A stretch of DNA of 64,000 bases. It comes from Sialis fuliginosa (Eukaryota > Arthropoda > Insecta > Megaloptera > Sialidae). The position numbers were made by a program, and so were the translations under genes. Location: positions 9,054,501 through 9,118,500 of the forward strand of contig OY540819.1 of assembly GCA_961205875.1 (NCBI GenBank), read 5' to 3'. Shown piece after piece: positions 1-64,000 of this stretch. Positions within the stretch are counted from its first letter, which is position 1. Each line of letters opens with the position of its first letter. The notes below the pieces were generated by a model. That model was not told the origin of the DNA. It saw only the letters and a program-made list of their open reading frames with translations, and did not search any database.

Positions 1-332
1 CTTTAGGCAGCTGCATAGGGCCCCTAGAAATAGGAAAGTAGGGCCGAACTGACGTAATGGGCCTGTTATATAAAGTAAAATTAAAAATATTACGTGAATA
101 CTCATTTTTTGCTTTTCAAGCAATTTTAGTCTGATTAGTTGAAGAGCAAAAGAAAGGTCTTCACATCGTTTTTTTACTTTATTTATATATTGGGCCCTCT
201 TCGTCATCCCCCCCCCCCTCCTTTACTTCGGGGCCCTAGACAGTTGTCCACTGCGCACAGGCCTTGTTTGATTTTGAAATACACGCAGTTGAAACCGCGA
301 GAAAATTCTTAGGGATAACATTAAGGGAAATA
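1..332. other. No gene recognised; decayed repeat-like DNA
   Basis: The stretch is AT-rich with a homopolymer C run at 208-218. GGGCCC-type words occur at 18-25, 193-198 and 230-235, and a TTTTGAAATACACGCA word at about 273 recurs near 56185, which suggests an old dispersed repeat. I see no coding signal. Confidence 0.5.
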
Positions 333-814
333 AGATAATGGCACCAGTCTTGGCTGCTTTAAGAGTAAGGTAAACTGTTTTTGAGATTAATGGGCTTCGT
401 TTTCCTAATTCTCATGAACTCGTGTATCTCTTTATTAAATCAATTTAAGTACTAAAGTTCGCAAATAACTTTTTTTGTTAAAATATTGCCTTTTATTGTA
501 TTTATATTTTTTCTCCAGTAATGGATAAAGTAAAACCAGTAATGTGTACCCAGTGATGGACACTTGATAATGATTACAAAATGATAAGTAGTACGACACA
601 AAAGTTATAAAATAAAGAAACGTAAAATTTGAAACAATGTAAAGTAGATATATAATATGCTATGATAATATAATAAATAACCAGCATTTTGACACCCATT
701 GGCCGATTGTTATTAAATTAAGCTATTTCACAGTTAATGGTTTATAGATTATGATTAACGAATATTTATAATTTAGAAACACTGGGGTATGATCCAAGAC
801 TGGTGCCAGTACCT
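333..814 (+). mobile_element. MITE-T copy 1 (TA-duplicating, non-autonomous)
   Basis: This is a 482-bp element. The left end reads AGATAATGGCACCAGT and the right end is the reverse complement of AGGTACTGGCACCAGT, with TA at 331-332 and 815-816. The interior is colinear with the other MITE-T copies, sharing CAGTAATGGATAAAGTA and GTGATGGACACTTG words. It has no coding capacity. The TA duplication fits the Tc1/mariner/pogo group; that assignment is inference. Confidence 0.85.
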
Positions 815-1825
815 TATATCTGTAAAGTAACCGTACGTATATATTGTACATTTATGTGTGAAGGTTCGTCCACTTTCCCCAGTATTACATAATTTATATA
901 TTTTGAAAACACACTCACAAATAAGACCGCACGCATACCAGCATTGTACAAAGTTGTCTCCATGCATTACGGAAAGATTGGCAAATTGACATTTGCGACG
1001 TAGCTTTCATTTATAAAATTGAAAGAGGAGATATATATTCCGAGCGCCGTGGCTCCATCTCGCGGCGGCGGCGGCGAGAAGTGCGGGGCGCCGCGCTCTC
1101 TACAGGCATATGAGAGCCAATTAGCTAAAGTAAGCACGGCCCCCTCCAATAGCAACGGAACTTTTTGTGTGCCCAGTTTTGTTTGTTTATCTTTTCTACA
1201 TATTAGTTCGCTCCTGTCTAATGCGTCTCTTTTTATATATTATGATATTTTGTGTGTACTTATAATTTAAATGTACACAACAAAATTGTGTATAAATAAT
1301 AACATATGTGTTTGTTTGTGTGTATATGTGGTGCTATATAAATATTTGTCATGTGAAAAAAATTACACGGTGTAAAATTTGGTTAATGGAAAATAAACTC
1401 GATAGATCTTTATGTAATGTAAAATGTTATCACTGCCAGGGGTGGCATTATGTGAGTTTATCGCTGTTTCAGCAAAAAATCATAGGAAGCATTTAAAAAC
1501 ATTTTATCTATTTAATGTTTAATTAATATACATCATGACAGTAGAAAGATTTTGCAAAACATTGACTTAAATGACACGTCGCAAATCAACTGTTCGACAA
1601 AATATATCATGATGCATGGTCAATAAGACTTTCTAACCTAATTTTATGGTAAAACTGACAGTGTTTTCACCAAAATAACTGATTTTAGGTAGCTTTTTAA
1701 GCCACTAACATGTTATGGACCACTGTTCGAAGATTGGGGGGGGGGGGAGGAGTTATCAATGTTTTCCATACTTCAAATTTGACTTATTTCTCGAAAGAAA
1801 AAAATGTAGATCGGTATTTTTTTCT
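815..1825. other. No gene recognised; contains a GC-rich islet
   Basis: The DNA is AT-rich apart from a compact GC-rich islet at about 1040-1110, which includes a (GGC)n run, followed by AATTAGC. ORFs over this islet on both strands lack any recognisable domain and overlap each other. A homopolymer G run lies at 1736-1748. The islet could be conserved regulatory DNA or part of a decayed repeat. Confidence 0.4.
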
Positions 1826-2105
1826 AGCACCATCCTTATAAGGAATTTTCTATATATGTAATGTACATATAAATGACAGTTCTTCTTGTATCTATATTAA
1901 CTCTGTTATAAATATTTTCAGAAAAACAAAAACGTTGGTGTATTAGAATCATGAAAACTGTCATACAGAAATTTTTTGAAAGAAAAATTGAATTAAATTC
2001 TGTCCTGATATATTTTCTAACAGATGGTGAAAACAGCTTTAAATTCAATTCAGTAGTTTTCGAGTAAATCCATAACAGACAGACAGACACAAAATTGTTC
2101 ATATT
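1826..2105 (-). mobile_element. Helitron-like dispersed repeat fragment
   Basis: Read on the minus strand, the piece contains a GTCTGTCTGTCTGTTATGG block followed by a TACTCGAAAACTACTGAA-like block. This order resembles the non-autonomous Helitron repeats seen elsewhere in the window (12363, 10797, 34163). The ends are not defined, so this is a family resemblance only. Confidence 0.35.
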
Positions 2106-2557
2106 TTTAAAAGGATTCTTTTACCATACAAATTTAACTCACAAAAAAAACTATTAAGAATTATTCCCGCCTTTACGAGTCAATTACTAACATTTGTATT
2201 CAATTATGAAATTAATAAAACTAAGAAACTCGTAAAATAGGAAATACCTTTTTGAGTACCCAAAAACATTCATATTCACAACAATTATCCCATTATAATG
2301 AATGTAAAAAGAAAACTTTTCATATTATACCTACCTACCCAAAAATGATATATATTAATTCCATCTAATCAAGTTGGCTGACGTGTCTATTCCCCATTAC
2401 TTTACCCATCCCTGTTTTCATAATATATTCGTCAGTCTTTATCTCACACATACACACTGACTATATAATTATAAAATGTACTGATTCATCAGACGTATGA
2501 TAAAATTTTAATTTATTAAACAAAACAAGCTAAAAATATGTGCGAACGAGATCGAAA

Positions 2558-2590
2558 TACATATACATACATACATACATACATGCATGT
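2558..2590. repeat. (ACAT)n microsatellite
   Basis: This is a run of CATA/ACAT tetranucleotides, slightly interrupted at both ends. A second short (TG)n tract lies at about 2816-2828. Confidence 0.9.
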
Positions 2591-3063
2591 ATATAGTCGA
2601 GTGGAGAAGCGGGAGTAGAAGCAAGTAATGCACATTATACTAATTAAACATTAGATGAAATGAACGTTCGTACCTCATTAGCCAGGTAGGTAAATGTGAT
2701 TCATTAGCTGAAGACTCCTTCTGGGTATAACCACCACTTCAACCCCCCTCCCCCACTTTAGCCGCTTGCACCCTCCCTCGTCTCTCAACTCTATATCATT
2801 AATTAGTACACACGTATGTGTGTGTGTGTATATGTGTAAGTAAGTATATGTAAACAAACAGAACGAAAAAAAACACAGATTAATTGGCATCAAGAAGATT
2901 GGCCGATCCTAGTTGGTCCTGAACGTTATGCTGTGCTTCGTCTAGCCAATGGCGTCAAGTGATTTAAATTTTGAGTGGATTTAATGTTTTTTTTTGTTTT
3001 GTTTGCACTTACATATAATGGAATTAAAAAGATTAGTAGGTATATAAATTATATTAATTTGAC

Positions 3064-3348
3064 AATAATTATTATAAACAAATAGATGGTTGTGCTATTT
3101 CCTCTGTAATAGCTAACTTAGTGGAAGATCTTGAAAATAGTTGTTTAGATGAATTAACACACAAACCAACATTTTATTATAGATATGTAGACGACATAAT
3201 TACAGAGGCACATCCAAATAATATTGACGAAATTATAAACACTTTTAACAAATATAATAATAAAATTCAACACACATTAGAAATACAACAACATAAAGGA
3301 CAAATACTTACAAACTGGTACAAAAAAAACACAGATGATTCTGTGAAT
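3064..3348 (+). pseudogene. Penelope-like element reverse transcriptase fragment
   Basis: An open frame without a usable start reads YKQIDGCA at about 3073, then VIANLVEDLE, then FYYRYVDDII at about 3175. Next come IINTFNKYNNKIQHTLEI and TNWYKKNTDD. The YVDD box, the preceding IDG...VIANL block and the later TNWYKK block match the palm region of Penelope-like reverse transcriptases. The usual MGSPLSP-type residues before VIANL are missing, as is most of the sequence between TLEI and TNWYKK. Together with the stop at 3373-3375, these internal deletions show a dead 5'- and 3'-truncated relic. No GIY-YIG endonuclease is present nearby. The element belongs to the retroelement background and not to a host gene. 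Confidence 0.8.
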
Positions 3349-3839
3349 CGAAAGTTTGCGATTACTTTTTCTTGATTAATTTTTTGACGTTTAGACAAAC
3401 AAGTTGTTTTTATTTAAATTATATTTTATATTTAAAAAATTCAATTTATTGGAATATTTTGATTAAAATCAATTTTTTTAATCGATGTAATTTTTGCTGT
3501 ATTTTTCAAAGTACAAGGGGTGTAATATACGCATTAAATAAGAAAAAAAGTCTTTGACTTTCGTACCTAATTGGTTCCTGAAATGTGTTAAAATACGAAA
3601 GAAAGCAATATTGTAAAAAACACCGAAAAGTGTGTTAAATTTTTTTTTTTAATATTTAATTTACAATTAACTGTGTAAGCATATAAATTGATTAGTATTT
3701 TTTTTATTTTATCAAGAGATAGTTGAATTGCACATTTCTTTTTCTGGCTACACATAAAAGTTTTTGCGATACATATCAATAAAAAATCTAACTTTTTAAT
3801 ACAGTAGGGAATAATGAACGAAAGTCGTATATTATTACG
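3349..3839. other. No gene recognised
   Basis: This is AT-rich sequence with many homopolymer A and T runs. Short ORFs are chance products, and no repeat family could be assigned. Confidence 0.5.
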
Positions 3840-3854
3840 AAACCTAATTAATAT

Positions 3855-3985
3855 AATGTACTATGGGCTTCAGAAGTCATCTGCCACCCTAAAGATCAGA
3901 ATCGCTTACAACAGATTCAAAAATATTAAGACAAACAATATCGGTTATCTTTTTCTAGGGTGAAGTTTATATAGTTACATCATTT
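3855..3985 (+). repeat. Dispersed repeat, copy 1 (partner near 59.7 kb)
   Basis: The block begins GGCTTCAGAAGTC and contains TCTGCC, AACA.ATTCAAAAATATTAA and a final TTATATAGTT word. It is repeated in the same orientation and order at 59714-59825. Neither copy encodes anything visible. Together they define an unnamed dispersed repeat of about 120 bp. Confidence 0.7.
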
Positions 3986-5046
3986 TAAATAAAGTAAATT
4001 AAGATAAACGAGTTTCCACTTACTATTTTTATTTATTTATTCAAATTTATATTTTTATATAAATTTTTTATATAAAAAATTATCTCAATAATTAAAAACA
4101 ATTTTGAAATAAGTAAGTACATAATTTTTTTTTTTTTTACAAACAAAAATTTTATGTGGTGTAAAATAAATGGTAAATAGGTACTGTTTTTTGAATTAGT
4201 AGAATTTGACAGTATTAATAGCAACGATCGCTTTAAAATACCGTTATAAAAAATACAAAATTCTTCTAATCTTTATGTATGAAGCGAAAAATTGGATAAC
4301 ATTATCTATTTTTTATTTTCTTCTATGTTTAATTTTAAGCGGCAAATAATATTTATGAAATGAAATATATCTATTTTTTTATTAATTAAAAAAATATTTT
4401 TTTTAATTCACAGGGAGAGATTTAAAACAAAATCATATTGACTTCAGTCTACCCAATCAAAAGTATTTATACTGTTTTAAATAATCATATTAATTCAATC
4501 AATTGACAACGTAAATGTCTGTAATAATAAATTTACTACGTTAACGAATGTACAATCACAAAATATTTAATTTACCCGATAATCAGATGTATTAAACAAT
4601 ATTAATTCCACACCTTCCCTACCAATTTGTAAATACCGTCACTAATGTCCCAAAATAATCCAATTACGTTGTCGATTGTTTTAATTTGTAGAATGCATTT
4701 TATTATTGGACCCCCCGTAGATGAGATGCCACTGGTGATAACTGTTAATGACAATTTCCTTTATATAATTGGACGCGCTTAGCTTGATGTCGTAATGAGT
4801 CCTGTGTTCTAGGTGCAATGTTGTCTACTCATACAGAATGATCTCCATTGTTTTTGACAATATTTTCATTACGAGTGTATGTGAGAATTGTGCTCTTTAC
4901 ATTACATTTTAGCTGATTTCATATTTGTAAATGTCACTTAATTAAACAAATACCAATGATAAATGTTTATTATATTGAGGGGATCACAATCAGTTTACAA
5001 AACAACACCATTCTTTGATGGTTTCGTATATTTTTACTTTCATATA
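3986..5046. other. No gene recognised
   Basis: This is low-complexity AT-rich DNA. A short GC-richer patch at 4710-4740 ends in GATGCCACTGG, which resembles a hAT terminal repeat read outward, but no partner end was found. Confidence 0.4.
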
Positions 5047-5526
5047 AGGTACTGGCACCAGTTATGGCCGCTATAAAAGCAAGGTTTATTGTTGTTTTTT
5101 TTTTTTTTAATCATGTTACTAATCAAACAAGTAACTTTTTATTTAATCAATTTAATTACCAAAGTCCGCAAATATAGTTTGTTTTTAAATTATAAATTTT
5201 TATTTTGTTCGTGTTTTTTCTTCAGTAATGGATAAAGTAACCAGTAATGAGCACGCAGTGATGGACACTCGCTAATGATTAAATGATAAGTACTACGACA
5301 CAAAATATATAAATGAAATAATCGTCAAATTTGAAACAATGTAAAGCAGTTGCTATGATAATATAATAATTAATAAATAAATTATACTAATAATTAGTTT
5401 AAATGTCCACCATTTTGACACCTATTGGCCGATTGTCATCAAATATCTACACATATTTCTAATTCAGTACATTTAATTAAAAATTTGCCATTACTGGGGT
5501 CCTTGCGAAGACTGGTGCCACTACCT
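5047..5526 (+). mobile_element. MITE-T copy 2
   Basis: This is a well-preserved 480-bp copy with TA at 5045-5046 and 5527-5528. The left end AGGTACTGGCACCAGT continues with TATGGCCGC. The right end is GACTGGTGCCACTACCT. It is a useful reference copy for orientation and boundaries of the family. Confidence 0.9.
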
Positions 5527-7947
5527 TACCTTTGTATATGGAATATACATGGGTATAAGTTAAAAACTTAAAAAATTTTGGGTGGTGAAACTACAATGTT
5601 TATAGCAAAATTTCTAAATTTCGCTCAAAATTTTATTTGACGTTTATTATTATATTACATTGTTATATTATTTTATTTCAACGGGAGGGAAATCCCACCC
5701 CCCTACTAAACCTCTTTGATTCAACACTGATGGTTTTCTCTAATGAATGACGTAACAGCATGAAATGTATTAATTATTGTTTCTCGTTCTTAATTGACAG
5801 GATTAACCATTGCAAAAGCAAACAAATTTTTCTACGAGTATTTCCAGTACGATTGACAGCTGACAGCTGTAGTATGTTGTCTATGGATTTTATAGTACTT
5901 TAATTTTTACACAAATAAAATCCATACACAAAAGACAAGCAAAACAATTTTGATTTGATTTTGCTTGCTAGCAAATTCTTTATAATACCAGGAATTTATA
6001 TTGTAAAATCTACATTTCGTTAGTACCTATTCCATGTGATACTTGTTAATTATAATGATAAAATTATGTTATATTTTATTATTTGCTATAGTATGTAAAT
6101 AAAAAAATCCTGTGAATAAAATTGTATAGATGTACATATATGTAAATACACATACATATGTGTAAGGTGCTTCTATAGATTGTGTTCAGCTGTCGAGATT
6201 TTAATTATGAATGTTTCAATTGTTTTACTGTACAACAGCTTTTTCAAAATAAAAATCTATTTGGATGTATGTATGTCCATTTTTCCGATATTCAATATCA
6301 TAAATGAAATATCTACTTTTTGTTCTTTAGACGTATTGATTAACACGTATTGCTTTTTGGGTATCTTTTTTTTAAATAAACTATAACATACTGAATGTAC
6401 AGGATGTTTAACATAGCCCTTATTGTTGTATTCTTTAATAATTACTGGAGATAAAAGAATGATCAAATGATAGAAGATGTTTAAAGTATGTATATAAGGT
6501 GTCTCGTTTGAATGACAGAAAATAAAAATATATTTTAAATAGTCCCAAAAAACATCGTCTATCATTTGTCGCTCCCCTAGCTTGTGCACAAAAAGTAACA
6601 AGTAAATCGGTATATTGGCTGAACAGGGATACTTCTAGACAAAATGATGTACATTTGTTATTTTTATTTATTTTATCTTATAGACCAGTCAAATTAAATC
6701 GATTTTTTCCTAAAATAAAAATGAATCCTACTAAAATCGATAGCTATAGTTATACAAATAACCATTTCATTACCTTTTTACAATTTCTCGATAAGCCTAG
6801 GTTATACACCGATAAACTGATTTAGAGTAAGCTATCGAGTTGACAAAAATCGCGTACCTACTAAAGTTACAAAGTTGCAATCGCGAAGCACATAAATAAT
6901 CGAATATTTAAAAAAAAAATACGCAATGTTTGTTTACTATATATAAGGGCAGTGCACAACTTTTTTTTCTTCAACACCCGAAAAGGTTAACTGCCCATCT
7001 GTTTGAGCCCCCTCCCCTCTTTACCGTGGGTTCCTAGACGAAATGCACCAACTAAATCAGTTTCTAAAAAAGATTTTTTTTGCACTCCCCTCTTTTGAAC
7101 AAAATCCTGAGTGCGCCCATGATCCAACCGACATAGGTACATATAAACTTAATTTGATTAAAACACACATATTGGTACAACAAACTACAATCATCACATA
7201 TACGAATTTCATCAGCGCAAAACATTTAATTAATTCACATAAATCGACATTTGGCATAGATATTTATTTTTCTCATCAGCAACAACACAGCTATTACCAA
7301 ATTAACTGTATACGATTTTAATATTTTATCTACAATTTACCGTAATGTGTGTGTCTCTCTCGGACTCTTTATATAAATTAAGCACTTGTGTTTCAATTAA
7401 AATTGAAACCGGAATCGCTAAGTGTGTCCCATTCAGTGCAATATTTTAACCGAGAAAATCCCTGGGAAAATCAAAGCGCGGAGGCGGAAAACTGTATAAC
7501 ATCCATAATGTAATTAATTAAGCAAAGAATTAAGCGACGAGCTCGCAACTGGGTTGCTTTGTTACTACTCTTCTCGTTGTGTTGCTGCGCTGGTACTCCC
7601 GCCACCTTCCTCCCCGCTCGCTTATTTATTATCAGCGCAATTCAGCCAACTTAATTCCTTTAAAAGCGAAATATATTTAAACAGTACCACTACAACCGAC
7701 TTCTCCATGTTTACTTAGATACTTTTAATCGTCTCATTACATAATTATACATACAAACATCTCAACGTGTTTGGTTAGCGAATGCTAATTTTATTTTTAT
7801 TCTATTAAACGGTGATTCTAATAAGCGACTAGTATAATGTAAAAAATTTTTTTGCTAATCGATATTTCTTTCCCTCGCTCTCGTTACGAAATAAGGTAGT
7901 TAATAACTCAAAACAAATCCCCCTGTAGTTCAATTTTAAGAGGTGCC
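5527..7947. other. No gene recognised; one transposon-like end and a GC-richer islet
   Basis: Most of this stretch is AT-rich and unassigned. TACAGGATGTTTAACATAG at about 6400 resembles a mariner-type terminal repeat, but no opposite end was found. At 7545-7640 there is a GC-richer islet (CGACGAGCTCGCAACTGGG to CCCGCTCGCTTATTTATT) with an ATGTAATTAATTAAGC homeodomain-like word just upstream at 7507. ORFs at 6180-6601 and 7043-7321 overlap on opposite strands and show no domain. Confidence 0.4.
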
Positions 7948-8537
7948 ACAAGGGGGTCTTGTTTTCCATTTAAATAAAATGGAAAAATTATTCTTTAGTA
8001 CTAAAGTTGGTATTACTGATTCATATTTGATAAAAAAATTAAGGACGTCATTTTGTAGAGAATAAAATTATGTTCTAATAATGCTAGTTATCGGCTTGGT
8101 CATTCTTTTTCTGACAGCTCAGTAGTAGGGTAATATATTACTATTTAATTTTTATTTTGATTTTTGTAAAAAAATAAATATTTCAAACGCTTATTAGTTT
8201 TAACTCATTGCATTTACACTTATAGCTCTCTGAACTATTTTATAGAGAGAGAATTAAATTTCCTACAAAATTACCATTTAACTTATTTTTATAGAAACAA
8301 TAGTTTAGCCGCGAGAGCCTTTTAAACGTACAATTTAACAAATAAATCATTTTAAATTCCTGTAACTTTTGATACGTTGAATTGAGAGACATGACTTTGA
8401 AGACACTTTTGTAGAGAATTTGATCTTCTACAAAATGATGTCCTTAAAATTTTTTCAATTATCATGAATCAGTAATACTAACTTTAGTACTAAAGAAACA
8501 TTGTTATTTAAATGGGAAACGATGCCCCCCTTTCTGT
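7948..8537. mobile_element. Foldback element with arms of about 115 bp
   Basis: The left arm (about 7948-8062) and the right arm (about 8424-8537) are inverted copies. Both contain TTCTTTAGTACTAAAGTT, TATTACTGATTCAT and CATTTTGTAGA in mirror order, and both end outward in a G-run (AAGGGGG). No clean target duplication is visible. A further fragment of the same arm lies at 57872-57963, so this is a dispersed family and not a local accident. Confidence 0.75.
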
Positions 8538-9129
8538 AATTAAAAAAAATATATTTCTTCAATAGTAATTCATATTTTATACCAATCCGGTAATTCAACA
8601 AAAGCAAATAGTTTGAACATTGATTGACGTAAAAGGATTAAAATATTAATCCGTTACAGTTGAACACAATATTCGGTGTGTTCTAAAGAAAATTTAATAT
8701 TGTAATATCGCTGCAACATAAAAATGAAGTATGCAGCTTTATGAAAATAAAATAAAATTTTAAAATTACTTTTAGATTAAAATTTTATTTATGGCTGTTT
8801 TAGTCCGCCTTTATTAACCTACTTTTCAATTTTTACGCAAATGTTCCAGATGAACGAGAAAGTATCAAGATTTTTTAATCAATGCAAATGTTGTATATAA
8901 CTGTTCTTTATGGATTATTAATTTAAGTTAATTAAATTTGTGTAATGATTTGCTAACACATCACAGTGAGGATAGTTCAAAGTAATTTTATATTTGTGTT
9001 GTATCGTATGGTATAGTTCAAGATCTGATATTTTATTATCTGATCTGTTATTGTACATTATGGAGAAAATAGTTTCAACCCTCACACCCACAATAAGTAA
9101 AGAAAATAATAATAATAAATAAAAAAGTA
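8538..9129. other. No gene recognised
   Basis: This is AT-rich unassigned DNA between the foldback element and a truncated MITE-T. No open frame of interest is visible. Confidence 0.5.
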
Positions 9130-9475
9130 ATTAGCACGGAGTGATGGGCACTTGCTAATGATTACAAAATGATAAGTAATACGTCACAAAAGATATAAAA
9201 GAAAGAATCATCAAATGTGAAACAATGTAAAGTAGTTGCTATGATAATATAATAATTAATAAATAAATTATACCTACTAATAATTAGTTTAAACGTCAAC
9301 CATTTTCACACCTATTGGCCGATTGTCATCAAATCACGCTGTAAGACAGTTAAATGTATATAGGTCAATATTCAGAAATGGTAGTAATTAAATATCAACA
9401 CATATTTTTAATTGAGTACATTTAATTAAAAATTTGCCATTACTGGGGTCCTTGCCAAGACTGGTGCCACTACCT
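9130..9475 (+). mobile_element. MITE-T copy 3, left-truncated
   Basis: The copy starts at the internal GCACGGAGTGATGGGCACTT word, so the left terminal repeat is missing. It keeps the right end GACTGGTGCCACTACCT followed by TA at 9476-9477. Confidence 0.8.
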
Positions 9476-9932
9476 TATATCAGTCATTCGTTCTATTCTC
9501 TAAAAAAAAAATGAAAATTTCGTACATATATGTACACGATACGCAAGGACAGTAACTCAGAAGCATAATGTCATAGTGAATCTTCATTCCCTTTTTGTGA
9601 GCTTCATCTACTAATAGAATTCTTCTGAATAAGCTTGCAGCAACTCCCTGTATAGTTCAATCACACACTAAGTGAATTGTTATTGCTATCTCTTTCTAAC
9701 ACCAAAGATTTATTCCTGTAATACACCAGAACCAAGAGATGTGAAACATTATTTTGTTTTTCTTTCTTGCAAAAAAAATACCAGGATTGATTTCAATAAA
9801 CATATTCAATTTCATTAAAATTATTGTGCCTCAAATGTTATAGTATTAATTTATATATAACAAAAATCGATTTGAGTTCTTTGGTACTAACCTGATAGTG
9901 CAACATATGTTTCTTAAATGTTCTATTATAAC

Positions 9933-10210
9933 TAGAGATTGGAAAAATAGTTGTTATTTTCAATGAAATAGTTACTAGTTGAATTTTTTTCGGAAAATAG
10001 TTTTTTTTTACGATTTGATAATAATTAGTGCAAACGAAGCAGTAAAAAGTGTCGCAAATAGTTTAAAAATAGTTGGAAAGGTTGTTGCAAATAATTGATT
10101 TTAAATCGTGTCAATAAAACCAGTTTTCTAAAAACGGTGGAGATATGTAATAAAAATTACAATAAATGCATTTTTACGCAATAGTTGAAAAACTATTTTT
10201 CCAATCTCTG
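9933..10210. mobile_element. hAT-like MITE, 278 bp
   Basis: The left end TAGAGATTGGAAAAATAGTT mirrors the right end, which as reverse complement reads CAGAGATTGGAAAAATAGTT (19 of 20 identical). A perfect 8-bp duplication ATTATAAC lies at 9925-9932 and 10211-10218. Eight-base duplications and a CAGAG-type start are typical of hAT elements. There is no coding capacity. Confidence 0.88.
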
Positions 10211-10796
10211 ATTATAACCTACACTGCAAAGTTTTAACAAAATAAAAAATATTTTCTGCGACCTCACTGAATCTTTAAGTGACAGACAGTTTAATGAAAG
10301 TTCTATGGAAAAATTCAGATGTTCAAAATTAACTCATACTTGAATAGGTATGAATTATACAATTTTTGTTTCATTTAATATTTTATCAAATTAGTGGAGG
10401 GGGAGTCTGTAAATATAAATATGGTTAGGGTTCCTCAAGTTTATAATAATCGTGCACAGGTTCTACAAGTTTGGGAACCGCTGGTCTACTGTATTACACG
10501 TTTATTATTATTTTAAGTTATATCGCATTACAACACACAATTACACCAGTTATGTCGAAACAAAACTACCCCCAAACTCCTACCCCTCCACATACATACA
10601 ACAAACACACTACTAGCAAAATAAACACTAACGCATCTATATACCTATGTATAACAAGAGGTATTTTCTCTAGGGTAGTAGGTTATATATATGGGAATTC
10701 ACATTTTACTTGTTTGACTTATTGTTAATTTGACTTATTGTTAATCAACTTTTTGTCGATTTGTTAATTGAAAAAGTTTGTGTATATTCCAAAATA

Positions 10797-11500
10797 TGAA
10801 ACTTTTACTTCGTCGCAATATCAAAGATACAAGAAGCTTCGTGATCGTTTTAAAATTGGACAAAAAAATTGTTCCTCGATTTCAAAATTTTAAATTGATC
10901 TTTACGATTCAACTCAAGGCAAACACTTTTCGTTCCGTGGCTATCTGTCTGTTCCCTGAATCCTTGTCACACGCATAACTTATAAACCACTGAACCGATA
11001 TTAATGAAACTTGGTTGGATAGTTGGGTCTGGCTTGAGGACATTTCAAAATCGTGTGTATGACATCCCAAAATATTTATTTTTTCAAGATATCGGAAGAA
11101 CGACACATATTACGTGAAAATTTTATAGAATCTTTTTTCTAGAGCATTCAATTTCCTATAATATAGGTCTACAATGTTTGTTGTAAAATATTATCTTACA
11201 AAGTTTTATCTGAATTTGCTTTAAAAAATCGTAATTTTTTTTTTAATTCATATTTACTTTGAGATATTAAATATCATTTTGACATTTACATTTTAAATTT
11301 AGATTGAAATTGTCAAAATTTTATAAAAATTAAATGATTAACCAATACCAGGCAATTTATCTGAACACTTTCTCGGTTTTTATTTAAATTGTTCAATAAT
11401 TAACTATCTTTGGTGAATTAAACACGAGGAAGCACTGTGCATTTACTTGGCAGATGTTTTAATATTTATTATAAAAAAAGTAATTTAATCGACTTTTGTT
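10797..11500 (+). mobile_element. Dispersed repeat R, copy 1 (Helitron-like)
   Basis: The copy opens with ATCAAAGATACAAGAAGCTT, continues through CACTGAACCGATATTAATG and GAAACTTGGTTGG, and ends near GCACTGTGCATTTACTTGG. The same blocks in the same order occur at 32412 and 34163; pieces lie at 44150 and 36778 on the minus strand. The CACTGAACCGAT...AAACTTGG core is shared with Helitron-like repeats common in insects. Ends and target duplications are not resolved, so the class is inferred. Confidence 0.6.
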
Positions 11501-12362
11501 ATAAGTATTGCATGAATTATTTTGAACACCAACATTAATTATTATTTCTATATTAGTTCTATACATTTTTAAGGATTCTCATACACAAGTATAACGCATG
11601 TAGTACAAACATTCGTCGTTACATACGTACGTTGATGTAACAATGACCGTTTATTAGTTATGAATTAAATCTCTATTGTTACCACGTCCGTGCGCAAATC
11701 GTTGCAGAACTTTGTAGTATGTACTGTATCCGCCATTGTGCCGGCCGCGCTAATTGTTTCGTGTTATTCTAGAGAGTTGGTAACAATGACTCGCCTCATG
11801 AATTTATTATGATAAATTAATTACGGTGGGTGTGTGTAGTTGGTTGGTACTCCTGCTTCTGATACAGACGTTTGTTTCATTCAAATACATACATATGTTG
11901 TAGTTTATTTGAGTGTTTTATTTGAGTATACTGACCGGTAGAGTGGCCGTTTATTCAGCCGGAAATTCCCGATTATGTAGAGTAAAAGCTAGAATCTACA
12001 GTTAACTAAATCAAAGCCATTTCATATTTGTATTTATTATGTTTGTTTTAAACATTTCTATGATAAATCCGTATTGTTTCATGAACTTGTCATGAATAAA
12101 ACAATATTTATCGAGGCCCACAAAACTTAACTGGACTATATTTTTTACGATTTTTGGGCACAAATTTGATAATAAGAAAGTATGTAGATGAGATTTTTTT
12201 TCTTCAATTTATATCGCTGTGCGAACATTTTTAACCGAGTGAATTGCGATCGATAAAAATCAACTTTTAATTTTGAACTAGAGAATAAATGATCGTAAAA
12301 AGGGCAGATTTTAAAAGCTGAAAGTTTTTTCCCGTAATTCGTATAGAGTGACATTAAAATAA
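11501..12362. other. No gene recognised; contains a GC-richer islet
   Basis: At about 11685-11780 a unique-looking, balanced-composition block includes GTGCCGGCCGCGCTAATTG. It is followed by TGATAAATTAATTACGG at 11810, a homeodomain-like core. It shows no repeat family and no open frame, so conserved regulatory DNA is the best guess. Confidence 0.35.
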
Positions 12363-12490
12363 TCTAGACTAATATTATAAATGCGAAAATGTATCTATCT
12401 GTCTGTCTGTTTGTTACATTTTCACAGCTAAACCACTGAACCGATCTTGATGAAATTTGGTAGGATGATAGTTTGCATCCTGCTGAATAA
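12363..12490 (+). mobile_element. Probable Helitron 5' end fragment
   Basis: The sequence begins TCTAGACTAATATTATAAAT and continues with GCGAAAATG, a (TCTG)n tract and ACCACTGAACCGATCTTGAT. A TC start followed by ACTAATATTATAAA is the familiar 5' terminus of insect non-autonomous Helitrons. The matching 3' hairpin is not next to it. The next element, at 12549, interrupts or abuts it. Confidence 0.55.
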
Positions 12491-12548
12491 CATATATAGG
12501 CTACTTTTGTATCTCGAAAAATTGATTAGATAAAAAAATGGGCGTATG

Positions 12549-12725
12549 CATAGACATAGAGGATAGACCGCGTATTTGACTCGAAAACAGAGTCGTGTTA
12601 AAAGAAAAAGATAGAAAATTGTTTGGGGTATACTTGTCCTTATTTAAATAGGAGTGTTTATTTCATTCTTAGAAAAAGAGATAGATATATCCCAAACCTA
12701 TCGCATCTCTTTCACTCATGTCTAT
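12549..12725. mobile_element. hAT-like MITE of the CATAGACATAG family, short copy
   Basis: This is a 177-bp element bounded by CATAGACATAGAG and its imperfect inverse CATGTCTATG. Flanking octamers GGCGTATG (12541-12548) and GGTGTATG (12726-12733) differ at one base, as expected of an aged 8-bp duplication. The interior keeps TGACTCGAAAACAGAG and an AGAAAAAGAGATAGAT tract. A longer relative is at 22793-23525. Confidence 0.72.
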
Positions 12726-12897
12726 GGGTGTATGTATTTTTGTACGCGCGATAATTTAGGTTAGGTTGACGTAATGACATCTATCGTGCAAACATGAAAT
12801 TAAAAATCTGTTTTATCGCCTATCATAACAGAAATTACCACGTGGACGAAGTCGCAACTAACTGCTAGTAAAGAATAGAAATCTTTTTTATATGAAT

Positions 12898-12970
12898 TAT
12901 AAACGTCAAAGAATTGTACAAAGAAGCAAGCTAGCTTTCGATTTATAAACTCATCCTCAGGTCGTTAAAA
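12898..12970 (-). repeat. Short dispersed repeat with CTGAGGATGA...CGAAAG core, copy 1
   Basis: On the minus strand this reads CCTGAGGATGAG, a short A/T stretch, then TCGAAAGCTAG, and ends in TTTGACGTTTATAA. A second copy with the same order is at 22641-22712. The CTGANGA...CGAAA pattern recalls the self-cleaving motifs in Penelope-like terminal regions, but a full ribozyme fold is not supported here. Confidence 0.45.
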
Positions 12971-13268
12971 TAAAAAAATGAAAATTTAATTAAACTTTTA
13001 AAATACGTACATATTTTTGATTATAAGAACTTGTTCCCCCAAATCGAAATGCCACGATTAGCCTTTAACATCACAAAGAGCACGTAATCGACAAAGATCT
13101 TCTTCACGTAAACTATTAATTACCAATTAGGGAGTACGGTTAAGCGGTCGCCAATATCGACCGTAGCCCGTACACTATACATATATAACACGCACCATTA
13201 ATAGCTAATCATGTAACTTAATATCTGACGTTTATGAGAAAGATGTTGTTTTCATTGGCATGTTACAG

Positions 13269-13714
13269 CCACTAAAGCTGTCTTGCTGAATAATTCAGAG
13301 AAGACAAATTCAATTGCGTCCTTACAAGATGCCCCGCCGCCCTTAAGCACTCCTTCAACCCCTATGACTACAACCACCCGCGTTACACCCCTCTACAGCT
13401 ACTACTTACGGAAATTGCCTCTTATTGCCAACCCCCGCTACCACTGTGTTGCTGTTTCGACAAATTATATATTTATAAAGCTTGTTATAGATTATTTTCA
13501 CAATTTACTTGCGCTCGGTTATATTTTAATGTGTATAAATACTTTCGCAAATACGTTGGTAAAGTATGTTTGTAAACTACGTAAATGCAATTTGTTTGTT
13601 TTTAGCTTTTTAATTTTGTATGAATTTATGTTTAACCCTTATGTTAATAGATGCACCACGAGTTTTGTATGCAATTATTTTTTTGATTTTATGGCCAAGA
13701 TTCATTTATTGTAA
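13269..13714 (+). CDS. Weak candidate for a terminal coding exon, product unknown
   Basis: A TTTTCATTGGCATGTTACAG acceptor-like site precedes an open frame of about 148 codons that starts TKAVLLNNSEKTNS in phase 2. The first 60 residues (SLQDAPPPLSTPSTP, then MTTTTRVTPLYSYYLRKL) use balanced codons. The rest is AT-driven and hydrophobic, ending MAKIHLL at 13714. No domain is recognised. The change in composition suggests that only the first part, if any, is real exon, perhaps ended by an unseen donor. It may equally be a chance frame in a GC-richer regulatory block. Confidence 0.22.
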
Positions 13715-14586
13715 TGCTATTTCTTGGAAAAAAAGTTAAAAAAATATTTGGAAGTAACAGATTTTAACGAACCTTATTTGGTATACAGACCCAAAAGCAA
13801 AAATTTTGATTTTTTTATACCCCACTCCCATGGACTGAAAAGTGTACACAATTTTTTTTTTCATTTTCCCCATTTAATCTCTTTAGATAGGTCTCTTAAA
13901 GTGCATCAAAAACTATTATATAGGAACTTTTGATTTTAACTCTTTAGTTACGAGAACAGAAACTAAATATAATTAAGAATTTTATCTATTTTGTAAAAAA
14001 AATATAATATTATTTACCTTCTAAATTGAACGAATGAAACGTATTTTTGATATTGAGCAATAATAATAAAATTTCAATCCTACACTTGCCATAATAAAAA
14101 CACAACCGTTTGTATGTTGAAATTTTACACTGGTGTAAAATAATATTTGCTTTCTATTTACATATTTTCATTGATTTAAAATGATTGTTGTAAAATAAAA
14201 AGTAAGGTCACTAACAATAACATTAAACATACATATAATTGTGGAGCTTTCCAAAAGGTCTCTTGTCCATAAATTTTAAATCTGAGCTATTGATTCTACC
14301 GTGTTCAGAATTCAATTAACTATCTTAAAAAACATTTTTTCGGTTCAAAACGTCTTAGAAAATACTTAAACCGAAAACATAAATGGATAGATAATAGCTT
14401 CACAATTAAGGAACGTATTTTATCCATTAACACAAGGGTTAATGTTGGGATCCATGTTAATGTGATTAACAATCTAAATCGTTTATTAGTTACGATTAAT
14501 ATTTTTTCATAGTTTTTCTAAAGCTTTTCTAAAACTAATAAAGCGATTATAATAGAACTTTCCCTGTTAGAAAGCTTAATATTTTA
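13715..14586. other. No gene recognised
   Basis: This is AT-rich DNA. A TACCCCACTCCCATGGACTG word at 13819-13838 has a looser counterpart at about 53620, suggesting an old dispersed repeat. A short ORF at 13724-13933 has no homology I recognise. Confidence 0.4.
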
Positions 14587-14709
14587 TGCCGTGCTTAGAC
14601 CAAAGAAAACAAAACAGCAACAGGGTGTTTGAAAACACATCGTATTTAAAAATGCATAGCGTTTATTGCACTTTTGTTGCTATTTTGTTTTTTCGTTCTA
14701 AACACGGTA
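14587..14709. mobile_element. PIF/Harbinger-like MITE, 123 bp
   Basis: Imperfect terminal inverted repeats TGCCGTGCTTAGACC and TACCGTGTTTAGAAC are followed inward by AAACAAAAYAGCAACA on both sides. TTA lies directly outside both ends (14584-14586 and 14710-14712), matching the TWA duplication of the PIF/Harbinger group. It has no coding capacity. Confidence 0.72.
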
Positions 14710-15984
14710 TTAGAAATATTTTAGGATTTGTATTATTGTAAAATGTTAAATCAGTGACAAAACAAATAGAGTAATTACCGATTTACGCGGTCGAATCCAC
14801 GGATAAAAGTTAGTTTAGAATAAATAAACATTTTATCTTTACATTTATTTTCTAAGAACCTGTAACATGCTATGAAGCGTAACCATCAATTTCGTTGTAT
14901 AGCAATGAATAGAGAATTTATTTGTCAACATATGTTCGAATAGACATTGAGCTTATATAAGTAAGCGGTGTAGGAATAATCTCTTGGCTATTTAAATGCA
15001 TGGCAATGCACATAAATTTTCCGGATTTAAAATATTGAAGGTTGGCCAGTAAATCAACCACACTGGCGACGTCCAGTGCAATTTAACAATGTGCATAAGA
15101 AAACTGCAAGAATTATTTATAGACTTACCATTGCTATTTCTCAAATAGATCCAGTGGTACTCAACAAATTGTCTTTTTTATAAGTTTTTATTATTATTTT
15201 GATCATTATTAATAGTGTTTAAAATATTAACTAGTAATGTCCGCTGCTGCAAATAATATGTTTGAAAATGCTGTCATATATGTAAACTACTTCGAAGTTG
15301 TTTTAGTTGCCCAATTTTTGAGGAACATTAAATGCTTTGTATAATATTTAATATAAAAATACGATTCCTTTAACGAGAAATATATTCACTGATTTGTCCG
15401 TAGATGGAATAAAAACGGCTGTTTAAACTAGTAGACTTGCATTGACTTTACTGTTTATTGATAAATCTGTGATTTTGTTTCCGTTAATTCAGATTAAAAG
15501 AATGGAACCAGTCATTTTATTTACTGAATCTATTAATCAATCGATCACATCCATTTATATACAAAACAACAACAGAATCCGGGGCTATTGGACCATAAAA
15601 AATGAACTCACGGCAAATTAACTACGACCTGTACATTTTCTTTTTTAATTATTTCACAAACGCGCGTCCGGCAACGCGAAAAAAAACATTGCACCGAGAG
15701 AACTCTCATGACTAATTGCAATGCTTGATCAAGATAATCTTTGTCATTACTCACGGGGTCCGGCGGTACCGGGAGGTAGGTGGGCGCTCGGCATTTGTCA
15801 TGTCTTTGGGAGTGATTTATTCACCGCTGTATTGACTGCGAAGTGGACGAATGCGAACGCCGTATCTGCAACTGTCTGTCAATTTGCTTTCAAAAAGTAA
15901 TTGCTGCTGAAATGATGTAATTTGTGATGTTGTTTCAGACAACGGGAAAAATGTTATATATTGTGTATACATGTACAGTGAAAT
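14710..15984. other. No gene recognised; contains a GC-richer islet
   Basis: The stretch is mostly AT-rich. Between about 15660 and 15900 composition becomes balanced (CACGGGGTCCGGCGGTACCG, then a block with GAATGCGAACGCCG) and the sequence matches no repeat family in the window. There is no open frame of note. It is a candidate conserved non-coding element. Confidence 0.4.
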
Positions 15985-16128
15985 GCAGAAGTGGTAGTCC
16001 AGTTTTCATTGAAATTCGCTTATCACAAACTTAGTTGGCTTCTCCCATTTGATTATTATAATATTTAAATCATGGGCATGATTTAATTGAATTAATATTC
16101 CCGGGTAACACCGGGACCAATGCGCTAG
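15985..16128 (+). mobile_element. Helitron 3' terminus (hairpin plus CTAG)
   Basis: The segment ends with CCCGGGTAACACCGGGA, a stem-loop, then ten bases and the terminal CTAG at 16125-16128, followed by T. A GC-rich hairpin about ten bases before CTRR and insertion at an A/T target are the defining 3' features of Helitrons. The upstream block, CAGTTTTCATTGAAATTCGC to ACAAACTTAGTTGGC, recurs at 33745, 36440 and, inverted, 60565. Confidence 0.75.
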
Positions 16129-16449
16129 TTTTTTTTTTAATAAATACCTTACTTGTCATTACTGTCAATTGAAAATATTTTTTATTCTTGACTAGACAAT
16201 CTATTAAAATTAATAAATATAATATAAAATAAACCAACTTTTTTTATAATGCAATATTTAGTACGAAGAATCTAACCAATTTTAAAAAAGCAAATTATTT
16301 TAAAAAAAATTGTTTTTTATATTTTTTATTTCTAATTTATACAATTGTTATTTAAACCTTTGATTTTTATCTAAACTAAATTCTTAATAACAACAGGCAT
16401 TAGTTTCGCTAATTTTTATGTAACCAAAAAAAGGCAAGAATCAATGGTC

Positions 16450-16822
16450 TTGGATATGTACTGAATTAGAAATATTTGTTGATATTTGATTACTACCATT
16501 TCTGAATATTAATTATTATTAATCTATATACATTTAACTGTCTTACAGCGTGATTTGATGACAATCGGACAATAGGTGTTAAAATGGTGGACATTTAAAT
16601 TAATTATTAGTATAATTTATTTATTAATTATTTCAAAGACGATTCTTTCTTTTATATCTTTTGAGTTGTAGTACTTATCATTTTGTAATAATTAACAAGT
16701 GTCCATCACTGCGTGCTCATTACTTGTTTTATTAATAACATGAGTTCATGATAATTACAAAAAAGATGCCCGTCAATCAGTAAACCTTGCTCTTATAGTG
16801 GTCATAACTGGTGCCAGTACCT
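16450..16822 (-). mobile_element. MITE-T copy 4, inverted
   Basis: This inverted copy keeps the outer end ACTGGTGCCAGTACCT, with TA at 16823-16824, and the internal ACTTATCATTTTG and GTGTCCATCACTGCGTGCTC blocks. The opposite terminus has decayed beyond recognition before about 16450. Confidence 0.8.
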
Positions 16823-17447
16823 TATTATAAAAATAATATCAAAAGTCAAAAGCAGCCGATTGGGATTTTTAATTTTCCATCACGTCGATATTGATTTTTG
16901 CCACATATTAATTTCTTCCTGTAAAATTTAATTAGTGATTTTTCACGTTTCCTCTAAACAATTTAGCTCATACACAAACTCATTACATTGCAGAGGAAAA
17001 AACAGAGAGGAGCTGTACGCGTTACACGGAACAAAGAACAAATTAAAATATTGACATGCCTAAAGTATCGTTTACGTATATCTAATTAAACCAGAGCCGG
17101 TTTATCTGACAGCGGTAGTAAGTGATTTTGCTGTGTTAATTTCTTTGATCGCGATTCGAAAAAAATCATATCGTCTCGTTGGCGCATGAATTAATTGTTA
17201 TTTATCTTTGAACATACGTTGGGTTTTTTTTTACGAGAAAATAATCAACGAATTGTGTTTTTTTGTGAGTAGTTAATTTTTTTTTTGATTGCCTTTTGAT
17301 TTTATTTTTGAACTTGACAGAATTTAAATTACATATAACTAAACAAAATTTTATTTTTTTGTTTAGGTATAAGAATTTTATCAAAATTCAATTTGTTTAA
17401 ATAAATATAAAAATTTACGTTAAATTAAATTAAAATCATTTTCAAAA
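16823..17447. other. No gene recognised
   Basis: This AT-rich stretch between two MITE-T copies contains a patch of more balanced unique sequence at about 16970-17130. If the exon at 17677 is real, this is intronic. Confidence 0.45.
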
Positions 17448-17594
17448 GCTATAATTAAAAAAACAAACTATATTTGTGAACTTTGGTAATTAAATTGATT
17501 AAATAGTTACTTGTTTTATTAGTAACATGAGTTCATGAAAATTACAAAAACAGTAAACCTTGCTCTTATAGCGGCCATAACTGGTGCACCTTAC
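17448..17594 (-). mobile_element. MITE-T fragment (copy 5) in a probable intron
   Basis: Only the outer third of an inverted copy remains, from the AACTTTGGTAATTAAATTGA block to CATAACTGGTGCACCTTA, where the terminal repeat carries a small deletion. It lies 82 bp upstream of the acceptor of the exon at 17677. Confidence 0.75.
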
Positions 17595-17676
17595 ATATCA
17601 GTGTTATTATAAAACTTGTTTATTGTTAACAGTACTGTTAAATATAATTAATATAATATTTATTTGTTTGTTACAG

Positions 17677-17814
17677 AATGTAAATGGCGTAAAGAAAAAG
17701 AAACAGCAGGCCCGTACTCCGGCGGCCCCGGAGTATGGATTTGCTGGGGCACAATCACCGCACGACATCGCTTACGCTCAAGACCAAATCTCAAAACTTG
17801 GATGGTTGTTGTAG
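17677..17814 (+). CDS. Probable 3'-terminal coding exon of an unrecognised host gene
   Basis: A strong acceptor (TTTATTTGTTTGTTACAG, ending at 17676) is followed by 45 codons in phase 0 and a TAG stop at 17812-17814. The peptide begins NVNGVKKKKQQARTPAAPEY, continues GFAGAQSPHDIAYAQD, and ends KLGWLL. It has a basic K/Q stretch and then a proline/alanine-rich part. Codon use is balanced and unlike the surrounding AT-rich DNA. A second frame through the same exon (CKWRKEKETAGPYS...) stays open to about 17849; its start vaguely recalls the end of a homeodomain, but the rest is W/R-rich and less natural, so I prefer phase 0. The 3'UTR would run to a polyadenylation signal at 18256. The gene was not identified, and upstream exons are not visible in the window. 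Confidence 0.55.
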   Translation, partial: NVNGVKKKKQQARTPAAPEYGFAGAQSPHDIAYAQDQISKLGWLL

Positions 17815-18255
17815 GAACAAACTACGGACAAACCTATATGTGTACATAATACAGTGCAAACTAATCCAGTGTTTTTACCTCACACTCCCTCATACAAGGT
17901 ATTTGAGCAACGAAGTTCTTTAAAAAAAAAATGATGTGGAAACGATATGTGTGATAGTTTTTGTTTTCTGATTTTCCAATTGTTTTTGACAACGCTACGC
18001 CATCTTTGCAATCGAACAATGTTATTGTGTGGACAATGTGCAATGAAGGTAGTGGCTTGTTTCGAATAATACTTGTGAATATTATCCTTCGGATTCGTGG
18101 TGATTAATATAATTATATTATATGATGGTGTTTTAAATAATGAACTGTAAAATATTAGTGTACAAAGTTTGTTATGTTAGGTTTTACTTGCCTATTATTG
18201 TTTGGTTTATATTTTCAATTGTTACTTAAATTGATAATGCTTCAAATTTATGTGG

Positions 18256-18261
18256 AATAAA
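18256..18261 (+). terminator. Polyadenylation signal AATAAA for the exon at 17677
   Basis: The hexamer AATAAA in GTGGAATAAACTC lies 442 bp after the stop codon. It is followed by a T-rich stretch and TGTACTTA, as expected of a cleavage region. It is the best AATAAA hexamer downstream of the stop, so the 3'UTR would be about 0.45-0.47 kb. Confidence 0.45.
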
Positions 18262-18394
18262 CTCTTTTATATATTATCAATTCTATTGTACTTACTTTAC
18301 ATTTTTATTATAATATAACATATATTCCTATAAGTGTTTCATATCAAAGAAAATAATTATTGTTTTCTAAAATGTGATAATAATCTATATACAT

Positions 18395-18800
18395 ATAATA
18401 ACATGTCCTAACTGACTGACTGGACCTAGAAACGTGAAATTTCAGGGGGTAAAAGGGGATGTAAATGTTTGTATGGAGAAAAATATTTTTTTGGCCGGTT
18501 TTACTTGAAATTAAAAAAAATACTCTTATATAATAAATGAAATAAATATTTCAGCATTTCCCGAATTTTTTTTTAAATTTTGATATCTTTAGCTACAATA
18601 CTGTTTATGATATTAAGGTAAATTCGGATAAAATAATATTCAATAAAAATAAAAATTTCGATATTCAACCCCTAATAGCATGGTAGGGGGGATTTTAATA
18701 TATTTATCTACATACGAGTTAAAGTTGTAATGGTGAATTCGGAAAAAATAGTCTTCATTAAAAATAAAAATGTTGATATTCAACCCCTAATAACATACTT
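18395..18800 (+). repeat. Dispersed repeat S with CTGGACCTAGAAACGTGAAA core
   Basis: ACATGTCCTAACTGACTGAC is followed by the GGACCTAGAAACGTGAAATT core and a GGGG-rich tail. The same blocks occur inverted at about 36600-36775. Within this copy, an AAAAATAAAAAT...GATATTCAACCCC(T)AATA block is present twice, at about 18643 and 18762. No protein is encoded. The leading block resembles the 5' part of insect Helitron-like repeats. Confidence 0.5.
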
Positions 18801-19462
18801 GTACTTAAAAATGTACTTAATTTAATAGGTATATGATTTAAAATGTAAACTTTTAAATAATGTCGAATAACTTTTATTACTTAATGATGTTTCCACTATA
18901 CCAGTGACTCTACAACTGCAAACTTTTTTTTTTAAATAATGTGAAACTGGAATCACTAGTAATATATCAGTTTTCTTTTTAATTCTTTTTGAAAATGTAA
19001 TTGTAAAGAAGAAAAATATTTCACATAAATTTGAATCACACATGTATAAAATAAGAAAATGTAATGAATATCTTTTAAAACGAAAACTTAATTAACTGTT
19101 ATAAACTTAAAAGATGTTCATGAAATATTATTTAAAAAATAATGTTTCATAGAAATGTCAAAATATGTTTTCATTAATTAAATATTTATGAAAAACTGTA
19201 CAGCAATGCACTTGATAAAAAAATATCATTCAATTGTTACAGAATGAAAAAAAACTTCTTATGTCTCCCCATTCTTTAAATGAATCTATTTTTATTTTAT
19301 CTATGCAATAATAATTTACTTAATATATCTTCTATGTTCTTTCTTCTAATTCATTATTAAAATAATGATTTAAACCGAATAAACTACAGAATATATATTT
19401 TTTGTGTATCTCATCACTTCAATAAATGTCAAATAGTACCTACATATAAATAATATTAACTT
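18801..19462. other. No gene recognised
   Basis: This is AT-rich unassigned DNA. A minus-strand ORF at 18822-19043 lies in A/T homopolymers and has no domain. Confidence 0.5.
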
Positions 19463-19708
19463 AAATTGTCGGGTATTTCAATTTTAACAATATTGGGCCC
19501 TTACTACTTTTATTTCTGAAAAATACTATGTTCCTATTTCTTTTACTAGCAATGATCAAGATTCGACAAAGTTGGTGAGTTTAAAATTGTCAAATATTTC
19601 AATTTTAACAATATTGGACCCTTATTACTTTTATTTCTGAAAAAATACTATGTACCTATTTCTTTTATTAGCAATGACCAAGATTCAACAATGTTTTGTT
19701 GGTGAATT
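19463..19708. repeat. Tandem duplication of a unit of about 121 bp
   Basis: Two head-to-tail copies start at 19463 and 19584, each with AAATTGTC, TTTCAATTTTAACAATATTG and TTATTTCTGAAAAA blocks, and each ends with a GCAATGA(C/T)CAAGATTC(G/A)ACAA word. The second copy carries a few extra bases near its end. The array directly precedes the Penelope-like motif at 19730. Confidence 0.85.
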
Positions 19709-19729
19709 TAAAATGTTATAAACAACTAA

Positions 19730-19862
19730 ACATATACAAGTCTTGAGGCTTCCGCGGTGATCTTGATCTTCTGAAGATGTCCACTACAATGTGTGACGAA
19801 ACGTTGGCCGATAACACGACTAAATCGATGTGGCTTACACACAGAAATCAAGATCCATGACT
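19730..19862 (+). ncRNA. Hammerhead-like motif in a probable Penelope-like terminal repeat
   Basis: The core CTGAAGA (19771-19777) is followed by a hairpin, GTCCAC (19779-19784) with GTGTGAC (19791-19797) around loop TACAAT. GAAAC follows at 19798-19802. An outer helix can form between GATCTT (19765-19770) and AAGATC (19850-19855), and TC directly precedes the latter, as a cleavage site would need. An alternative longer pairing is GATCTTGAT with ATCAAGATC. Hammerhead ribozymes are known in the terminal repeats of Penelope-like elements. Weak points are an extra U after CTGAAGA, one bulge in stem II and no convincing stem III, so this copy may be a decayed ribozyme or only a look-alike. Confidence 0.4.
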
Positions 19863-20217
19863 ACACATATCTCTTGTAAAATCTATTTGATTTTGTAAAT
19901 GTCAATGTTAAATATTCATACATAAAACTTGTAAAATATCTGTTGGTTTTTATAAATGTTAAACATTTTGGACAGTGTGTTTTTTTTTCGGTTGTTCTCT
20001 TGATTGTATTTGAATCTCTTAGATCTTATTCCAAAGACTACTTCGATGATTTCTGAATTTTCAGCTGATATTTGAAATGTTCAAAAGGACAAAAAACGAC
20101 TAACTTCATAGAATATGAAATACCTACCTTATTAATAAAAAGTAATGAAAAATATATACTAAAATTATGAAAGTTAGTCGTTTTGGTTTGTAAATTCTGA
20201 ACTACTTATAGTGTATA

Positions 20218-20623
20218 CAGGGTGTCCCGTAAACATACCGTCAAACTATCAGGATAGTTGTAGAGAACATCAAAACAGCTTTTTGTTTATAAACCAATGC
20301 CTGCAAATGAGTAAAAAAATAACCCTACATAAAAGAAATTATTTTTGCCTTTATGTGGAAAAGATAAGGGTCCATCCAAAACATAGAATGTTTGGATGGC
20401 CCCTGGAGCAGAAATGATATATTTTCAACTTTTCTATCATTTCCCCAAATTACAAAAAAAAATCAACCAAAAGGCAAAATCCATTGTTTTTGTGTGGGGT
20501 CCTTTCTTTTGTTCTACTGCTGAAACGGCTCGTTTGTAGACATGAGTTTATTGACAAAAAGCAATTGTTTTAATGTCCTCGACAAATCCTAAAATTTTGT
20601 CGGTATATTTACGTGACAACCTG
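20218..20623. mobile_element. Mariner-type MITE, 406 bp
   Basis: The terminal inverted repeats CAGGGTGTCCCGTAAACATA and CAGGTTGTCACGTAAATATA match at 17 of 20 positions. TA lies directly outside both ends (20216-20217 and 20624-20625). A CAGGGTGTCCC-type end with TA duplication is typical of mariner-related elements. The ORF through it carries no transposase motifs. Confidence 0.85.
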
Positions 20624-21227
20624 TATAATATACATATAGATCGAAAATCGATTGGAATCATCGAATTATGATGCTGTATCTATAGAATCAAGTTTTACAA
20701 TTTATTATTGTTTTTGCAATTATAGATGTATTTTTTACCTACTACTTACTGTTCTTATCAAGTGATATCTTTATGTAGAAAGACTTATAGATTTGCTCAA
20801 ACTTTTGTATATTGTTTATTCGGGGAGACAATTTTGTGTGTGCATTCCACAATAAAAATTATTATAAATGATGATTTCGTGTTTTCCTTACAATTAATCC
20901 TTTATTTTTATTAGAGTTTTAATATTATTCAAAAAGGTAAGTGCACGTGATGTATTTTTAATTTATTATTAATTAAATAGCCTATTATTTTATTGAATTT
21001 TGTATTGTGTAAAATGTAGAATTAACGACTTTCTGGTTGGCTTTCTCGCCATATCCGAAGGAAAAGGGAAGCTGTATGATTATTTCTCAAAACAGAAAAT
21101 ATTGTGTTCTCAGATTTCAAAATGTCTACTTGATCATTCAGTTTTGGGTCAAGGGGCTTAATGGTAAATAATAACTGAATTTAATTATCTAATTTTGAAT
21201 TTAAAAAATGAAATTGCGTTTTTAATA
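20624..21227. other. No gene recognised
   Basis: This is AT-rich DNA with a somewhat more balanced patch at 21020-21090. No repeat or exon could be supported. Confidence 0.5.
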
Positions 21228-22058
21228 AGGGAAAGTATGATATATTGGATCACTCGCTAAATTGGACCACCCTTATATCTCGAAAAGTAGTTTTCTGATT
21301 TCTTAAATAGCAACACCGTGCAATAGGCGCCTAACTTCATTGCACATCGGCTATATTGTTTTCCTTGACAAGTTGAATGTTAGTGTTGTGTTTCCACAAA
21401 TGTAATTAAGTGATTTTTGATGTAATTTTGAGTGATTGGTGCTAAGGGTGTAGTTAGTACAAAGGTAAGCACACAGAGTTTTTATTAAAATAGTTTACAG
21501 CAGCAATTTATCAACAATTAACTGTCATGTATTGATTGGCGACTTTGATAGGTTATGTCACTTTTCACACTGTTGGTTAAAATGGACCGTGCACGTAGTT
21601 GCCATAACTGGAATCATAAAACTTGTATCAATAGTCCTAACATACATATGTGATGATTGTCTTTCTTGAATAATTTAATTAAAATAATGTAACGAGACTG
21701 ATTTCTTATAGTTTTTTGTTTTAATACTTATGATAAATAATTGTTTGATAGTCTGTAATTCATAAATATATATAATTTCTTGTTTACAGGTATATTTAGT
21801 TAAGATTCTATTAAGGTCCAAATTAGCAACCCCGTGGTCCAATTTACAGTACCGGTTGGTTAAATTGAAACAAAGCCCCGACCTCATATTTTGTTGATTT
21901 TTGTGGCGTTTATGATAACTATGTTAATTAATACTTAATAGAAAAAAAATTATTTAAATTGCTATTTCATTTTATAAAAAAATAATTTGTCTAAACCAAA
22001 AACTAGTATATTAAATATTGTAATTTAAAAAACTGGTCCTAATTACCGGACTTTCCCT
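21228..22058. mobile_element. Pogo-type non-autonomous element, copy 1 (831 bp)
   Basis: The left end AGGGAAAGTATGATATATTG and the right end, read inward as AGGGAAAGTCCGGTAATTAG, share their first nine bases and are bounded by TA (21226-21227 and 22059-22060). Near the ends a TTGGACCAC-like word is repeated (21248, 21264 and, inverted, about 21832 and 22034). The right end closely resembles the GGGGAAGTCCGG terminus of the autonomous pogo element at 45161. A second copy is at 29666. There is no coding capacity. Confidence 0.8.
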
Positions 22059-22640
22059 TATGTATTCATTTCTAACTTTTTACATTGTACTATGTGGTGA
22101 TTTTAAAAAATGGCTCTTCTCTCAAAAAAGATTTCTGACCCTTGTACTAGTGTAAATAAAATTTATTTTAGAAAATGTACTAATTTTGTCTTCAACAAAA
22201 TTTTGTTTAAATTCAAAACAAACTAATTGTAAATGTAACATCATCAAAAATAAATCGAGTGTTATGATTATACGTACATTATTTTCATATCATTAATTTT
22301 GATTGATTGATACATGATTATTATAGATATTTTTCTGTAATTTATATAAATTAAATTGGTGTAAATTTACACTGCACAATTATGTTATAGTGCCATAAAA
22401 TCCTAATTCAGGTAAATACTGTAATTTATTGCAAAACATATGGAGATACGATAAGTTTTTAGATTTACGTCTACTACCATAATAAGGCGAATAAAATCTA
22501 TGGTAATCAATAGATCTACAACGATTATCAAGATCTACGTTGATTCTCATAGATTTAATATTTTTCGCCCGGGTAATTACAATTATTCTTTCAGTATACA
22601 ATTTTAATAATAAGTAATATAAATAATAATAATAATATGT

Positions 22641-22712
22641 ATTTATAAACGTCAAGAATTGAAGAAAAATTTATACTTAGCTTTCGATTCATAGAATCAT
22701 CGTTTGGCTAAA
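22641..22712 (-). repeat. Short dispersed repeat with CGATGA...TCGAAAG core, copy 2
   Basis: On the minus strand this reads ACGATGATTCTATGAATCGA, then AAGCTAAG, and ends TTCTTGACGTTTATAAAT, parallel to the copy at 12898. TGATTCTATGAATCG can form a short hairpin. The class is unknown; a Penelope-like terminal fragment is possible. Confidence 0.45.
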
Positions 22713-22792
22713 AAATAACAATTTTTTTAGCCAATCTATCTCAAAAACCACAAAAAACGGAGATCAGCCAATTTGGTTTAGAAAGATTGAAT

Positions 22793-23525
22793 CATAGACA
22801 TAGAGAATGGACAGTGCATTCTGTATTAACACAATGGTGTAACATCTGTTCAAAAAGTGAGAGAGATGCAGTGTAGTTTGGAATATATCTATCTCTTTTT
22901 CTAAGAATCTGATTGGTAGCTTACTATAGTTCAGAGTAGTATTTCTGTCAGATATATTTTTGTATATTTTTATTATATTTATTTTTTATTAGAAAAGTAA
23001 ATACTTAATATAAACAATAAACATACTATAATGGTTCATATTTCATCGAGGAAATTAAAAAAAAACATCAATTGATCTGATAGAAGTTTGCCAAATTATG
23101 AACGGATATTCCGGGAAAATAATATTTTTGCTACCAAAAATATTAAATATATAGGTGTTAATAAAAAATAGTTTTAAATCAATTCCCATGTGGTTGCTAC
23201 AAAATAATGAAGTGGATTGCACTTACAAACAGCACATATTTTAAATATTTTTTTTTATATTAGGTTACATTACGAAGCTACGAAAAAGATATTAAAATTG
23301 GGTCAAAAAATTCGAAACTTATATTAATTAATTAGAAATCAATAATTGTTTTTTTTTTATAAAATTTTTTTATCTATGAATATTTTTAATGTTCGGAACC
23401 AAGAATGAAATAGTTACACTCCTGTTTAAAAAAAGGACAAGTATATTCCAAACCTGTTTCTATCTCTTTTTTTTGACACGGCTCTGTTTTCGAGTCAGAT
23501 GCGTGGTCCATTCTCTATGTCTATG
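22793..23525. mobile_element. hAT-like element of the CATAGACATAG family (733 bp)
   Basis: The terminal repeat CATAGACATAGAGAATGGAC is present at the left end and, inverted, at the right. A perfect 8-bp duplication GATTGAAT lies at 22785-22792 and 23526-23533. The interior contains AT-rich DNA and mirrored ATCTCTTTTT tracts but no open frame. Related copies are at 12549 and 25565. Confidence 0.88.
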
Positions 23526-24688
23526 GATTGAATAGATATTTAACAATTTGTAAAAATAAAAATATTCCTAGTTACAGCTTGGTAGAGTTAAATAACGATA
23601 TCGAAAATCCATAGTTAAAAAAGAGCAATAATTTAACATTTAACAATATAAGAAAATTCACCCACAGTTTATATTTTTAACGAGAAAAAAGATCCGCATA
23701 GCAGATAAACCTTTTAACATAAAACTCAAACCTTTGCTTGATATATTTGTATCATTAATAATAATTATATTTGATCAAGTATATATAAAATAAGTTCCCG
23801 ATTTGAAAATGTTTCAATTAAGGTGTAATGCACGAGTCAATTCATTTTACAATTCAATTACCAGTGTTTTGTCGGTACACAGAGCGTTCATAAATATAAA
23901 TGAATTGTTACTGTATTGTTAGATGTGGTGCTGACTTTATTGTGTTGCAGATATTAAGCTTTTTTGTGTGCTGTTTTGATTTTTGATTAATTTTGGGCAG
24001 TAAAAGTTAGTAAATGGAACATGAAAGTCAGTGGCGCGTAATTACTTTCAATACTGCGGCGTTTCTTTAATTACTTTACTCGTAAAAATATAAACAGTGA
24101 CGCAACTGTAAGATGTTTTAAATATTTAGTAAATAAATGCTTCAATAGACATGATGCCTAATTTTTAAAAACTATTTTATAATGTCTCCTATTTCCAAAA
24201 AATACTTATTTCTGCAGAAAATAAAGGTTTAATCACTAAAATTGACTCTTTTAAAACTAATTTTAAATTTGACGCCGAAACGTTCGCAAGTTTAATGGCG
24301 CATTTTTGACGTCACGTCTATGTATACACTCACTGTCAACAATAATAAATCCTAGTTCCATCGCTAATGTTTCTCGGTTTTAGTTTTGGTAACACAAAAC
24401 TGAGCAATTTGATAATTTAAAACCACAAAATAATTTATAAACAGTGCAGATATTAATGAAACAGAAATGATGTTTACTTAGCCGTGACGTCATCCACTCT
24501 GACTGGTGTTTTATCTAACATGGCGGATTGCTGTATTTTGTGTTTTTATTTTAACAAAAATCATATTAATCTCGCTTTTAATATAAAAATAAATACATAT
24601 TTTTAGAATCTTGTTAACCTATTTCACTATTTAAAATCATAATTTCAGTGATACTTTATTACTGGCATCATGCCTATTGCATTGAGAA
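23526..24688. other. No gene recognised
   Basis: This is AT-rich DNA. Blocks with GACGCCGAAACGTTCGC (24271), TGACGTCACGTC (24308) and GTGACGTCATCC (24483) suggest a decayed transposon or clustered CRE-like words. Boundaries could not be set. Confidence 0.4.
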
Positions 24689-25266
24689 CAGAGAGATAAT
24701 ATTACATAGATAAAGTGAGACATAGCATTTTATGTAAGTGGACACCTTAGATTAGGAAAGACTATGGATACATGACAACCAATTCTAGTCGGTATATGAA
24801 AGTGTTACCAAATTTTTTTACGGCAGCCATCTTTTCTTAAATGTCACAATCGTCATTCCCAGAGGCGTCAGTTGAAAATTTATAATATGCAAATATGCTT
24901 TTAGTTACAATTGAATTTAGTATGTGTAAGAGATGATAGTTCCAAACAGACTTTTCTCTGTTAATCAATTATCACTTAAATACTTTTAAAGACAATATAA
25001 AACATTTATTAATAGTTAATTTTATAATTTAAAACAATTTAAAATCTGAATGATGCGCCAATGACTCGTGGAGCGATATGGTAACAACACTAGGTAATGT
25101 GTTATTTGTCCTTTATCTTTCCTTGTCTAAGATATGAACCGTCTCTCTGTGGTAACATGCATTGTTTGATAAAGATAGATACAGGTCCACAATCTCTTCT
25201 TTCTCTTTCTATCGATAGTTGTCGTTTTTAGGTGCCTCCCTTTTTCTATGTTATATTATCTCTATG
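24689..25266. mobile_element. Probable hAT-like element, 578 bp
   Basis: The left end CAGAGAGATAATATTACATA and the right end, read inward as CATAGAGATAATATAACATA, are inverted copies. The flanking octamers ATTGAGAA and ATTGACTC agree at five of eight positions, so the duplication is only tentative. Inner AGGAAAGA and TCTTTCCT tracts also mirror each other. No protein is encoded. Confidence 0.5.
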
Positions 25267-25564
25267 ATTGACTCAGCCAGAATAAATATTTAGGGTACCC
25301 ATTTTTTGTCAGATAAAAATTTTAAAATTTATACCAAACTTAAAAAAAATGTATTTCTACATTGCATGAAAACCTTGTTTGCTCTTCAAGATCTTCAATT
25401 TTTAATTATTTCTTCAGCTCAAAGCCCTAAGCAATTGCCTAAAGTACCTATTGAATAACTGAAGACATTTTCATATATTTAGTATTATACATTCTAACTG
25501 CTGTTTTAAACATTTTACGCCGCAGTGATGATAACTGGCAGCAACTAAATATTTAGTTTAATAT

Positions 25565-25760
25565 CATAGATATAGAGCATGGACCACGCATTCTGTATTA
25601 ATAAAATTATGCAATATTTCTTCAAAACAGTGAGAGATATACGGTGGCGTTTGGGATATATCTATCTCTTTTTCTAAGAAGATTTGATAGTTACTCCTGC
25701 TTAAATAAGGACAAGTATATCCCAAACTATTTTCTATCTCTTTCTTTGGACACACGTCTT
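25565..25760 (+). mobile_element. Right-truncated copy of the CATAGACATAG hAT-like family
   Basis: The copy begins CATAGATATAGAGCATGGAC and keeps the GAGAGATATACGG... and ATATCTATCTCTTTTTCTAA tracts of its relatives. It stops after TCTCTTTCTTTGGACAC and lacks the closing terminal repeat. The minus-strand ORF through it is a shadow. Confidence 0.65.
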
Positions 25761-25914
25761 TTTTATAATAATTTTAAAATCACACATTTTATATAAATGT
25801 CTTTATTTGTGGACACCATGTAAAACTGTTATGTAACAATAAAGTATAAAAGCTGTCTAAAAAGTTCAAGAGGAGCTAGAAGATAAAAATAAAATATATA
25901 AAAAAAATCTGTTA

Positions 25915-26106
25915 TGCACTAATGTATCAACCCACACTAAAATCATTTTTGAGTTTTGCAAGATAAAATGATTATAAAAATACAGTTTTTATTGAAAGAT
26001 GTATCTAATTTATCAACCAAACATCAAATTTTCGCTTTCCAATAAAAAAAAAATATGACAGCATATATCTCGAAATGAGCTTTGTATGAGCTGATACATT
26101 AGTGCA
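25915..26106. mobile_element. PIF/Harbinger-like MITE, 192 bp
   Basis: The perfect 15-bp terminal inverted repeat TGCACTAATGTATCA lies at 25915-25929 and, inverted, at 26092-26106. It is flanked by TTA at 25912-25914 and 26107-26109. The short perfect repeat with a 3-bp TTA duplication fits the PIF/Harbinger group and suggests a fairly recent insertion. Confidence 0.8.
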
Positions 26107-26850
26107 TTACAATATCCATGTAAATTCCATTCATATCATAATTACATCGATTTAAATATACCCTATTTTTCTATAAACATTTTGATTCTTTAATTATTTT
26201 GATGAGTGTATGTATTACATATTTCATTAACAAACAAAACCCCAGTATTAATATAAGTGTAAAAGAAACAACACAAACTGACGCCGAGAATGGGTCTTAC
26301 ATTTCTATTTAAGAATTGAAACCGTTCTCTGTTTTACATCGAACGTAAAACAAAGCCATTCAGGGTTGTAATTATCGCAAATTGTCGCCTCTTGCACTTC
26401 CAGTGATTAAAAGTCTGTCTTGTGGAGCTCATGTTATCTGTAAAATAATTCAACGCTCTCATACAAATACAAGATAAAATAAACATGCCGTATACTTTGA
26501 TCCTGTTTTATAACGGAATCAATTATCGGCTTGTAATCAACGTAAGGGTTTACATTATGTACTCATTTTCCATCGAAGTCTCTATTTTCATATTGGATAT
26601 GTCAAATACACACATTTATTACTGTTCAGAAAACAACGATTAAATGCATTTTAGTTAACTATGTATTTTTTTTCATTACTTTGGAGAAGGGGGGAGAGTC
26701 TCACAGACCACTGTATATGTTTGTGGGTAATTGAAAAACTAATCAATTAAACATAATATGGTAGGTCAATTATTAATTATTAATTTTATTTATTGTATGT
26801 CTTGGCCGATTTTTTTTAAAATTATTATATGCATAATAGCCCTCAGTACA
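26107..26850. other. No gene recognised; candidate conserved block
   Basis: A unique, balanced-composition block at about 26275-26440 (ACGCCGAGAATGGG to GTCTTGTGGAGCTCATG) shows no repeat character and no open frame. The remainder is AT-rich. Confidence 0.4.
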
Positions 26851-27071
26851 TCGACCCTTTTATTAATTTATTACCATTCTTCTGACCAACTTTTTTATTT
26901 GTGAAAATTTAAAAAAATGGGACATTTTCGAGCGTGCAGCCGCAGAATCTTCCGGGCAGCGAACTGAAAAAACGGATATAAAAAGATATTTGTCGGACAA
27001 AATGACTAATGGATTCTAAAAATAATTATTTAATAATCCTACAAACTTCAGGTAGCTGGTAATAAACTATA

Positions 27072-27804
27072 GATAGATAAAGGGGGGGGTGGAGCGAGGC
27101 TCCTGCACTTAGGCCGCTAGGGCCCATTGTGCCCCCTTGAGGTTACCAAGACTTCATTCTTTAAACAGGTCCGTTGCTTCCGCGAAGGAAAGGATCCTGT
27201 TCAACGGTATGTCTTGAATGTATCTCGGCTCAAGAAAAGGGGAGCCAAGGTGTTTGTTCCTTATCTCAGCAAGTGCTGTGCAAATGCAAAGGACGTGTTC
27301 AGAAGTTTCCTCCTGTGATCGACATTTCCTACACTGTGGGTTAGGCGCTATGCCTATAGTGTGGAGATGACTGTTCATTCGCCCGTGACCTGTTAGGAGG
27401 CCCGTAACGATTTTAAGCTGTCTTCTGTTTAAGTTCAGAAGATATTTAGTTGACTTAGACGAGAGGCCCTTAATAAAGGATCTCGCTTGTCTAGGTCTTT
27501 GTCTAGAGGTCCAAGATTGCTGAAACCGCTCGGTTACATTGTTCCAGATCTCGTGCCTCACGTTTTTTGGGGATATTCCGAAGGCTGGTTCTGGACCTGT
27601 TAAAGGTTCATTCGCTCCAGCTACCGCTAGAGCGTCAGCTTCTTCATTACCCTTGATTCCACTATGGCCTGGTACCCATAGGATCTTCACATAGTTCTCA
27701 GTTGAGAGTTTTGTGAGTGTTTGCCGACATTCCTCAACCAATCGTGACCCTATCTCTGGAGAGATTAGGGCCTTAATGGCCGCTTGGCTGTCGGAACAAA
27801 TGTA
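27072..27804 (-). mobile_element. 5'-truncated non-LTR retrotransposon nested in the foldback element
   Basis: A 733-bp insertion in minus orientation is flanked by the perfect 14-bp duplication GGTAATAAACTATA (27058-27071 and 27805-27818). The 5' end stops inside the RNase H domain and the 3' end runs to a short ATCTATC-like tail next to a C-run. Such 5' truncation with a target duplication is the hallmark of target-primed reverse transcription. Confidence 0.92.
27154..27804 (-). pseudogene. LINE ORF2 C-terminus: RNase H domain and zinc-knuckle region
   Basis: The frame is open from the truncation point to the stop, about 216 codons. It opens ICSDSQAAIKALISPEI, whose DSQAA carries an RNase H catalytic aspartate. 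It continues with ILWVPGHSGIKGNEEADALA, containing the conserved histidine and final aspartate. Downstream come GLLTGHGRMNSHLHTIGI and the C-x2-C...H-x4-C motif CRKCRSQEETSEHVLCIC, which typically follows RNase H in I/R1/LOA-group LINEs. The upstream domains (endonuclease, reverse transcriptase) are absent because the copy is 5'-truncated. The intact frame means a recent insertion. It is not a functional gene here. Confidence 0.9.
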
Positions 27805-28093
27805 GGTAATAAACTATAATAATCTCGTTATTTTGACATGTTGGAGGTGGCAGACTTGGTGTTCACCAAACTATTTTTTTTCGATTTTCTCACCATATTA
27901 TCATATTACAATCCATTAGTCATTTTGTCCGATAAATATCTTGGCTTATTTTTCCAGTTCGCCGCCTGGAAGATTCCGCTCGAAAATGCCCCATTTTTAA
28001 GAATTTTCGCAAATAAAAAAGTTGGAAGATTCGTCAAAAAAAAGCCATTCACGAAATTTCAGAAGTATGGTAATAAATTAACAAAAGGGTCGA

Positions 28094-28626
28094 CGTATCT
28101 CAATAAGAACCAAGTTGATTATAAAAAAAAAATTAGTACAAAAACCATTTAACGAATACTCACATTTTCTTTCTAAAAGTCCCACAATATTATTTATCAC
28201 GTTATGGTTAGTTCTACTATTAATTATATCTCTTAATTTCCTTTTAAATACCAAAGAAACCGTATCGGTTACGAAGCCATGTACATTAATAGCAGACCAT
28301 TATTGCAAAATCAGAGTACAATTTTTCCCAACTTTGATCCGCTTCTGCGCTTCGACGGTCGGGGGTTCGCGCGTGGGTGGACTGGCAGTTATGGGGGTGG
28401 AGAGGGGGTGTGCGGGGTCCGACAGGCCGCGACGTGCCGCCCGACGTTCCCTTTAATTAACAGAAAGTGGTTCATTAGAGCTTATTCATTAAAGTAAGGA
28501 GTAATTAGGGGACTCTAATGAATGCTGTAGTAATCTAACTGAGTATATACATATATACGTGCAAATACATGTATATTGTGTGTGCATGGGCGTCACATGG
28601 ATGGGGAGATGGTAAATACTGGGATA
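28094..28626. other. GC-rich islet followed by homeodomain-like words
   Basis: Positions 28335-28455 are sharply GC-rich (GCTTCGACGGTCGGGGGTTC and a G-run block to GCCGCCCGACG). TTTAATTAACAG, CATTAAAGTAAGGAGTAATT and CTCTAATGAATG follow directly. Two overlapping frames across the islet have no domain and unnatural composition (G/R-rich), so I do not call a gene. It may be a promoter or conserved enhancer. An exon ending at the GTAAGG donor-like site (28495) cannot be excluded. Confidence 0.4.
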
Positions 28627-29120
28627 AAGTACTACCACCAGTCTTAGCTATTTTTTAATTAAATGTACTGAATTAAAAATATTTGTTGATATTTGATTAC
28701 TACCATTTCTGAATATTAATCTATATACATTTAACTGTCTTACAGCGTGATTTGATGACAATCGGCCAATAGGTGTCAAAATAGTGGATATTTAAATTTA
28801 GATTTATTTATTAATTATTATATTATCATAATAACATTGTTTCAATTCTGACGATTTAAAAAAATATCTTTTGTGTCGTAGTACTTATCATTTTTTAATT
28901 ATTAGTAAGTGTCCATCACTGCACGCTATTTACTGGTTTTACTTTATCCATTACTGGAGAAAAAACATAAACAAAATAAAAGGTTATAATTTAAAAAAAT
29001 AAAGGAGTTTGGTAATTAAATTAATTAAATAAAGAGTTACTCAATCAGAAGAAAGAAGTCCATCAATCACAAAAACAGTAAATATTGCTCTTATAGCAGC
29101 CATAACTGGTGCCAGTACCT
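28627..29120 (-). mobile_element. MITE-T copy 6, inverted
   Basis: The copy is complete: the left end AAGTACTACCACCAGTCTTA has diverged, and the right end ACTGGTGCCAGTACCT is intact. TA is at 28625-28626 and 29121-29122, and the length is 494 bp. Internal blocks are colinear with copy 2 in reverse. Confidence 0.88.
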
Positions 29121-29665
29121 TATTTTGTTATTTAGTATTATAATAATACAATTTTTCATGAATTTATACTTTATTGTTGAAGATGTCAATCTATCATATT
29201 TAATACAGATTAGTGCTAGATTTAAAAAGTCTGATTGTGAAACCCTGAGCAGCATACCAAGTATCTCAAGGGTCCTTTTTAACTATTATATTCACAATTA
29301 TTAAAAAAAAGTTCGTGTTATAATTTTGTGACCGTGAAAATGTTAAAAATAATTTTCTTACGAAATTAATTTTTTTATATAAGATCAATATGTATTTTTA
29401 AAACTTTCGTCAAAAAATATGTAAATGTAAATACAGATAAAAATAATAAGCAGAATGAAAATTTGTTTTTAACAAAATAAAACTCAACTGTAAATATTAT
29501 ATAAAATAAACGCCTATGGAAAATACTATTTAGCCCTTGTGATATACATTTATAATATTTTATAGTGTTTTAATTAGTGAATTGTTTTTACACAGATTAA
29601 CTTCTATTTAATTAAAATTATTAATAAAAATAGAAACAATATAGTAATAGAAAAATTAAAATGTA
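29121..29665. other. No gene recognised
   Basis: This is AT-rich unassigned sequence between two transposons. No signal is visible. Confidence 0.5.
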
Positions 29666-30404
29666 GAGGAAAGTATAGTATATTGGACCACTCGCTAAAT
29701 TGGACCACCAAAATATGTAGTTTTCTGATTTCTTAAATAGCAACACCGTGCAATAGGCGCCTAACTTCATTGCACATCGCTTATATTGTTTTCCTTGACA
29801 AGTTAAATGTTAGTGTTGTGTTTCCGCAAATGTAATTAAGTGATTTTTGATGTAATTTTGAGTGATTGGTGCTAAGGGTGTAGTAAGTACAAAGGTAAGC
29901 ATACAAAGTTTTTAATTAATAGTTTACAGCAGCAATTTATCAACAATTAACTGTCATGGATTTATTGGCAATTTTGATAGGTTATGTTTTTGTTAGATTT
30001 TTTTTCTCACTTTTCACACTGTAGTTACCATAACTGGAATCATGAAACTTGTATCAATAATCCTAACATATGTGATGATTGTCTTTCTTGAATAATTTAA
30101 TTAAAATAAAGTAACGAGACTGATTTCTTATAGTTTTTTATTTTAATACTTATGATAAATAATTGTTTGATAGTCTGTAATTCATAAATATATATTATGA
30201 GTTGTTTACAGGTATATTTTAGTTAAGATTCTATTAAAGTCCAAAATAGCAACCCTTTGGTCCAATTTACTAATACTAAATAAAAACAAAATCTATAAAC
30301 TGCTGTTTCATTTCATAAAAAAATATTTCTCTAAACCTAAAAATAGTAGGTACACTAAATATTTTAATTTAAAAAAAATCGTCCAAATTAACCAACTTTT
30401 CTCT
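29666..30404. mobile_element. Pogo-type non-autonomous element, copy 2
   Basis: The copy aligns along its whole length with 21228-22058, sharing GCAACACCGTGCAATAGGCG, ATTGCACATCG and GTTTACAGGTATATTT blocks. The ends are more diverged: GAGGAAAGTATAGTATATTG on the left, and ACTTTTCTCTA on the right with a TA-rich flank. The shared TTGGACCAC words are retained near the left end. Confidence 0.78.
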
Positions 30405-30453
30405 ATATATTTATTTTATTAGTAACAATATAATATACGATACTAACTACTAT

Positions 30454-30868
30454 ATAATAATAATAATAATTTTTATTTCATGAACATGGCAGTATAAAAT
30501 AAGTCACAGGAACATATTGCTTACAATTAAAAGTAAATAATAAAAAAAATAAAAATTACTTTTCAAAAAAAATAGTAATAATAAATAAAGTTTTTAAACA
30601 CGGTGTTGCATGTTATCTATCCAATTTTCTGATTTAAATTCATTTAATGTATAATAGCACTTTGTTCTTAAGTATTCTTTTAATTGTTTTTTTTAAATGT
30701 ATTTTTATTAAGAATTTTTAGATATGAAGATATTTTATTATAAATATTAATAATAGAATTTACGGGCCTTTTTGTATGACCGTCAATGAGTGTTGTGTTA
30801 TAGTTAAATTATAATCGTGGGAAGGTAAATTATTTAAAAAAAGATTGAAATGTTTGTTGATATATAGA
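30454..30868 (-). mobile_element. LINE 3' end, minus orientation
   Basis: Read on the minus strand, a decayed frame gives LIDGHTKRPVNSIINIYNKI, then SSYLKILNKNTFKK. Next come an AGAACAAAGTGCTATTA block, an AT-rich 3'UTR, CATGAAATAAAAATT and a (TTA)n tail. The FKxxLKxxL-type C-terminus and the trinucleotide tail are typical of CR1/Jockey-group LINEs. Frameshifts and stops show it is dead. Confidence 0.65.
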
Positions 30869-31328
30869 ATGTACTATCATAATACACTTTTTCAGCTTAA
30901 ACTAATGAAAAATGAGTATTGATTAACTAATAACTATAATATGTTTTCATAACCGTTTACATTGACATTAAATATTATTATTTCTCATTAGCAAATTGAT
31001 TAGTTGTAAATTAGTAATTATGGGATAGTGCTAATCGATTGATATGATACGTTATAGTAATAAAATAGCACAATACAATGACGATAAATTAATTTAAAAA
31101 ATATTAACTAAATATTATAGGTTCAAAACTATAAAAGTACAAAACTTATTTTAAATTAAAAAACTTTTTTCTTCTCAAAAGTTAAAACGACTAACCATAC
31201 TTATTTTATTAACTATTTTTACTTAACTATTTACTAACTATTTCATCTCACACCAAACTCAAACATTTATTTACCCTATAAAAAAGAACACCATGTAAAA
31301 GTTTATTTCAACAATTACACATACTATC

Positions 31329-31604
31329 AATTTTTGATTTATATATTCTAACAAAACAAACATTTCAATCTTTTTTTTCAAATAATTTACCTTCGTATCT
31401 AAAAATCCTTAATAAAAATACATTTAAAAAACAATTAAAAGAATACTTAAGAACAAAGTGCTATTAAAAACTTTATTTATTATATCTATTTTTTTAAATG
31501 TAATTATTATTTTTATTATTTACTTTTGTAATCAATATGTGACTTATTTTATACTGTAAAGTTCATGAAATAAAATTATTATTATTATTATTATTATTAT
31601 AATT
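31329..31604 (+). mobile_element. LINE 3' end, plus orientation, same family, internally deleted
   Basis: The peptide LPSYLKILNKNTFKKQLKEY followed by LRTKCY and TAA precedes a 3'UTR and TTCATGAAATAAAATTATTA with a (TTA)n tail at 31578-31601. Compared with the inverted copy at 30454, it lacks about 75 bp between the AATTTACCTTC and ATCTAAAAAT blocks. The 3' tail preserves the expected polyadenylation-like motif. Confidence 0.65.
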
Positions 31605-31696
31605 AGAGAGCGTTCAATATTACAATCGTTTTTTTTACATATATTTCGATCTAACAATTGTTTTAATAAATGTAATGTCCAATTTCATTTACAATC

Positions 31697-31814
31697 GTTT
31701 ATCTCAAACTATTTGGTAACTATTGATTTGACCAATCGTTCAAGTTATAATTTGATTTGTCGGCAAGGTCTCTGATTGGTCCAATCGATAGTTACCGAAC
31801 AGTTTGAGATAAAC
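31697..31814. repeat. Inverted repeat with 41-bp arms
   Basis: The arms 31697-31737 and 31774-31814 mirror each other (GTTTATCTCAAACT on the left, AGTTTGAGATAAAC on the right, each with a GGTAACTAT core). The 36-bp spacer is AT-rich. It is probably a small MITE whose exact ends could not be fixed. Confidence 0.65.
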
Positions 31815-32411
31815 TGTAGATAACTATTATTGAATCTTGGTATAAGTGTAGCACATTACCATAATAGCAAAATGCATGTGTAAATGTGTATGTACAAATA
31901 AGTTATTTTTACTTCTGTATTAACTATTGAATATTACTTTTATGATATTCTTCAAGAAACTTTTAATAACAAACAATTTAAATTTTTTACAATGAGCTGA
32001 GTTTCAAGTATAGATGCTAGTACAGTATTTGTGTAGTAATTTTTTTTAAATAAATTAAAATATTTCAGTACTCACTTTTAAAAATAAATGTATACCAGTT
32101 ACGATATTTTCATAAAAAGTCGATCCATTCCAGCAAAAATGAATACTATAACCTATTTAGTAAAAATAAACAAGATAGATAGCCATGTAGTTTGCATCTA
32201 CCCCATTCTACCCTAATTAAAATTATTTTATATAGGTTGTTTCATCTTCGAAGAATCGTCATTTTTTTCGAAATTTGAAACAAAAGACGATTTTTTATTT
32301 TTGTCTTCAATTTTGATATGAATATTGTTGTAATGTTTTACAAGGCTGATATGTTTTTCTTTTATTTGCTGCAAATGCATCAGTTCGAAAAAGAGTTTGG
32401 GAAATTGATTT

Positions 32412-33010
32412 TGCTTCCTCGTCATATCGAAGATACGAGAAGCTTTGTTATCGTTTTTAAATGAGAAACAAAATTGTTCTCCGATTTCAAAATTTTAACT
32501 TGATCTTTTTGTTTCAAGTCAAGACAAACATTTTTCGTTCCGTGTCTGTCTGTCCCCTGAATCATTGTCACACGCATTACTAATGAACCACTTGACCGAT
32601 ATTAATGAAACTTGGTTGGGTCTGGCTTGAGGATGGCTCCATTCTAAAATCATCGTGTGTAAGCGGGAGGGGTGATACCCCAAGATATCTTAAGAAAGGA
32701 ACATATTACGTAAAATTTTTATAGAATCTTTTTTGTAGAGTATTCAATTTTCTATAATATACTCGTCGTAATAAATAACGTTTATTGTAAAATATTCCTT
32801 TACAAAGATTTATCTCAATTTGCTAAAAAAATTGTCATTTGTTTTTTACATATTAAATGTCGCTTTGACGTTTATATAGCAAGATTGAAATTGTCAAAAA
32901 ATTAAAAATATACGAAAAAATACCCAGGCGCGTATTAATAAAAATGTCAAATTAATATTTCTTAATAAAATTATTTAAATTATTCAATAATTAATTACTT
33001 TTGATGAATT
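32412..33010 (+). mobile_element. Dispersed repeat R, copy 2
   Basis: ATCGAAGATACGAGAAGCTT, CCTGAATCATTGTCACACGC, GACCGATATTAATGAAACTT and TTTTATAGAATCTTTTTTGT follow the same order as copy 1 at 10797. The 3' part is degenerate. No coding capacity is visible. Confidence 0.6.
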
Positions 33011-33741
33011 TACAGATGATTTTTTACTATTCAGGGGTGAGAACTAACGAAAAAAAATACCTTGGAACCAGTCTAATTTATAAATTATTTTTTCTGAATA
33101 GAAAAGAATTATTTTTTTGTAACCAAGCTGGTTAATTTGAAAAAGTTTCACTGTATACATTATACAATATTATACATACCATTCATTCAATAACAAACTT
33201 TTCAAGTGCACATACATCTCAGGATATGTTTTAATTTAATATAAAAAAGTCCTCTCCATGTAATCATTGTCATCATCATTACACGAATCTGTACGGTGTA
33301 TAATTAGAGACAAATGATCAATATCACGAGCGGGAAAAGGATAGACAATCTCGTTAAACGGACTCCACATGCAGTCGCGTTTCTCTGTCTTTGTCCAAGT
33401 CCTTGGTACATGCCTGTACATCACTAATAAGGCACATGAAGCGGTTTTTTGCTATGAACAAGTTAGTCTGTTCATTAAATCGGTGCTCATTAATTATAAG
33501 TTGCTGGGACGAAAATGATATTATATTCTTCTGTCACTCAAAAACTCGCTATGATTTTGTTTGAGCTATGTTTTTGTGCATGTCTGTTATGTATTTGTTT
33601 GTTTGCTGTTAATTAGTGTCTTATTTAATTACCATCTGTGTTATTTTATGATAAAAGCATACAGTTGGATATGTAGGAATTTTGTTAGTTCTAGTTTTTG
33701 ATTATTTCAATTAAATTAGTTTTAAAAAAATGTACATTAGT
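33011..33741. other. No gene recognised; candidate conserved block
   Basis: At about 33235-33450 a unique balanced block contains TGTATAATTAGAG, CACGAGCGGGAAAAGG and CTTGGTACATGCCTGTACAT. The minus-strand ORF across it (33236-33424) has no recognised domain. It could be regulatory DNA. Confidence 0.35.
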
Positions 33742-33832
33742 CGTCCAATTTTCATTCAAATTCGCGTATCATAAACTTAGTAGGCTCCTACCAATTAATT
33801 TTTATAATATTTAAATCATTTTTCTATGTAGG
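33742..33832 (+). repeat. Helitron-associated repeat fragment
   Basis: CCAATTTTCATTCAAATTCG, then CGTATCATAAACTTAGTAGG and TTATAATATTTAAATCAT match the block that precedes the Helitron 3' end at 16128. The terminal hairpin and CTAG are missing here. Confidence 0.6.
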
Positions 33833-34162
33833 GTCAAGCGGGGTAAATATGAAACACCAAAAAAATGGGGTAAAAGTGAAACAAGCTTGCAACTAAAAAA
33901 TTAATTTGCTTACAGGAGAATTATAAAAACTGACATCATCATTAAAGGTTTGTTAAAGCGACCTAAAAATATGAATCACCTAATAAGTGATGTGTCACCC
34001 CTACAGATTTTTCTGTTAGTTGATGTTAAAACGTATGAATTAAATTTTAATTCTTTGCACATAACTTTCTGTATAGCTCAGATATTAATTAAAGTTACAA
34101 TTTCACATTGATATGCCACAATGAAGATAAATCAAAATTGCCTTTGTAGCTTTCCTTTTAAT
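33833..34162. other. Single pogo-like transposon end, otherwise unassigned
   Basis: GGGTCAAGCGGGGTAAATAT begins after TA at 33831-33832, and GGGGTAAA.(A/G)TGAAAC-like words repeat at 33839 and 33868. Repeated sub-terminal words beside a TA-flanked G-rich end resemble pogo-type MITEs. No opposite end was found. Confidence 0.4.
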
Positions 34163-34815
34163 TTTTTTTTTTTTGTCACACGCATAACTCATGAACCACT
34201 GAACCGATATTATTGAAACTTGGTCGGATGGTTGGGTTTGGTTTGAGGACGGTCCCATTTCAAAATCATCAAAATCGTGTGTAAGGGGGAGGGGTGACAC
34301 CCCAAAATATTTCTTTTTCCAAGATATCTCAAGAACGACACATGTTACGAGAAAATTTTATAGAATATTTTTTGTAGAGCATTAAATTTCCTATAATATG
34401 GGTCTACTACGTTTGTTGTAAAATATTCCCTTACAAAGATTTATCTCAATTTATTTTTAAAATTCGTGTTTTGTTTTTCTAAATTGATATTTGATTGGAT
34501 ATATTAAATGTCATTTCGACGTTTTAAATGTCATTTTGGCGTTTTAAATGTCACTTTGACGTTTTAAATGTCATTTTGACATTTGCATAAATTTAGATTT
34601 AGATTGAAATTGTCAAAAAATTAAAAATATATGAAGAAATATTCAGGTGCGTTTTAAGAAAAATTTCGAACTAAGATTTTTTAGTAAAATTTGTATAAGT
34701 ATTAAATGGTTAACCAAAGCCAGGCAATTTATCTGAACACTATCGGTTTTAGTGAATTTAACACGAGGAAGCACTGTGCATTTACTTGGCAGATGTTTTC
34801 CTTTATGTGCATTCT
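34163..34815 (+). mobile_element. Dispersed repeat R, copy 3
   Basis: TTGTCACACGCATAACTCAT, CCACTGAACCGATATTATTG and GAAACTTGGTCGG lead into CAAGATATCTCAAGAACGAC and end at GCACTGTGCATTTACTTGGC, as in copy 1. It contains the 20-bp tandem array at 34505-34584, which copy 1 does not have. Confidence 0.65.
34505..34584. repeat. Four-copy tandem repeat of a 20-bp unit
   Basis: Four consecutive units of AAATGTCATTTCGACGTTTT differ by one or two bases each. The array is internal to repeat R copy 3 and seems to be a local expansion. Confidence 0.85.
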
Positions 34816-35301
34816 ATTTTCATTTGGGAGATGTAAAATTATATTTCATAAGTGTGAAATCGTACTGTAAAATATATATAGTTCTAATTAATTAATTAAT
34901 GACAAATCCCACATAGAATCCACCCACGATACAACAGATATCATATGTGTAGCATATAGTGAGAAGTTATAGTGATATCCAATGATACAGTGCAGCGTGA
35001 TTATAATTTGATTACGGGACTTGCAGCACACGGTGTGTATTCAATCAGACTGTCCCATCGCTCATCGACCCCTGTCAAACGATCAGATTAGATACACCTT
35101 CTACAATTAACCTTCCTACACGTTTAATCGATTTGTATTACCTAGTTGGGATTCTATCAATTACAATGGTTATGAGGGTTTCGATAAATCGGTGTTGTGA
35201 GTTTTGCGTATTTTAATTTAACCCTGTGATGGTGATGCCAAGTCTCACGTAATTTACCGGTAGAAGGTGCTAGACACATGTTCATCTCACTAGTTGCGAT
35301 A
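34816..35301. other. No gene recognised
   Basis: This is partly balanced unique sequence (about 34910-35120, including CAGACTGTCCCATCGCTCAT). There is no open frame or repeat. It may be conserved non-coding DNA. Confidence 0.4.
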
Positions 35302-35831
35302 AGGTACTGGCACCAGTCTTGAACAATACCCCAGTGTTGAACATTTTTAAATTAGAAATATTTTTTGATATTTGATTACTGGATATTAATCTATAAACAT
35401 TTAACTGTCTTACAGCCTGATTTGATGACAATTGATCATTTTGTTTCAAAACAGTGGATAATTAATTATCGCGGTTCGACAAATTATCAAGAAAAGTGTA
35501 TTTTCTTATGTAAATGTTTTACATTCTTTTAAATTTTACGATCTTTATTTTATAAAGTTTATGTAGTAATACTTATCATTTGTTCATCACTGGATGTTAA
35601 TTACTGGTTTTTCGTTATTCATTCATTACTGGAGAAAAAAACATACACAAAATAAAAGGCTATTATTTAAAAAACAAATTATATTTTCGGATTTTGGTAA
35701 TTAAATTGATTTGATAAAGAGTTGTTTTATTAGTAACATGAGCTCAGTATAATTACAAAAAAAACTAGCCCATCAATACCAAAAAACCATATACTTTGCT
35801 CTTAGCTTGTACAAGACTGGTGCCAGTACCT
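35302..35831 (-). mobile_element. MITE-T copy 7, inverted
   Basis: Both terminal repeats, AGGTACTGGCACCAGT and its inverse, are perfect. TA is at 35300-35301 and 35832-35833. At 530 bp it is the longest copy in the window. Confidence 0.9.
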
Positions 35832-36434
35832 TATTTCTTTTCTGTGTTACTACTACCTAATGGCAACATACACACATGATTTTTCTTATGCACATCTAAG
35901 GCACAGTACTTAACCTAACCTTATCTAATTATTTTTCGATATAATTTTTGGGGATCTATAGCTCCCTCGCGAAGAATTTCCAGACACATCTTTTTTACTT
36001 AAACATCTGTTAAAGTTTGGCATGCTAGTTCTGAATCACACTATATAAAAAAGTAATTCATAAATTCACAATACACTCCTGATTCTAAATTTTATTGTCT
36101 ACTCATGACATGAGCCAGCCCTGTATATAAATACACAGACATACACACATAATACATAATTCAAACTCTCTGCTGCACTTTCCGTAAATTGCTGTTTTAA
36201 TCTAATAATGCACTCAGATATTAATGAACGGAATACTGGCTATTTTTTTGATTTATATTGGTTGACTTACTGCAGATTAAAAATTCCTCATATATTTATA
36301 GATATATATTGTATCCATATACAGACGAAAGAGTTTTAAAAAAAATTGAATTAACTATAATGAACTGGATGGATATAATGCAATATGAATTAATCTACAT
36401 ATTTATGCATATGTAAGTAGAGTCGCATGTAGAA
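35832..36434. other. No gene recognised
   Basis: This is AT-rich DNA containing CTTAACCTAACCTTATC at 35910. No exon or defined repeat is present. Confidence 0.5.
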
Positions 36435-36862
36435 TTGTAGAAGTGGTCGACCAGTTTTCATTCAAATTCGCTTATCACAAACTTATTAGGCTCTTCCTCA
36501 CTCATATCAAAATAAATCAAAAATACCCCAAAAAATTTCATTATTTGTATTAAAAGTATTTAATTTAAGTTTCAAGTAAATCTAACCAAAAATATACATA
36601 TATATATTTTCCCATACAAATATTTACACCCCTTTTTATCCCCATAGGGGTTGAATTTCGAAAAATCTTTTTTTATTGGATATCTACGTCATAAAAGGAA
36701 GACATCCCTGAAATTTCACGTTTCTAGGTCCAGGGGTTTCGGCTGGACGACGATGAATCAGGACATGTTATTAAACTTATAACAAAAGTCGATTAAATTA
36801 CTTTTTTTATTTTTTTTTATAATAAATATTAAAACACTGCCAAGTAAATGCACAGTGCTTTA
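36435..36862. repeat. Composite of Helitron-like pieces
   Basis: The Helitron-associated block AGTTTTCATTCAAATTCGCT is at about 36455. An inverted copy of repeat S (CGTTTCTAGGTCCAGG) follows at about 36600-36775. An inverted end piece of repeat R (AAAAGTCGATTAAATTAC to TGCCAAGTAAATGCACAG) is at 36784-36860. The pieces are in mixed orientation, which suggests successive insertions or a composite element. Confidence 0.5.
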
Positions 36863-38598
36863 TTATATGTATATAGATATTATTTTTATAATATGTTTAA
36901 AAACAAACCAATAAAAATAATAGATTCAGTCCTGCAACAAACATTAAAACAATTCCCTGTAAATAATTTACTAAAAACGCTTTGTGTCCTTGTTAGTCTA
37001 GCATTTCTCGCTCTTAGCCGATAATCATTTCATTAGTCTCTCCGACGAGGTTTTAGCAAGATTACAATTCCGTAGATTAACGTGGAAGACTTCGTCTGAA
37101 CGAAGTGGTGGGGGTACAGCAGCGAGTGGTGGGGGAAGATCGATTGTATTAGCTAATTGCCCGAAGTAACCGACCGCCCTACATCCCCAAACCCTTGACG
37201 AGGATCCCTCCTAATGGAGGTGTTAGATGCTCATCCCGTTAGAGTGGTTTCAATTGTTACATGCTATTTTTACGTTTATGCAATCGTAAAATTGCACTCG
37301 CATTTGTTGCTTTTTGTACTTTAGTTTTTTATTCGTACGTAATTAGTTCAGTTGGAAATATGATTTTATCGTCTTGATTATTCATGCTATTGGAATAATA
37401 TCTTGGTTTTATGTTTTATATAACTGCATTTTTATATTTTGAAGAATACATCACATCTTATAGATTTTATAATATAACAGTTATAATAATATTAAAAAGA
37501 TAAAACAATTAACATACTACAATGAAAAGAAAATTCAGACACTATGAGGTAAAAATTTAATAAAAGCAATTGGAAAATAAAAATGACTTACGTTTTTTGT
37601 ACGTTTTTAAATTTATTTTCATAATAAATTGGCAACACTTGTTTCTCTTCTATTTAAATTACTGCCTCTATGTTTTACTTATTTATAGGTTAGGTGACAT
37701 TCCGACATCCAGTCTACAAAAATAATAAACTGAAATTTTTCTGTTCCAATGTTCATGTAAACTTAAAGAATTCGGAATAGAAATTTCATGAAAATGAAGA
37801 ACAATCTTTTTTATTCATTGAATATGATGGTGTTATAATAAATTAAACTTCATTTTTAATTATGTTTAATTAACTTAGTTTTTATTAACCTTGAAATTTT
37901 CTTTATTTAAAAAAAAAATGCATGGCTATCGAAATATTTCGTTATGTCAACTTACTTGTATATTTTGAAAAATATATATTACATTTTATATATTTTTTTC
38001 ATATTACAAAGGTGGGTGTCTTTGTATTATTCTGTTCTATAAATTACAAATATTCGTTAAAAATAAAAATAATATAACAGGCATTTTAAGGAGCTATAAA
38101 AAAGCATAATAACATGCATAAATAACAATACATAATTTCCATTTATAATTTACTAGTATATATTATAATAATTATTAACGACACACCTTCCAACCGATAA
38201 TTGAATTAATGAATCATGTAGAATCACTAATGACGACAAACATAATATACAGCATTGTGCATATATGAAGACTAACTAATCCGCCTTAATTAAGGCGAAA
38301 CAAACAATGATATTAATGAGACATTAAAAATTACTCATTAACAGTCGCAGTTTAAATAATACATAAATCAAGTTCAAAGCGTTTACACCTAAAGATTTTA
38401 AATACATAATAAAATGTTGCAAAATAAATTGTATACATAATTATCGATATATTAATACGTGAACATCGAAAATTATCGTACGTTTTTTTAGTATTTATTA
38501 TAAAAGGAGGTGAATGAAACTTATATCATTCGTAAGGTACTGTACCATAGATGTGCACAAAAAAGTTAAGGCAGGTAAAATAAAGTAAACATACTCAC
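36863..38598. other. No gene recognised; GC-richer islet at 37060-37240
   Basis: The islet has GGAAGACTTCGTCTGAACGA, two GTGGTGGGGG words (37107, 37127) and a TTAGCTAATTGCCCGAAGTA block, and no repeat partner. The remainder is AT-rich. At 38282-38297 there is a perfect 16-bp palindrome, CGCCTTAATTAAGGCG. Confidence 0.4.
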
Positions 38599-38648
38599 AT
38601 GATTTCCCCTTGCATCGTTCAGCAGCATAGCAATACTCCTAGTACCAC
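38599..38648 (-). CDS. Candidate 50-nt micro-exon, product unknown
   Basis: On the minus strand a pyrimidine-rich acceptor (TATTTATTTTTGCCTCTAG) precedes the segment and a consensus donor GTGAGT (38598-38593) follows it. Only one frame is open: two bases completing a codon, then 16 codons reading GTRSIAMLLNDARGNH. Both splice sites are strong and the codons are balanced, although the surrounding DNA is AT-rich. It would enter in phase 1 and leave in phase 0. I do not recognise the peptide. A chance match of two good splice sites around a short GC-richer stretch remains possible. Confidence 0.4.
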
Positions 38649-40790
38649 CTAGAGGCAAAAATAAATAGTTTTAGGTTTCTGTCAAACGTAGAGAATGCGG
38701 TACTTATAGAGATCTCAATTCGCGTGTTTTTATTTGGAAATTTTTGTTGTAAAATCAGGTTATTTCGTTATAACGAAGTTTTACTGTATTTTTTAAATAA
38801 TATTTTTTGATATTTTTGAATTTCTTATAAATTGTAGAACTCATATCTCATACATAATTTTTATTAATTATTTATAAAAACGTAATTTATGATTCCCAAG
38901 TTAAAATATCCAATCAACGAAATATAATTTTTTAGACCAAATTATTGAAAGTGACCATACCACTGTTCTATCCGATCGTGTATTTTATTATTAATTAACG
39001 GCTTATTATAACAAATTGCTAATTTATAATGTTGTATCTAGGAAACGCGTTAATTAAAACTAAATACACCTAGAACAGTAATATATTATAAATTCACATT
39101 TAGTTGCAAACTTTTAATTAATATTATATAAATACACCTGAACACATTACGCAAACTTAGACATTAAGATGATTTGTAACGGGGAGAAGTGGCTGGGATT
39201 CCTATTTTATTAACTAATTTACCACAGATTAGTTCGTGCTCCTTATATTCAACTTATTTAATGAGTTTTATGTTTTTCTCAAATGTTACCTTTTTTCAAT
39301 TTAACTTGGTGGTACTTTTTATAAAAATGATAATATCGCGTGAATTTCATTTCTAAAGAAGACGAAATGTTCATCGAAATGCCGAGTTAAAGAATAACGG
39401 GGCTAGGGCCCCAATAACTGCAAAATCCTAATATCGGAAATTTCAAATAATATAACTACCAATTTTAGTACTATTTCGCCAATTTTCATTCGATTACATT
39501 AAAATTTTAAAACAATAAAAAAGATAGTTAAAACTACTTTAGTAAATTGCATTAAAATTGGGCAAAAATTATTTGTGTAACAGCACTTTGAATTTTGAAA
39601 ATTGACGAATTTAAGCTAAAAAATTGATTTTTCTTCGTTTAAAACATGATTTTCAAAGAGAATAACTTTATGAATGTGTATAATTCAAGATTTTTTAATT
39701 AGGGCTTGTAGATACATTACGAAAGATATTTGATTTAAAAAATATATATACGAATTTGAATATTTGCATATCGAAAAAAACGTTTTTTACAAAAATGGCT
39801 AATTGAGAAAAATGATGGTCATTTTTGGATTCAGCGTGCCCAAATTACCCCAGAAAAGTTGTTGTATACCCAGCAAACAGACATATTTTTTGTCGGCCAG
39901 TGTAATTCATGTTTTTGAAGTTTTTCAATTCAAGTTTTAAATATTTTTATGTAAATACATAAAACTCAAATTTGAATGCTGGTTATTTATAAACATTTAA
40001 GGTAAATATTTGTATGATTTAAAATAAATACCGATAAAATATGAATTTAATATGAACTACAAACTCAAACGCTAACAATTTCAACAAATTAATAAAAACC
40101 ACAATAGTTCTGTGTTTTAGTTACATGAAAATAATTAATATGCATTAGTTTCAATAAAACTTTTAGATATTTAGTTTGTTAAATTTTATATGTTGGACAT
40201 ATAAAATGTATATGTGGTATTAATTAATACCACATTTCCAAAGCTGTGTATAGCAGTGGTTTTAAAAATCTAGTTTTAGTATCCTTATAAGGTAGGGTAG
40301 AATTATAACGTGAAGGTATGTACATATGTTACTGTCATGTTTAAATTTGTTAGAAATCTAAAAAAAGTAAATCTATAAGAAATGCTGTTTTATATTTATA
40401 GTTTAAATAGTTTTGTAGATAATAATGTAATTAAACATAAATAAGTGCAGTCAGTGTCAAAATTTTCTTTCGATCTTGAAAATATTAAACATATTTTGTA
40501 CATTTTCTTAGATTATTTTTGATACCTCACTTGCCGGAATTGAATTAAAAAAATTGGTAACCCATTTGTTCCCTTCAAAACGTTATTTTAAATTTTTGAT
40601 CTGTTTATGTTTCACCATTTAATACAATTATTACTGTACACACTGTAAGTACAAAACTGCTATGCTTAGCCCATCAAAAAACTCCCTATTCATCATATTG
40701 GTCGGAAATCCTTTTCCAATAGCTTAATAATAATATATATTATATTTATGCATATTATGCTGACATTTCATTGATTAAGGACCTTTTTAT
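38649..40790. other. No gene recognised
   Basis: This is long AT-rich DNA. A block from about 39360 to 39880 (CGGGGCTAGGGCCCCAATAA, GGGCAAAAATTATTTG, CCCAGCAAACAGACATATTT) looks like an old dispersed repeat. GTGGTATTAATTAATACCAC at 40214-40233 is a perfect palindrome. Confidence 0.45.
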
Positions 40791-40820
40791 AATTAATTAA
40801 TTAATTAATTAATTAATTAA
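40791..40820. repeat. (AATT)n microsatellite
   Basis: These are 30 bases of uninterrupted AATT tetranucleotide, self-complementary. Confidence 0.95.
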
Positions 40821-42837
40821 AGCAAATAATATCGAAGAAGACCTTTTGTTCCACGACAACACATGGAATTTATTTCTCATTTATCATTCAACAAATAATA
40901 AAAATAAAACAAATACTGATAGAGCACATGTTGAAAATAAAACGATAGATAATTAATTACTGTTCATATAACCCCCGGCTGCTTCCACAACATAATGAGA
41001 AGATTCTTAAATTAATTAATTAACTAATTAAATCCTTTATTAAAACTATCTGTATGAAACTAAACTGTGATATCTAAACTAGGTTACCTTCTATTAGAAC
41101 CGTCGATAGTATAGTAACCACTACTGGTACATCAGCTTGCATGGTAGTGGTCAATTACCAGGGGTGAAACTAGAAGAAAGAGTGCATTGTGATTCTAGTC
41201 CTTAAATATCCTCCTCATACAATTTTTTATCCAGGAAGAAATTCTATAAATTGATGATCTTAGGCCACAGCATGAGCAAAGCGATTTACAATTTAAAACA
41301 TACGTTTTAAATTATTTTATTATTATTTTAATGTATGTATTTCTAGAATTAATAGAGCAAACACGTAAGGATGATGCTCGAAATCCCCCCCCCCCAGGCC
41401 TTATAAAGATCTGTAAATACTAGGCGACTTCTCCCTGTCTTTCCTTATGTAAAAATTTTATTGATTTAAGGGGGCAGACCCAGTTGGGACTTCCAAAAAA
41501 AGCTCTTTTTAGGATTTTTTTTGGTCACGCATTAAAATAATTAATAACAAATGTTTTTCCACATGAAAGATATGTATTTACAGAAAATATTGTAATTTTT
41601 CTATGGCAAAATATTAAAAAATAAGTGGGATACAGCAAATTTGGAAGTGTTTTGCTCGTCACTAGACCATCTAAAATAAAAAATATATAAGGGATCATTA
41701 GCTAATGACATAATGCTCCGGATGAACGAAGGGATTTGAAAAATTTTGAATTTTCACAAAATGGCGGATATTGAAAGTCAAAATTCTTTATTCGACTAAA
41801 ATTTCACTCGCATTTTCGGCTATAAAAAAAATAATAATCGTCCAAAAAAAATCCTTCGTTCATCCGGAGGACAATAATATATAGAATAAGTGAGAGAAAT
41901 TTCAAAGCGATCGGCAAAGCCGTTCTCATGTTACAGTGATCACCGACTTCGATAACATGGTTTCGAGAAAAACGCGTTTAAAGTTTTGAGTACGTATTGC
42001 ATGCAGATAAAAAAAAAAATTTTGGAACTTACACTGAATCGTCTATGGACAGGACATTTGTCTGAAATTTTCAGAGAATACTTTTGAAATATTCTACTGA
42101 TTTCAATTAACGTATTTAAATTTTTTTTTAATTGTGGTGGGGTTAGTATCCTTTCAAAAGTCAGATCTATGAAAACAAATAATTGAGAAAAATTATTAAC
42201 GATCTTATTCGAAGTAAAATGTTTAAATTTTATAATTTTAATACTTTTACCCGTTATCTAGGGGCTATAAATTAAAACTACACCTCTGTATGGTGCAGAG
42301 GGTTGTTTCGAAGGAAAGTGAGGTGGATATATAGACGTGGGTCAAACCCCTCCCAGCGGTGTATGAAGTTTAAGTTGCCGAACAAGCACTAGCTTAATTA
42401 GCAATTGATTCAGGTATTAGCTTGTCAAGAACATCAGACTTAGTAATAGAATTTAAATTAGACAGATTTTATACAATAGGGTCAGTTTAGCAGAATTACA
42501 TGAACGTGTAGTATGTTTGCTAGTGTGTTTCTTGTTTATGTCATAATATGTAGTAGTAGTCGTATGTCTTTTTACTTCGATGATGTTCTTATATTTTTAT
42601 TTATAATATAATTATATTATAAACGTTACCTATGTATGTGTTATAACGTGGGTGTATATTGTTAGCTCTAATATCAGTAATCTTAATATTGTTAGCCCTT
42701 ATATATGCACGCAGAGAATTTTCTATTAAAAATTGCTTTGATAAGCTTGGGACATCGCAACATTTTGTGGGCCCCATTAGTATTTTTTTTGTTCTAAATT
42801 ATTTTCCAATGTTTGGCACTTTTATCTGGTTATATCC
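40821..42837. other. No gene recognised; one inverted repeat and a C-run
   Basis: A C-run lies at 41385-41395. CTCCGGATGAACGAAGGGAT (41716) and its inverse (41849-41869) bracket a segment of about 110 bp containing AAAATGGCGGATATTG. This probably belongs to a larger decayed element between about 41470 and 42260, but no terminal repeat was found. Confidence 0.45.
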
Positions 42838-43206
42838 TACAAAATACACATAAATATACATTGTTAATTTGTCATACGATCAACCGTTTACAAGAAATAC
42901 GATAGTAAATCTAGTATAGCAAAATTTGACTTAATACGAATGCTTGAAATTACACAAAATAAATTTATATTCTTGTTTGAGAATTAAAAATAAGAAAAAA
43001 AGTTCATGTAAATATACCTCCTTCTGCATCCTTATCAAGAGATAGCAATTTTTAATTTCGTTTTTTAGTCAGATTAGTTAAGTGTAACGTATACAACTGG
43101 CTATAGGTCTAAATGGTCAACTTTTTTTCTTATATTTAATCCTAGAACAAATTCTGCAATACTCAACGGTTGATCTTATGACAAATAAACATTGTATTTT
43201 GTGACA
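42838..43206. repeat. Imperfect inverted repeat, possible MITE
   Basis: The left arm (42838-42893) has ACAAAATACA, TACATTGTTAATTTGTCATA and CGATCAACCGTT. The right arm (43163-43206) mirrors ACAAAATACAATG, TTATTTGTCATAAGATCAAC and CGTT. Target duplications are not clear. ORFs at 42659 and 43484 flank it and have no domain. Confidence 0.55.
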
Positions 43207-44149
43207 TATAACCATATAAAAATACTAGCTAAAAATTAGAGGTCCCATTGACTTCATACATCCTTGGTCTAAATAATCATTGGTTGATGCTGGAAATCGA
43301 TAACACGTATAAATACTAAAATGAATGTCAAGTTTCATTACTATATCACAATGAGTTCTCTAGTTCTCTAGAAAGATGTTAAAAACCAAGGTTTCCTCTT
43401 AAGTTGTTAAAATAATCGATGTTTGACTATGAGAGCATATTATCGTCAAATTTAAAAATATTTTTGCCCTCTTTCAAATTTTTTTGAACCTTATTTTGGG
43501 GTATTTAAAAAAATACTCAATTAATCTATTTCTATTAATGAGTCGGTCACTATATATTTTTCCTGATACATTTTTATTGCCAAGTTCATCCATTATAATT
43601 GCATTTTTTATTTCTTATAGCATAAATTTTTTTATAAATTTTCAACCGATGACGTCCTTGTTCCACAAATTCATAAAATGGGCTAAGTGGCTCGTTATGA
43701 TCTATAAACATTCATAATCTATTGTTTTCTTTGAACTAGCATTATATTATCCAATTAATAAATAATGGTATTGACTCCAACGTCAAATATTGGAAAATAA
43801 CAATTCAGATTTCTCTAAATAGATTATGGTGGCATAATGAAGTCTGAGCCTCTTAACTAAAATCTTAGTAACACAATTATTAGAACGACTTGTTTGTCTC
43901 GTGTTCTCTAATTAACTCTTCAAAGGTATTAGCAATATCTGGTTAGGAGTGTACCGAAGAAATAATGCTAACACAGCTTATATTATTATATGTAATAAAA
44001 AAATATTTATATGGGATTATGTTCGCGATATTAATTATATAATGACTTAAATTTCATTATACATTACTGTTATACTTTTATAATACTATAGTTCATAATA
44101 TGAACTACCTGTTATGAACAAAAAAATTATCTTTTCACAGGAAGGAGAT
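43207..44149. other. No gene recognised
   Basis: This is AT-rich DNA with only chance ORFs. Confidence 0.5.
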
Positions 44150-44373
44150 TGTCGTAATTATTAAGATATAAAAATGTTTTTCTTTTTATCAGAGAGTTAA
44201 AAATTTGATGAGTTATGCGTGTGACAAGGATTCAGGGGACAGACAGACACACATACACATACAGTCAGACGAAAAGTCTTTGTCTTGACCTGAACCGGAA
44301 AATCAAGGAAGATCAAGTTAACATTTTAAAACGATCACAAAGCTTCTCGTATCTTTGATATGGCGAGGAAATA
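44150..44373 (-). mobile_element. Dispersed repeat R, copy 4, minus strand
   Basis: Read on the minus strand it gives ATATCAAAGATACGAGAAGC, then a TCAAGACAAAGAC block and CCTGAATCCTTGTCACACGC, matching the 5' third of copies 1-3. It stops before the ACCGATATTAATG block. Confidence 0.65.
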
Positions 44374-44421
44374 AAAATTTAAATTAATCGGAACTGAGTG
44401 TGTGTGAGTATATACCTAATA

Positions 44422-44890
44422 TAGTGGCACCAGTCTTGGCAAGGACTCCAGTAATGGCAATTTTTTTAATTAAATGTACTGTATTAGAAATATTTGATTA
44501 TATTTGATTACTACCATTTCTGAATATTAATCTATATACATTTAACTGTCTTACAGCGTGATTTGATAATAATCGGCCAATAGGTGTCAAAATGGTAGAC
44601 ATTTAAACTAATTATTAGTATAATTTATTTATTAACTATTGTATTATCATAGAATTTGCTTTACATTAGCAAGTGTCCATCACTGCGTGCTCATTACTGG
44701 TTTTACCTTTGCCATTACTGAAGAAAAAACATTTAAAAAACAAACTATACTTGCGAACTTTGGTAATTAAATTGATTAAATAAAGAGTTTTATTAGTAAC
44801 ATGAGTTCATGAAAATTACAAAAAAAAGTCCATTAATCCAAAAAAAACGAAAACTTGCTCTTATAGCGGCCATAACTGGTACCTTTACCA
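44422..44890 (-). mobile_element. MITE-T copy 8, inverted
   Basis: The copy is nearly full length. Its left end is shortened to TAGTGGCACCAGTCTTGG and its right end is rearranged to ACTGGTACCTTTACCA. Internal blocks such as TTAACTGTCTTACAGCGTGA are well preserved. It ends about 270 bp before the autonomous pogo element. Confidence 0.85.
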
Positions 44891-45158
44891 TATGTATTTT
44901 TTAATAAAAAAATTCGTATCCTTTTTATCCGGAACACTCGATGCACATATATAAAATATACATGTATTCACCATAAAATCTGCACTACCTTTAATATGAA
45001 TTCACTTCTCCTAGATCAATTTCGTTATTACGTAATCTGGTAATGAACTCGCACTACTCCAATCTGCCTCACACCCGAACTCCCTTTCCATCATGTATTT
45101 TCCTACGGCCTGGCCGCGTCTCTAAATGGGTAACATGATTTGATTGCGATAAAATATA
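44891..45158. other. Unassigned sequence before the pogo element
   Basis: This short unique stretch with more balanced composition (45050-45125) is the insertion-site flank of the autonomous transposon. No gene is visible. Confidence 0.5.
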
Positions 45159-45405
45159 TAGGGGAAGTCCGGGAGACTTGCCCAGGTGGGAGAGTTGAAC
45201 CATCTTTCAAAATTCAATTTAAATTTCGCGCTAATGAAACGTTAATACTGTCATTGGTCGTGCGCGGAAGGCCAATTACAAGTATGCCGCCATTTTGTAA
45301 GATGGCTAGTTTGTTCGGCTGTCAGGGTGTGAAACGTGTTTTTGTTGCCGCGGAGTGATTTTTTATAATTTTAATAGTTTTGAGGTTACGATCGTGTTTA
45401 TTGAG

Positions 45406-45636
45406 GTACGTATTGTGTGTTACTATTATTACGTTGCCTGGTTATTGTAGTTTGACGCATGCTAAGTGTTTTTTTCTATGATTGAAGGTTTTCTCTGTGA
45501 CAAAAGTTAAATGTCAAAGTATTGGGTGCGGGAGACTTGCACCATGGCGTGTGAGGGAGACATGTTCAGTGGTTCATGTCTCCCTCTGTAGTATAAACGG
45601 TAGTTTCTTTTGATTTTTTTATATATTTTTTTGCAG
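45406..45636 (+). other. Probable 5'UTR intron of the transposase gene
   Basis: The donor GAG|GTACGT at 45405/45406 and the acceptor TATATTTTTTTGCAG ending at 45636 fit the GT-AG consensus. The first exon has no in-frame ATG, so splicing would leave the start at 45643. The intron itself contains copies of the sub-terminal motif (45530-45540, 45555-45585), so transposase binding could overlap its own leader region. Confidence 0.6.
45530..45587. promoter_or_regulatory. Internal copies of the transposon end motif
   Basis: GGGAGACTTGC at 45530-45540 repeats bases of the left terminus. GAGGGAGACATG at 45553-45564 and CATGTCTCCCTC at 45575-45586 form an inverted pair with a 10-bp spacer. At the other end the related words are GGTCAACTCTCCCC (48465-48478), GGTTCAAATGTCCC (48486-48499), GGGGAGATTTGAC (48507-48519) and GGTTCAAGTCTCCC (48684-48697). 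I infer sub-terminal transposase binding sites. Confidence 0.6.
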
Positions 45637-45642
45637 AAAACA

Positions 45643-48159
45643 ATGCCGTTTCAATATAAGTCGCCAGAAAATACACGTAAAAGGAAAAAATATACAAAAA
45701 GAGAATTAGAAAATGCCATAGATGAAGTGAAGAAAGGCGCTTCTATTAGAAAAACATCTATCAAGTATGGAATCGACAGAAGTACACTAAGACGTTATAA
45801 ATTGAATGAACAAAAAGTACATAAATTTGAAGAAAAAAACAGTCAATATAAAGAATCGCAGATATTTACAATTTCTGAGGAAAAGCTACTTGTTAAATAT
45901 TTACTGTCATGTAGTAAAATGCATTATGGCTTAACCAGAAAACAAGCAATGCAATTGGCATTTGAATTTGCAAAAGTAAATTCAAAGAAGTTTCCTGAAA
46001 GTTGGACGACGAACAACTGCGCCGGAAAAGATTGGCTTCGCGGTTTCTTTTCCAGAAATCCAGAAATAAGTCTAAGAACACCCGAAGCCACCAGCTTATC
46101 TCGAGCCACTAGTTTTAATAAAAAAAATGTCGGCGATTTTTTCACAAATTTAAAGATAGTGCGCGAGAAATATAATTTTGAGCCTCAGAATATATATAAC
46201 TGTGACGAAACCGGGTGCACGACTGTGCAAGAATGTCCAAAAGTGATAGCCAGTAAAAAGTCGAAACAGGTCGGACAAGTCACGTCTGCGGATAGAGGAA
46301 CAACTGTAACACTTTGTTTCGCCGTCAATGCGATTGGAAACGTGATACCTCCCTTCTTTATATTTCCGAGGGTTAGGTATCAAGATCATTTCGTATCTGA
46401 AGGCCCGGATGGGTCATCCGGAGACGCTTATCCAAGTGGTTGGATGACCACAAAAAGTTTTGTAAAATTTCTTGGACATTTTGCAAAATATTCTCATGCC
46501 TCTGAGAACAATCGCGTGCTCTTAATACTAGATAATCATGAGAGTCATATAAGCATTGATGCGATTAATTTTGCCAGAAATAATGGGATCACGTTGCTAA
46601 CTCTTCCCCCACACTGCAGTAATAAATTACAGCCACTTGATGTTGCAGTTTATTCCTCCTTTAAATCTCGATACAACACAGCTATGAACAACTGGATGTT
46701 ATCCAATCCAGGCAAAACAATTACAATTTATAATATTCCTGGATTCGTTAAGACAATTATGTCTCAAGCATTCAGCCAAAGCAACATATTAAGTGGATTC
46801 CAGAAAACTGGCATTCATCCGTTCAATCCAGAAGTTTTTAGTGACGACGATTTTTTGTGTTCTGCTGTCACGGATAGAGATTTGCCTCAAGAACAAGCAT
46901 CAACAAGCGCACCAATGCGTTTAGAAAGTCAGCTTGTATTCTCCGCCGAACTCGAGGAATCGTCTCAACTTGAAGAGAACGCAGCAATCGCAACTGTTTC
47001 TCTGCAGAAGTCTGAAAATAATCAGAATATTCCCGATTATGATCACAGTTCTGTTTCGCAAAAGCATCCAGCATCCCTGGCTATAGGAGTTAATGAGTTA
47101 TCGACTACGGATAATATTCCAGATATTGCTCATGGAAACTCAAACGCTACGAAATCAAAAGGAATTGTTAAAGACGTCAAATTAATTCGTGCTAGTTCGG
47201 AGCCATTACAAAACTCCAACAGATATCACGTGATCACAATACCTCTAAGAGAGCCCATTACAGGCAAACGAGCATCCTCTGTCCCGCCACAAAAAAATAT
47301 ATCTCTGGAGTCATTGAATGCTGGCCTACCAATTCAGAATAAACAAAATATTATTTTACAAAGCTCTTATTCTGCTCTTACGGGGTCAACACAGAAAAAT
47401 ACACATGACCGGTGCACTTCCTCACCAATGCAGTCTTCTTCAAACGCTAAAATAGTGACTCCAGAAATGGTGAGACCATTTCCGAGAGCGCCTCCAAGAA
47501 AAATGGCTCGGCGAGGCCGCCAGCCCGGCAAGACCAAAATATTAACAATGACACCTGAAAAGGAAAATGTCAGTAGTGAATGTCTCACTGAAACTCCAAT
47601 GAAAAGAAAGTCCAACTCTAATAATGACACATGTGATGACGATAAAAGTTCAAAAAGGAAGTTTAAGGAAACTCAACCAAATGTTATAAAGAATGATGAG
47701 ATACGAAAACAAAAGATTAATAATATTAAGAAAAGAATTTTTGAGAAAAGTGACACTGAATCAGAAAATGAAAAGTATACTAATAAAAAGACTAAGAAGA
47801 CTGAAGGAAAAACTAAAGGAAAGAAAATAATGAAAGCCGAACAAGATCCAAGACAAAAAAACGAGAAAAACAAGTACGTTCAAAAGAAAACTGGAAAAGG
47901 AAAAAAGGGTAAAAATAAGAACGATGACAGTGAAACGGAGTATGAAGACGAAGATATTCCGTACGCTGATAGTTCCACTGATAATGATTTTGATGAAAAT
48001 CCTGACATGAACGATCGTTGGTACTGCTTCGTTTGCCAAAGAGAAAAAATTATGACTATGCGTCTATGTCGTTTATGCCGTAGATATGTCCATGAGATAT
48101 GTGTAGGGCTTACCAAAGATATCAAAGATTTCATTTGTCACGAATGTGAACAGAAATAG
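45643..48159 (+). CDS. Pogo/Tigger-like DDD transposase with C-terminal PHD-type finger
   Basis: This transposase would excise and reinsert the element at TA. The start is the ATG at 45643, six bases after the acceptor; a longer frame upstream has only a TTG and lies in the intron. The 838-residue protein has a psq-type helix-turn-helix near residues 16-57 (RELENAIDEVKKGASIRKTS). A CENP-B-type second DNA-binding region lies around 74-145 (WLRGFFSRNP). The DDE core follows, with D188 (YNCDETG), D297 (LILDNHESH) and D333 (KLQPLDVAVY), a DD35D spacing. A long low-complexity linker carries an AT-hook-like ARRGRQPGK (about 621-630) and K/E-rich stretches (about 690-780). Residues 795-835 form a C4HC3 pattern: C795, C798, C809, C812, H817, C820, C832, C835. 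The frame has no stop or shift. The finger could target chromatin or aid DNA binding; this is inferred. AATAAA signals lie about 80-250 bp downstream. Confidence 0.93.
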   Translation: MPFQYKSPENTRKRKKYTKRELENAIDEVKKGASIRKTSIKYGIDRSTLRRYKLNEQKVHKFEEKNSQYKESQIFTISEEKLLVKYLLSCSKMHYGLTRKQAMQLAFEFAKVNSKKFPESWTTNNCAGKDWLRGFFSRNPEISLRTPEATSLSRATSFNKKNVGDFFTNLKIVREKYNFEPQNIYNCDETGCTTVQECPKVIASKKSKQVGQVTSADRGTTVTLCFAVNAIGNVIPPFFIFPRVRYQDHFVSEGPDGSSGDAYPSGWMTTKSFVKFLGHFAKYSHASENNRVLLILDNHESHISIDAINFARNNGITLLTLPPHCSNKLQPLDVAVYSSFKSRYNTAMNNWMLSNPGKTITIYNIPGFVKTIMSQAFSQSNILSGFQKTGIHPFNPEVFSDDDFLCSAVTDRDLPQEQASTSAPMRLESQLVFSAELEESSQLEENAAIATVSLQKSENNQNIPDYDHSSVSQKHPASLAIGVNELSTTDNIPDIAHGNSNATKSKGIVKDVKLIRASSEPLQNSNRYHVITIPLREPITGKRASSVPPQKNISLESLNAGLPIQNKQNIILQSSYSALTGSTQKNTHDRCTSSPMQSSSNAKIVTPEMVRPFPRAPPRKMARRGRQPGKTKILTMTPEKENVSSECLTETPMKRKSNSNNDTCDDDKSSKRKFKETQPNVIKNDEIRKQKINNIKKRIFEKSDTESENEKYTNKKTKKTEGKTKGKKIMKAEQDPRQKNEKNKYVQKKTGKGKKGKNKNDDSETEYEDEDIPYADSSTDNDFDENPDMNDRWYCFVCQREKIMTMRLCRLCRRYVHEICVGLTKDIKDFICHECEQK

Positions 48160-48239
48160 TTTTTAGGCTACCTTGTTGACTTAAAGTAATTATTGAGACT
48201 GATCGAAGATGCCAATTTATTAGAATAAGTTATTAGTTT

Positions 48240-48245
48240 AAATAA
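48240..48245 (+). terminator. Polyadenylation signal of the transposase gene
   Basis: AATAAA (in AAATAAAAATGTG) lies about 80 bp after the stop. A second AATAAA lies at about 48412. Both are inside the transposon, so the transcript could end before the right terminus. Confidence 0.45.
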
Positions 48246-48708
48246 AAATGTGATGAAAGATCAATAAGTCTGATTATTAAAATATTTAATTTTGTATAAC
48301 TTGATACACATATTTGAAAATTTTGTTAACATTGGAATGTTTAGAAATATTGTTAACTTTTTTTTTTTACAAGAAGTATTAGTAGTAACTTCATCTTGTG
48401 ATATTTAAGTTAATAAATTCATGATTTAAGCATAAAATGTTTTTTCCCTTTCCCAAAAATGAATGGTCAACTCTCCCCAGCCCCCGGTTCAAATGTCCCT
48501 TATGGTGGGGAGATTTGACTCATATCCCATTTTTTATTAAAATCTCTATATCTTTTTACAGTATAATGATATTGAAAAAATAATGATACAAAATTATGCC
48601 TGCATAACTAAGTTATCGCTTAAAAGCATAATCGAATCTCTAAACCCGATTTATAAGAAATTATGATGTTATAAATAAAAAGCGGTTCAAGTCTCCCGAA
48701 CTCCCCTA

Positions 48709-49035
48709 CCTGCACGTACGCATACATGCATACTAACCCATACATACATAGACATGCTGGCGATGGTGTTTGAAAGCTTTGATTGTCATATTATACCGAG
48801 TGAAAATAATTTTGTAATGGATTACTGCGGAGACGATACATTCGTTTTATTTTTGTGTATGTGTGTGTCCATGTGTCCGTGTGTGTGTCGGTTTGAAAGC
48901 ATGATTGTCGAGAGTTTTGTATCAAATAATAATTAAAGTACCTACATATTTTTTTTGGTACTTATAATATTAAAATGAATGATGCGTTAGTTGCATAAAC
49001 TCTTGGTTATTAAATTTCATTAATTTTTGGGAATT
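48709..49035. other. No gene recognised
   Basis: This is the flank of the pogo element. It has CATACATGCATAC and GTGTGTGTCC simple-sequence character, and an ORF (48754-48936) made mostly of such repeats. Confidence 0.5.
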
Positions 49036-49652
49036 TTTTTTTTTTTAATTTAAATTATTGGCCATCGGGCGTAGCCCCTCAGCCAGACTTGAACTGTAGT
49101 GTATATATATTATATATATTTTTTTCTTGTGTTTATTTTTATTTTTATTTCTGTTGTTATTTTATGTTTTATTTTTTAAATTTTTTTCCTATTTTTGTTT
49201 GTTTATTTCTATTCTATTTGCTTACTACTTAATTAGTATAGACATCACTTGGGATTTTTGGATTGATGGATGAGGAGTTTGCTACCGGACCTGTCGGAGC
49301 AGGTTTGAAAACGAACAGTACGGTCGGGAATGTGGGTTTACAATAAAGGGTTCACGCATTAGGATTTTTACAACTTAACTCCTATATTATCTATATATTC
49401 GTTCATAATGTCATATACTGCGATTTTCTGACTTGCTAACAGTGTTGTGAGCGTAAAAGGGGGACAAAAACCTTCTTGGTATAGGTCGTTTGCCATTAGG
49501 GTATATTCTTGGTGATGATTTTGACATTCGAAGAAAATGTGCTGGGCGTCAGCTATGACTTGGTTCTTACATGTACAAAAAGGTGTAGCGTTCTTTTTTA
49601 TTTTAAACAAATGTTGTGACGTACAGCAATGGTTAAATTTTAATCTCGACAT
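49036..49652 (-). mobile_element. 5'-truncated LINE with 12-bp target duplication
   Basis: A minus-strand insertion is bounded by the duplication TTTTTGGGAATT at 49024-49035 and 49653-49664. The 3' end has a poly-A tail (poly-T at 49036-49046). It is preceded, on the minus strand, by AGTCTGGCTGAGGGGCTACG, then CCCGATGGCC, a common 3'UTR ending of insect I/LOA-group LINEs. The 5' truncation point is the edge of the coding frame. Confidence 0.9.
49368..49652 (-). pseudogene. LINE ORF2 C-terminal zinc-knuckle remnant
   Basis: The 94-residue open frame reads SRLKFNHCCTSQHLF, then the knuckle FCTCKNQVIADAQHIFFECQ (C-x-C...H-x4-C). It ends NEYIDNIGVKL at the genuine stop. This region follows RNase H in I/R1/LOA-type LINEs, and it is the same knuckle type, in a different family, as at 27154. 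Reverse transcriptase and RNase H are missing through 5' truncation. It is not a gene on its own, and the ATG at the edge is fortuitous. Confidence 0.75.
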
Positions 49653-49839
49653 TTTTTGGGAATTATTATCTCAAAAACTATTCATTCAATATCATTCAGG
49701 TTTGTTTTATTCTAAAGTATATATATTTAGGTATGTTTATAATTTTTTTTATGAATATATATCAACTGAAAACGCTGCTGTCGTGGCCGGAGTAAAACAT
49801 TTCCCTCGATGCAGTTCCCAGGATTACTAGCAGTTAGAC

Positions 49840-50200
49840 AATACTTTTAATTAAATGAACTAAATTAGAAATATTTGTTTATATTTCATTACTGCCATCA
49901 TAATCTATAGACACTTAACTGTAAAATAGCTTAATTTGATGACAATCGGCCAATGGGTGTCAAAATGGTGGACTCAAACTTATTATTAGTGTAATCTATT
50001 TATTTATTATTATATTATCATAGCATCTGCTTTACATTGTTTCAAATTTTACGATTCTCTATTTTATAACTTTTGTGTCGGAGTAAAAATTAGCAAATAT
50101 CCATCACTGGGTGCCCATTTCTGGTTTTACTGAAAAAAAAACATAAACAAAATAAAAACTAAAACTATATTTGCGGACTTTGGTAATTAATTAAAAAACA
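49840..50200 (-). mobile_element. MITE-T copy 9, both ends missing
   Basis: The internal blocks AATTAGAAATATTTG, GATGACAATCGGCCAATGGG, TGTCAAAATGGTGGAC and GGACTTTGGTAATTAA are in the usual inverted order, but neither terminal repeat remains. Confidence 0.75.
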
Positions 50201-51953
50201 TTTAGTAAAAGTCTTATAATCTCAGCGTGAAGTTCTAATTTCATGGCCCCAATGTTAAAACCGGCCCTGCTCTCAACACCAAGAGCACAGTAGTGCCTTT
50301 TGTTGCTCTAATTGTGCGTTGTCGATAAAGTATGTAATGTGAGACAGTTGATAATTTCACGTAGATATTTCTTCAAAAAGCATTTCATATTACGATTAAA
50401 ATGATGTACACGTGAAGGGTTTATTAAAAGCAACGGAGTTCACTTTTAATGAAGTGTTTTTACTTAATGAATACAATAAATAATCCGTTTGTAAGCTCGT
50501 GTGTGCGAGAAAGACAGACATGAAGGTATTCCTTGTCTATTATCGCTAAATTGTCGGCTGCATTGGCAGGATTTGTTTTTAATGAACATTTTTTGTTAGA
50601 TTAAATGCTTCCGCGGTGGTTTATCATTGTTAATTGGTTTCTGAATACAAGAACTGTCTTCTTAATGATAATATTCACATTTTTTGCCAGGTTATATTAT
50701 TATTTACCACAGCAATTAAATTTAGAAAATAAAATATTGATATGTTTTATCAATAGCAGTGGTGGACTAACGAAAGTTGGGTTAGAGGGAATGTCAGTAC
50801 CCCCCCCCCCCCCCTCTCATAAAAGTGTTTAGTTTCGGAGGAAATTTATTTAAAGAATAAAATGTACGCACTATGAAAATATTTGATAAGCAAAAAATAT
50901 TTATATACTCTCCCCATACTAAATTTATGTGCTATGGGATTATTAAGTAAAATAAAAATTACTGTAAGCTATTTTAAGAAATCCGGGGCTATGAAATATA
51001 TAGAAAAATAAATTTGGCCCATTTGATAGTGTTCAAAATATTTTCTTCTTTAATTAAATTAGTATTGGATCAAAATGTGATCATTTACAAAACGAAAACA
51101 TATTTTTAGAAAATTTTACTGAAAATAGATCAAAAATAATTTTTTAGGAATAAACCCATATGAAATATTTTTCTAAAAATATAAATCCAGCATGTGACAA
51201 AATGATAAAATACAATTTTCATCTGTTTCATCTGGCATTGTTTTTTTCTGTAACGGCTTTTTAAGAATTACTGAAGTGTGAAATTCATAAATACATTTTC
51301 TTTTTTGTTTTAATTGCATATCACAATCACTTTTTCTTATACACCTGGTCATATATAAAATCGCATGCAAAATTATTTTATATATATTTTGTATTGTTTT
51401 ATTTACGATTTTAATTGTTAATAGTTATAAAACACGTGCACATAATGTCGTGTATGTAATTAAAAATAATTAAAGTACACATACAAACCATTTCTTTGTG
51501 TGTATTTTAAAAAGTTTAACACACTGAAATAAGTAATATTTAATAACCAACAAAGTTTATTGTAATATTTCCTTTGACGGCAGAAAACAATATACCTACA
51601 AATAAATACAATATGTTTTTATTAAATGTCCATTGAAACTAAAAGTTCTTTGGTGTTGTTCGAAACAATTTCAAATAACCACGATAAAAATAAATTATCC
51701 ACAGTAGAAAAAACAAAGCACACTCGACACGCATCAGTGATTTAAGTCGAGCTCGTGCGAGTTCTTAAAACAAGCTTGAATTTATAAACAAATCTGACCA
51801 ATAAAACCCTCCATACTCTCCATTTATTCCATTTTAAACGGGGTATAGAAAAGCTTAAAAATTCGATCGTATTTAATTAACTCTACAAAATTCACCTAAG
51901 CTCTGCACGCACAATTTACACGTACATATATACGTAGACATGCTTGTAGTTAA
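50201..51953. other. No gene recognised; candidate conserved block and a lone hAT-like end
   Basis: A balanced block at about 50415-50560 (CACTTTTAATGAAGTG, GTAAGCTCGTGTGTGCGAGA) may be regulatory. GCAGTGGTGGACTAACG at 50757, followed by a C-run at 50800-50814, resembles a hAT end without a partner. Other ORFs are chance. Confidence 0.4.
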
Positions 51954-52851
51954 CAGTGGCGTACTGTGCCTTGGAAAAGATGTGCCAATTATAAAAAAAA
52001 AAAATTATACTTAAGGTTCAATAGAGTAATCCGGAAATTTTTGACATACCTTTTTTATTACATAATTGTAAAGATTGGGCTAAAAAAATACTAACAGCAT
52101 TGAACAAATTGTTTTTTATTGCTCAATTTTATATTATTCAATATTAAAAGTTGTAAAAATTCCTTCTGGCACAATTACAAACTTTTTCCAGGGGTTTTGT
52201 AAGTTGAATTATTACAACAAGGTACGAAACAATATTTATAACTTATTATTTTTCATGCGTTTTCCATGTTTCTCGTTGACACTTGTATAATATATATAAG
52301 CATTGATTGACATTTCAAATCTGGTTTATGGCGTCACTCAACATGGTGCGTTTGAAAAGGACCTTTTTTAAATTTGATATTTTGGGGTCGGGATAAACTT
52401 TTGGAGTATTAATATTTATGCTAATAAAATATAATTATTAAATAATTAGTTAGTTACAGCAGGTAAATCGTTAGTGTACATACAATAATATACATATAAA
52501 GCAGTGGTTCCCAAACTTATTATACCCAGGGACCCCCCAAGTGAAATATCTCTACACAACTACAAATAAAAAAAAATGCTTTTCTGTCTATGGAATGTAT
52601 GCAATCAAATGCTTTACTCTGATCAAAAAATACTCTAACACTAAATTACCTTTTTATGATGCCCGGAAAAACTTAATAATAGTTTAACTAATAACTAACT
52701 AGGAAAGTTATGAAACTCTGTTTTTTTTTAATTTATTTTATAAAACGTAAAAATAATAACATTATTAAAATGATCGTTCATATGTAAACAAATTAATATT
52801 ATTTATTAAATGTGCTAAGCATACAAAGAACTTATAGAGAATACGCCACTG
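51954..52851. mobile_element. hAT-like element, 898 bp, non-autonomous
   Basis: The left end CAGTGGCGTACTGTGCC and the inverted right end CAGTGGCGTATTCTC share their first 12 bases except one. The flanking octamers GTAGTTAA and GTAGGTAT agree at six of eight positions. CAGTGGCGTA is a well-known hAT terminus. A second hAT-type end, CAGTGGTTCCCAAACTTATT, lies inside at 52502 and may be a nested remnant. No transposase is present. Confidence 0.68.
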
Positions 52852-54494
52852 GTAGGTATATACATATATTGGAATATCGGGTGTGTAAAAAAACATTTTT
52901 TGCTTCATTGCGTTTTATTTTTAATTAAAAACATGTAGGGAAATAAGTTAGTTAAATGAATTATTTTGAATGATTAAATCTTTTCGATTGTATTTGTTAA
53001 TTATTAACTGTTTGCAAGACTGATACGTTATATTAAATTTCCTAAAAAATGTCAAATTAAAGTAATTAGAGGTATATTTTTAATAGAACTATAGTATATA
53101 TCACCAAAATGGCCGATTAAACAATGTATGTAATTACAATGCTTTCATAATACTAACTTTAGCGTGAGAATTTGAAGTAGTTATATTGATTAAAGCTGTT
53201 TTAGATTTAGTAAATAATTTGAATTTTAACCTGTGTATAGAAACATAATTAATTAAAATAGAAAAATATCATGTGAGTGAAAATTTTGATTTTACACTTA
53301 CGGAATGTAGATGTCTAATTTTTGGAAAAAAACACAGGAACATTACACCATCTAAAAGTATAGTAAATTTTTCCAAGATGGCTTCTTCAGGACTTCACGT
53401 TTAATTTATTAAAATTATTTTTTTTATCTGCGTTTAGGCAAGACTTAAAGTATAATTTATAAAATGTTTATATAAAGTAAGAAAATTAGACATTTAAAAA
53501 AATTAACTACTTACGAGTAGATTCTTTTTTTGAAAATTTGTTTAATGAAGATATTAATTATTCATAATAACAATGTTCACATATTATTATGTACCCGAAT
53601 TGTCAGCGTTAAATTAATACCCCACTCACCGGGACTGAATAAATACAAATTGGTTACCCATTTTCCCCTCTTAAAAAGTGCCAAACTCAGATCTATATCT
53701 CAACTTTTAGGTAAAATGGTTTGGTAGAGAGAAGGCAAAATAGAAAAATGGAATTTCTATAAGCGTTTCATTTTTAAGATTTCGGAATGAATCATTCGAA
53801 TAAATACATTCAAATTATCAATTTGGAATTTCAAATCACTGAAAGAATTCGATTGTTTTAAAGAACAACCGCAAAATTTAATATCGAAATACATATTACA
53901 AGAAAAAATTTAAAAAATATATATATAAATATAATTTTTTTTTTTTGTAATTGACGTATTGTTATACCAATGTATTGATCAAAAACAATAAAAATATTAT
54001 TATAATTAATTTTCAAATTTTACAAAAAAAATAATTGTATTTGCGAGCCACTCTGTAGACACTCGTACATTTACTTAGCGTCCGAAAACAGTTTTAATTT
54101 AGTTGATCGCCACATTTAGTGGCTTAGCGGTGACCTGAGGTTTTCCAGGGATTACCAACCGGCATTGTTTTCGCGGCATCTTTTTTAAAAGCAGATACGT
54201 AACCCTTGCGTTCAGCAAAAAATCACAGCTCCTCTAATCTTGTGGCATTGTTGTACATGGTATAATGAGATTAAAACAAAAGACTGTGTATAAAATGTTC
54301 GTATTGTATTGTGTACACACAGATCGAGTGTGTTTGTTAACTTTGTTCATTTATTTATCCGTTGGTTAAATCTCAATGTTTTATTTACCAGTGAAAATTG
54401 AAAATATCAAATAAATATACACGGGTGTCCAGGAAAAGATTGCCACAGTTCCAATTTTTGTAACTTTCTTATATAGCCATATATTATATATATA
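52852..54494. other. No gene recognised; candidate conserved block
   Basis: This is AT-rich except for 54045-54255 (GCGAGCCACTCTGTAGACAC, TTAGTGGCTTAGCGGTGACC), which is unique and balanced with no open frame. CACGGGTGTCCAGGAAAAGA at 54421 resembles a mariner-type end without a partner. Confidence 0.4.
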
Positions 54495-55005
54495 AGGTGA
54501 AGGCACCAGTTATGACCGCTATAAGAGCAAGTTTTAGATTTTGTTTGGATTAATGGACTTGTTTTTTTATAATTCTCGAAACAAGTAACTCTTTATTTAA
54601 TCAATTTAATTACCAAAATCCGCAAATATAGTTTGTTTTTTAAATTATAGCCTTTTATTTTGTTTATGTTTTTTCTAGACACGTGCTAATGATTATAAAA
54701 TAAAAGTAGTACGATACAAAAGATATAAAAGAAAGAATCGTCAAATTTGAAACAATGTAAAGCAGTTGCTATGATAATATGTATAATAATTAATAAATAA
54801 ATTATACTAATAATTAGTTTAAATGTCCACCATTTTGACACCTAATGACCGATTGTAATCAAATCACGTTGTAAGACAGTCAAATGAATATAGATTAATA
54901 TTTAGAAATGATAGTAATCAAATATCAACAAATATTTCTAATTCAGTAAATTTAATTAAAAAATAGCCATTACTGGGCTCCTTTCCAAGACTGGTGCCAC
55001 TACAT
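54495..55005 (+). mobile_element. MITE-T copy 10
   Basis: This is a 511-bp copy with ends AGGTGAAGGCACCAGTTATG and GACTGGTGCCACTACAT, TA at 54493-54494 and 55006-55007, and the same orientation as copy 2. Confidence 0.88.
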
Positions 55006-56251
55006 TATATTTTTATGAAAATATCCATTTTAACCTTTCCTGAATCCTTTTTGACAATTTTCACCATGATGTACATGGTAGACGCTGTAACTCAAAAACG
55101 ATAATACATAGAAGGGTTAAATTATTAATTTAGGATCACTTCTTCAATTTGAGCTTTTTAACAAAAACTTAAACTCTACATTTTCTGTATATTATATTCT
55201 GAAAAAAAAACACTAATTATCCTAATGCAAGGTTGCTATAGCAGCTATGGTAGCTAATTTATTTGAAATGTATAACGTTAACAGTTTAAAGGGAATAAAC
55301 ACAGATGTATGTATGTTATTTGTATGATTAAATAGTTTGTTCAACAGTTAATTGACGTTAATGGCTCTATCACACATTTGTCAATCAATGAGTCGTCAGG
55401 ATTAATTCATTAACGTGTATTAAATGGATTGATGTTTCACTCATTTTTAACGAAGATAATGAAAAATGTGTTTATGAAAATTAAAAAAAAAATAGTGTTA
55501 GTAAAAATATATACCAATAAAGTGAAAATTAACTATGACCACCATATGACTTTTTTATACATTTTAATTTTATACAGAAATGAATAAATAGTTAATTATA
55601 TCGAAAAATAAATTTAAAATAGTAATTTTCTCAGCAACCTTTAGTTAAATAAATTTTTATTACGACCCTTGCACTTTGTGATAATAATTTGAAAATTGGT
55701 ACAGTTGTACATCACACCTTTACTACAAAACTAGATATGGTGACACACAAAAAAAATATACTGTAATAATTACAGTTTTTCCTGTCTATCCCGGATAGTA
55801 AGTGAATACATATACTATTTTACATTACAGTCTAAAATTATATTATAAAAAATATTTATAAAAATTTTTAATTTGTTTATAATAGGGGAAGGAGGTCTTG
55901 ACGGTCTTAGGGCATTCAATAGTCTTAAAGTTAATGATGTAAGCTATATTTTAAAAAGAAGTTGGAGTCTGTAGGATCGCGCCAAGCTGAGATATGAATT
56001 ATTCAACTTATTTGTTAATTTATCAATTTTAATTGACATTTTCGGTGATTTTTTAACATTTTTTAGGGAGAGAGAGGGCGGAAAAATAAATCTCGCCCAG
56101 AGTGCCAGATTTGCTAAGGCCGGCACTGGTGGTAGGGATGCAGTTCTATTGTTTTTAGAGCAGCGATTCACTCGGGCATTTACCAATTTTGAAATACACG
56201 CAATTTTTTAAAGATTTAACTAGACATGCAAAGTTACAATCCCCCAGACAT
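55006..56251. other. No gene recognised; repeat-like tail
   Basis: This is AT-rich DNA. Between about 55885 and 56190 the composition rises (GGGAAGGAGGTCTTGACGG, TTGCTAAGGCCGGCACTGG) with a TTTTGAAATACACGCA word shared with position 273, suggesting an old dispersed repeat. The minus-strand ORF at 55944-56186 lies in it. Confidence 0.4.
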
Positions 56252-56884
56252 TAGTGTGTTCCAAAAAAAGTCGATAATTTTTTTTTTTCGATTGCATGTG
56301 AAATTCTTGTTATATATGCTATAAAAAAAATTCTGTAAAAATTTGAGCCCTTAATATCAACTTGAAGAACTCCATCACCGAATTTGAAGATTTACCATTG
56401 ATTAAACATGGAAAAATGATTTTTTAACGTTCATTTCTCCTGCAAACTATGTAGAACATTATTTTTCGGAAAAACCATGACTGATCCTTCTTCAGTATTA
56501 AATTCTGTAAAAAAAAGCTCTTAGGGTCCAGTCTCTAACGTCAACCCTCTCGTTTTTATTTGCGTTAAAAAATACAGATTTTTTGAATTTGTTGACGTTA
56601 GAGACTGGACCCTAAGAGCTTTTTTTTACAGAATTTAATACTGAAGAAGGATCAGTCATGGTTTTTCCGAAAAATAATGTTCTACATAGTTTGCAGGAGA
56701 AATGAACGTTAAAAAATCATTTTTCCATGTTAAATCAATGGTAAATCTTCAAATTCGGTGATGGAGTTCTTCAAGTTGATATTAAGGGCTCAAATTTTTA
56801 CAGAATTTTTTTTATAGCATATATAACAAGAATTTCACATGCAATCGAAAAAAAAAAATTATCGACTTTTTTTGGAACACCCTA
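56252..56884. mobile_element. Near-perfect foldback element, 294-bp arms, 9-bp duplication
   Basis: The arms 56252-56545 and 56591-56884 are equal in length and almost identical inverted copies, around a 45-bp loop. The ends read TAGTGTGTTCC and, inverted, TAGGGTGTTCC. The duplication CCCAGACAT is at 56243-56251 and 56885-56893. A 9-bp duplication with very long terminal repeats is compatible with Mutator-like elements. The near-identity of the arms implies a young insertion or arm correction. A transcript crossing it would form a hairpin of nearly 300 bp. Confidence 0.9.
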
Positions 56885-57871
56885 CCCAGACATAGATGTA
56901 AAATTAAAAAAAAAAATATGTGAACAAAATGTAAGATTACAGTTATTTCATATACCTTTCTTCCCCATTTATGAAAAATATTAAAGTAGCGATCAAAGAC
57001 ATGTGCGGCTTGTTTGTTTTAATTATTGTTAGTAGGTACCTAAAAAACCTTAACAATATCCAACAGTGTATGGCTTGACCGTTATTTTTTATGTAAAATG
57101 TAATTACGCTTGACTAAAGTTTCTTCAACTTATACCTGTTAAAAAAATATAATAATACAAAAATATACATCCCTGCAAGCGTATCCAAGTGATTTTAATG
57201 ACATCTTGTGTTATTAGGTTTTGCCAAAGTCACTAAGCCCTGGTCCGGGACAACAAAACCACGGAGAGTTACAGCTTTACTTGGTTTTTGCTACGCGGCC
57301 GGTACGCCGAAGCATTTTAATTGACTCACCGGTCTTTGTAGTATATACAATCTGTTTGTGACTATTTCGACTTCATTAAAACATATATCCTCGTTTTTTG
57401 CCTTTATTTTACACTAAGTCATTATTAACTCCTAAAATGGACATCGGATGCTTTTTTTACTTGTTTAGACGTTATTTATTTTGTATTTGTTTTGAATCTG
57501 TTTGAAAGATTTCGACCAAGTGGACGTTGCCTGATTACAAAATAACTAATTATTTATTCAATTTTTTTGGTATTCTGTAGGAGGGCAATTATTTTAAGAA
57601 TGATATATTTTGTGTCTTGGCTACAAAATGTATAAACTATAAAATTATATATAAGTTAAAAAAAGTCAATGTTATAAATGTTGAATATTGTTATTAATAA
57701 ATAAGGGATCTACTATATAAATTAATAATATAAAATAATAATTATTGCTACTTTTTATGACGTTTTCTTAAACAATTTCATTCACATTTGAAAATTTAAT
57801 ACGTTAATAATTTTTCTTACGAAAAGATCGAAAATTATATACTGCTATTGACAACTGACATTATTAGAAAA
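56885..57871. other. No gene recognised; candidate conserved block
   Basis: A unique GC-richer block lies at about 57215-57345 (CCCTGGTCCGGGACAACAAA, CTACGCGGCCGGTACGCCGA). It has no open frame or repeat partner. The rest is AT-rich. Confidence 0.4.
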
Positions 57872-57963
57872 TAATTTTATTCTCTACAAAATGACGTCCT
57901 TATTTTTTTTTTATCAGTTATCATAAATCAGTAATAACAACTTCGGTAATAAAGAATAATTTT
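57872..57963 (-). mobile_element. Arm fragment of the foldback family at 7948
   Basis: On the minus strand the block order TTCTTTATTACCGAAGTTGT, ATTACTGATTTATGATAA, AAGGACGTCATTTTGTAGAG matches the left arm at 7948-8062. The opposite arm is absent. Confidence 0.65.
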
Positions 57964-58117
57964 ATTGACATACCCTAATATTGTGACTATCCTAAATAAA
58001 AATGCGAATGAATAACAATATCATATTTTTTTTAAATTTTATTAACTACGAGAAGAAAATATAATCAAAATCAATAGTATAAAATAATACTGATACAAAT
58101 GTAGCTGTAATAAAAGT

Positions 58118-58216
58118 CTAGCTGTACAAGAACCATATCGTCGGATCGCATTCACTCCTTCGTATACATAATAGACAGATAAGAGTTTCCATTTTAATGG
58201 CAGTATCGTCTGCCAT
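58118..58216 (-). CDS. Speculative first coding exon or small ORF, product unknown
   Basis: Downstream (in minus orientation) of a GC-rich islet at 58255-58330, an ATG in GCCGCGGATGG opens a 32-residue frame. It starts MADDTAIKMETLICLLCIRR and ends IWFLYS. Codons in the first half are balanced. A donor-like ATTAT|GTATAC lies at about codon 16 in the phase the micro-exon at 38599 would need. An alternative overlapping frame from ATG 58260 is longer but less natural. This could be a first exon of a minus-strand gene; support is weak. Confidence 0.2.
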   Translation of the reverse strand: MADDTAIKMETLICLLCIRRSECDPTIWFLYS

Positions 58217-58239
58217 CCGCGGCTGCTCTGAATATAATG

Positions 58240-58335
58240 ATCTTCTTCACTGAGATTCATTAACTGGGCTGTAGCTCATTAATACACAGCTGTCGGCGAT
58301 CGACGCGCCGCTCGGACTCGTGCGAAAAGGATGGG
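58240..58335. promoter_or_regulatory. GC-rich islet, possible promoter
   Basis: CACAGCTGTCGGCGATCGAC and GCGCCGCTCGGACTCGTGCG form the core, next to CATTAACTGGGCTG and GCTCATTAATACACAG. CpG-rich unique DNA next to a possible minus-strand ATG suggests a promoter or conserved element. No TATA box is evident. Confidence 0.3.
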
Positions 58336-58547
58336 TCTGTGCAAATTGTATGGGTAGGAATATTGTTGTCTCTTTTTGACAGATTTTCTGGAACGTGGTT
58401 CATTATTTTAATAGCGAAAAAATTACAGATAGAGATAATCTTATGCGAGATTGTAAGCAACCGAGATTTTATCTTGCTTTTTAAGTTATGGTGGTTTTTC
58501 TATAATCGGTTGGAAAAGAATAATGGAATTTTTAAACTATATTTGTA

Positions 58548-59631
58548 CAGGGTTACACATTAAGAGTGGATATCGACTTTATTTTCGAAACTATAAGAAT
58601 TAGAGCAATATTTCAAACTGTAACTACCCTTCAATTTGCATTTGGAAGAATAATAAAACAGCATGTAACCCCCACCCATACTCGCATCGCCCACACGCCT
58701 CTCAACTTTGAAATTTCAAATGGAACCCCCCATATTTTATTTCAGAATATTAAAGCTAGATTTATTTAATAAACTTTTTACTTCAACAAAATTTTTCTAT
58801 GGTGGACCGTTCAAGAAATATTGGGCAAGTAGTGAATTATTTTAGGGTATAGTACTTTTGCCACATTAAGGAGGATATCGACTTTATTTCGGAAACCATA
58901 AGAAATAGAACAATATTTAAAATTGTAACTACCCTGTATTGTTATTTTAATTATGTAATGTCTGGTATTACAGTCCAGCTAGTTTTACTAGCTTACAAGC
59001 ACTTTAAAATGGGGTATACAATTTATATGACAGTTCTTTTGAAGTTTCATGAAGTGATTGATAAGTATCGCACACCCGCGGTCAGTAAAATTTAACGGTA
59101 TTAAAATAGTAATGATGTTATGAAAATTATCTTGTACGGTCAGAGCCGCTTATGTTATAAAATTTGAAAAATCACTGCTCTAAATTCCAAAACGAACCCA
59201 TAGATACTATCACAGTAATACGGGCATAAGCGTATGTAAAAATTCTAAGGCAGTTAAAATTTAAAATGTTGCTATAACTCATAGATTCCAAAGTTAGTCG
59301 ATATCCACCCTAAATGTGACAAAAATACTATACCCTAAAAAATACACGCCTTGCCCAATATTTCTTGAACGGTCCACCATAGAAAAATTTTGTTGAAGTA
59401 AAAAGTTTATTAAATAAATCTAGCTTTAATATTCTGAAATAAAATATGGAGGGTTCCATTTGAAATTTCAAAGTTGAGAGGCGTGTGGGCGATGCGAGTA
59501 TGGGTGGGGGTTGCATGATATTTTATTATTCTTCCAAATGCAAATTGAACGGTAGTTACAATTTGACATATTGCTCTAATTCTTATAGTTTTCAAAATAA
59601 AGTCGATATCCACTCTTAATGTGTAACCCTG
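58548..59631. mobile_element. Foldback element with arms of about 335 bp and TA duplications
   Basis: The left arm (58548-58882) begins CAGGGTTACACATTAAGAGT. The right arm (59297-59631) is the inverted copy, and TA lies at 58546-58547 and 59632-59633. The left arm's first block (ACATTAAGAGTGGATATCGA onward) is repeated directly at about 58862, so each arm ends in two copies of the same end sequence. Mirrored 67-residue ORFs in the arms are by-products of the repeat. TA duplication and a CAGGG start suggest a mariner-related element. Confidence 0.85.
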
Positions 59632-59713
59632 TATGTATGCATATGAAAAACTATGATTTTCTTTCAGAATTAAGAATTTTTTCTTCCTATCTTGCTTCCT
59701 TTTCTAATGTACT

Positions 59714-59825
59714 ATGGACTTCAGAAGTCGTCTGCCGCCACCGTAAAGGTCAGAATCCCTTACAACATATTCAAAAATATTAAAACAAACATCATCGGAT
59801 TTTAAGGTGGAACTTATATAGTTGC
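59714..59825 (+). repeat. Dispersed repeat, copy 2 (partner at 3855)
   Basis: GGACTTCAGAAGTCGTCTGC, CATATTCAAAAATATTAA and GGTGGAACTTATATAGTT match the block at 3855-3985 in order and orientation. It lies directly between two foldback elements. Confidence 0.7.
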
Positions 59826-59837
59826 TTAGTTTTAATA

Positions 59838-60337
59838 GTCCAGTAATTTTAGATTTCAACTGCGAAAAAAATAGTAGTTAACTGAATTTTTGTATACACC
59901 TTCGTTACAGTGTTATAAATAACGTGTAAAAAGTCCCCAACGATATCGTGCCGGCGTTGCGAGATATTGAAGGTCTAACGTGACGAAAAACAGTTATTAG
60001 CGAATATCTTGCTTCCTATGACTAGCAAATAATCTATAAGGTGTGTCATTCGGATATATTAAAAGAACATTTTTTTAATCAATTTTAATCACATTTAATT
60101 GAACTACAAACATAGCGATTTATGAAAAATTACCATTCTTGTTCAATTTTGTGTTCAAAATCTTCTCCTAAGTTTTTCCAAAGTTATTTAATGGGTCTAC
60201 TAAAATAAGCTTTGGACATATTGAGTAGAAAAGAGAGAAAAAATCGTTGGGGACTTTTTACACGTTATTTATAACACTGTAACGAAGGTGTATAAAAAAC
60301 TACAGATTGGGTGTATTAATATCTAAAATTACTGGAC
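59838..60337. mobile_element. Foldback element, 500 bp, arms of about 100 bp, TA duplications
   Basis: The left arm begins GTCCAGTAATTTTAGAT and contains ACACCTTCGTTACAGTGTTA and a GTCCCCAACGAT end. The right arm (60243-60337) is its inverse. TA flanks both ends (59836-59837, 60338-60339). The centre has no open frame. Confidence 0.85.
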
Positions 60338-60339
60338 TA

Positions 60340-63300
60340 TAAGTAAAAACACAAATATACGTCCATTTCATTAATTAATTTGATATATACCAATATTTAA
60401 ATATTAAAATTAATAAAATTATTGCCACAAAATTTACTTATACAATTTTCAATAGTTTATATAAGAATTTAATCGCACAAATACTTCTTTATCAAGCAAA
60501 TGAGTTTCAAAGTTTTTGCCTTTGTTTGGTACATTGAGAAATTATTTGAATATTATAACAATCAAATGGGAGGAGCTTGGTAAGTTTATGATAAACGAAT
60601 TTCAATGAAAACTGGAAGACCACTTTTGCGTTTTACTGTACATAACTATTGTCAGTGCTAATATGATATAGATTTTTTTTTACGTAAAAGAGTTTTATCA
60701 GTTGGACTTGAAATGAGGATGCAAATAGTCCCGGCGAAGCGTGGACTATTCTTATTGAACTAATTTGCTTATGGAGAGATGCGGCTGTAACGGATCGCTC
60801 CCTCCCTCCATCGCGAACAAATATTAGAATCGTTTACATCTATCGACACATTGTGTTATTTCCAGAGTAATTGGAAAGAGGATTTTGTGAGTGATTTGTT
60901 TTGATTTCGTGTAATTAATACATGGAAATACTTTATAGAAATCAAAGCTTTCAATGTTTTAAAAAATACTTCAAATACTTTTTGGTACTTTAAGTACTTT
61001 TTAAAATATCAAAGTATTTTTTCATAAAATTTGATTTTAATTACAAAATATCGGTATGGAAAACCACACATGACTTCCATGTTCTTTAAAATCTTTTTAA
61101 ATAATTTTTAATATATGAAAAATTTCAATGGGATTTGTCAGAAATAAAACTCACCTTTATAATTAGTATTTAAAATTCAATTTTTGAGGGTGGTTTTCAC
61201 TCCTTCAATAGCTGTTTAAGCACGTACAAAAATAAATATCCCTTAGGTTCAATTGAACTGCAAATATACCAAGTTTTATCGAAATTAGTGAGATAATACT
61301 CGCAACGTTCAATTTTTAGACGATAATAGTTACAAAATTTCGAATATTTCCAAAAACCTAGTCCGATTAGCACCAAAATCAATAGATTTGGAGTGTTTAC
61401 CGAGACAAACATTTTCCTCGAAAATAATATAAATCGGTTCATTTTTACAGTAGTTATCGTAAATGAAAGAAAATTCTACAATTATCAAAATATGTATAAT
61501 TATGGAAAAATTAATCGTAATGTACATAAATTAAAAAAAAATTAATTAATATCTATCTTTTCAGAAATTTTTATAAATTTAAATTCATTTTTTTTATCTC
61601 AGAATATAAAAAAGAAATAAAATAATTGATGTAATATAGTTTTATATAAGTTTCAATTCATTGGCAAATAGAGCAAATACTTATTTTAAATTTTAATTTG
61701 ATTTTGCATATATAGTAAGAAATGTTTTGATCATCCACGTGGTACACGAATGCTATAAGTTTGAGAAACACTGAAATATCACCAAACCAAATAAATAAAT
61801 ATAATAGGCAAGCCTAAAAATAAGTTCACACTGCTATCCTTTTTCCGTTCAGCAAAAAAACACATCTTAACAAAAATCAGCTGAGCCAATTTACATTACT
61901 TAACTACGTATATAAAAGTGGACCAGACTGGTGACATTGGCGTGACAGAATGTTTTTAATGAGGCGCACAATGAAAAAGTAGCCACATTCTTTGTTACAG
62001 CCAGAAATACACCACAGCAGTCACTTATTTTAATCTTGTTTGATTTTGAAGTGTACCTATTTTAGTTATTATAAGAACATTTAATGCATCTATTGTTGTT
62101 TTTTAATATAACATCAATAAATCTCTTTATGATTATGATTTTTTTTGTAACCAGCATTTTATTTTTGATGCAAGTACTGAAGTATGCAATAAAATAACTG
62201 TAAATAAACATAAAAAACAAAATAGCAATATTACTTCAATTATTCATACCAGGGGCGCCTAAAAAAGATTTTCTGATGGGAGAAAAAACTTGTTTGGTAG
62301 TAAATTAACAAAAATGTATAGCTGCCATCTTTTCTTTGGTGTACATCAATTTTTACTAAGCACGTATACACTTATACACTTTAATGTATTAATAAATACC
62401 ATACAACTGTCTTTAAATTTGATACCCTGCAGATAACGTTTGATCTATACCAAATTTAGGTTACCTTTTTAGTTAAAAATATGAAAATATGCTACACCCT
62501 TGTAACAATTTTTATCGATATATGTTACCTTATTCGAGATGACAATGTAAAACAAGCGATTATTTCATAAAAATTAAAAATTTGTGGCAGCTTGATTGAA
62601 AATCGTTGATCTATTATAGAATATAAAATTCCGTATCTAGGAGCAATCTATTAGTTAATTAAATAGAGAGAAAAACAATAATACATGACGCTAATTGTAA
62701 TAGTAATTTAGTCTGACTTAAATTATGAACGATATAACTTTTATATAAAAAAATGGTTAAGACGATTTTATAGATAAGTAATATAACTTATTCAGGATGG
62801 TTAAAGATAGATATAAAATTCATTAAAATAAGTAACATTGATGATTATTTTCACGAATTTTAAATATTTTACGTATATATAACATCCTTTATACTCTCTA
62901 CATTATTTTCATTAGCAAAACACATACATACATAAAAATAATTAACTAATAAGGTTATCATCCTCACATTCAGAATCTAATTATTATATTATATTCAATA
63001 TGAGATAAAACATATATTTATGCATATTTTTCTTCATAAACAATAAGCTACGTGTGACATATTTCTGACTTCAATTTTAATTATACAATGTATGAAAAAA
63101 TATCTCCTACCTGAGCTAAATTAGCATGTAAATGTGCCGCTGACGCATTTTATAGAGTGTTGCCTTTGTTATTATTTACGTTATCCGAGTATGTATTAAT
63201 TATTAAATATATTTAATTAATTAATTATATTATATATGTATGAATACTGAATACGTGTTATATGTTGTGAATATTTTAACAGAAAATGTTAGTTTGGTTA

Positions 63301-63417
63301 AAGGAAAAATATAAATTAATTATAAAAATGTTACATTTATAATTTTAAGTAGGATATATACCGTTAAAATATTAGAAATATATAATTTTTGATATATGAA
63401 TTTCTTAAATCTTAATA
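60340..63417. other. No gene recognised; scattered repeat pieces
   Basis: GGTAAGTTTATGATAAACGA and ATTTCAATGAAAACTGG at 60579-60615 form an inverted Helitron-associated block. A GC-richer unique block lies at about 60725-60850 (CCCGGCGAAGCGTGG, CGGATCGCTCCCTCCCTCC). From 61180 to 61530 the sequence has repeat-like character (CCTTAGGTTCAATTGAAC, TCCGATTAGCACCAAAATCA) with overlapping domain-less minus ORFs. The remainder is AT-rich. Confidence 0.4.
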
Positions 63418-63887
63418 AGGTACTGATACCAGTCTTGGATCATACCCCAGTGTTGAACATTTGTTTAATTAAATGTACTAAATTAGAAATATTTGTTGAT
63501 ATTTGATTACTGCCATTACTGAACCATAATATATAGACACTTAACTGTAAAACATCTGAATTTCATGAAAATGGTGGATATTTAAACTAAATATTAGTGT
63601 AATCTATTTATTCTTTACTTACGACTTAACTTTTGTGTCGTAGCACTGGGTGCCAACTACTGGGTTTACTTTATCCATTACTGGAAAAAAAACATAAATA
63701 GAATAAAAGGTTATAATTTAAAAAAAAAAAACTATATTTATGGACTTTGGTAATTAAATTGATTTAATAAAAAAAATACTCGTTTTATAAGTAACATGAG
63801 TTCATGAAAAATACAAAAATGAAGCATATCAATCCCAAAAAACGGTATAACTTTCTTTTAAAGGGACCAACACTGGTGCCAGTACCT
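63418..63887 (-). mobile_element. MITE-T copy 11, inverted
   Basis: This is a 470-bp copy with ends AGGTACTGATACCAGTCTTG and ACTGGTGCCAGTACCT, and TA at 63416-63417 and 63888-63889. Part of the usual TTACAGCGTGATTTG/ATCGGCCAATAGG interior is deleted. Confidence 0.88.
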
Positions 63888-64000
63888 TATACAGGCTACA
63901 CACGAGGCAAAACAAGATTTATGTAAATCACTCTCGTCTCTAATTTTGTAACTTAAGTTTCGTCTTTCTTTCGAAAGATTTTTCTCGAAAAATATTTACT

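Follow-up and report, generated by a model that had tools for sequence, protein, structure and literature searches.

A young, intact pogo-type transposon of Sialis fuliginosa with a predicted PHD-type finger on its transposase

In Sialis fuliginosa, a 64,000-nucleotide stretch of contig OY540819.1 (hereafter the window) contains a pogo-type element spanning positions 45161–48706 (3,546 bp), with inverted ends and TA on both flanks (Table 1). Our best overall explanation, to which we give about an even chance, is a young autonomous cut-and-paste pogo transposon whose C-terminal place is a module slot, occupied in some related families of the same genome by a PHD-type finger and in others by an unrelated domain. 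Both ends, the TA duplications and the 838-residue open frame reported in a preliminary description were all confirmed on the sequence, and the element can thus be called intact, as was claimed there.

The element and its transposase

The 838-aa frame matched DDE_1 (Pfam E 5e-20) and, above the Pfam cut-off, HTH_psq (E 1.5e-4), one of the two N-terminal domain types, HTH_psq and CENP-B_N, expected of pogo; an additional HTH_Tnp_Tc5 match was weak (15.6 bits, E 0.016, versus a cut-off of 22.2). The spacing of D297 and D333, together with D188, is DD35D and lies inside the reported pogo range, while the terminal inverted repeats (TIRs) and TA target-site duplication are as expected of the superfamily. 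The assignment to the pogo group was supported and the D188/D297/D333 core confirmed, and among the domains named earlier for profile searches, HTH_psq and DDE_1 were matched and PHD was matched under its cut-off. The core of an AT-hook is RGRP; the stretch RRGRQPG, previously labelled AT-hook-like, is without this core and belongs to a linker motif found in some relatives. In the non-coding ends (1,029 bp), a subterminal 14-mer occurs in eight copies, compared with 0.03 in mononucleotide shuffles.

Table 1 Features of the pogo-type element in the window
Feature	Positions	Strand	Basis
Left target-site duplication, TA	45159..45160	.	sequence
Left terminal inverted repeat, GGGGAAGTCCGGGAGACTTG	45161..45180	+	sequence and end-pattern search
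Subterminal 14-bp motif GGGAGACTTGAACC, two copies: 45171 (3 mismatches), 45188 (1 mismatch)	45171..45201	+	
Possible leader intron, GT...AG	45406..45636	+	putative, by sequence reading
Subterminal motif, two further copies: 45530 (+), 45571 (-)	45530..45584	.	
Transposase frame, 838 aa, stop-free	45643..48159	+	
HTH_psq, residues 21-53	45703..45801	+	Pfam E 1.5e-4
Weak HTH_Tnp_Tc5 match, residues 79-145, under cut-off	45877..46077	+	E 0.016
Catalytic core D188, D297, D333 (DD35D); DDE_1 match at residues 261-384	46204..46641	+	
Linker motif, residues 600-644; common to some relatives with either C-terminal module	47440..47574	+	46.6 bits
Linker, K/E-rich then acidic, residues 645-787	47575..48003	+	
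C4HC3 PHD-type finger (predicted), residues 795-835	48025..48147	+	ligand pattern, PDB and Pfam matches
AATAAA, possible polyadenylation signal	48241..48246	+	putative, sequence
Subterminal motif, three copies: 48464 (-), 48486 (-), 48508 (+)	48464..48521	.	
Subterminal motif, exact copy, overlapping right terminal repeat	48684..48697	-	
Right terminal inverted repeat	48688..48706	-	sequence and end-pattern search
Right target-site duplication, TA	48707..48708	.	sequence

The pogo superfamily has been described with the same features, namely TA duplications, short TIRs, HTH_psq plus DDE_1, and DD35D, as well as with HTH_Tnp_Tc5, for which the window transposase has the weak match given above (Gao et al. 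2020, PMC7386202; Dupeyron et al. 2020, PMC7325037), and the 838 aa of the window transposase fall inside the reported length of 300–977 aa. These surveys list HTH_psq for Fot and Fot-like transposases, and neither uses the term "PHD" in its main text. With the protein, the core or the element as query, no relative turned up in viral contigs, phages or plasmids; eight plasmid hits, at E ≥0.1, were disregarded. Scanning with a degenerate core pattern gave a single viral contig (L001) and 19 stretches from genome contigs. By tblastn of these 20 loci, relatives are encoded by L001 (E 7e-25) and L003 (E 3e-9; left out of later comparisons), and the other 18 gave nothing under E 0.06. L001, judged by eye to be fungal, likewise has a pogo-type core followed by a zinc-binding motif, but the motif is a CCHC knuckle located in the next open frame.

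A second copy and recent mobility

Another contig carries a second full-length copy, which differs from the window copy by five substitutions and two 1-bp indels over 3,546 bp. Both frames are open, and the flanks differ across the ~250 bp compared per side. Within the frame, two silent and two replacement changes separate the copies; residue 802 is K in the window copy and E in the second. The second copy has one extra C before the right TA, so a one-base loss at this end of the window copy is possible. Throughout the 392-Mb assembly, the end pattern with up to two mismatches was found only at the four ends of the two copies, a backward pattern used as a control giving 0 and 1 matches. The same whole-assembly search at up to two mismatches, which more diverged ends would escape, revealed no short non-autonomous derivatives. 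Because the copies are near-identical at different sites and the end pattern occurs nowhere else within two mismatches, the element is young and has two copies.

Near-identical full-length copies with open frames thus exist, rather than only old, broken ones. As for the earlier proposal that the element is probably active, the two copies in different flanks support recent mobility and nothing beyond it. The uninterrupted frame and the small number of copies would also suit a host gene derived from the transposon in one of the two places; however, both copies retain both terminal repeats beside TA, in different flanks, and their frames differ by silent and replacement changes alike, making such a gene highly improbable. 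Domestication was rejected on the complete ends of both copies in their different flanks.

The finger and the alternative C-terminal module

PHD fingers are defined by C4HC3 ligands with PHD-like spacing. The C-terminal finger of the window transposase has the ligands C795, C798, C809, C812, H817, C820, C832 and C835, spaced C-x2-C-x10-C-x2-C-x4-H-x2-C-x11-C-x2-C, in agreement with this rule. Among Pfam models, PHD fits the isolated finger best, aligning over model positions 1–47 of 47, although the scores of 13.4 bits (whole protein) and 21.9 bits (finger alone) both fall under the curated cut-off of 24 bits; in a genome-wide search with the PHD model, the two copies scored 21.6 and 22.2 bits. 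When the isolated finger was compared with the PDB (59 residues, a length at which E values near 1e-4 are modest), PHD fingers came out on top, with six ZMYND8 chains (E 3.7e-5 to 0.0019, 21.8–27.1 bits) followed by other proteins at E ≥0.07, of which KDM5B came next (16.8 bits). The ligands and the PDB matches therefore support the earlier reading of residues 795–835 as a C4HC3 finger of PHD type, and PHD-like proteins are indeed what the region aligns to. A single-sequence structure model (mean pLDDT 60.5) had three helices and not the PHD fold, its quality being too poor to count for or against. ZMYND8 leads the next protein by 5 to 10 bits.

Of 44 pogo cores from this genome, chosen by DDE_1 score and frame length with fingers disregarded and copies of one family counted singly, 12 (the window element's twin included) have a PHD-type finger downstream. 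The finger is therefore not unique to the window element, and the earlier proposal that it sets the element apart is not supported. Ten others of the 49 pogo cores read carry an unnamed domain in place of the finger, which had no significant match in Pfam or PDB; at a guess, it may be Tudor- or SH3-like. When 106 genomic PHD-model matches were compared with 100 DDE_1 matches, 11 of the former (the window element's two copies among them) followed a DDE_1 match on its own strand by no more than 3 kb, with none upstream and none on the other strand.

On a core tree consisting solely of DDE_1-type rows from one genome and one fungal-type row, the PHD-type finger and the alternative module alternate with at least five changes. 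Placing all 17 finger-labelled rows in one clade was rejected on this tree (p 2e-8), ruling out such a single origin. In one clade, both modules sit behind the same linker: a motif model built without the window element scored 46.6 bits on it and 47.5 bits on L048, a finger-bearing row, and the motif was not found in outer families. Since some pogo families of the genome have a finger at the C-terminus and others a different domain, this tail may be a swappable part.

The PHD finger of RAG2 has a role involving H3K4me3. The RAG recombinase is likewise transposon-derived and works with a PHD-finger protein, RAG2 (passages of PMC4411706), but there the finger sits on a second protein, whereas in the window element it is part of the same one. 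Rehavkus and Ginger1-9_HM are cut-and-paste transposases that also have a PHD finger (passages of PMC6446971 and PMC2836005) and belong to superfamilies other than pogo.

On the question of how cut-and-paste transposases choose chromatin, families of one genome that have a common core (in one clade, also a common linker) but different last domains offer a ready comparison of module type with insertion, and the window element, being young and intact, suits module-swap work. The results also suggest that a recurrent component of pogo transposases escapes surveys that stop at the DNA-binding and DDE domains.

Possible role and origin of the finger

The PHD-type finger would tether the transposase to chromatin, a role we consider plausible, and its positive charge would also allow DNA binding. 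Its net charge is +3 in the window copy and +1 in the second copy; a charge of +3 would be unusual if the finger bound a basic histone tail, and is nearer to that of the DNA-binding piggyBac domain (passages of PMC8086355). As in the window element, piggyBac and PiggyMac have a C-terminal zinc domain on the transposase, but they belong to a different superfamily, and one cysteine-rich domain binds DNA and the other H3 (passages of PMC8086355). The piggyBac analogy, invoked previously for targeting, accordingly cuts both ways, because the piggyBac domain itself binds DNA whereas related ciliate domains bind histone H3.

Like the piggyBac cysteine-rich domain, which is positively charged and binds DNA (passages of PMC8086355), the finger might bind the transposon's own DNA ends or aid transposase dimerisation with no chromatin role. 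The +3 of the window finger, the basic fingers of two other families (L078 +7, L040 +3) and the eight subterminal repeats as candidate DNA sites fit this possibility. However, the ligand pattern and PDB matches favour PHD fingers of chromatin proteins, a DNA-binding-type domain is already present at the N-terminus, and acidic fingers occur in other families (L036 -5, L080 -5, L066 -4), so DNA binding is unlikely as a role common to all; we regard this alternative as rather unlikely. A little less likely still, the finger and its alternatives could make protein–protein contacts (with host factors, for stability or for escape from silencing) instead of serving in targeting, which would agree with the module differing among related families.

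Beyond chromatin tethering, a broader reading that we offer tentatively, and think doubtful as a whole, is that in this pogo lineage the C-terminus is an exchangeable targeting slot, where the PHD-type finger and an undescribed domain, possibly a barrel of Tudor or SH3 type, have repeatedly taken each other's place, with a conserved linker ahead of them in one clade. The window finger would then have been captured from a ZMYND8-like host gene, and the chromatin states that are read may differ between related transposases. Evenly balanced, in our estimate, is the alternative that the window finger is an inherited, fast-diverged member of the sister clade's finger and not a separate capture. A clade of the window element and the six finger-bearing rows around L048 was not rejected (p 0.38), and the L048 linker scores like that of the window element (47.5 versus 46.6 bits). 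By contrast, the best score of the window finger against other pogo fingers was 15.3 bits (L066), with 6.9 bits against L048, compared with 21.8–27.1 bits against the six ZMYND8 chains and then 16.8 bits against KDM5B.

An element in two near-identical copies

The transposase frame is the longest of three open stretches of at least 130 amino acids in the window. A Pfam scan of the whole transposase placed HTH_psq at residues 21–53 (E 1.5e-4, above cut-off), HTH_Tnp_Tc5 at 79–145 (E 0.016, below cut-off), DDE_1 at 261–384 (E 5e-20) and PHD at 795–835 (E 0.082, below cut-off). The catalytic residues named in the preliminary description, D188, D297 and D333, were confirmed, with DD35D spacing.

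Positions of the element, its parts and other window features
Feature	Position	Strand	Remarks
Element	45161-48706		TA adjoining both sides; inverted ends
Inverted-end arms	45162-45180 and 48688-48706		89% complementary
Transposase frame	45643-48159	plus	838 codons, open
Open stretch	27154-27813	minus	219 aa; RNase H E 1.3e-7; weak zf-RVT match (E 0.003), short of the cut-off; likely to be from the 3' portion of a non-LTR retrotransposon
Tandem array	34504-34584		20-bp unit, 4.1 copies

With up to three mismatches, the 14-mer GGGAGACTTGAACC is present eight times in the non-coding part of the element (1,029 bases; four copies per side), compared with a mean of 0.03 and a maximum of 1 in 200 mononucleotide shuffles, a contrast flattered by the choice of the 14-mer from the element itself. 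The window's other 60,454 bases hold one copy. These repeats likely reflect repeated transposase binding sites.

A DNA search of the 392-Mb assembly (20 contigs; window at 9054501-9118500 of C11) recovered, besides the window copy, a full-length twin (C8:7680607-7684152) and a fragment of 85 bp at 76%, three matches in all. The element had been described as intact, and the frame is open in both copies. The two differ by five substitutions and two single-base indels in 3,546 bp; four of the substitutions fall within the frame, where two are silent and two change a residue (window residue first, T389A and K802E, the latter within the finger). Although about 250 bp of flank was supplied per side, the alignment breaks off no more than 8 bp from the left end and, on the right, at the end itself. 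TA adjoins every end of both copies, with one extra C before it at the right end on C8, and the end pattern, allowing two mismatches, occurs at exactly four sites in the assembly, the ends of the two copies. Because the copies are near-identical and no relics were found, the element has recently transposed; a putative arrival from another species is possible.

Nature and proposed action of the finger

Analyzed alone, the finger matched PHD best among Pfam models, over the full model length (21.9 bits against a cut-off of 24; E 1.8e-4). Its eight zinc ligands (C795, C798, C809, C812, H817, C820, C832 and C835) have a PHD-like spacing when compared with other zinc domains. Thirty-four distinct PDB sequences matched at E ≤1, led by six ZMYND8 chains (E 3.7e-5 to 0.0019, 27.1 to 21.8 bits) and then KDM5B (16.8 bits, E 0.07). 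The remaining matches mostly carry the names of PHD-finger proteins, and five are of other kinds (three ribonucleases, one cystatin-domain and one HORMA-domain protein). A single-sequence structure model (mean pLDDT 60.5, three helices) was too poor for use. The earlier assignment of the finger as PHD-type is supported at the level of sequence rather than structure, with a score below the Pfam cut-off.

By family membership, the DD35D core of this element would carry out excision and insertion at TA, and its N-terminal domains would bind the element ends, as is established for the pogo family. Carried on a long charged linker, the finger would most likely tether the complex to chromatin. Its net charge of +3 (twin +1; eight other fingers counted, -5 to +7) argues partly against such a tether. 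According to PMC8086355, the piggyBac domain is positively charged and binds DNA, and the PiggyMac domain is negatively charged and binds H3.

Five of the nine rows of alignment A1 have tryptophan at two places, three residues ahead of the third ligand and two ahead of the histidine, which are the cage positions of H3K4me3 readers. PDB matches of the finger at another pogo locus, L066, include PHF23, KDM5B, PHF8, PHF13 and BPTF. The window finger has M806 and Y815 at the two positions, which suggests that its specificity may differ.

The term 'PHD' is absent from the available main text of two pogo surveys (PMC7325037, PMC7386202), and no PHD-bearing pogo transposase is described in the titles and abstract openings of the papers listed by searches of the open-licence literature; one may sit unremarked among eukaryotic proteins. 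PHD fingers are known in other transposons, Rehavkus and Ginger1-9_HM (PMC6446971, PMC2836005).

Fingers and a second module among pogo cores

Genome profile searches listed 100 DDE_1 matches and, scoring best candidates only, 106 PHD matches with E up to 1. Eleven of the listed PHD matches are downstream of a same-strand DDE_1 match at a distance of no more than 3 kb, two of them in the element's own copies; among the matches listed, none lies upstream or on the other strand. Many of the DDE_1 matches are crowded on C14 (about 3.3-6.7 Mb), C6 (4.5-5.3 Mb) and C1 (41-44 Mb), regions that are perhaps pericentromeric.

We read loci at 49 of the 100 DDE_1 places, with the window copy represented by its twin (L029) and one of the eleven pairs (C10) left out; 44 were selected for their DDE_1 score and length of frame, and L076-L080 because the PHD model matched. 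A PHD-type finger lies downstream in 12 of the 44 (L029, L036, L058, L059, L037, L038, L040, L041, L048, L060, L066 and L075), the labels being weak for L075 (stop within the finger) and for L037 and L038 (Cys replacing His). Three of the twelve (L036, L058 and L059) are copies of a single family, and two (L037 and L038) of a second. The overall 17 of 49 is biased upward by the selection of L076-L080, and the label of L077 is weak (partial PHD match, core near that of L075). L068, with a partial match of 14 bits, is labelled 'none', a class that also includes truncated loci. L036, L058 and L059 (C1, C4 and C12) share the same core sequence and each have an open stretch of 654 codons; this finger-bearing family is perhaps also young.

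Another C-terminal domain, the second module, ends seven families without a finger. A model from those seven also matches L069 (core identical to that of L043), L063 (8e-12) and L070 (8e-7), giving ten loci (L035, L042-L046, L063, L069, L070 and L072), with L065 (0.008) excluded. Neither Pfam nor PDB gave a significant match to the module, and no locus strongly matched both the PHD and second-module models; at L048, second-module matches are chance-like and on the other strand only (best 0.44). A linker model from L043, L044, L045 and L072 (second module) and L074 (neither) matched finger-bearing sequences in the window (46.6 bits), L048 (47.5), L079 (44.7), L066 (21.6), L060 (21.4) and L080 (13.3), second-module L042 (26.5), and L068, labelled 'none' (18.1), with no more than 5.9 bits at L076. 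It found no match in finger loci L036, L037, L038, L040, L041, L075, L077 and L078 or in second-module loci L035, L046, L063 and L070, so that, as far as these sequences show, a common linker precedes different modules in one part of the tree only.

On a tree of 49 own-genome cores plus one fungal-type row (50 in all), the finger label needs seven changes, of which starred branches force six, against a mean of about 14 after shuffling; one starred 13-row clade has none. Between finger (17 rows) and second module (10 rows; the remaining 23 uncounted) at least five changes are needed, the tree being blind to gain versus loss. A single clade of all 17 finger rows was rejected (p 2e-8); one of the window element with six finger rows around L048 was not (p 0.38). 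Nearest to the window element by path are L048, which has the finger, and L043/L069, which have the second module (L069 core identity 51%).

Best scores of four control fingers
Finger	Best PDB	Best pogo finger
L048	24.8 (SHPRH)	53.7
L078	19.3 (PHF13)	28.6
L041	17.0	49.6
L066	22.9 (PHF23)	29.8

Compared with one another, the fingers of L036, L048, L060, L066, L079 and L080 are mutually alike, L078 being linked through L079 and L048, and L040 pairs with L041 (50 bits). Against other pogo fingers, the window finger reached at best 15.3 bits (L066), less than its 21.8-27.1 with ZMYND8. Among the five fingers compared, it alone is nearer a host-type finger, and a separate capture is therefore possible, but scores of this kind, over 50 residues and for the top one of many PHD chains, are a weak basis for it.
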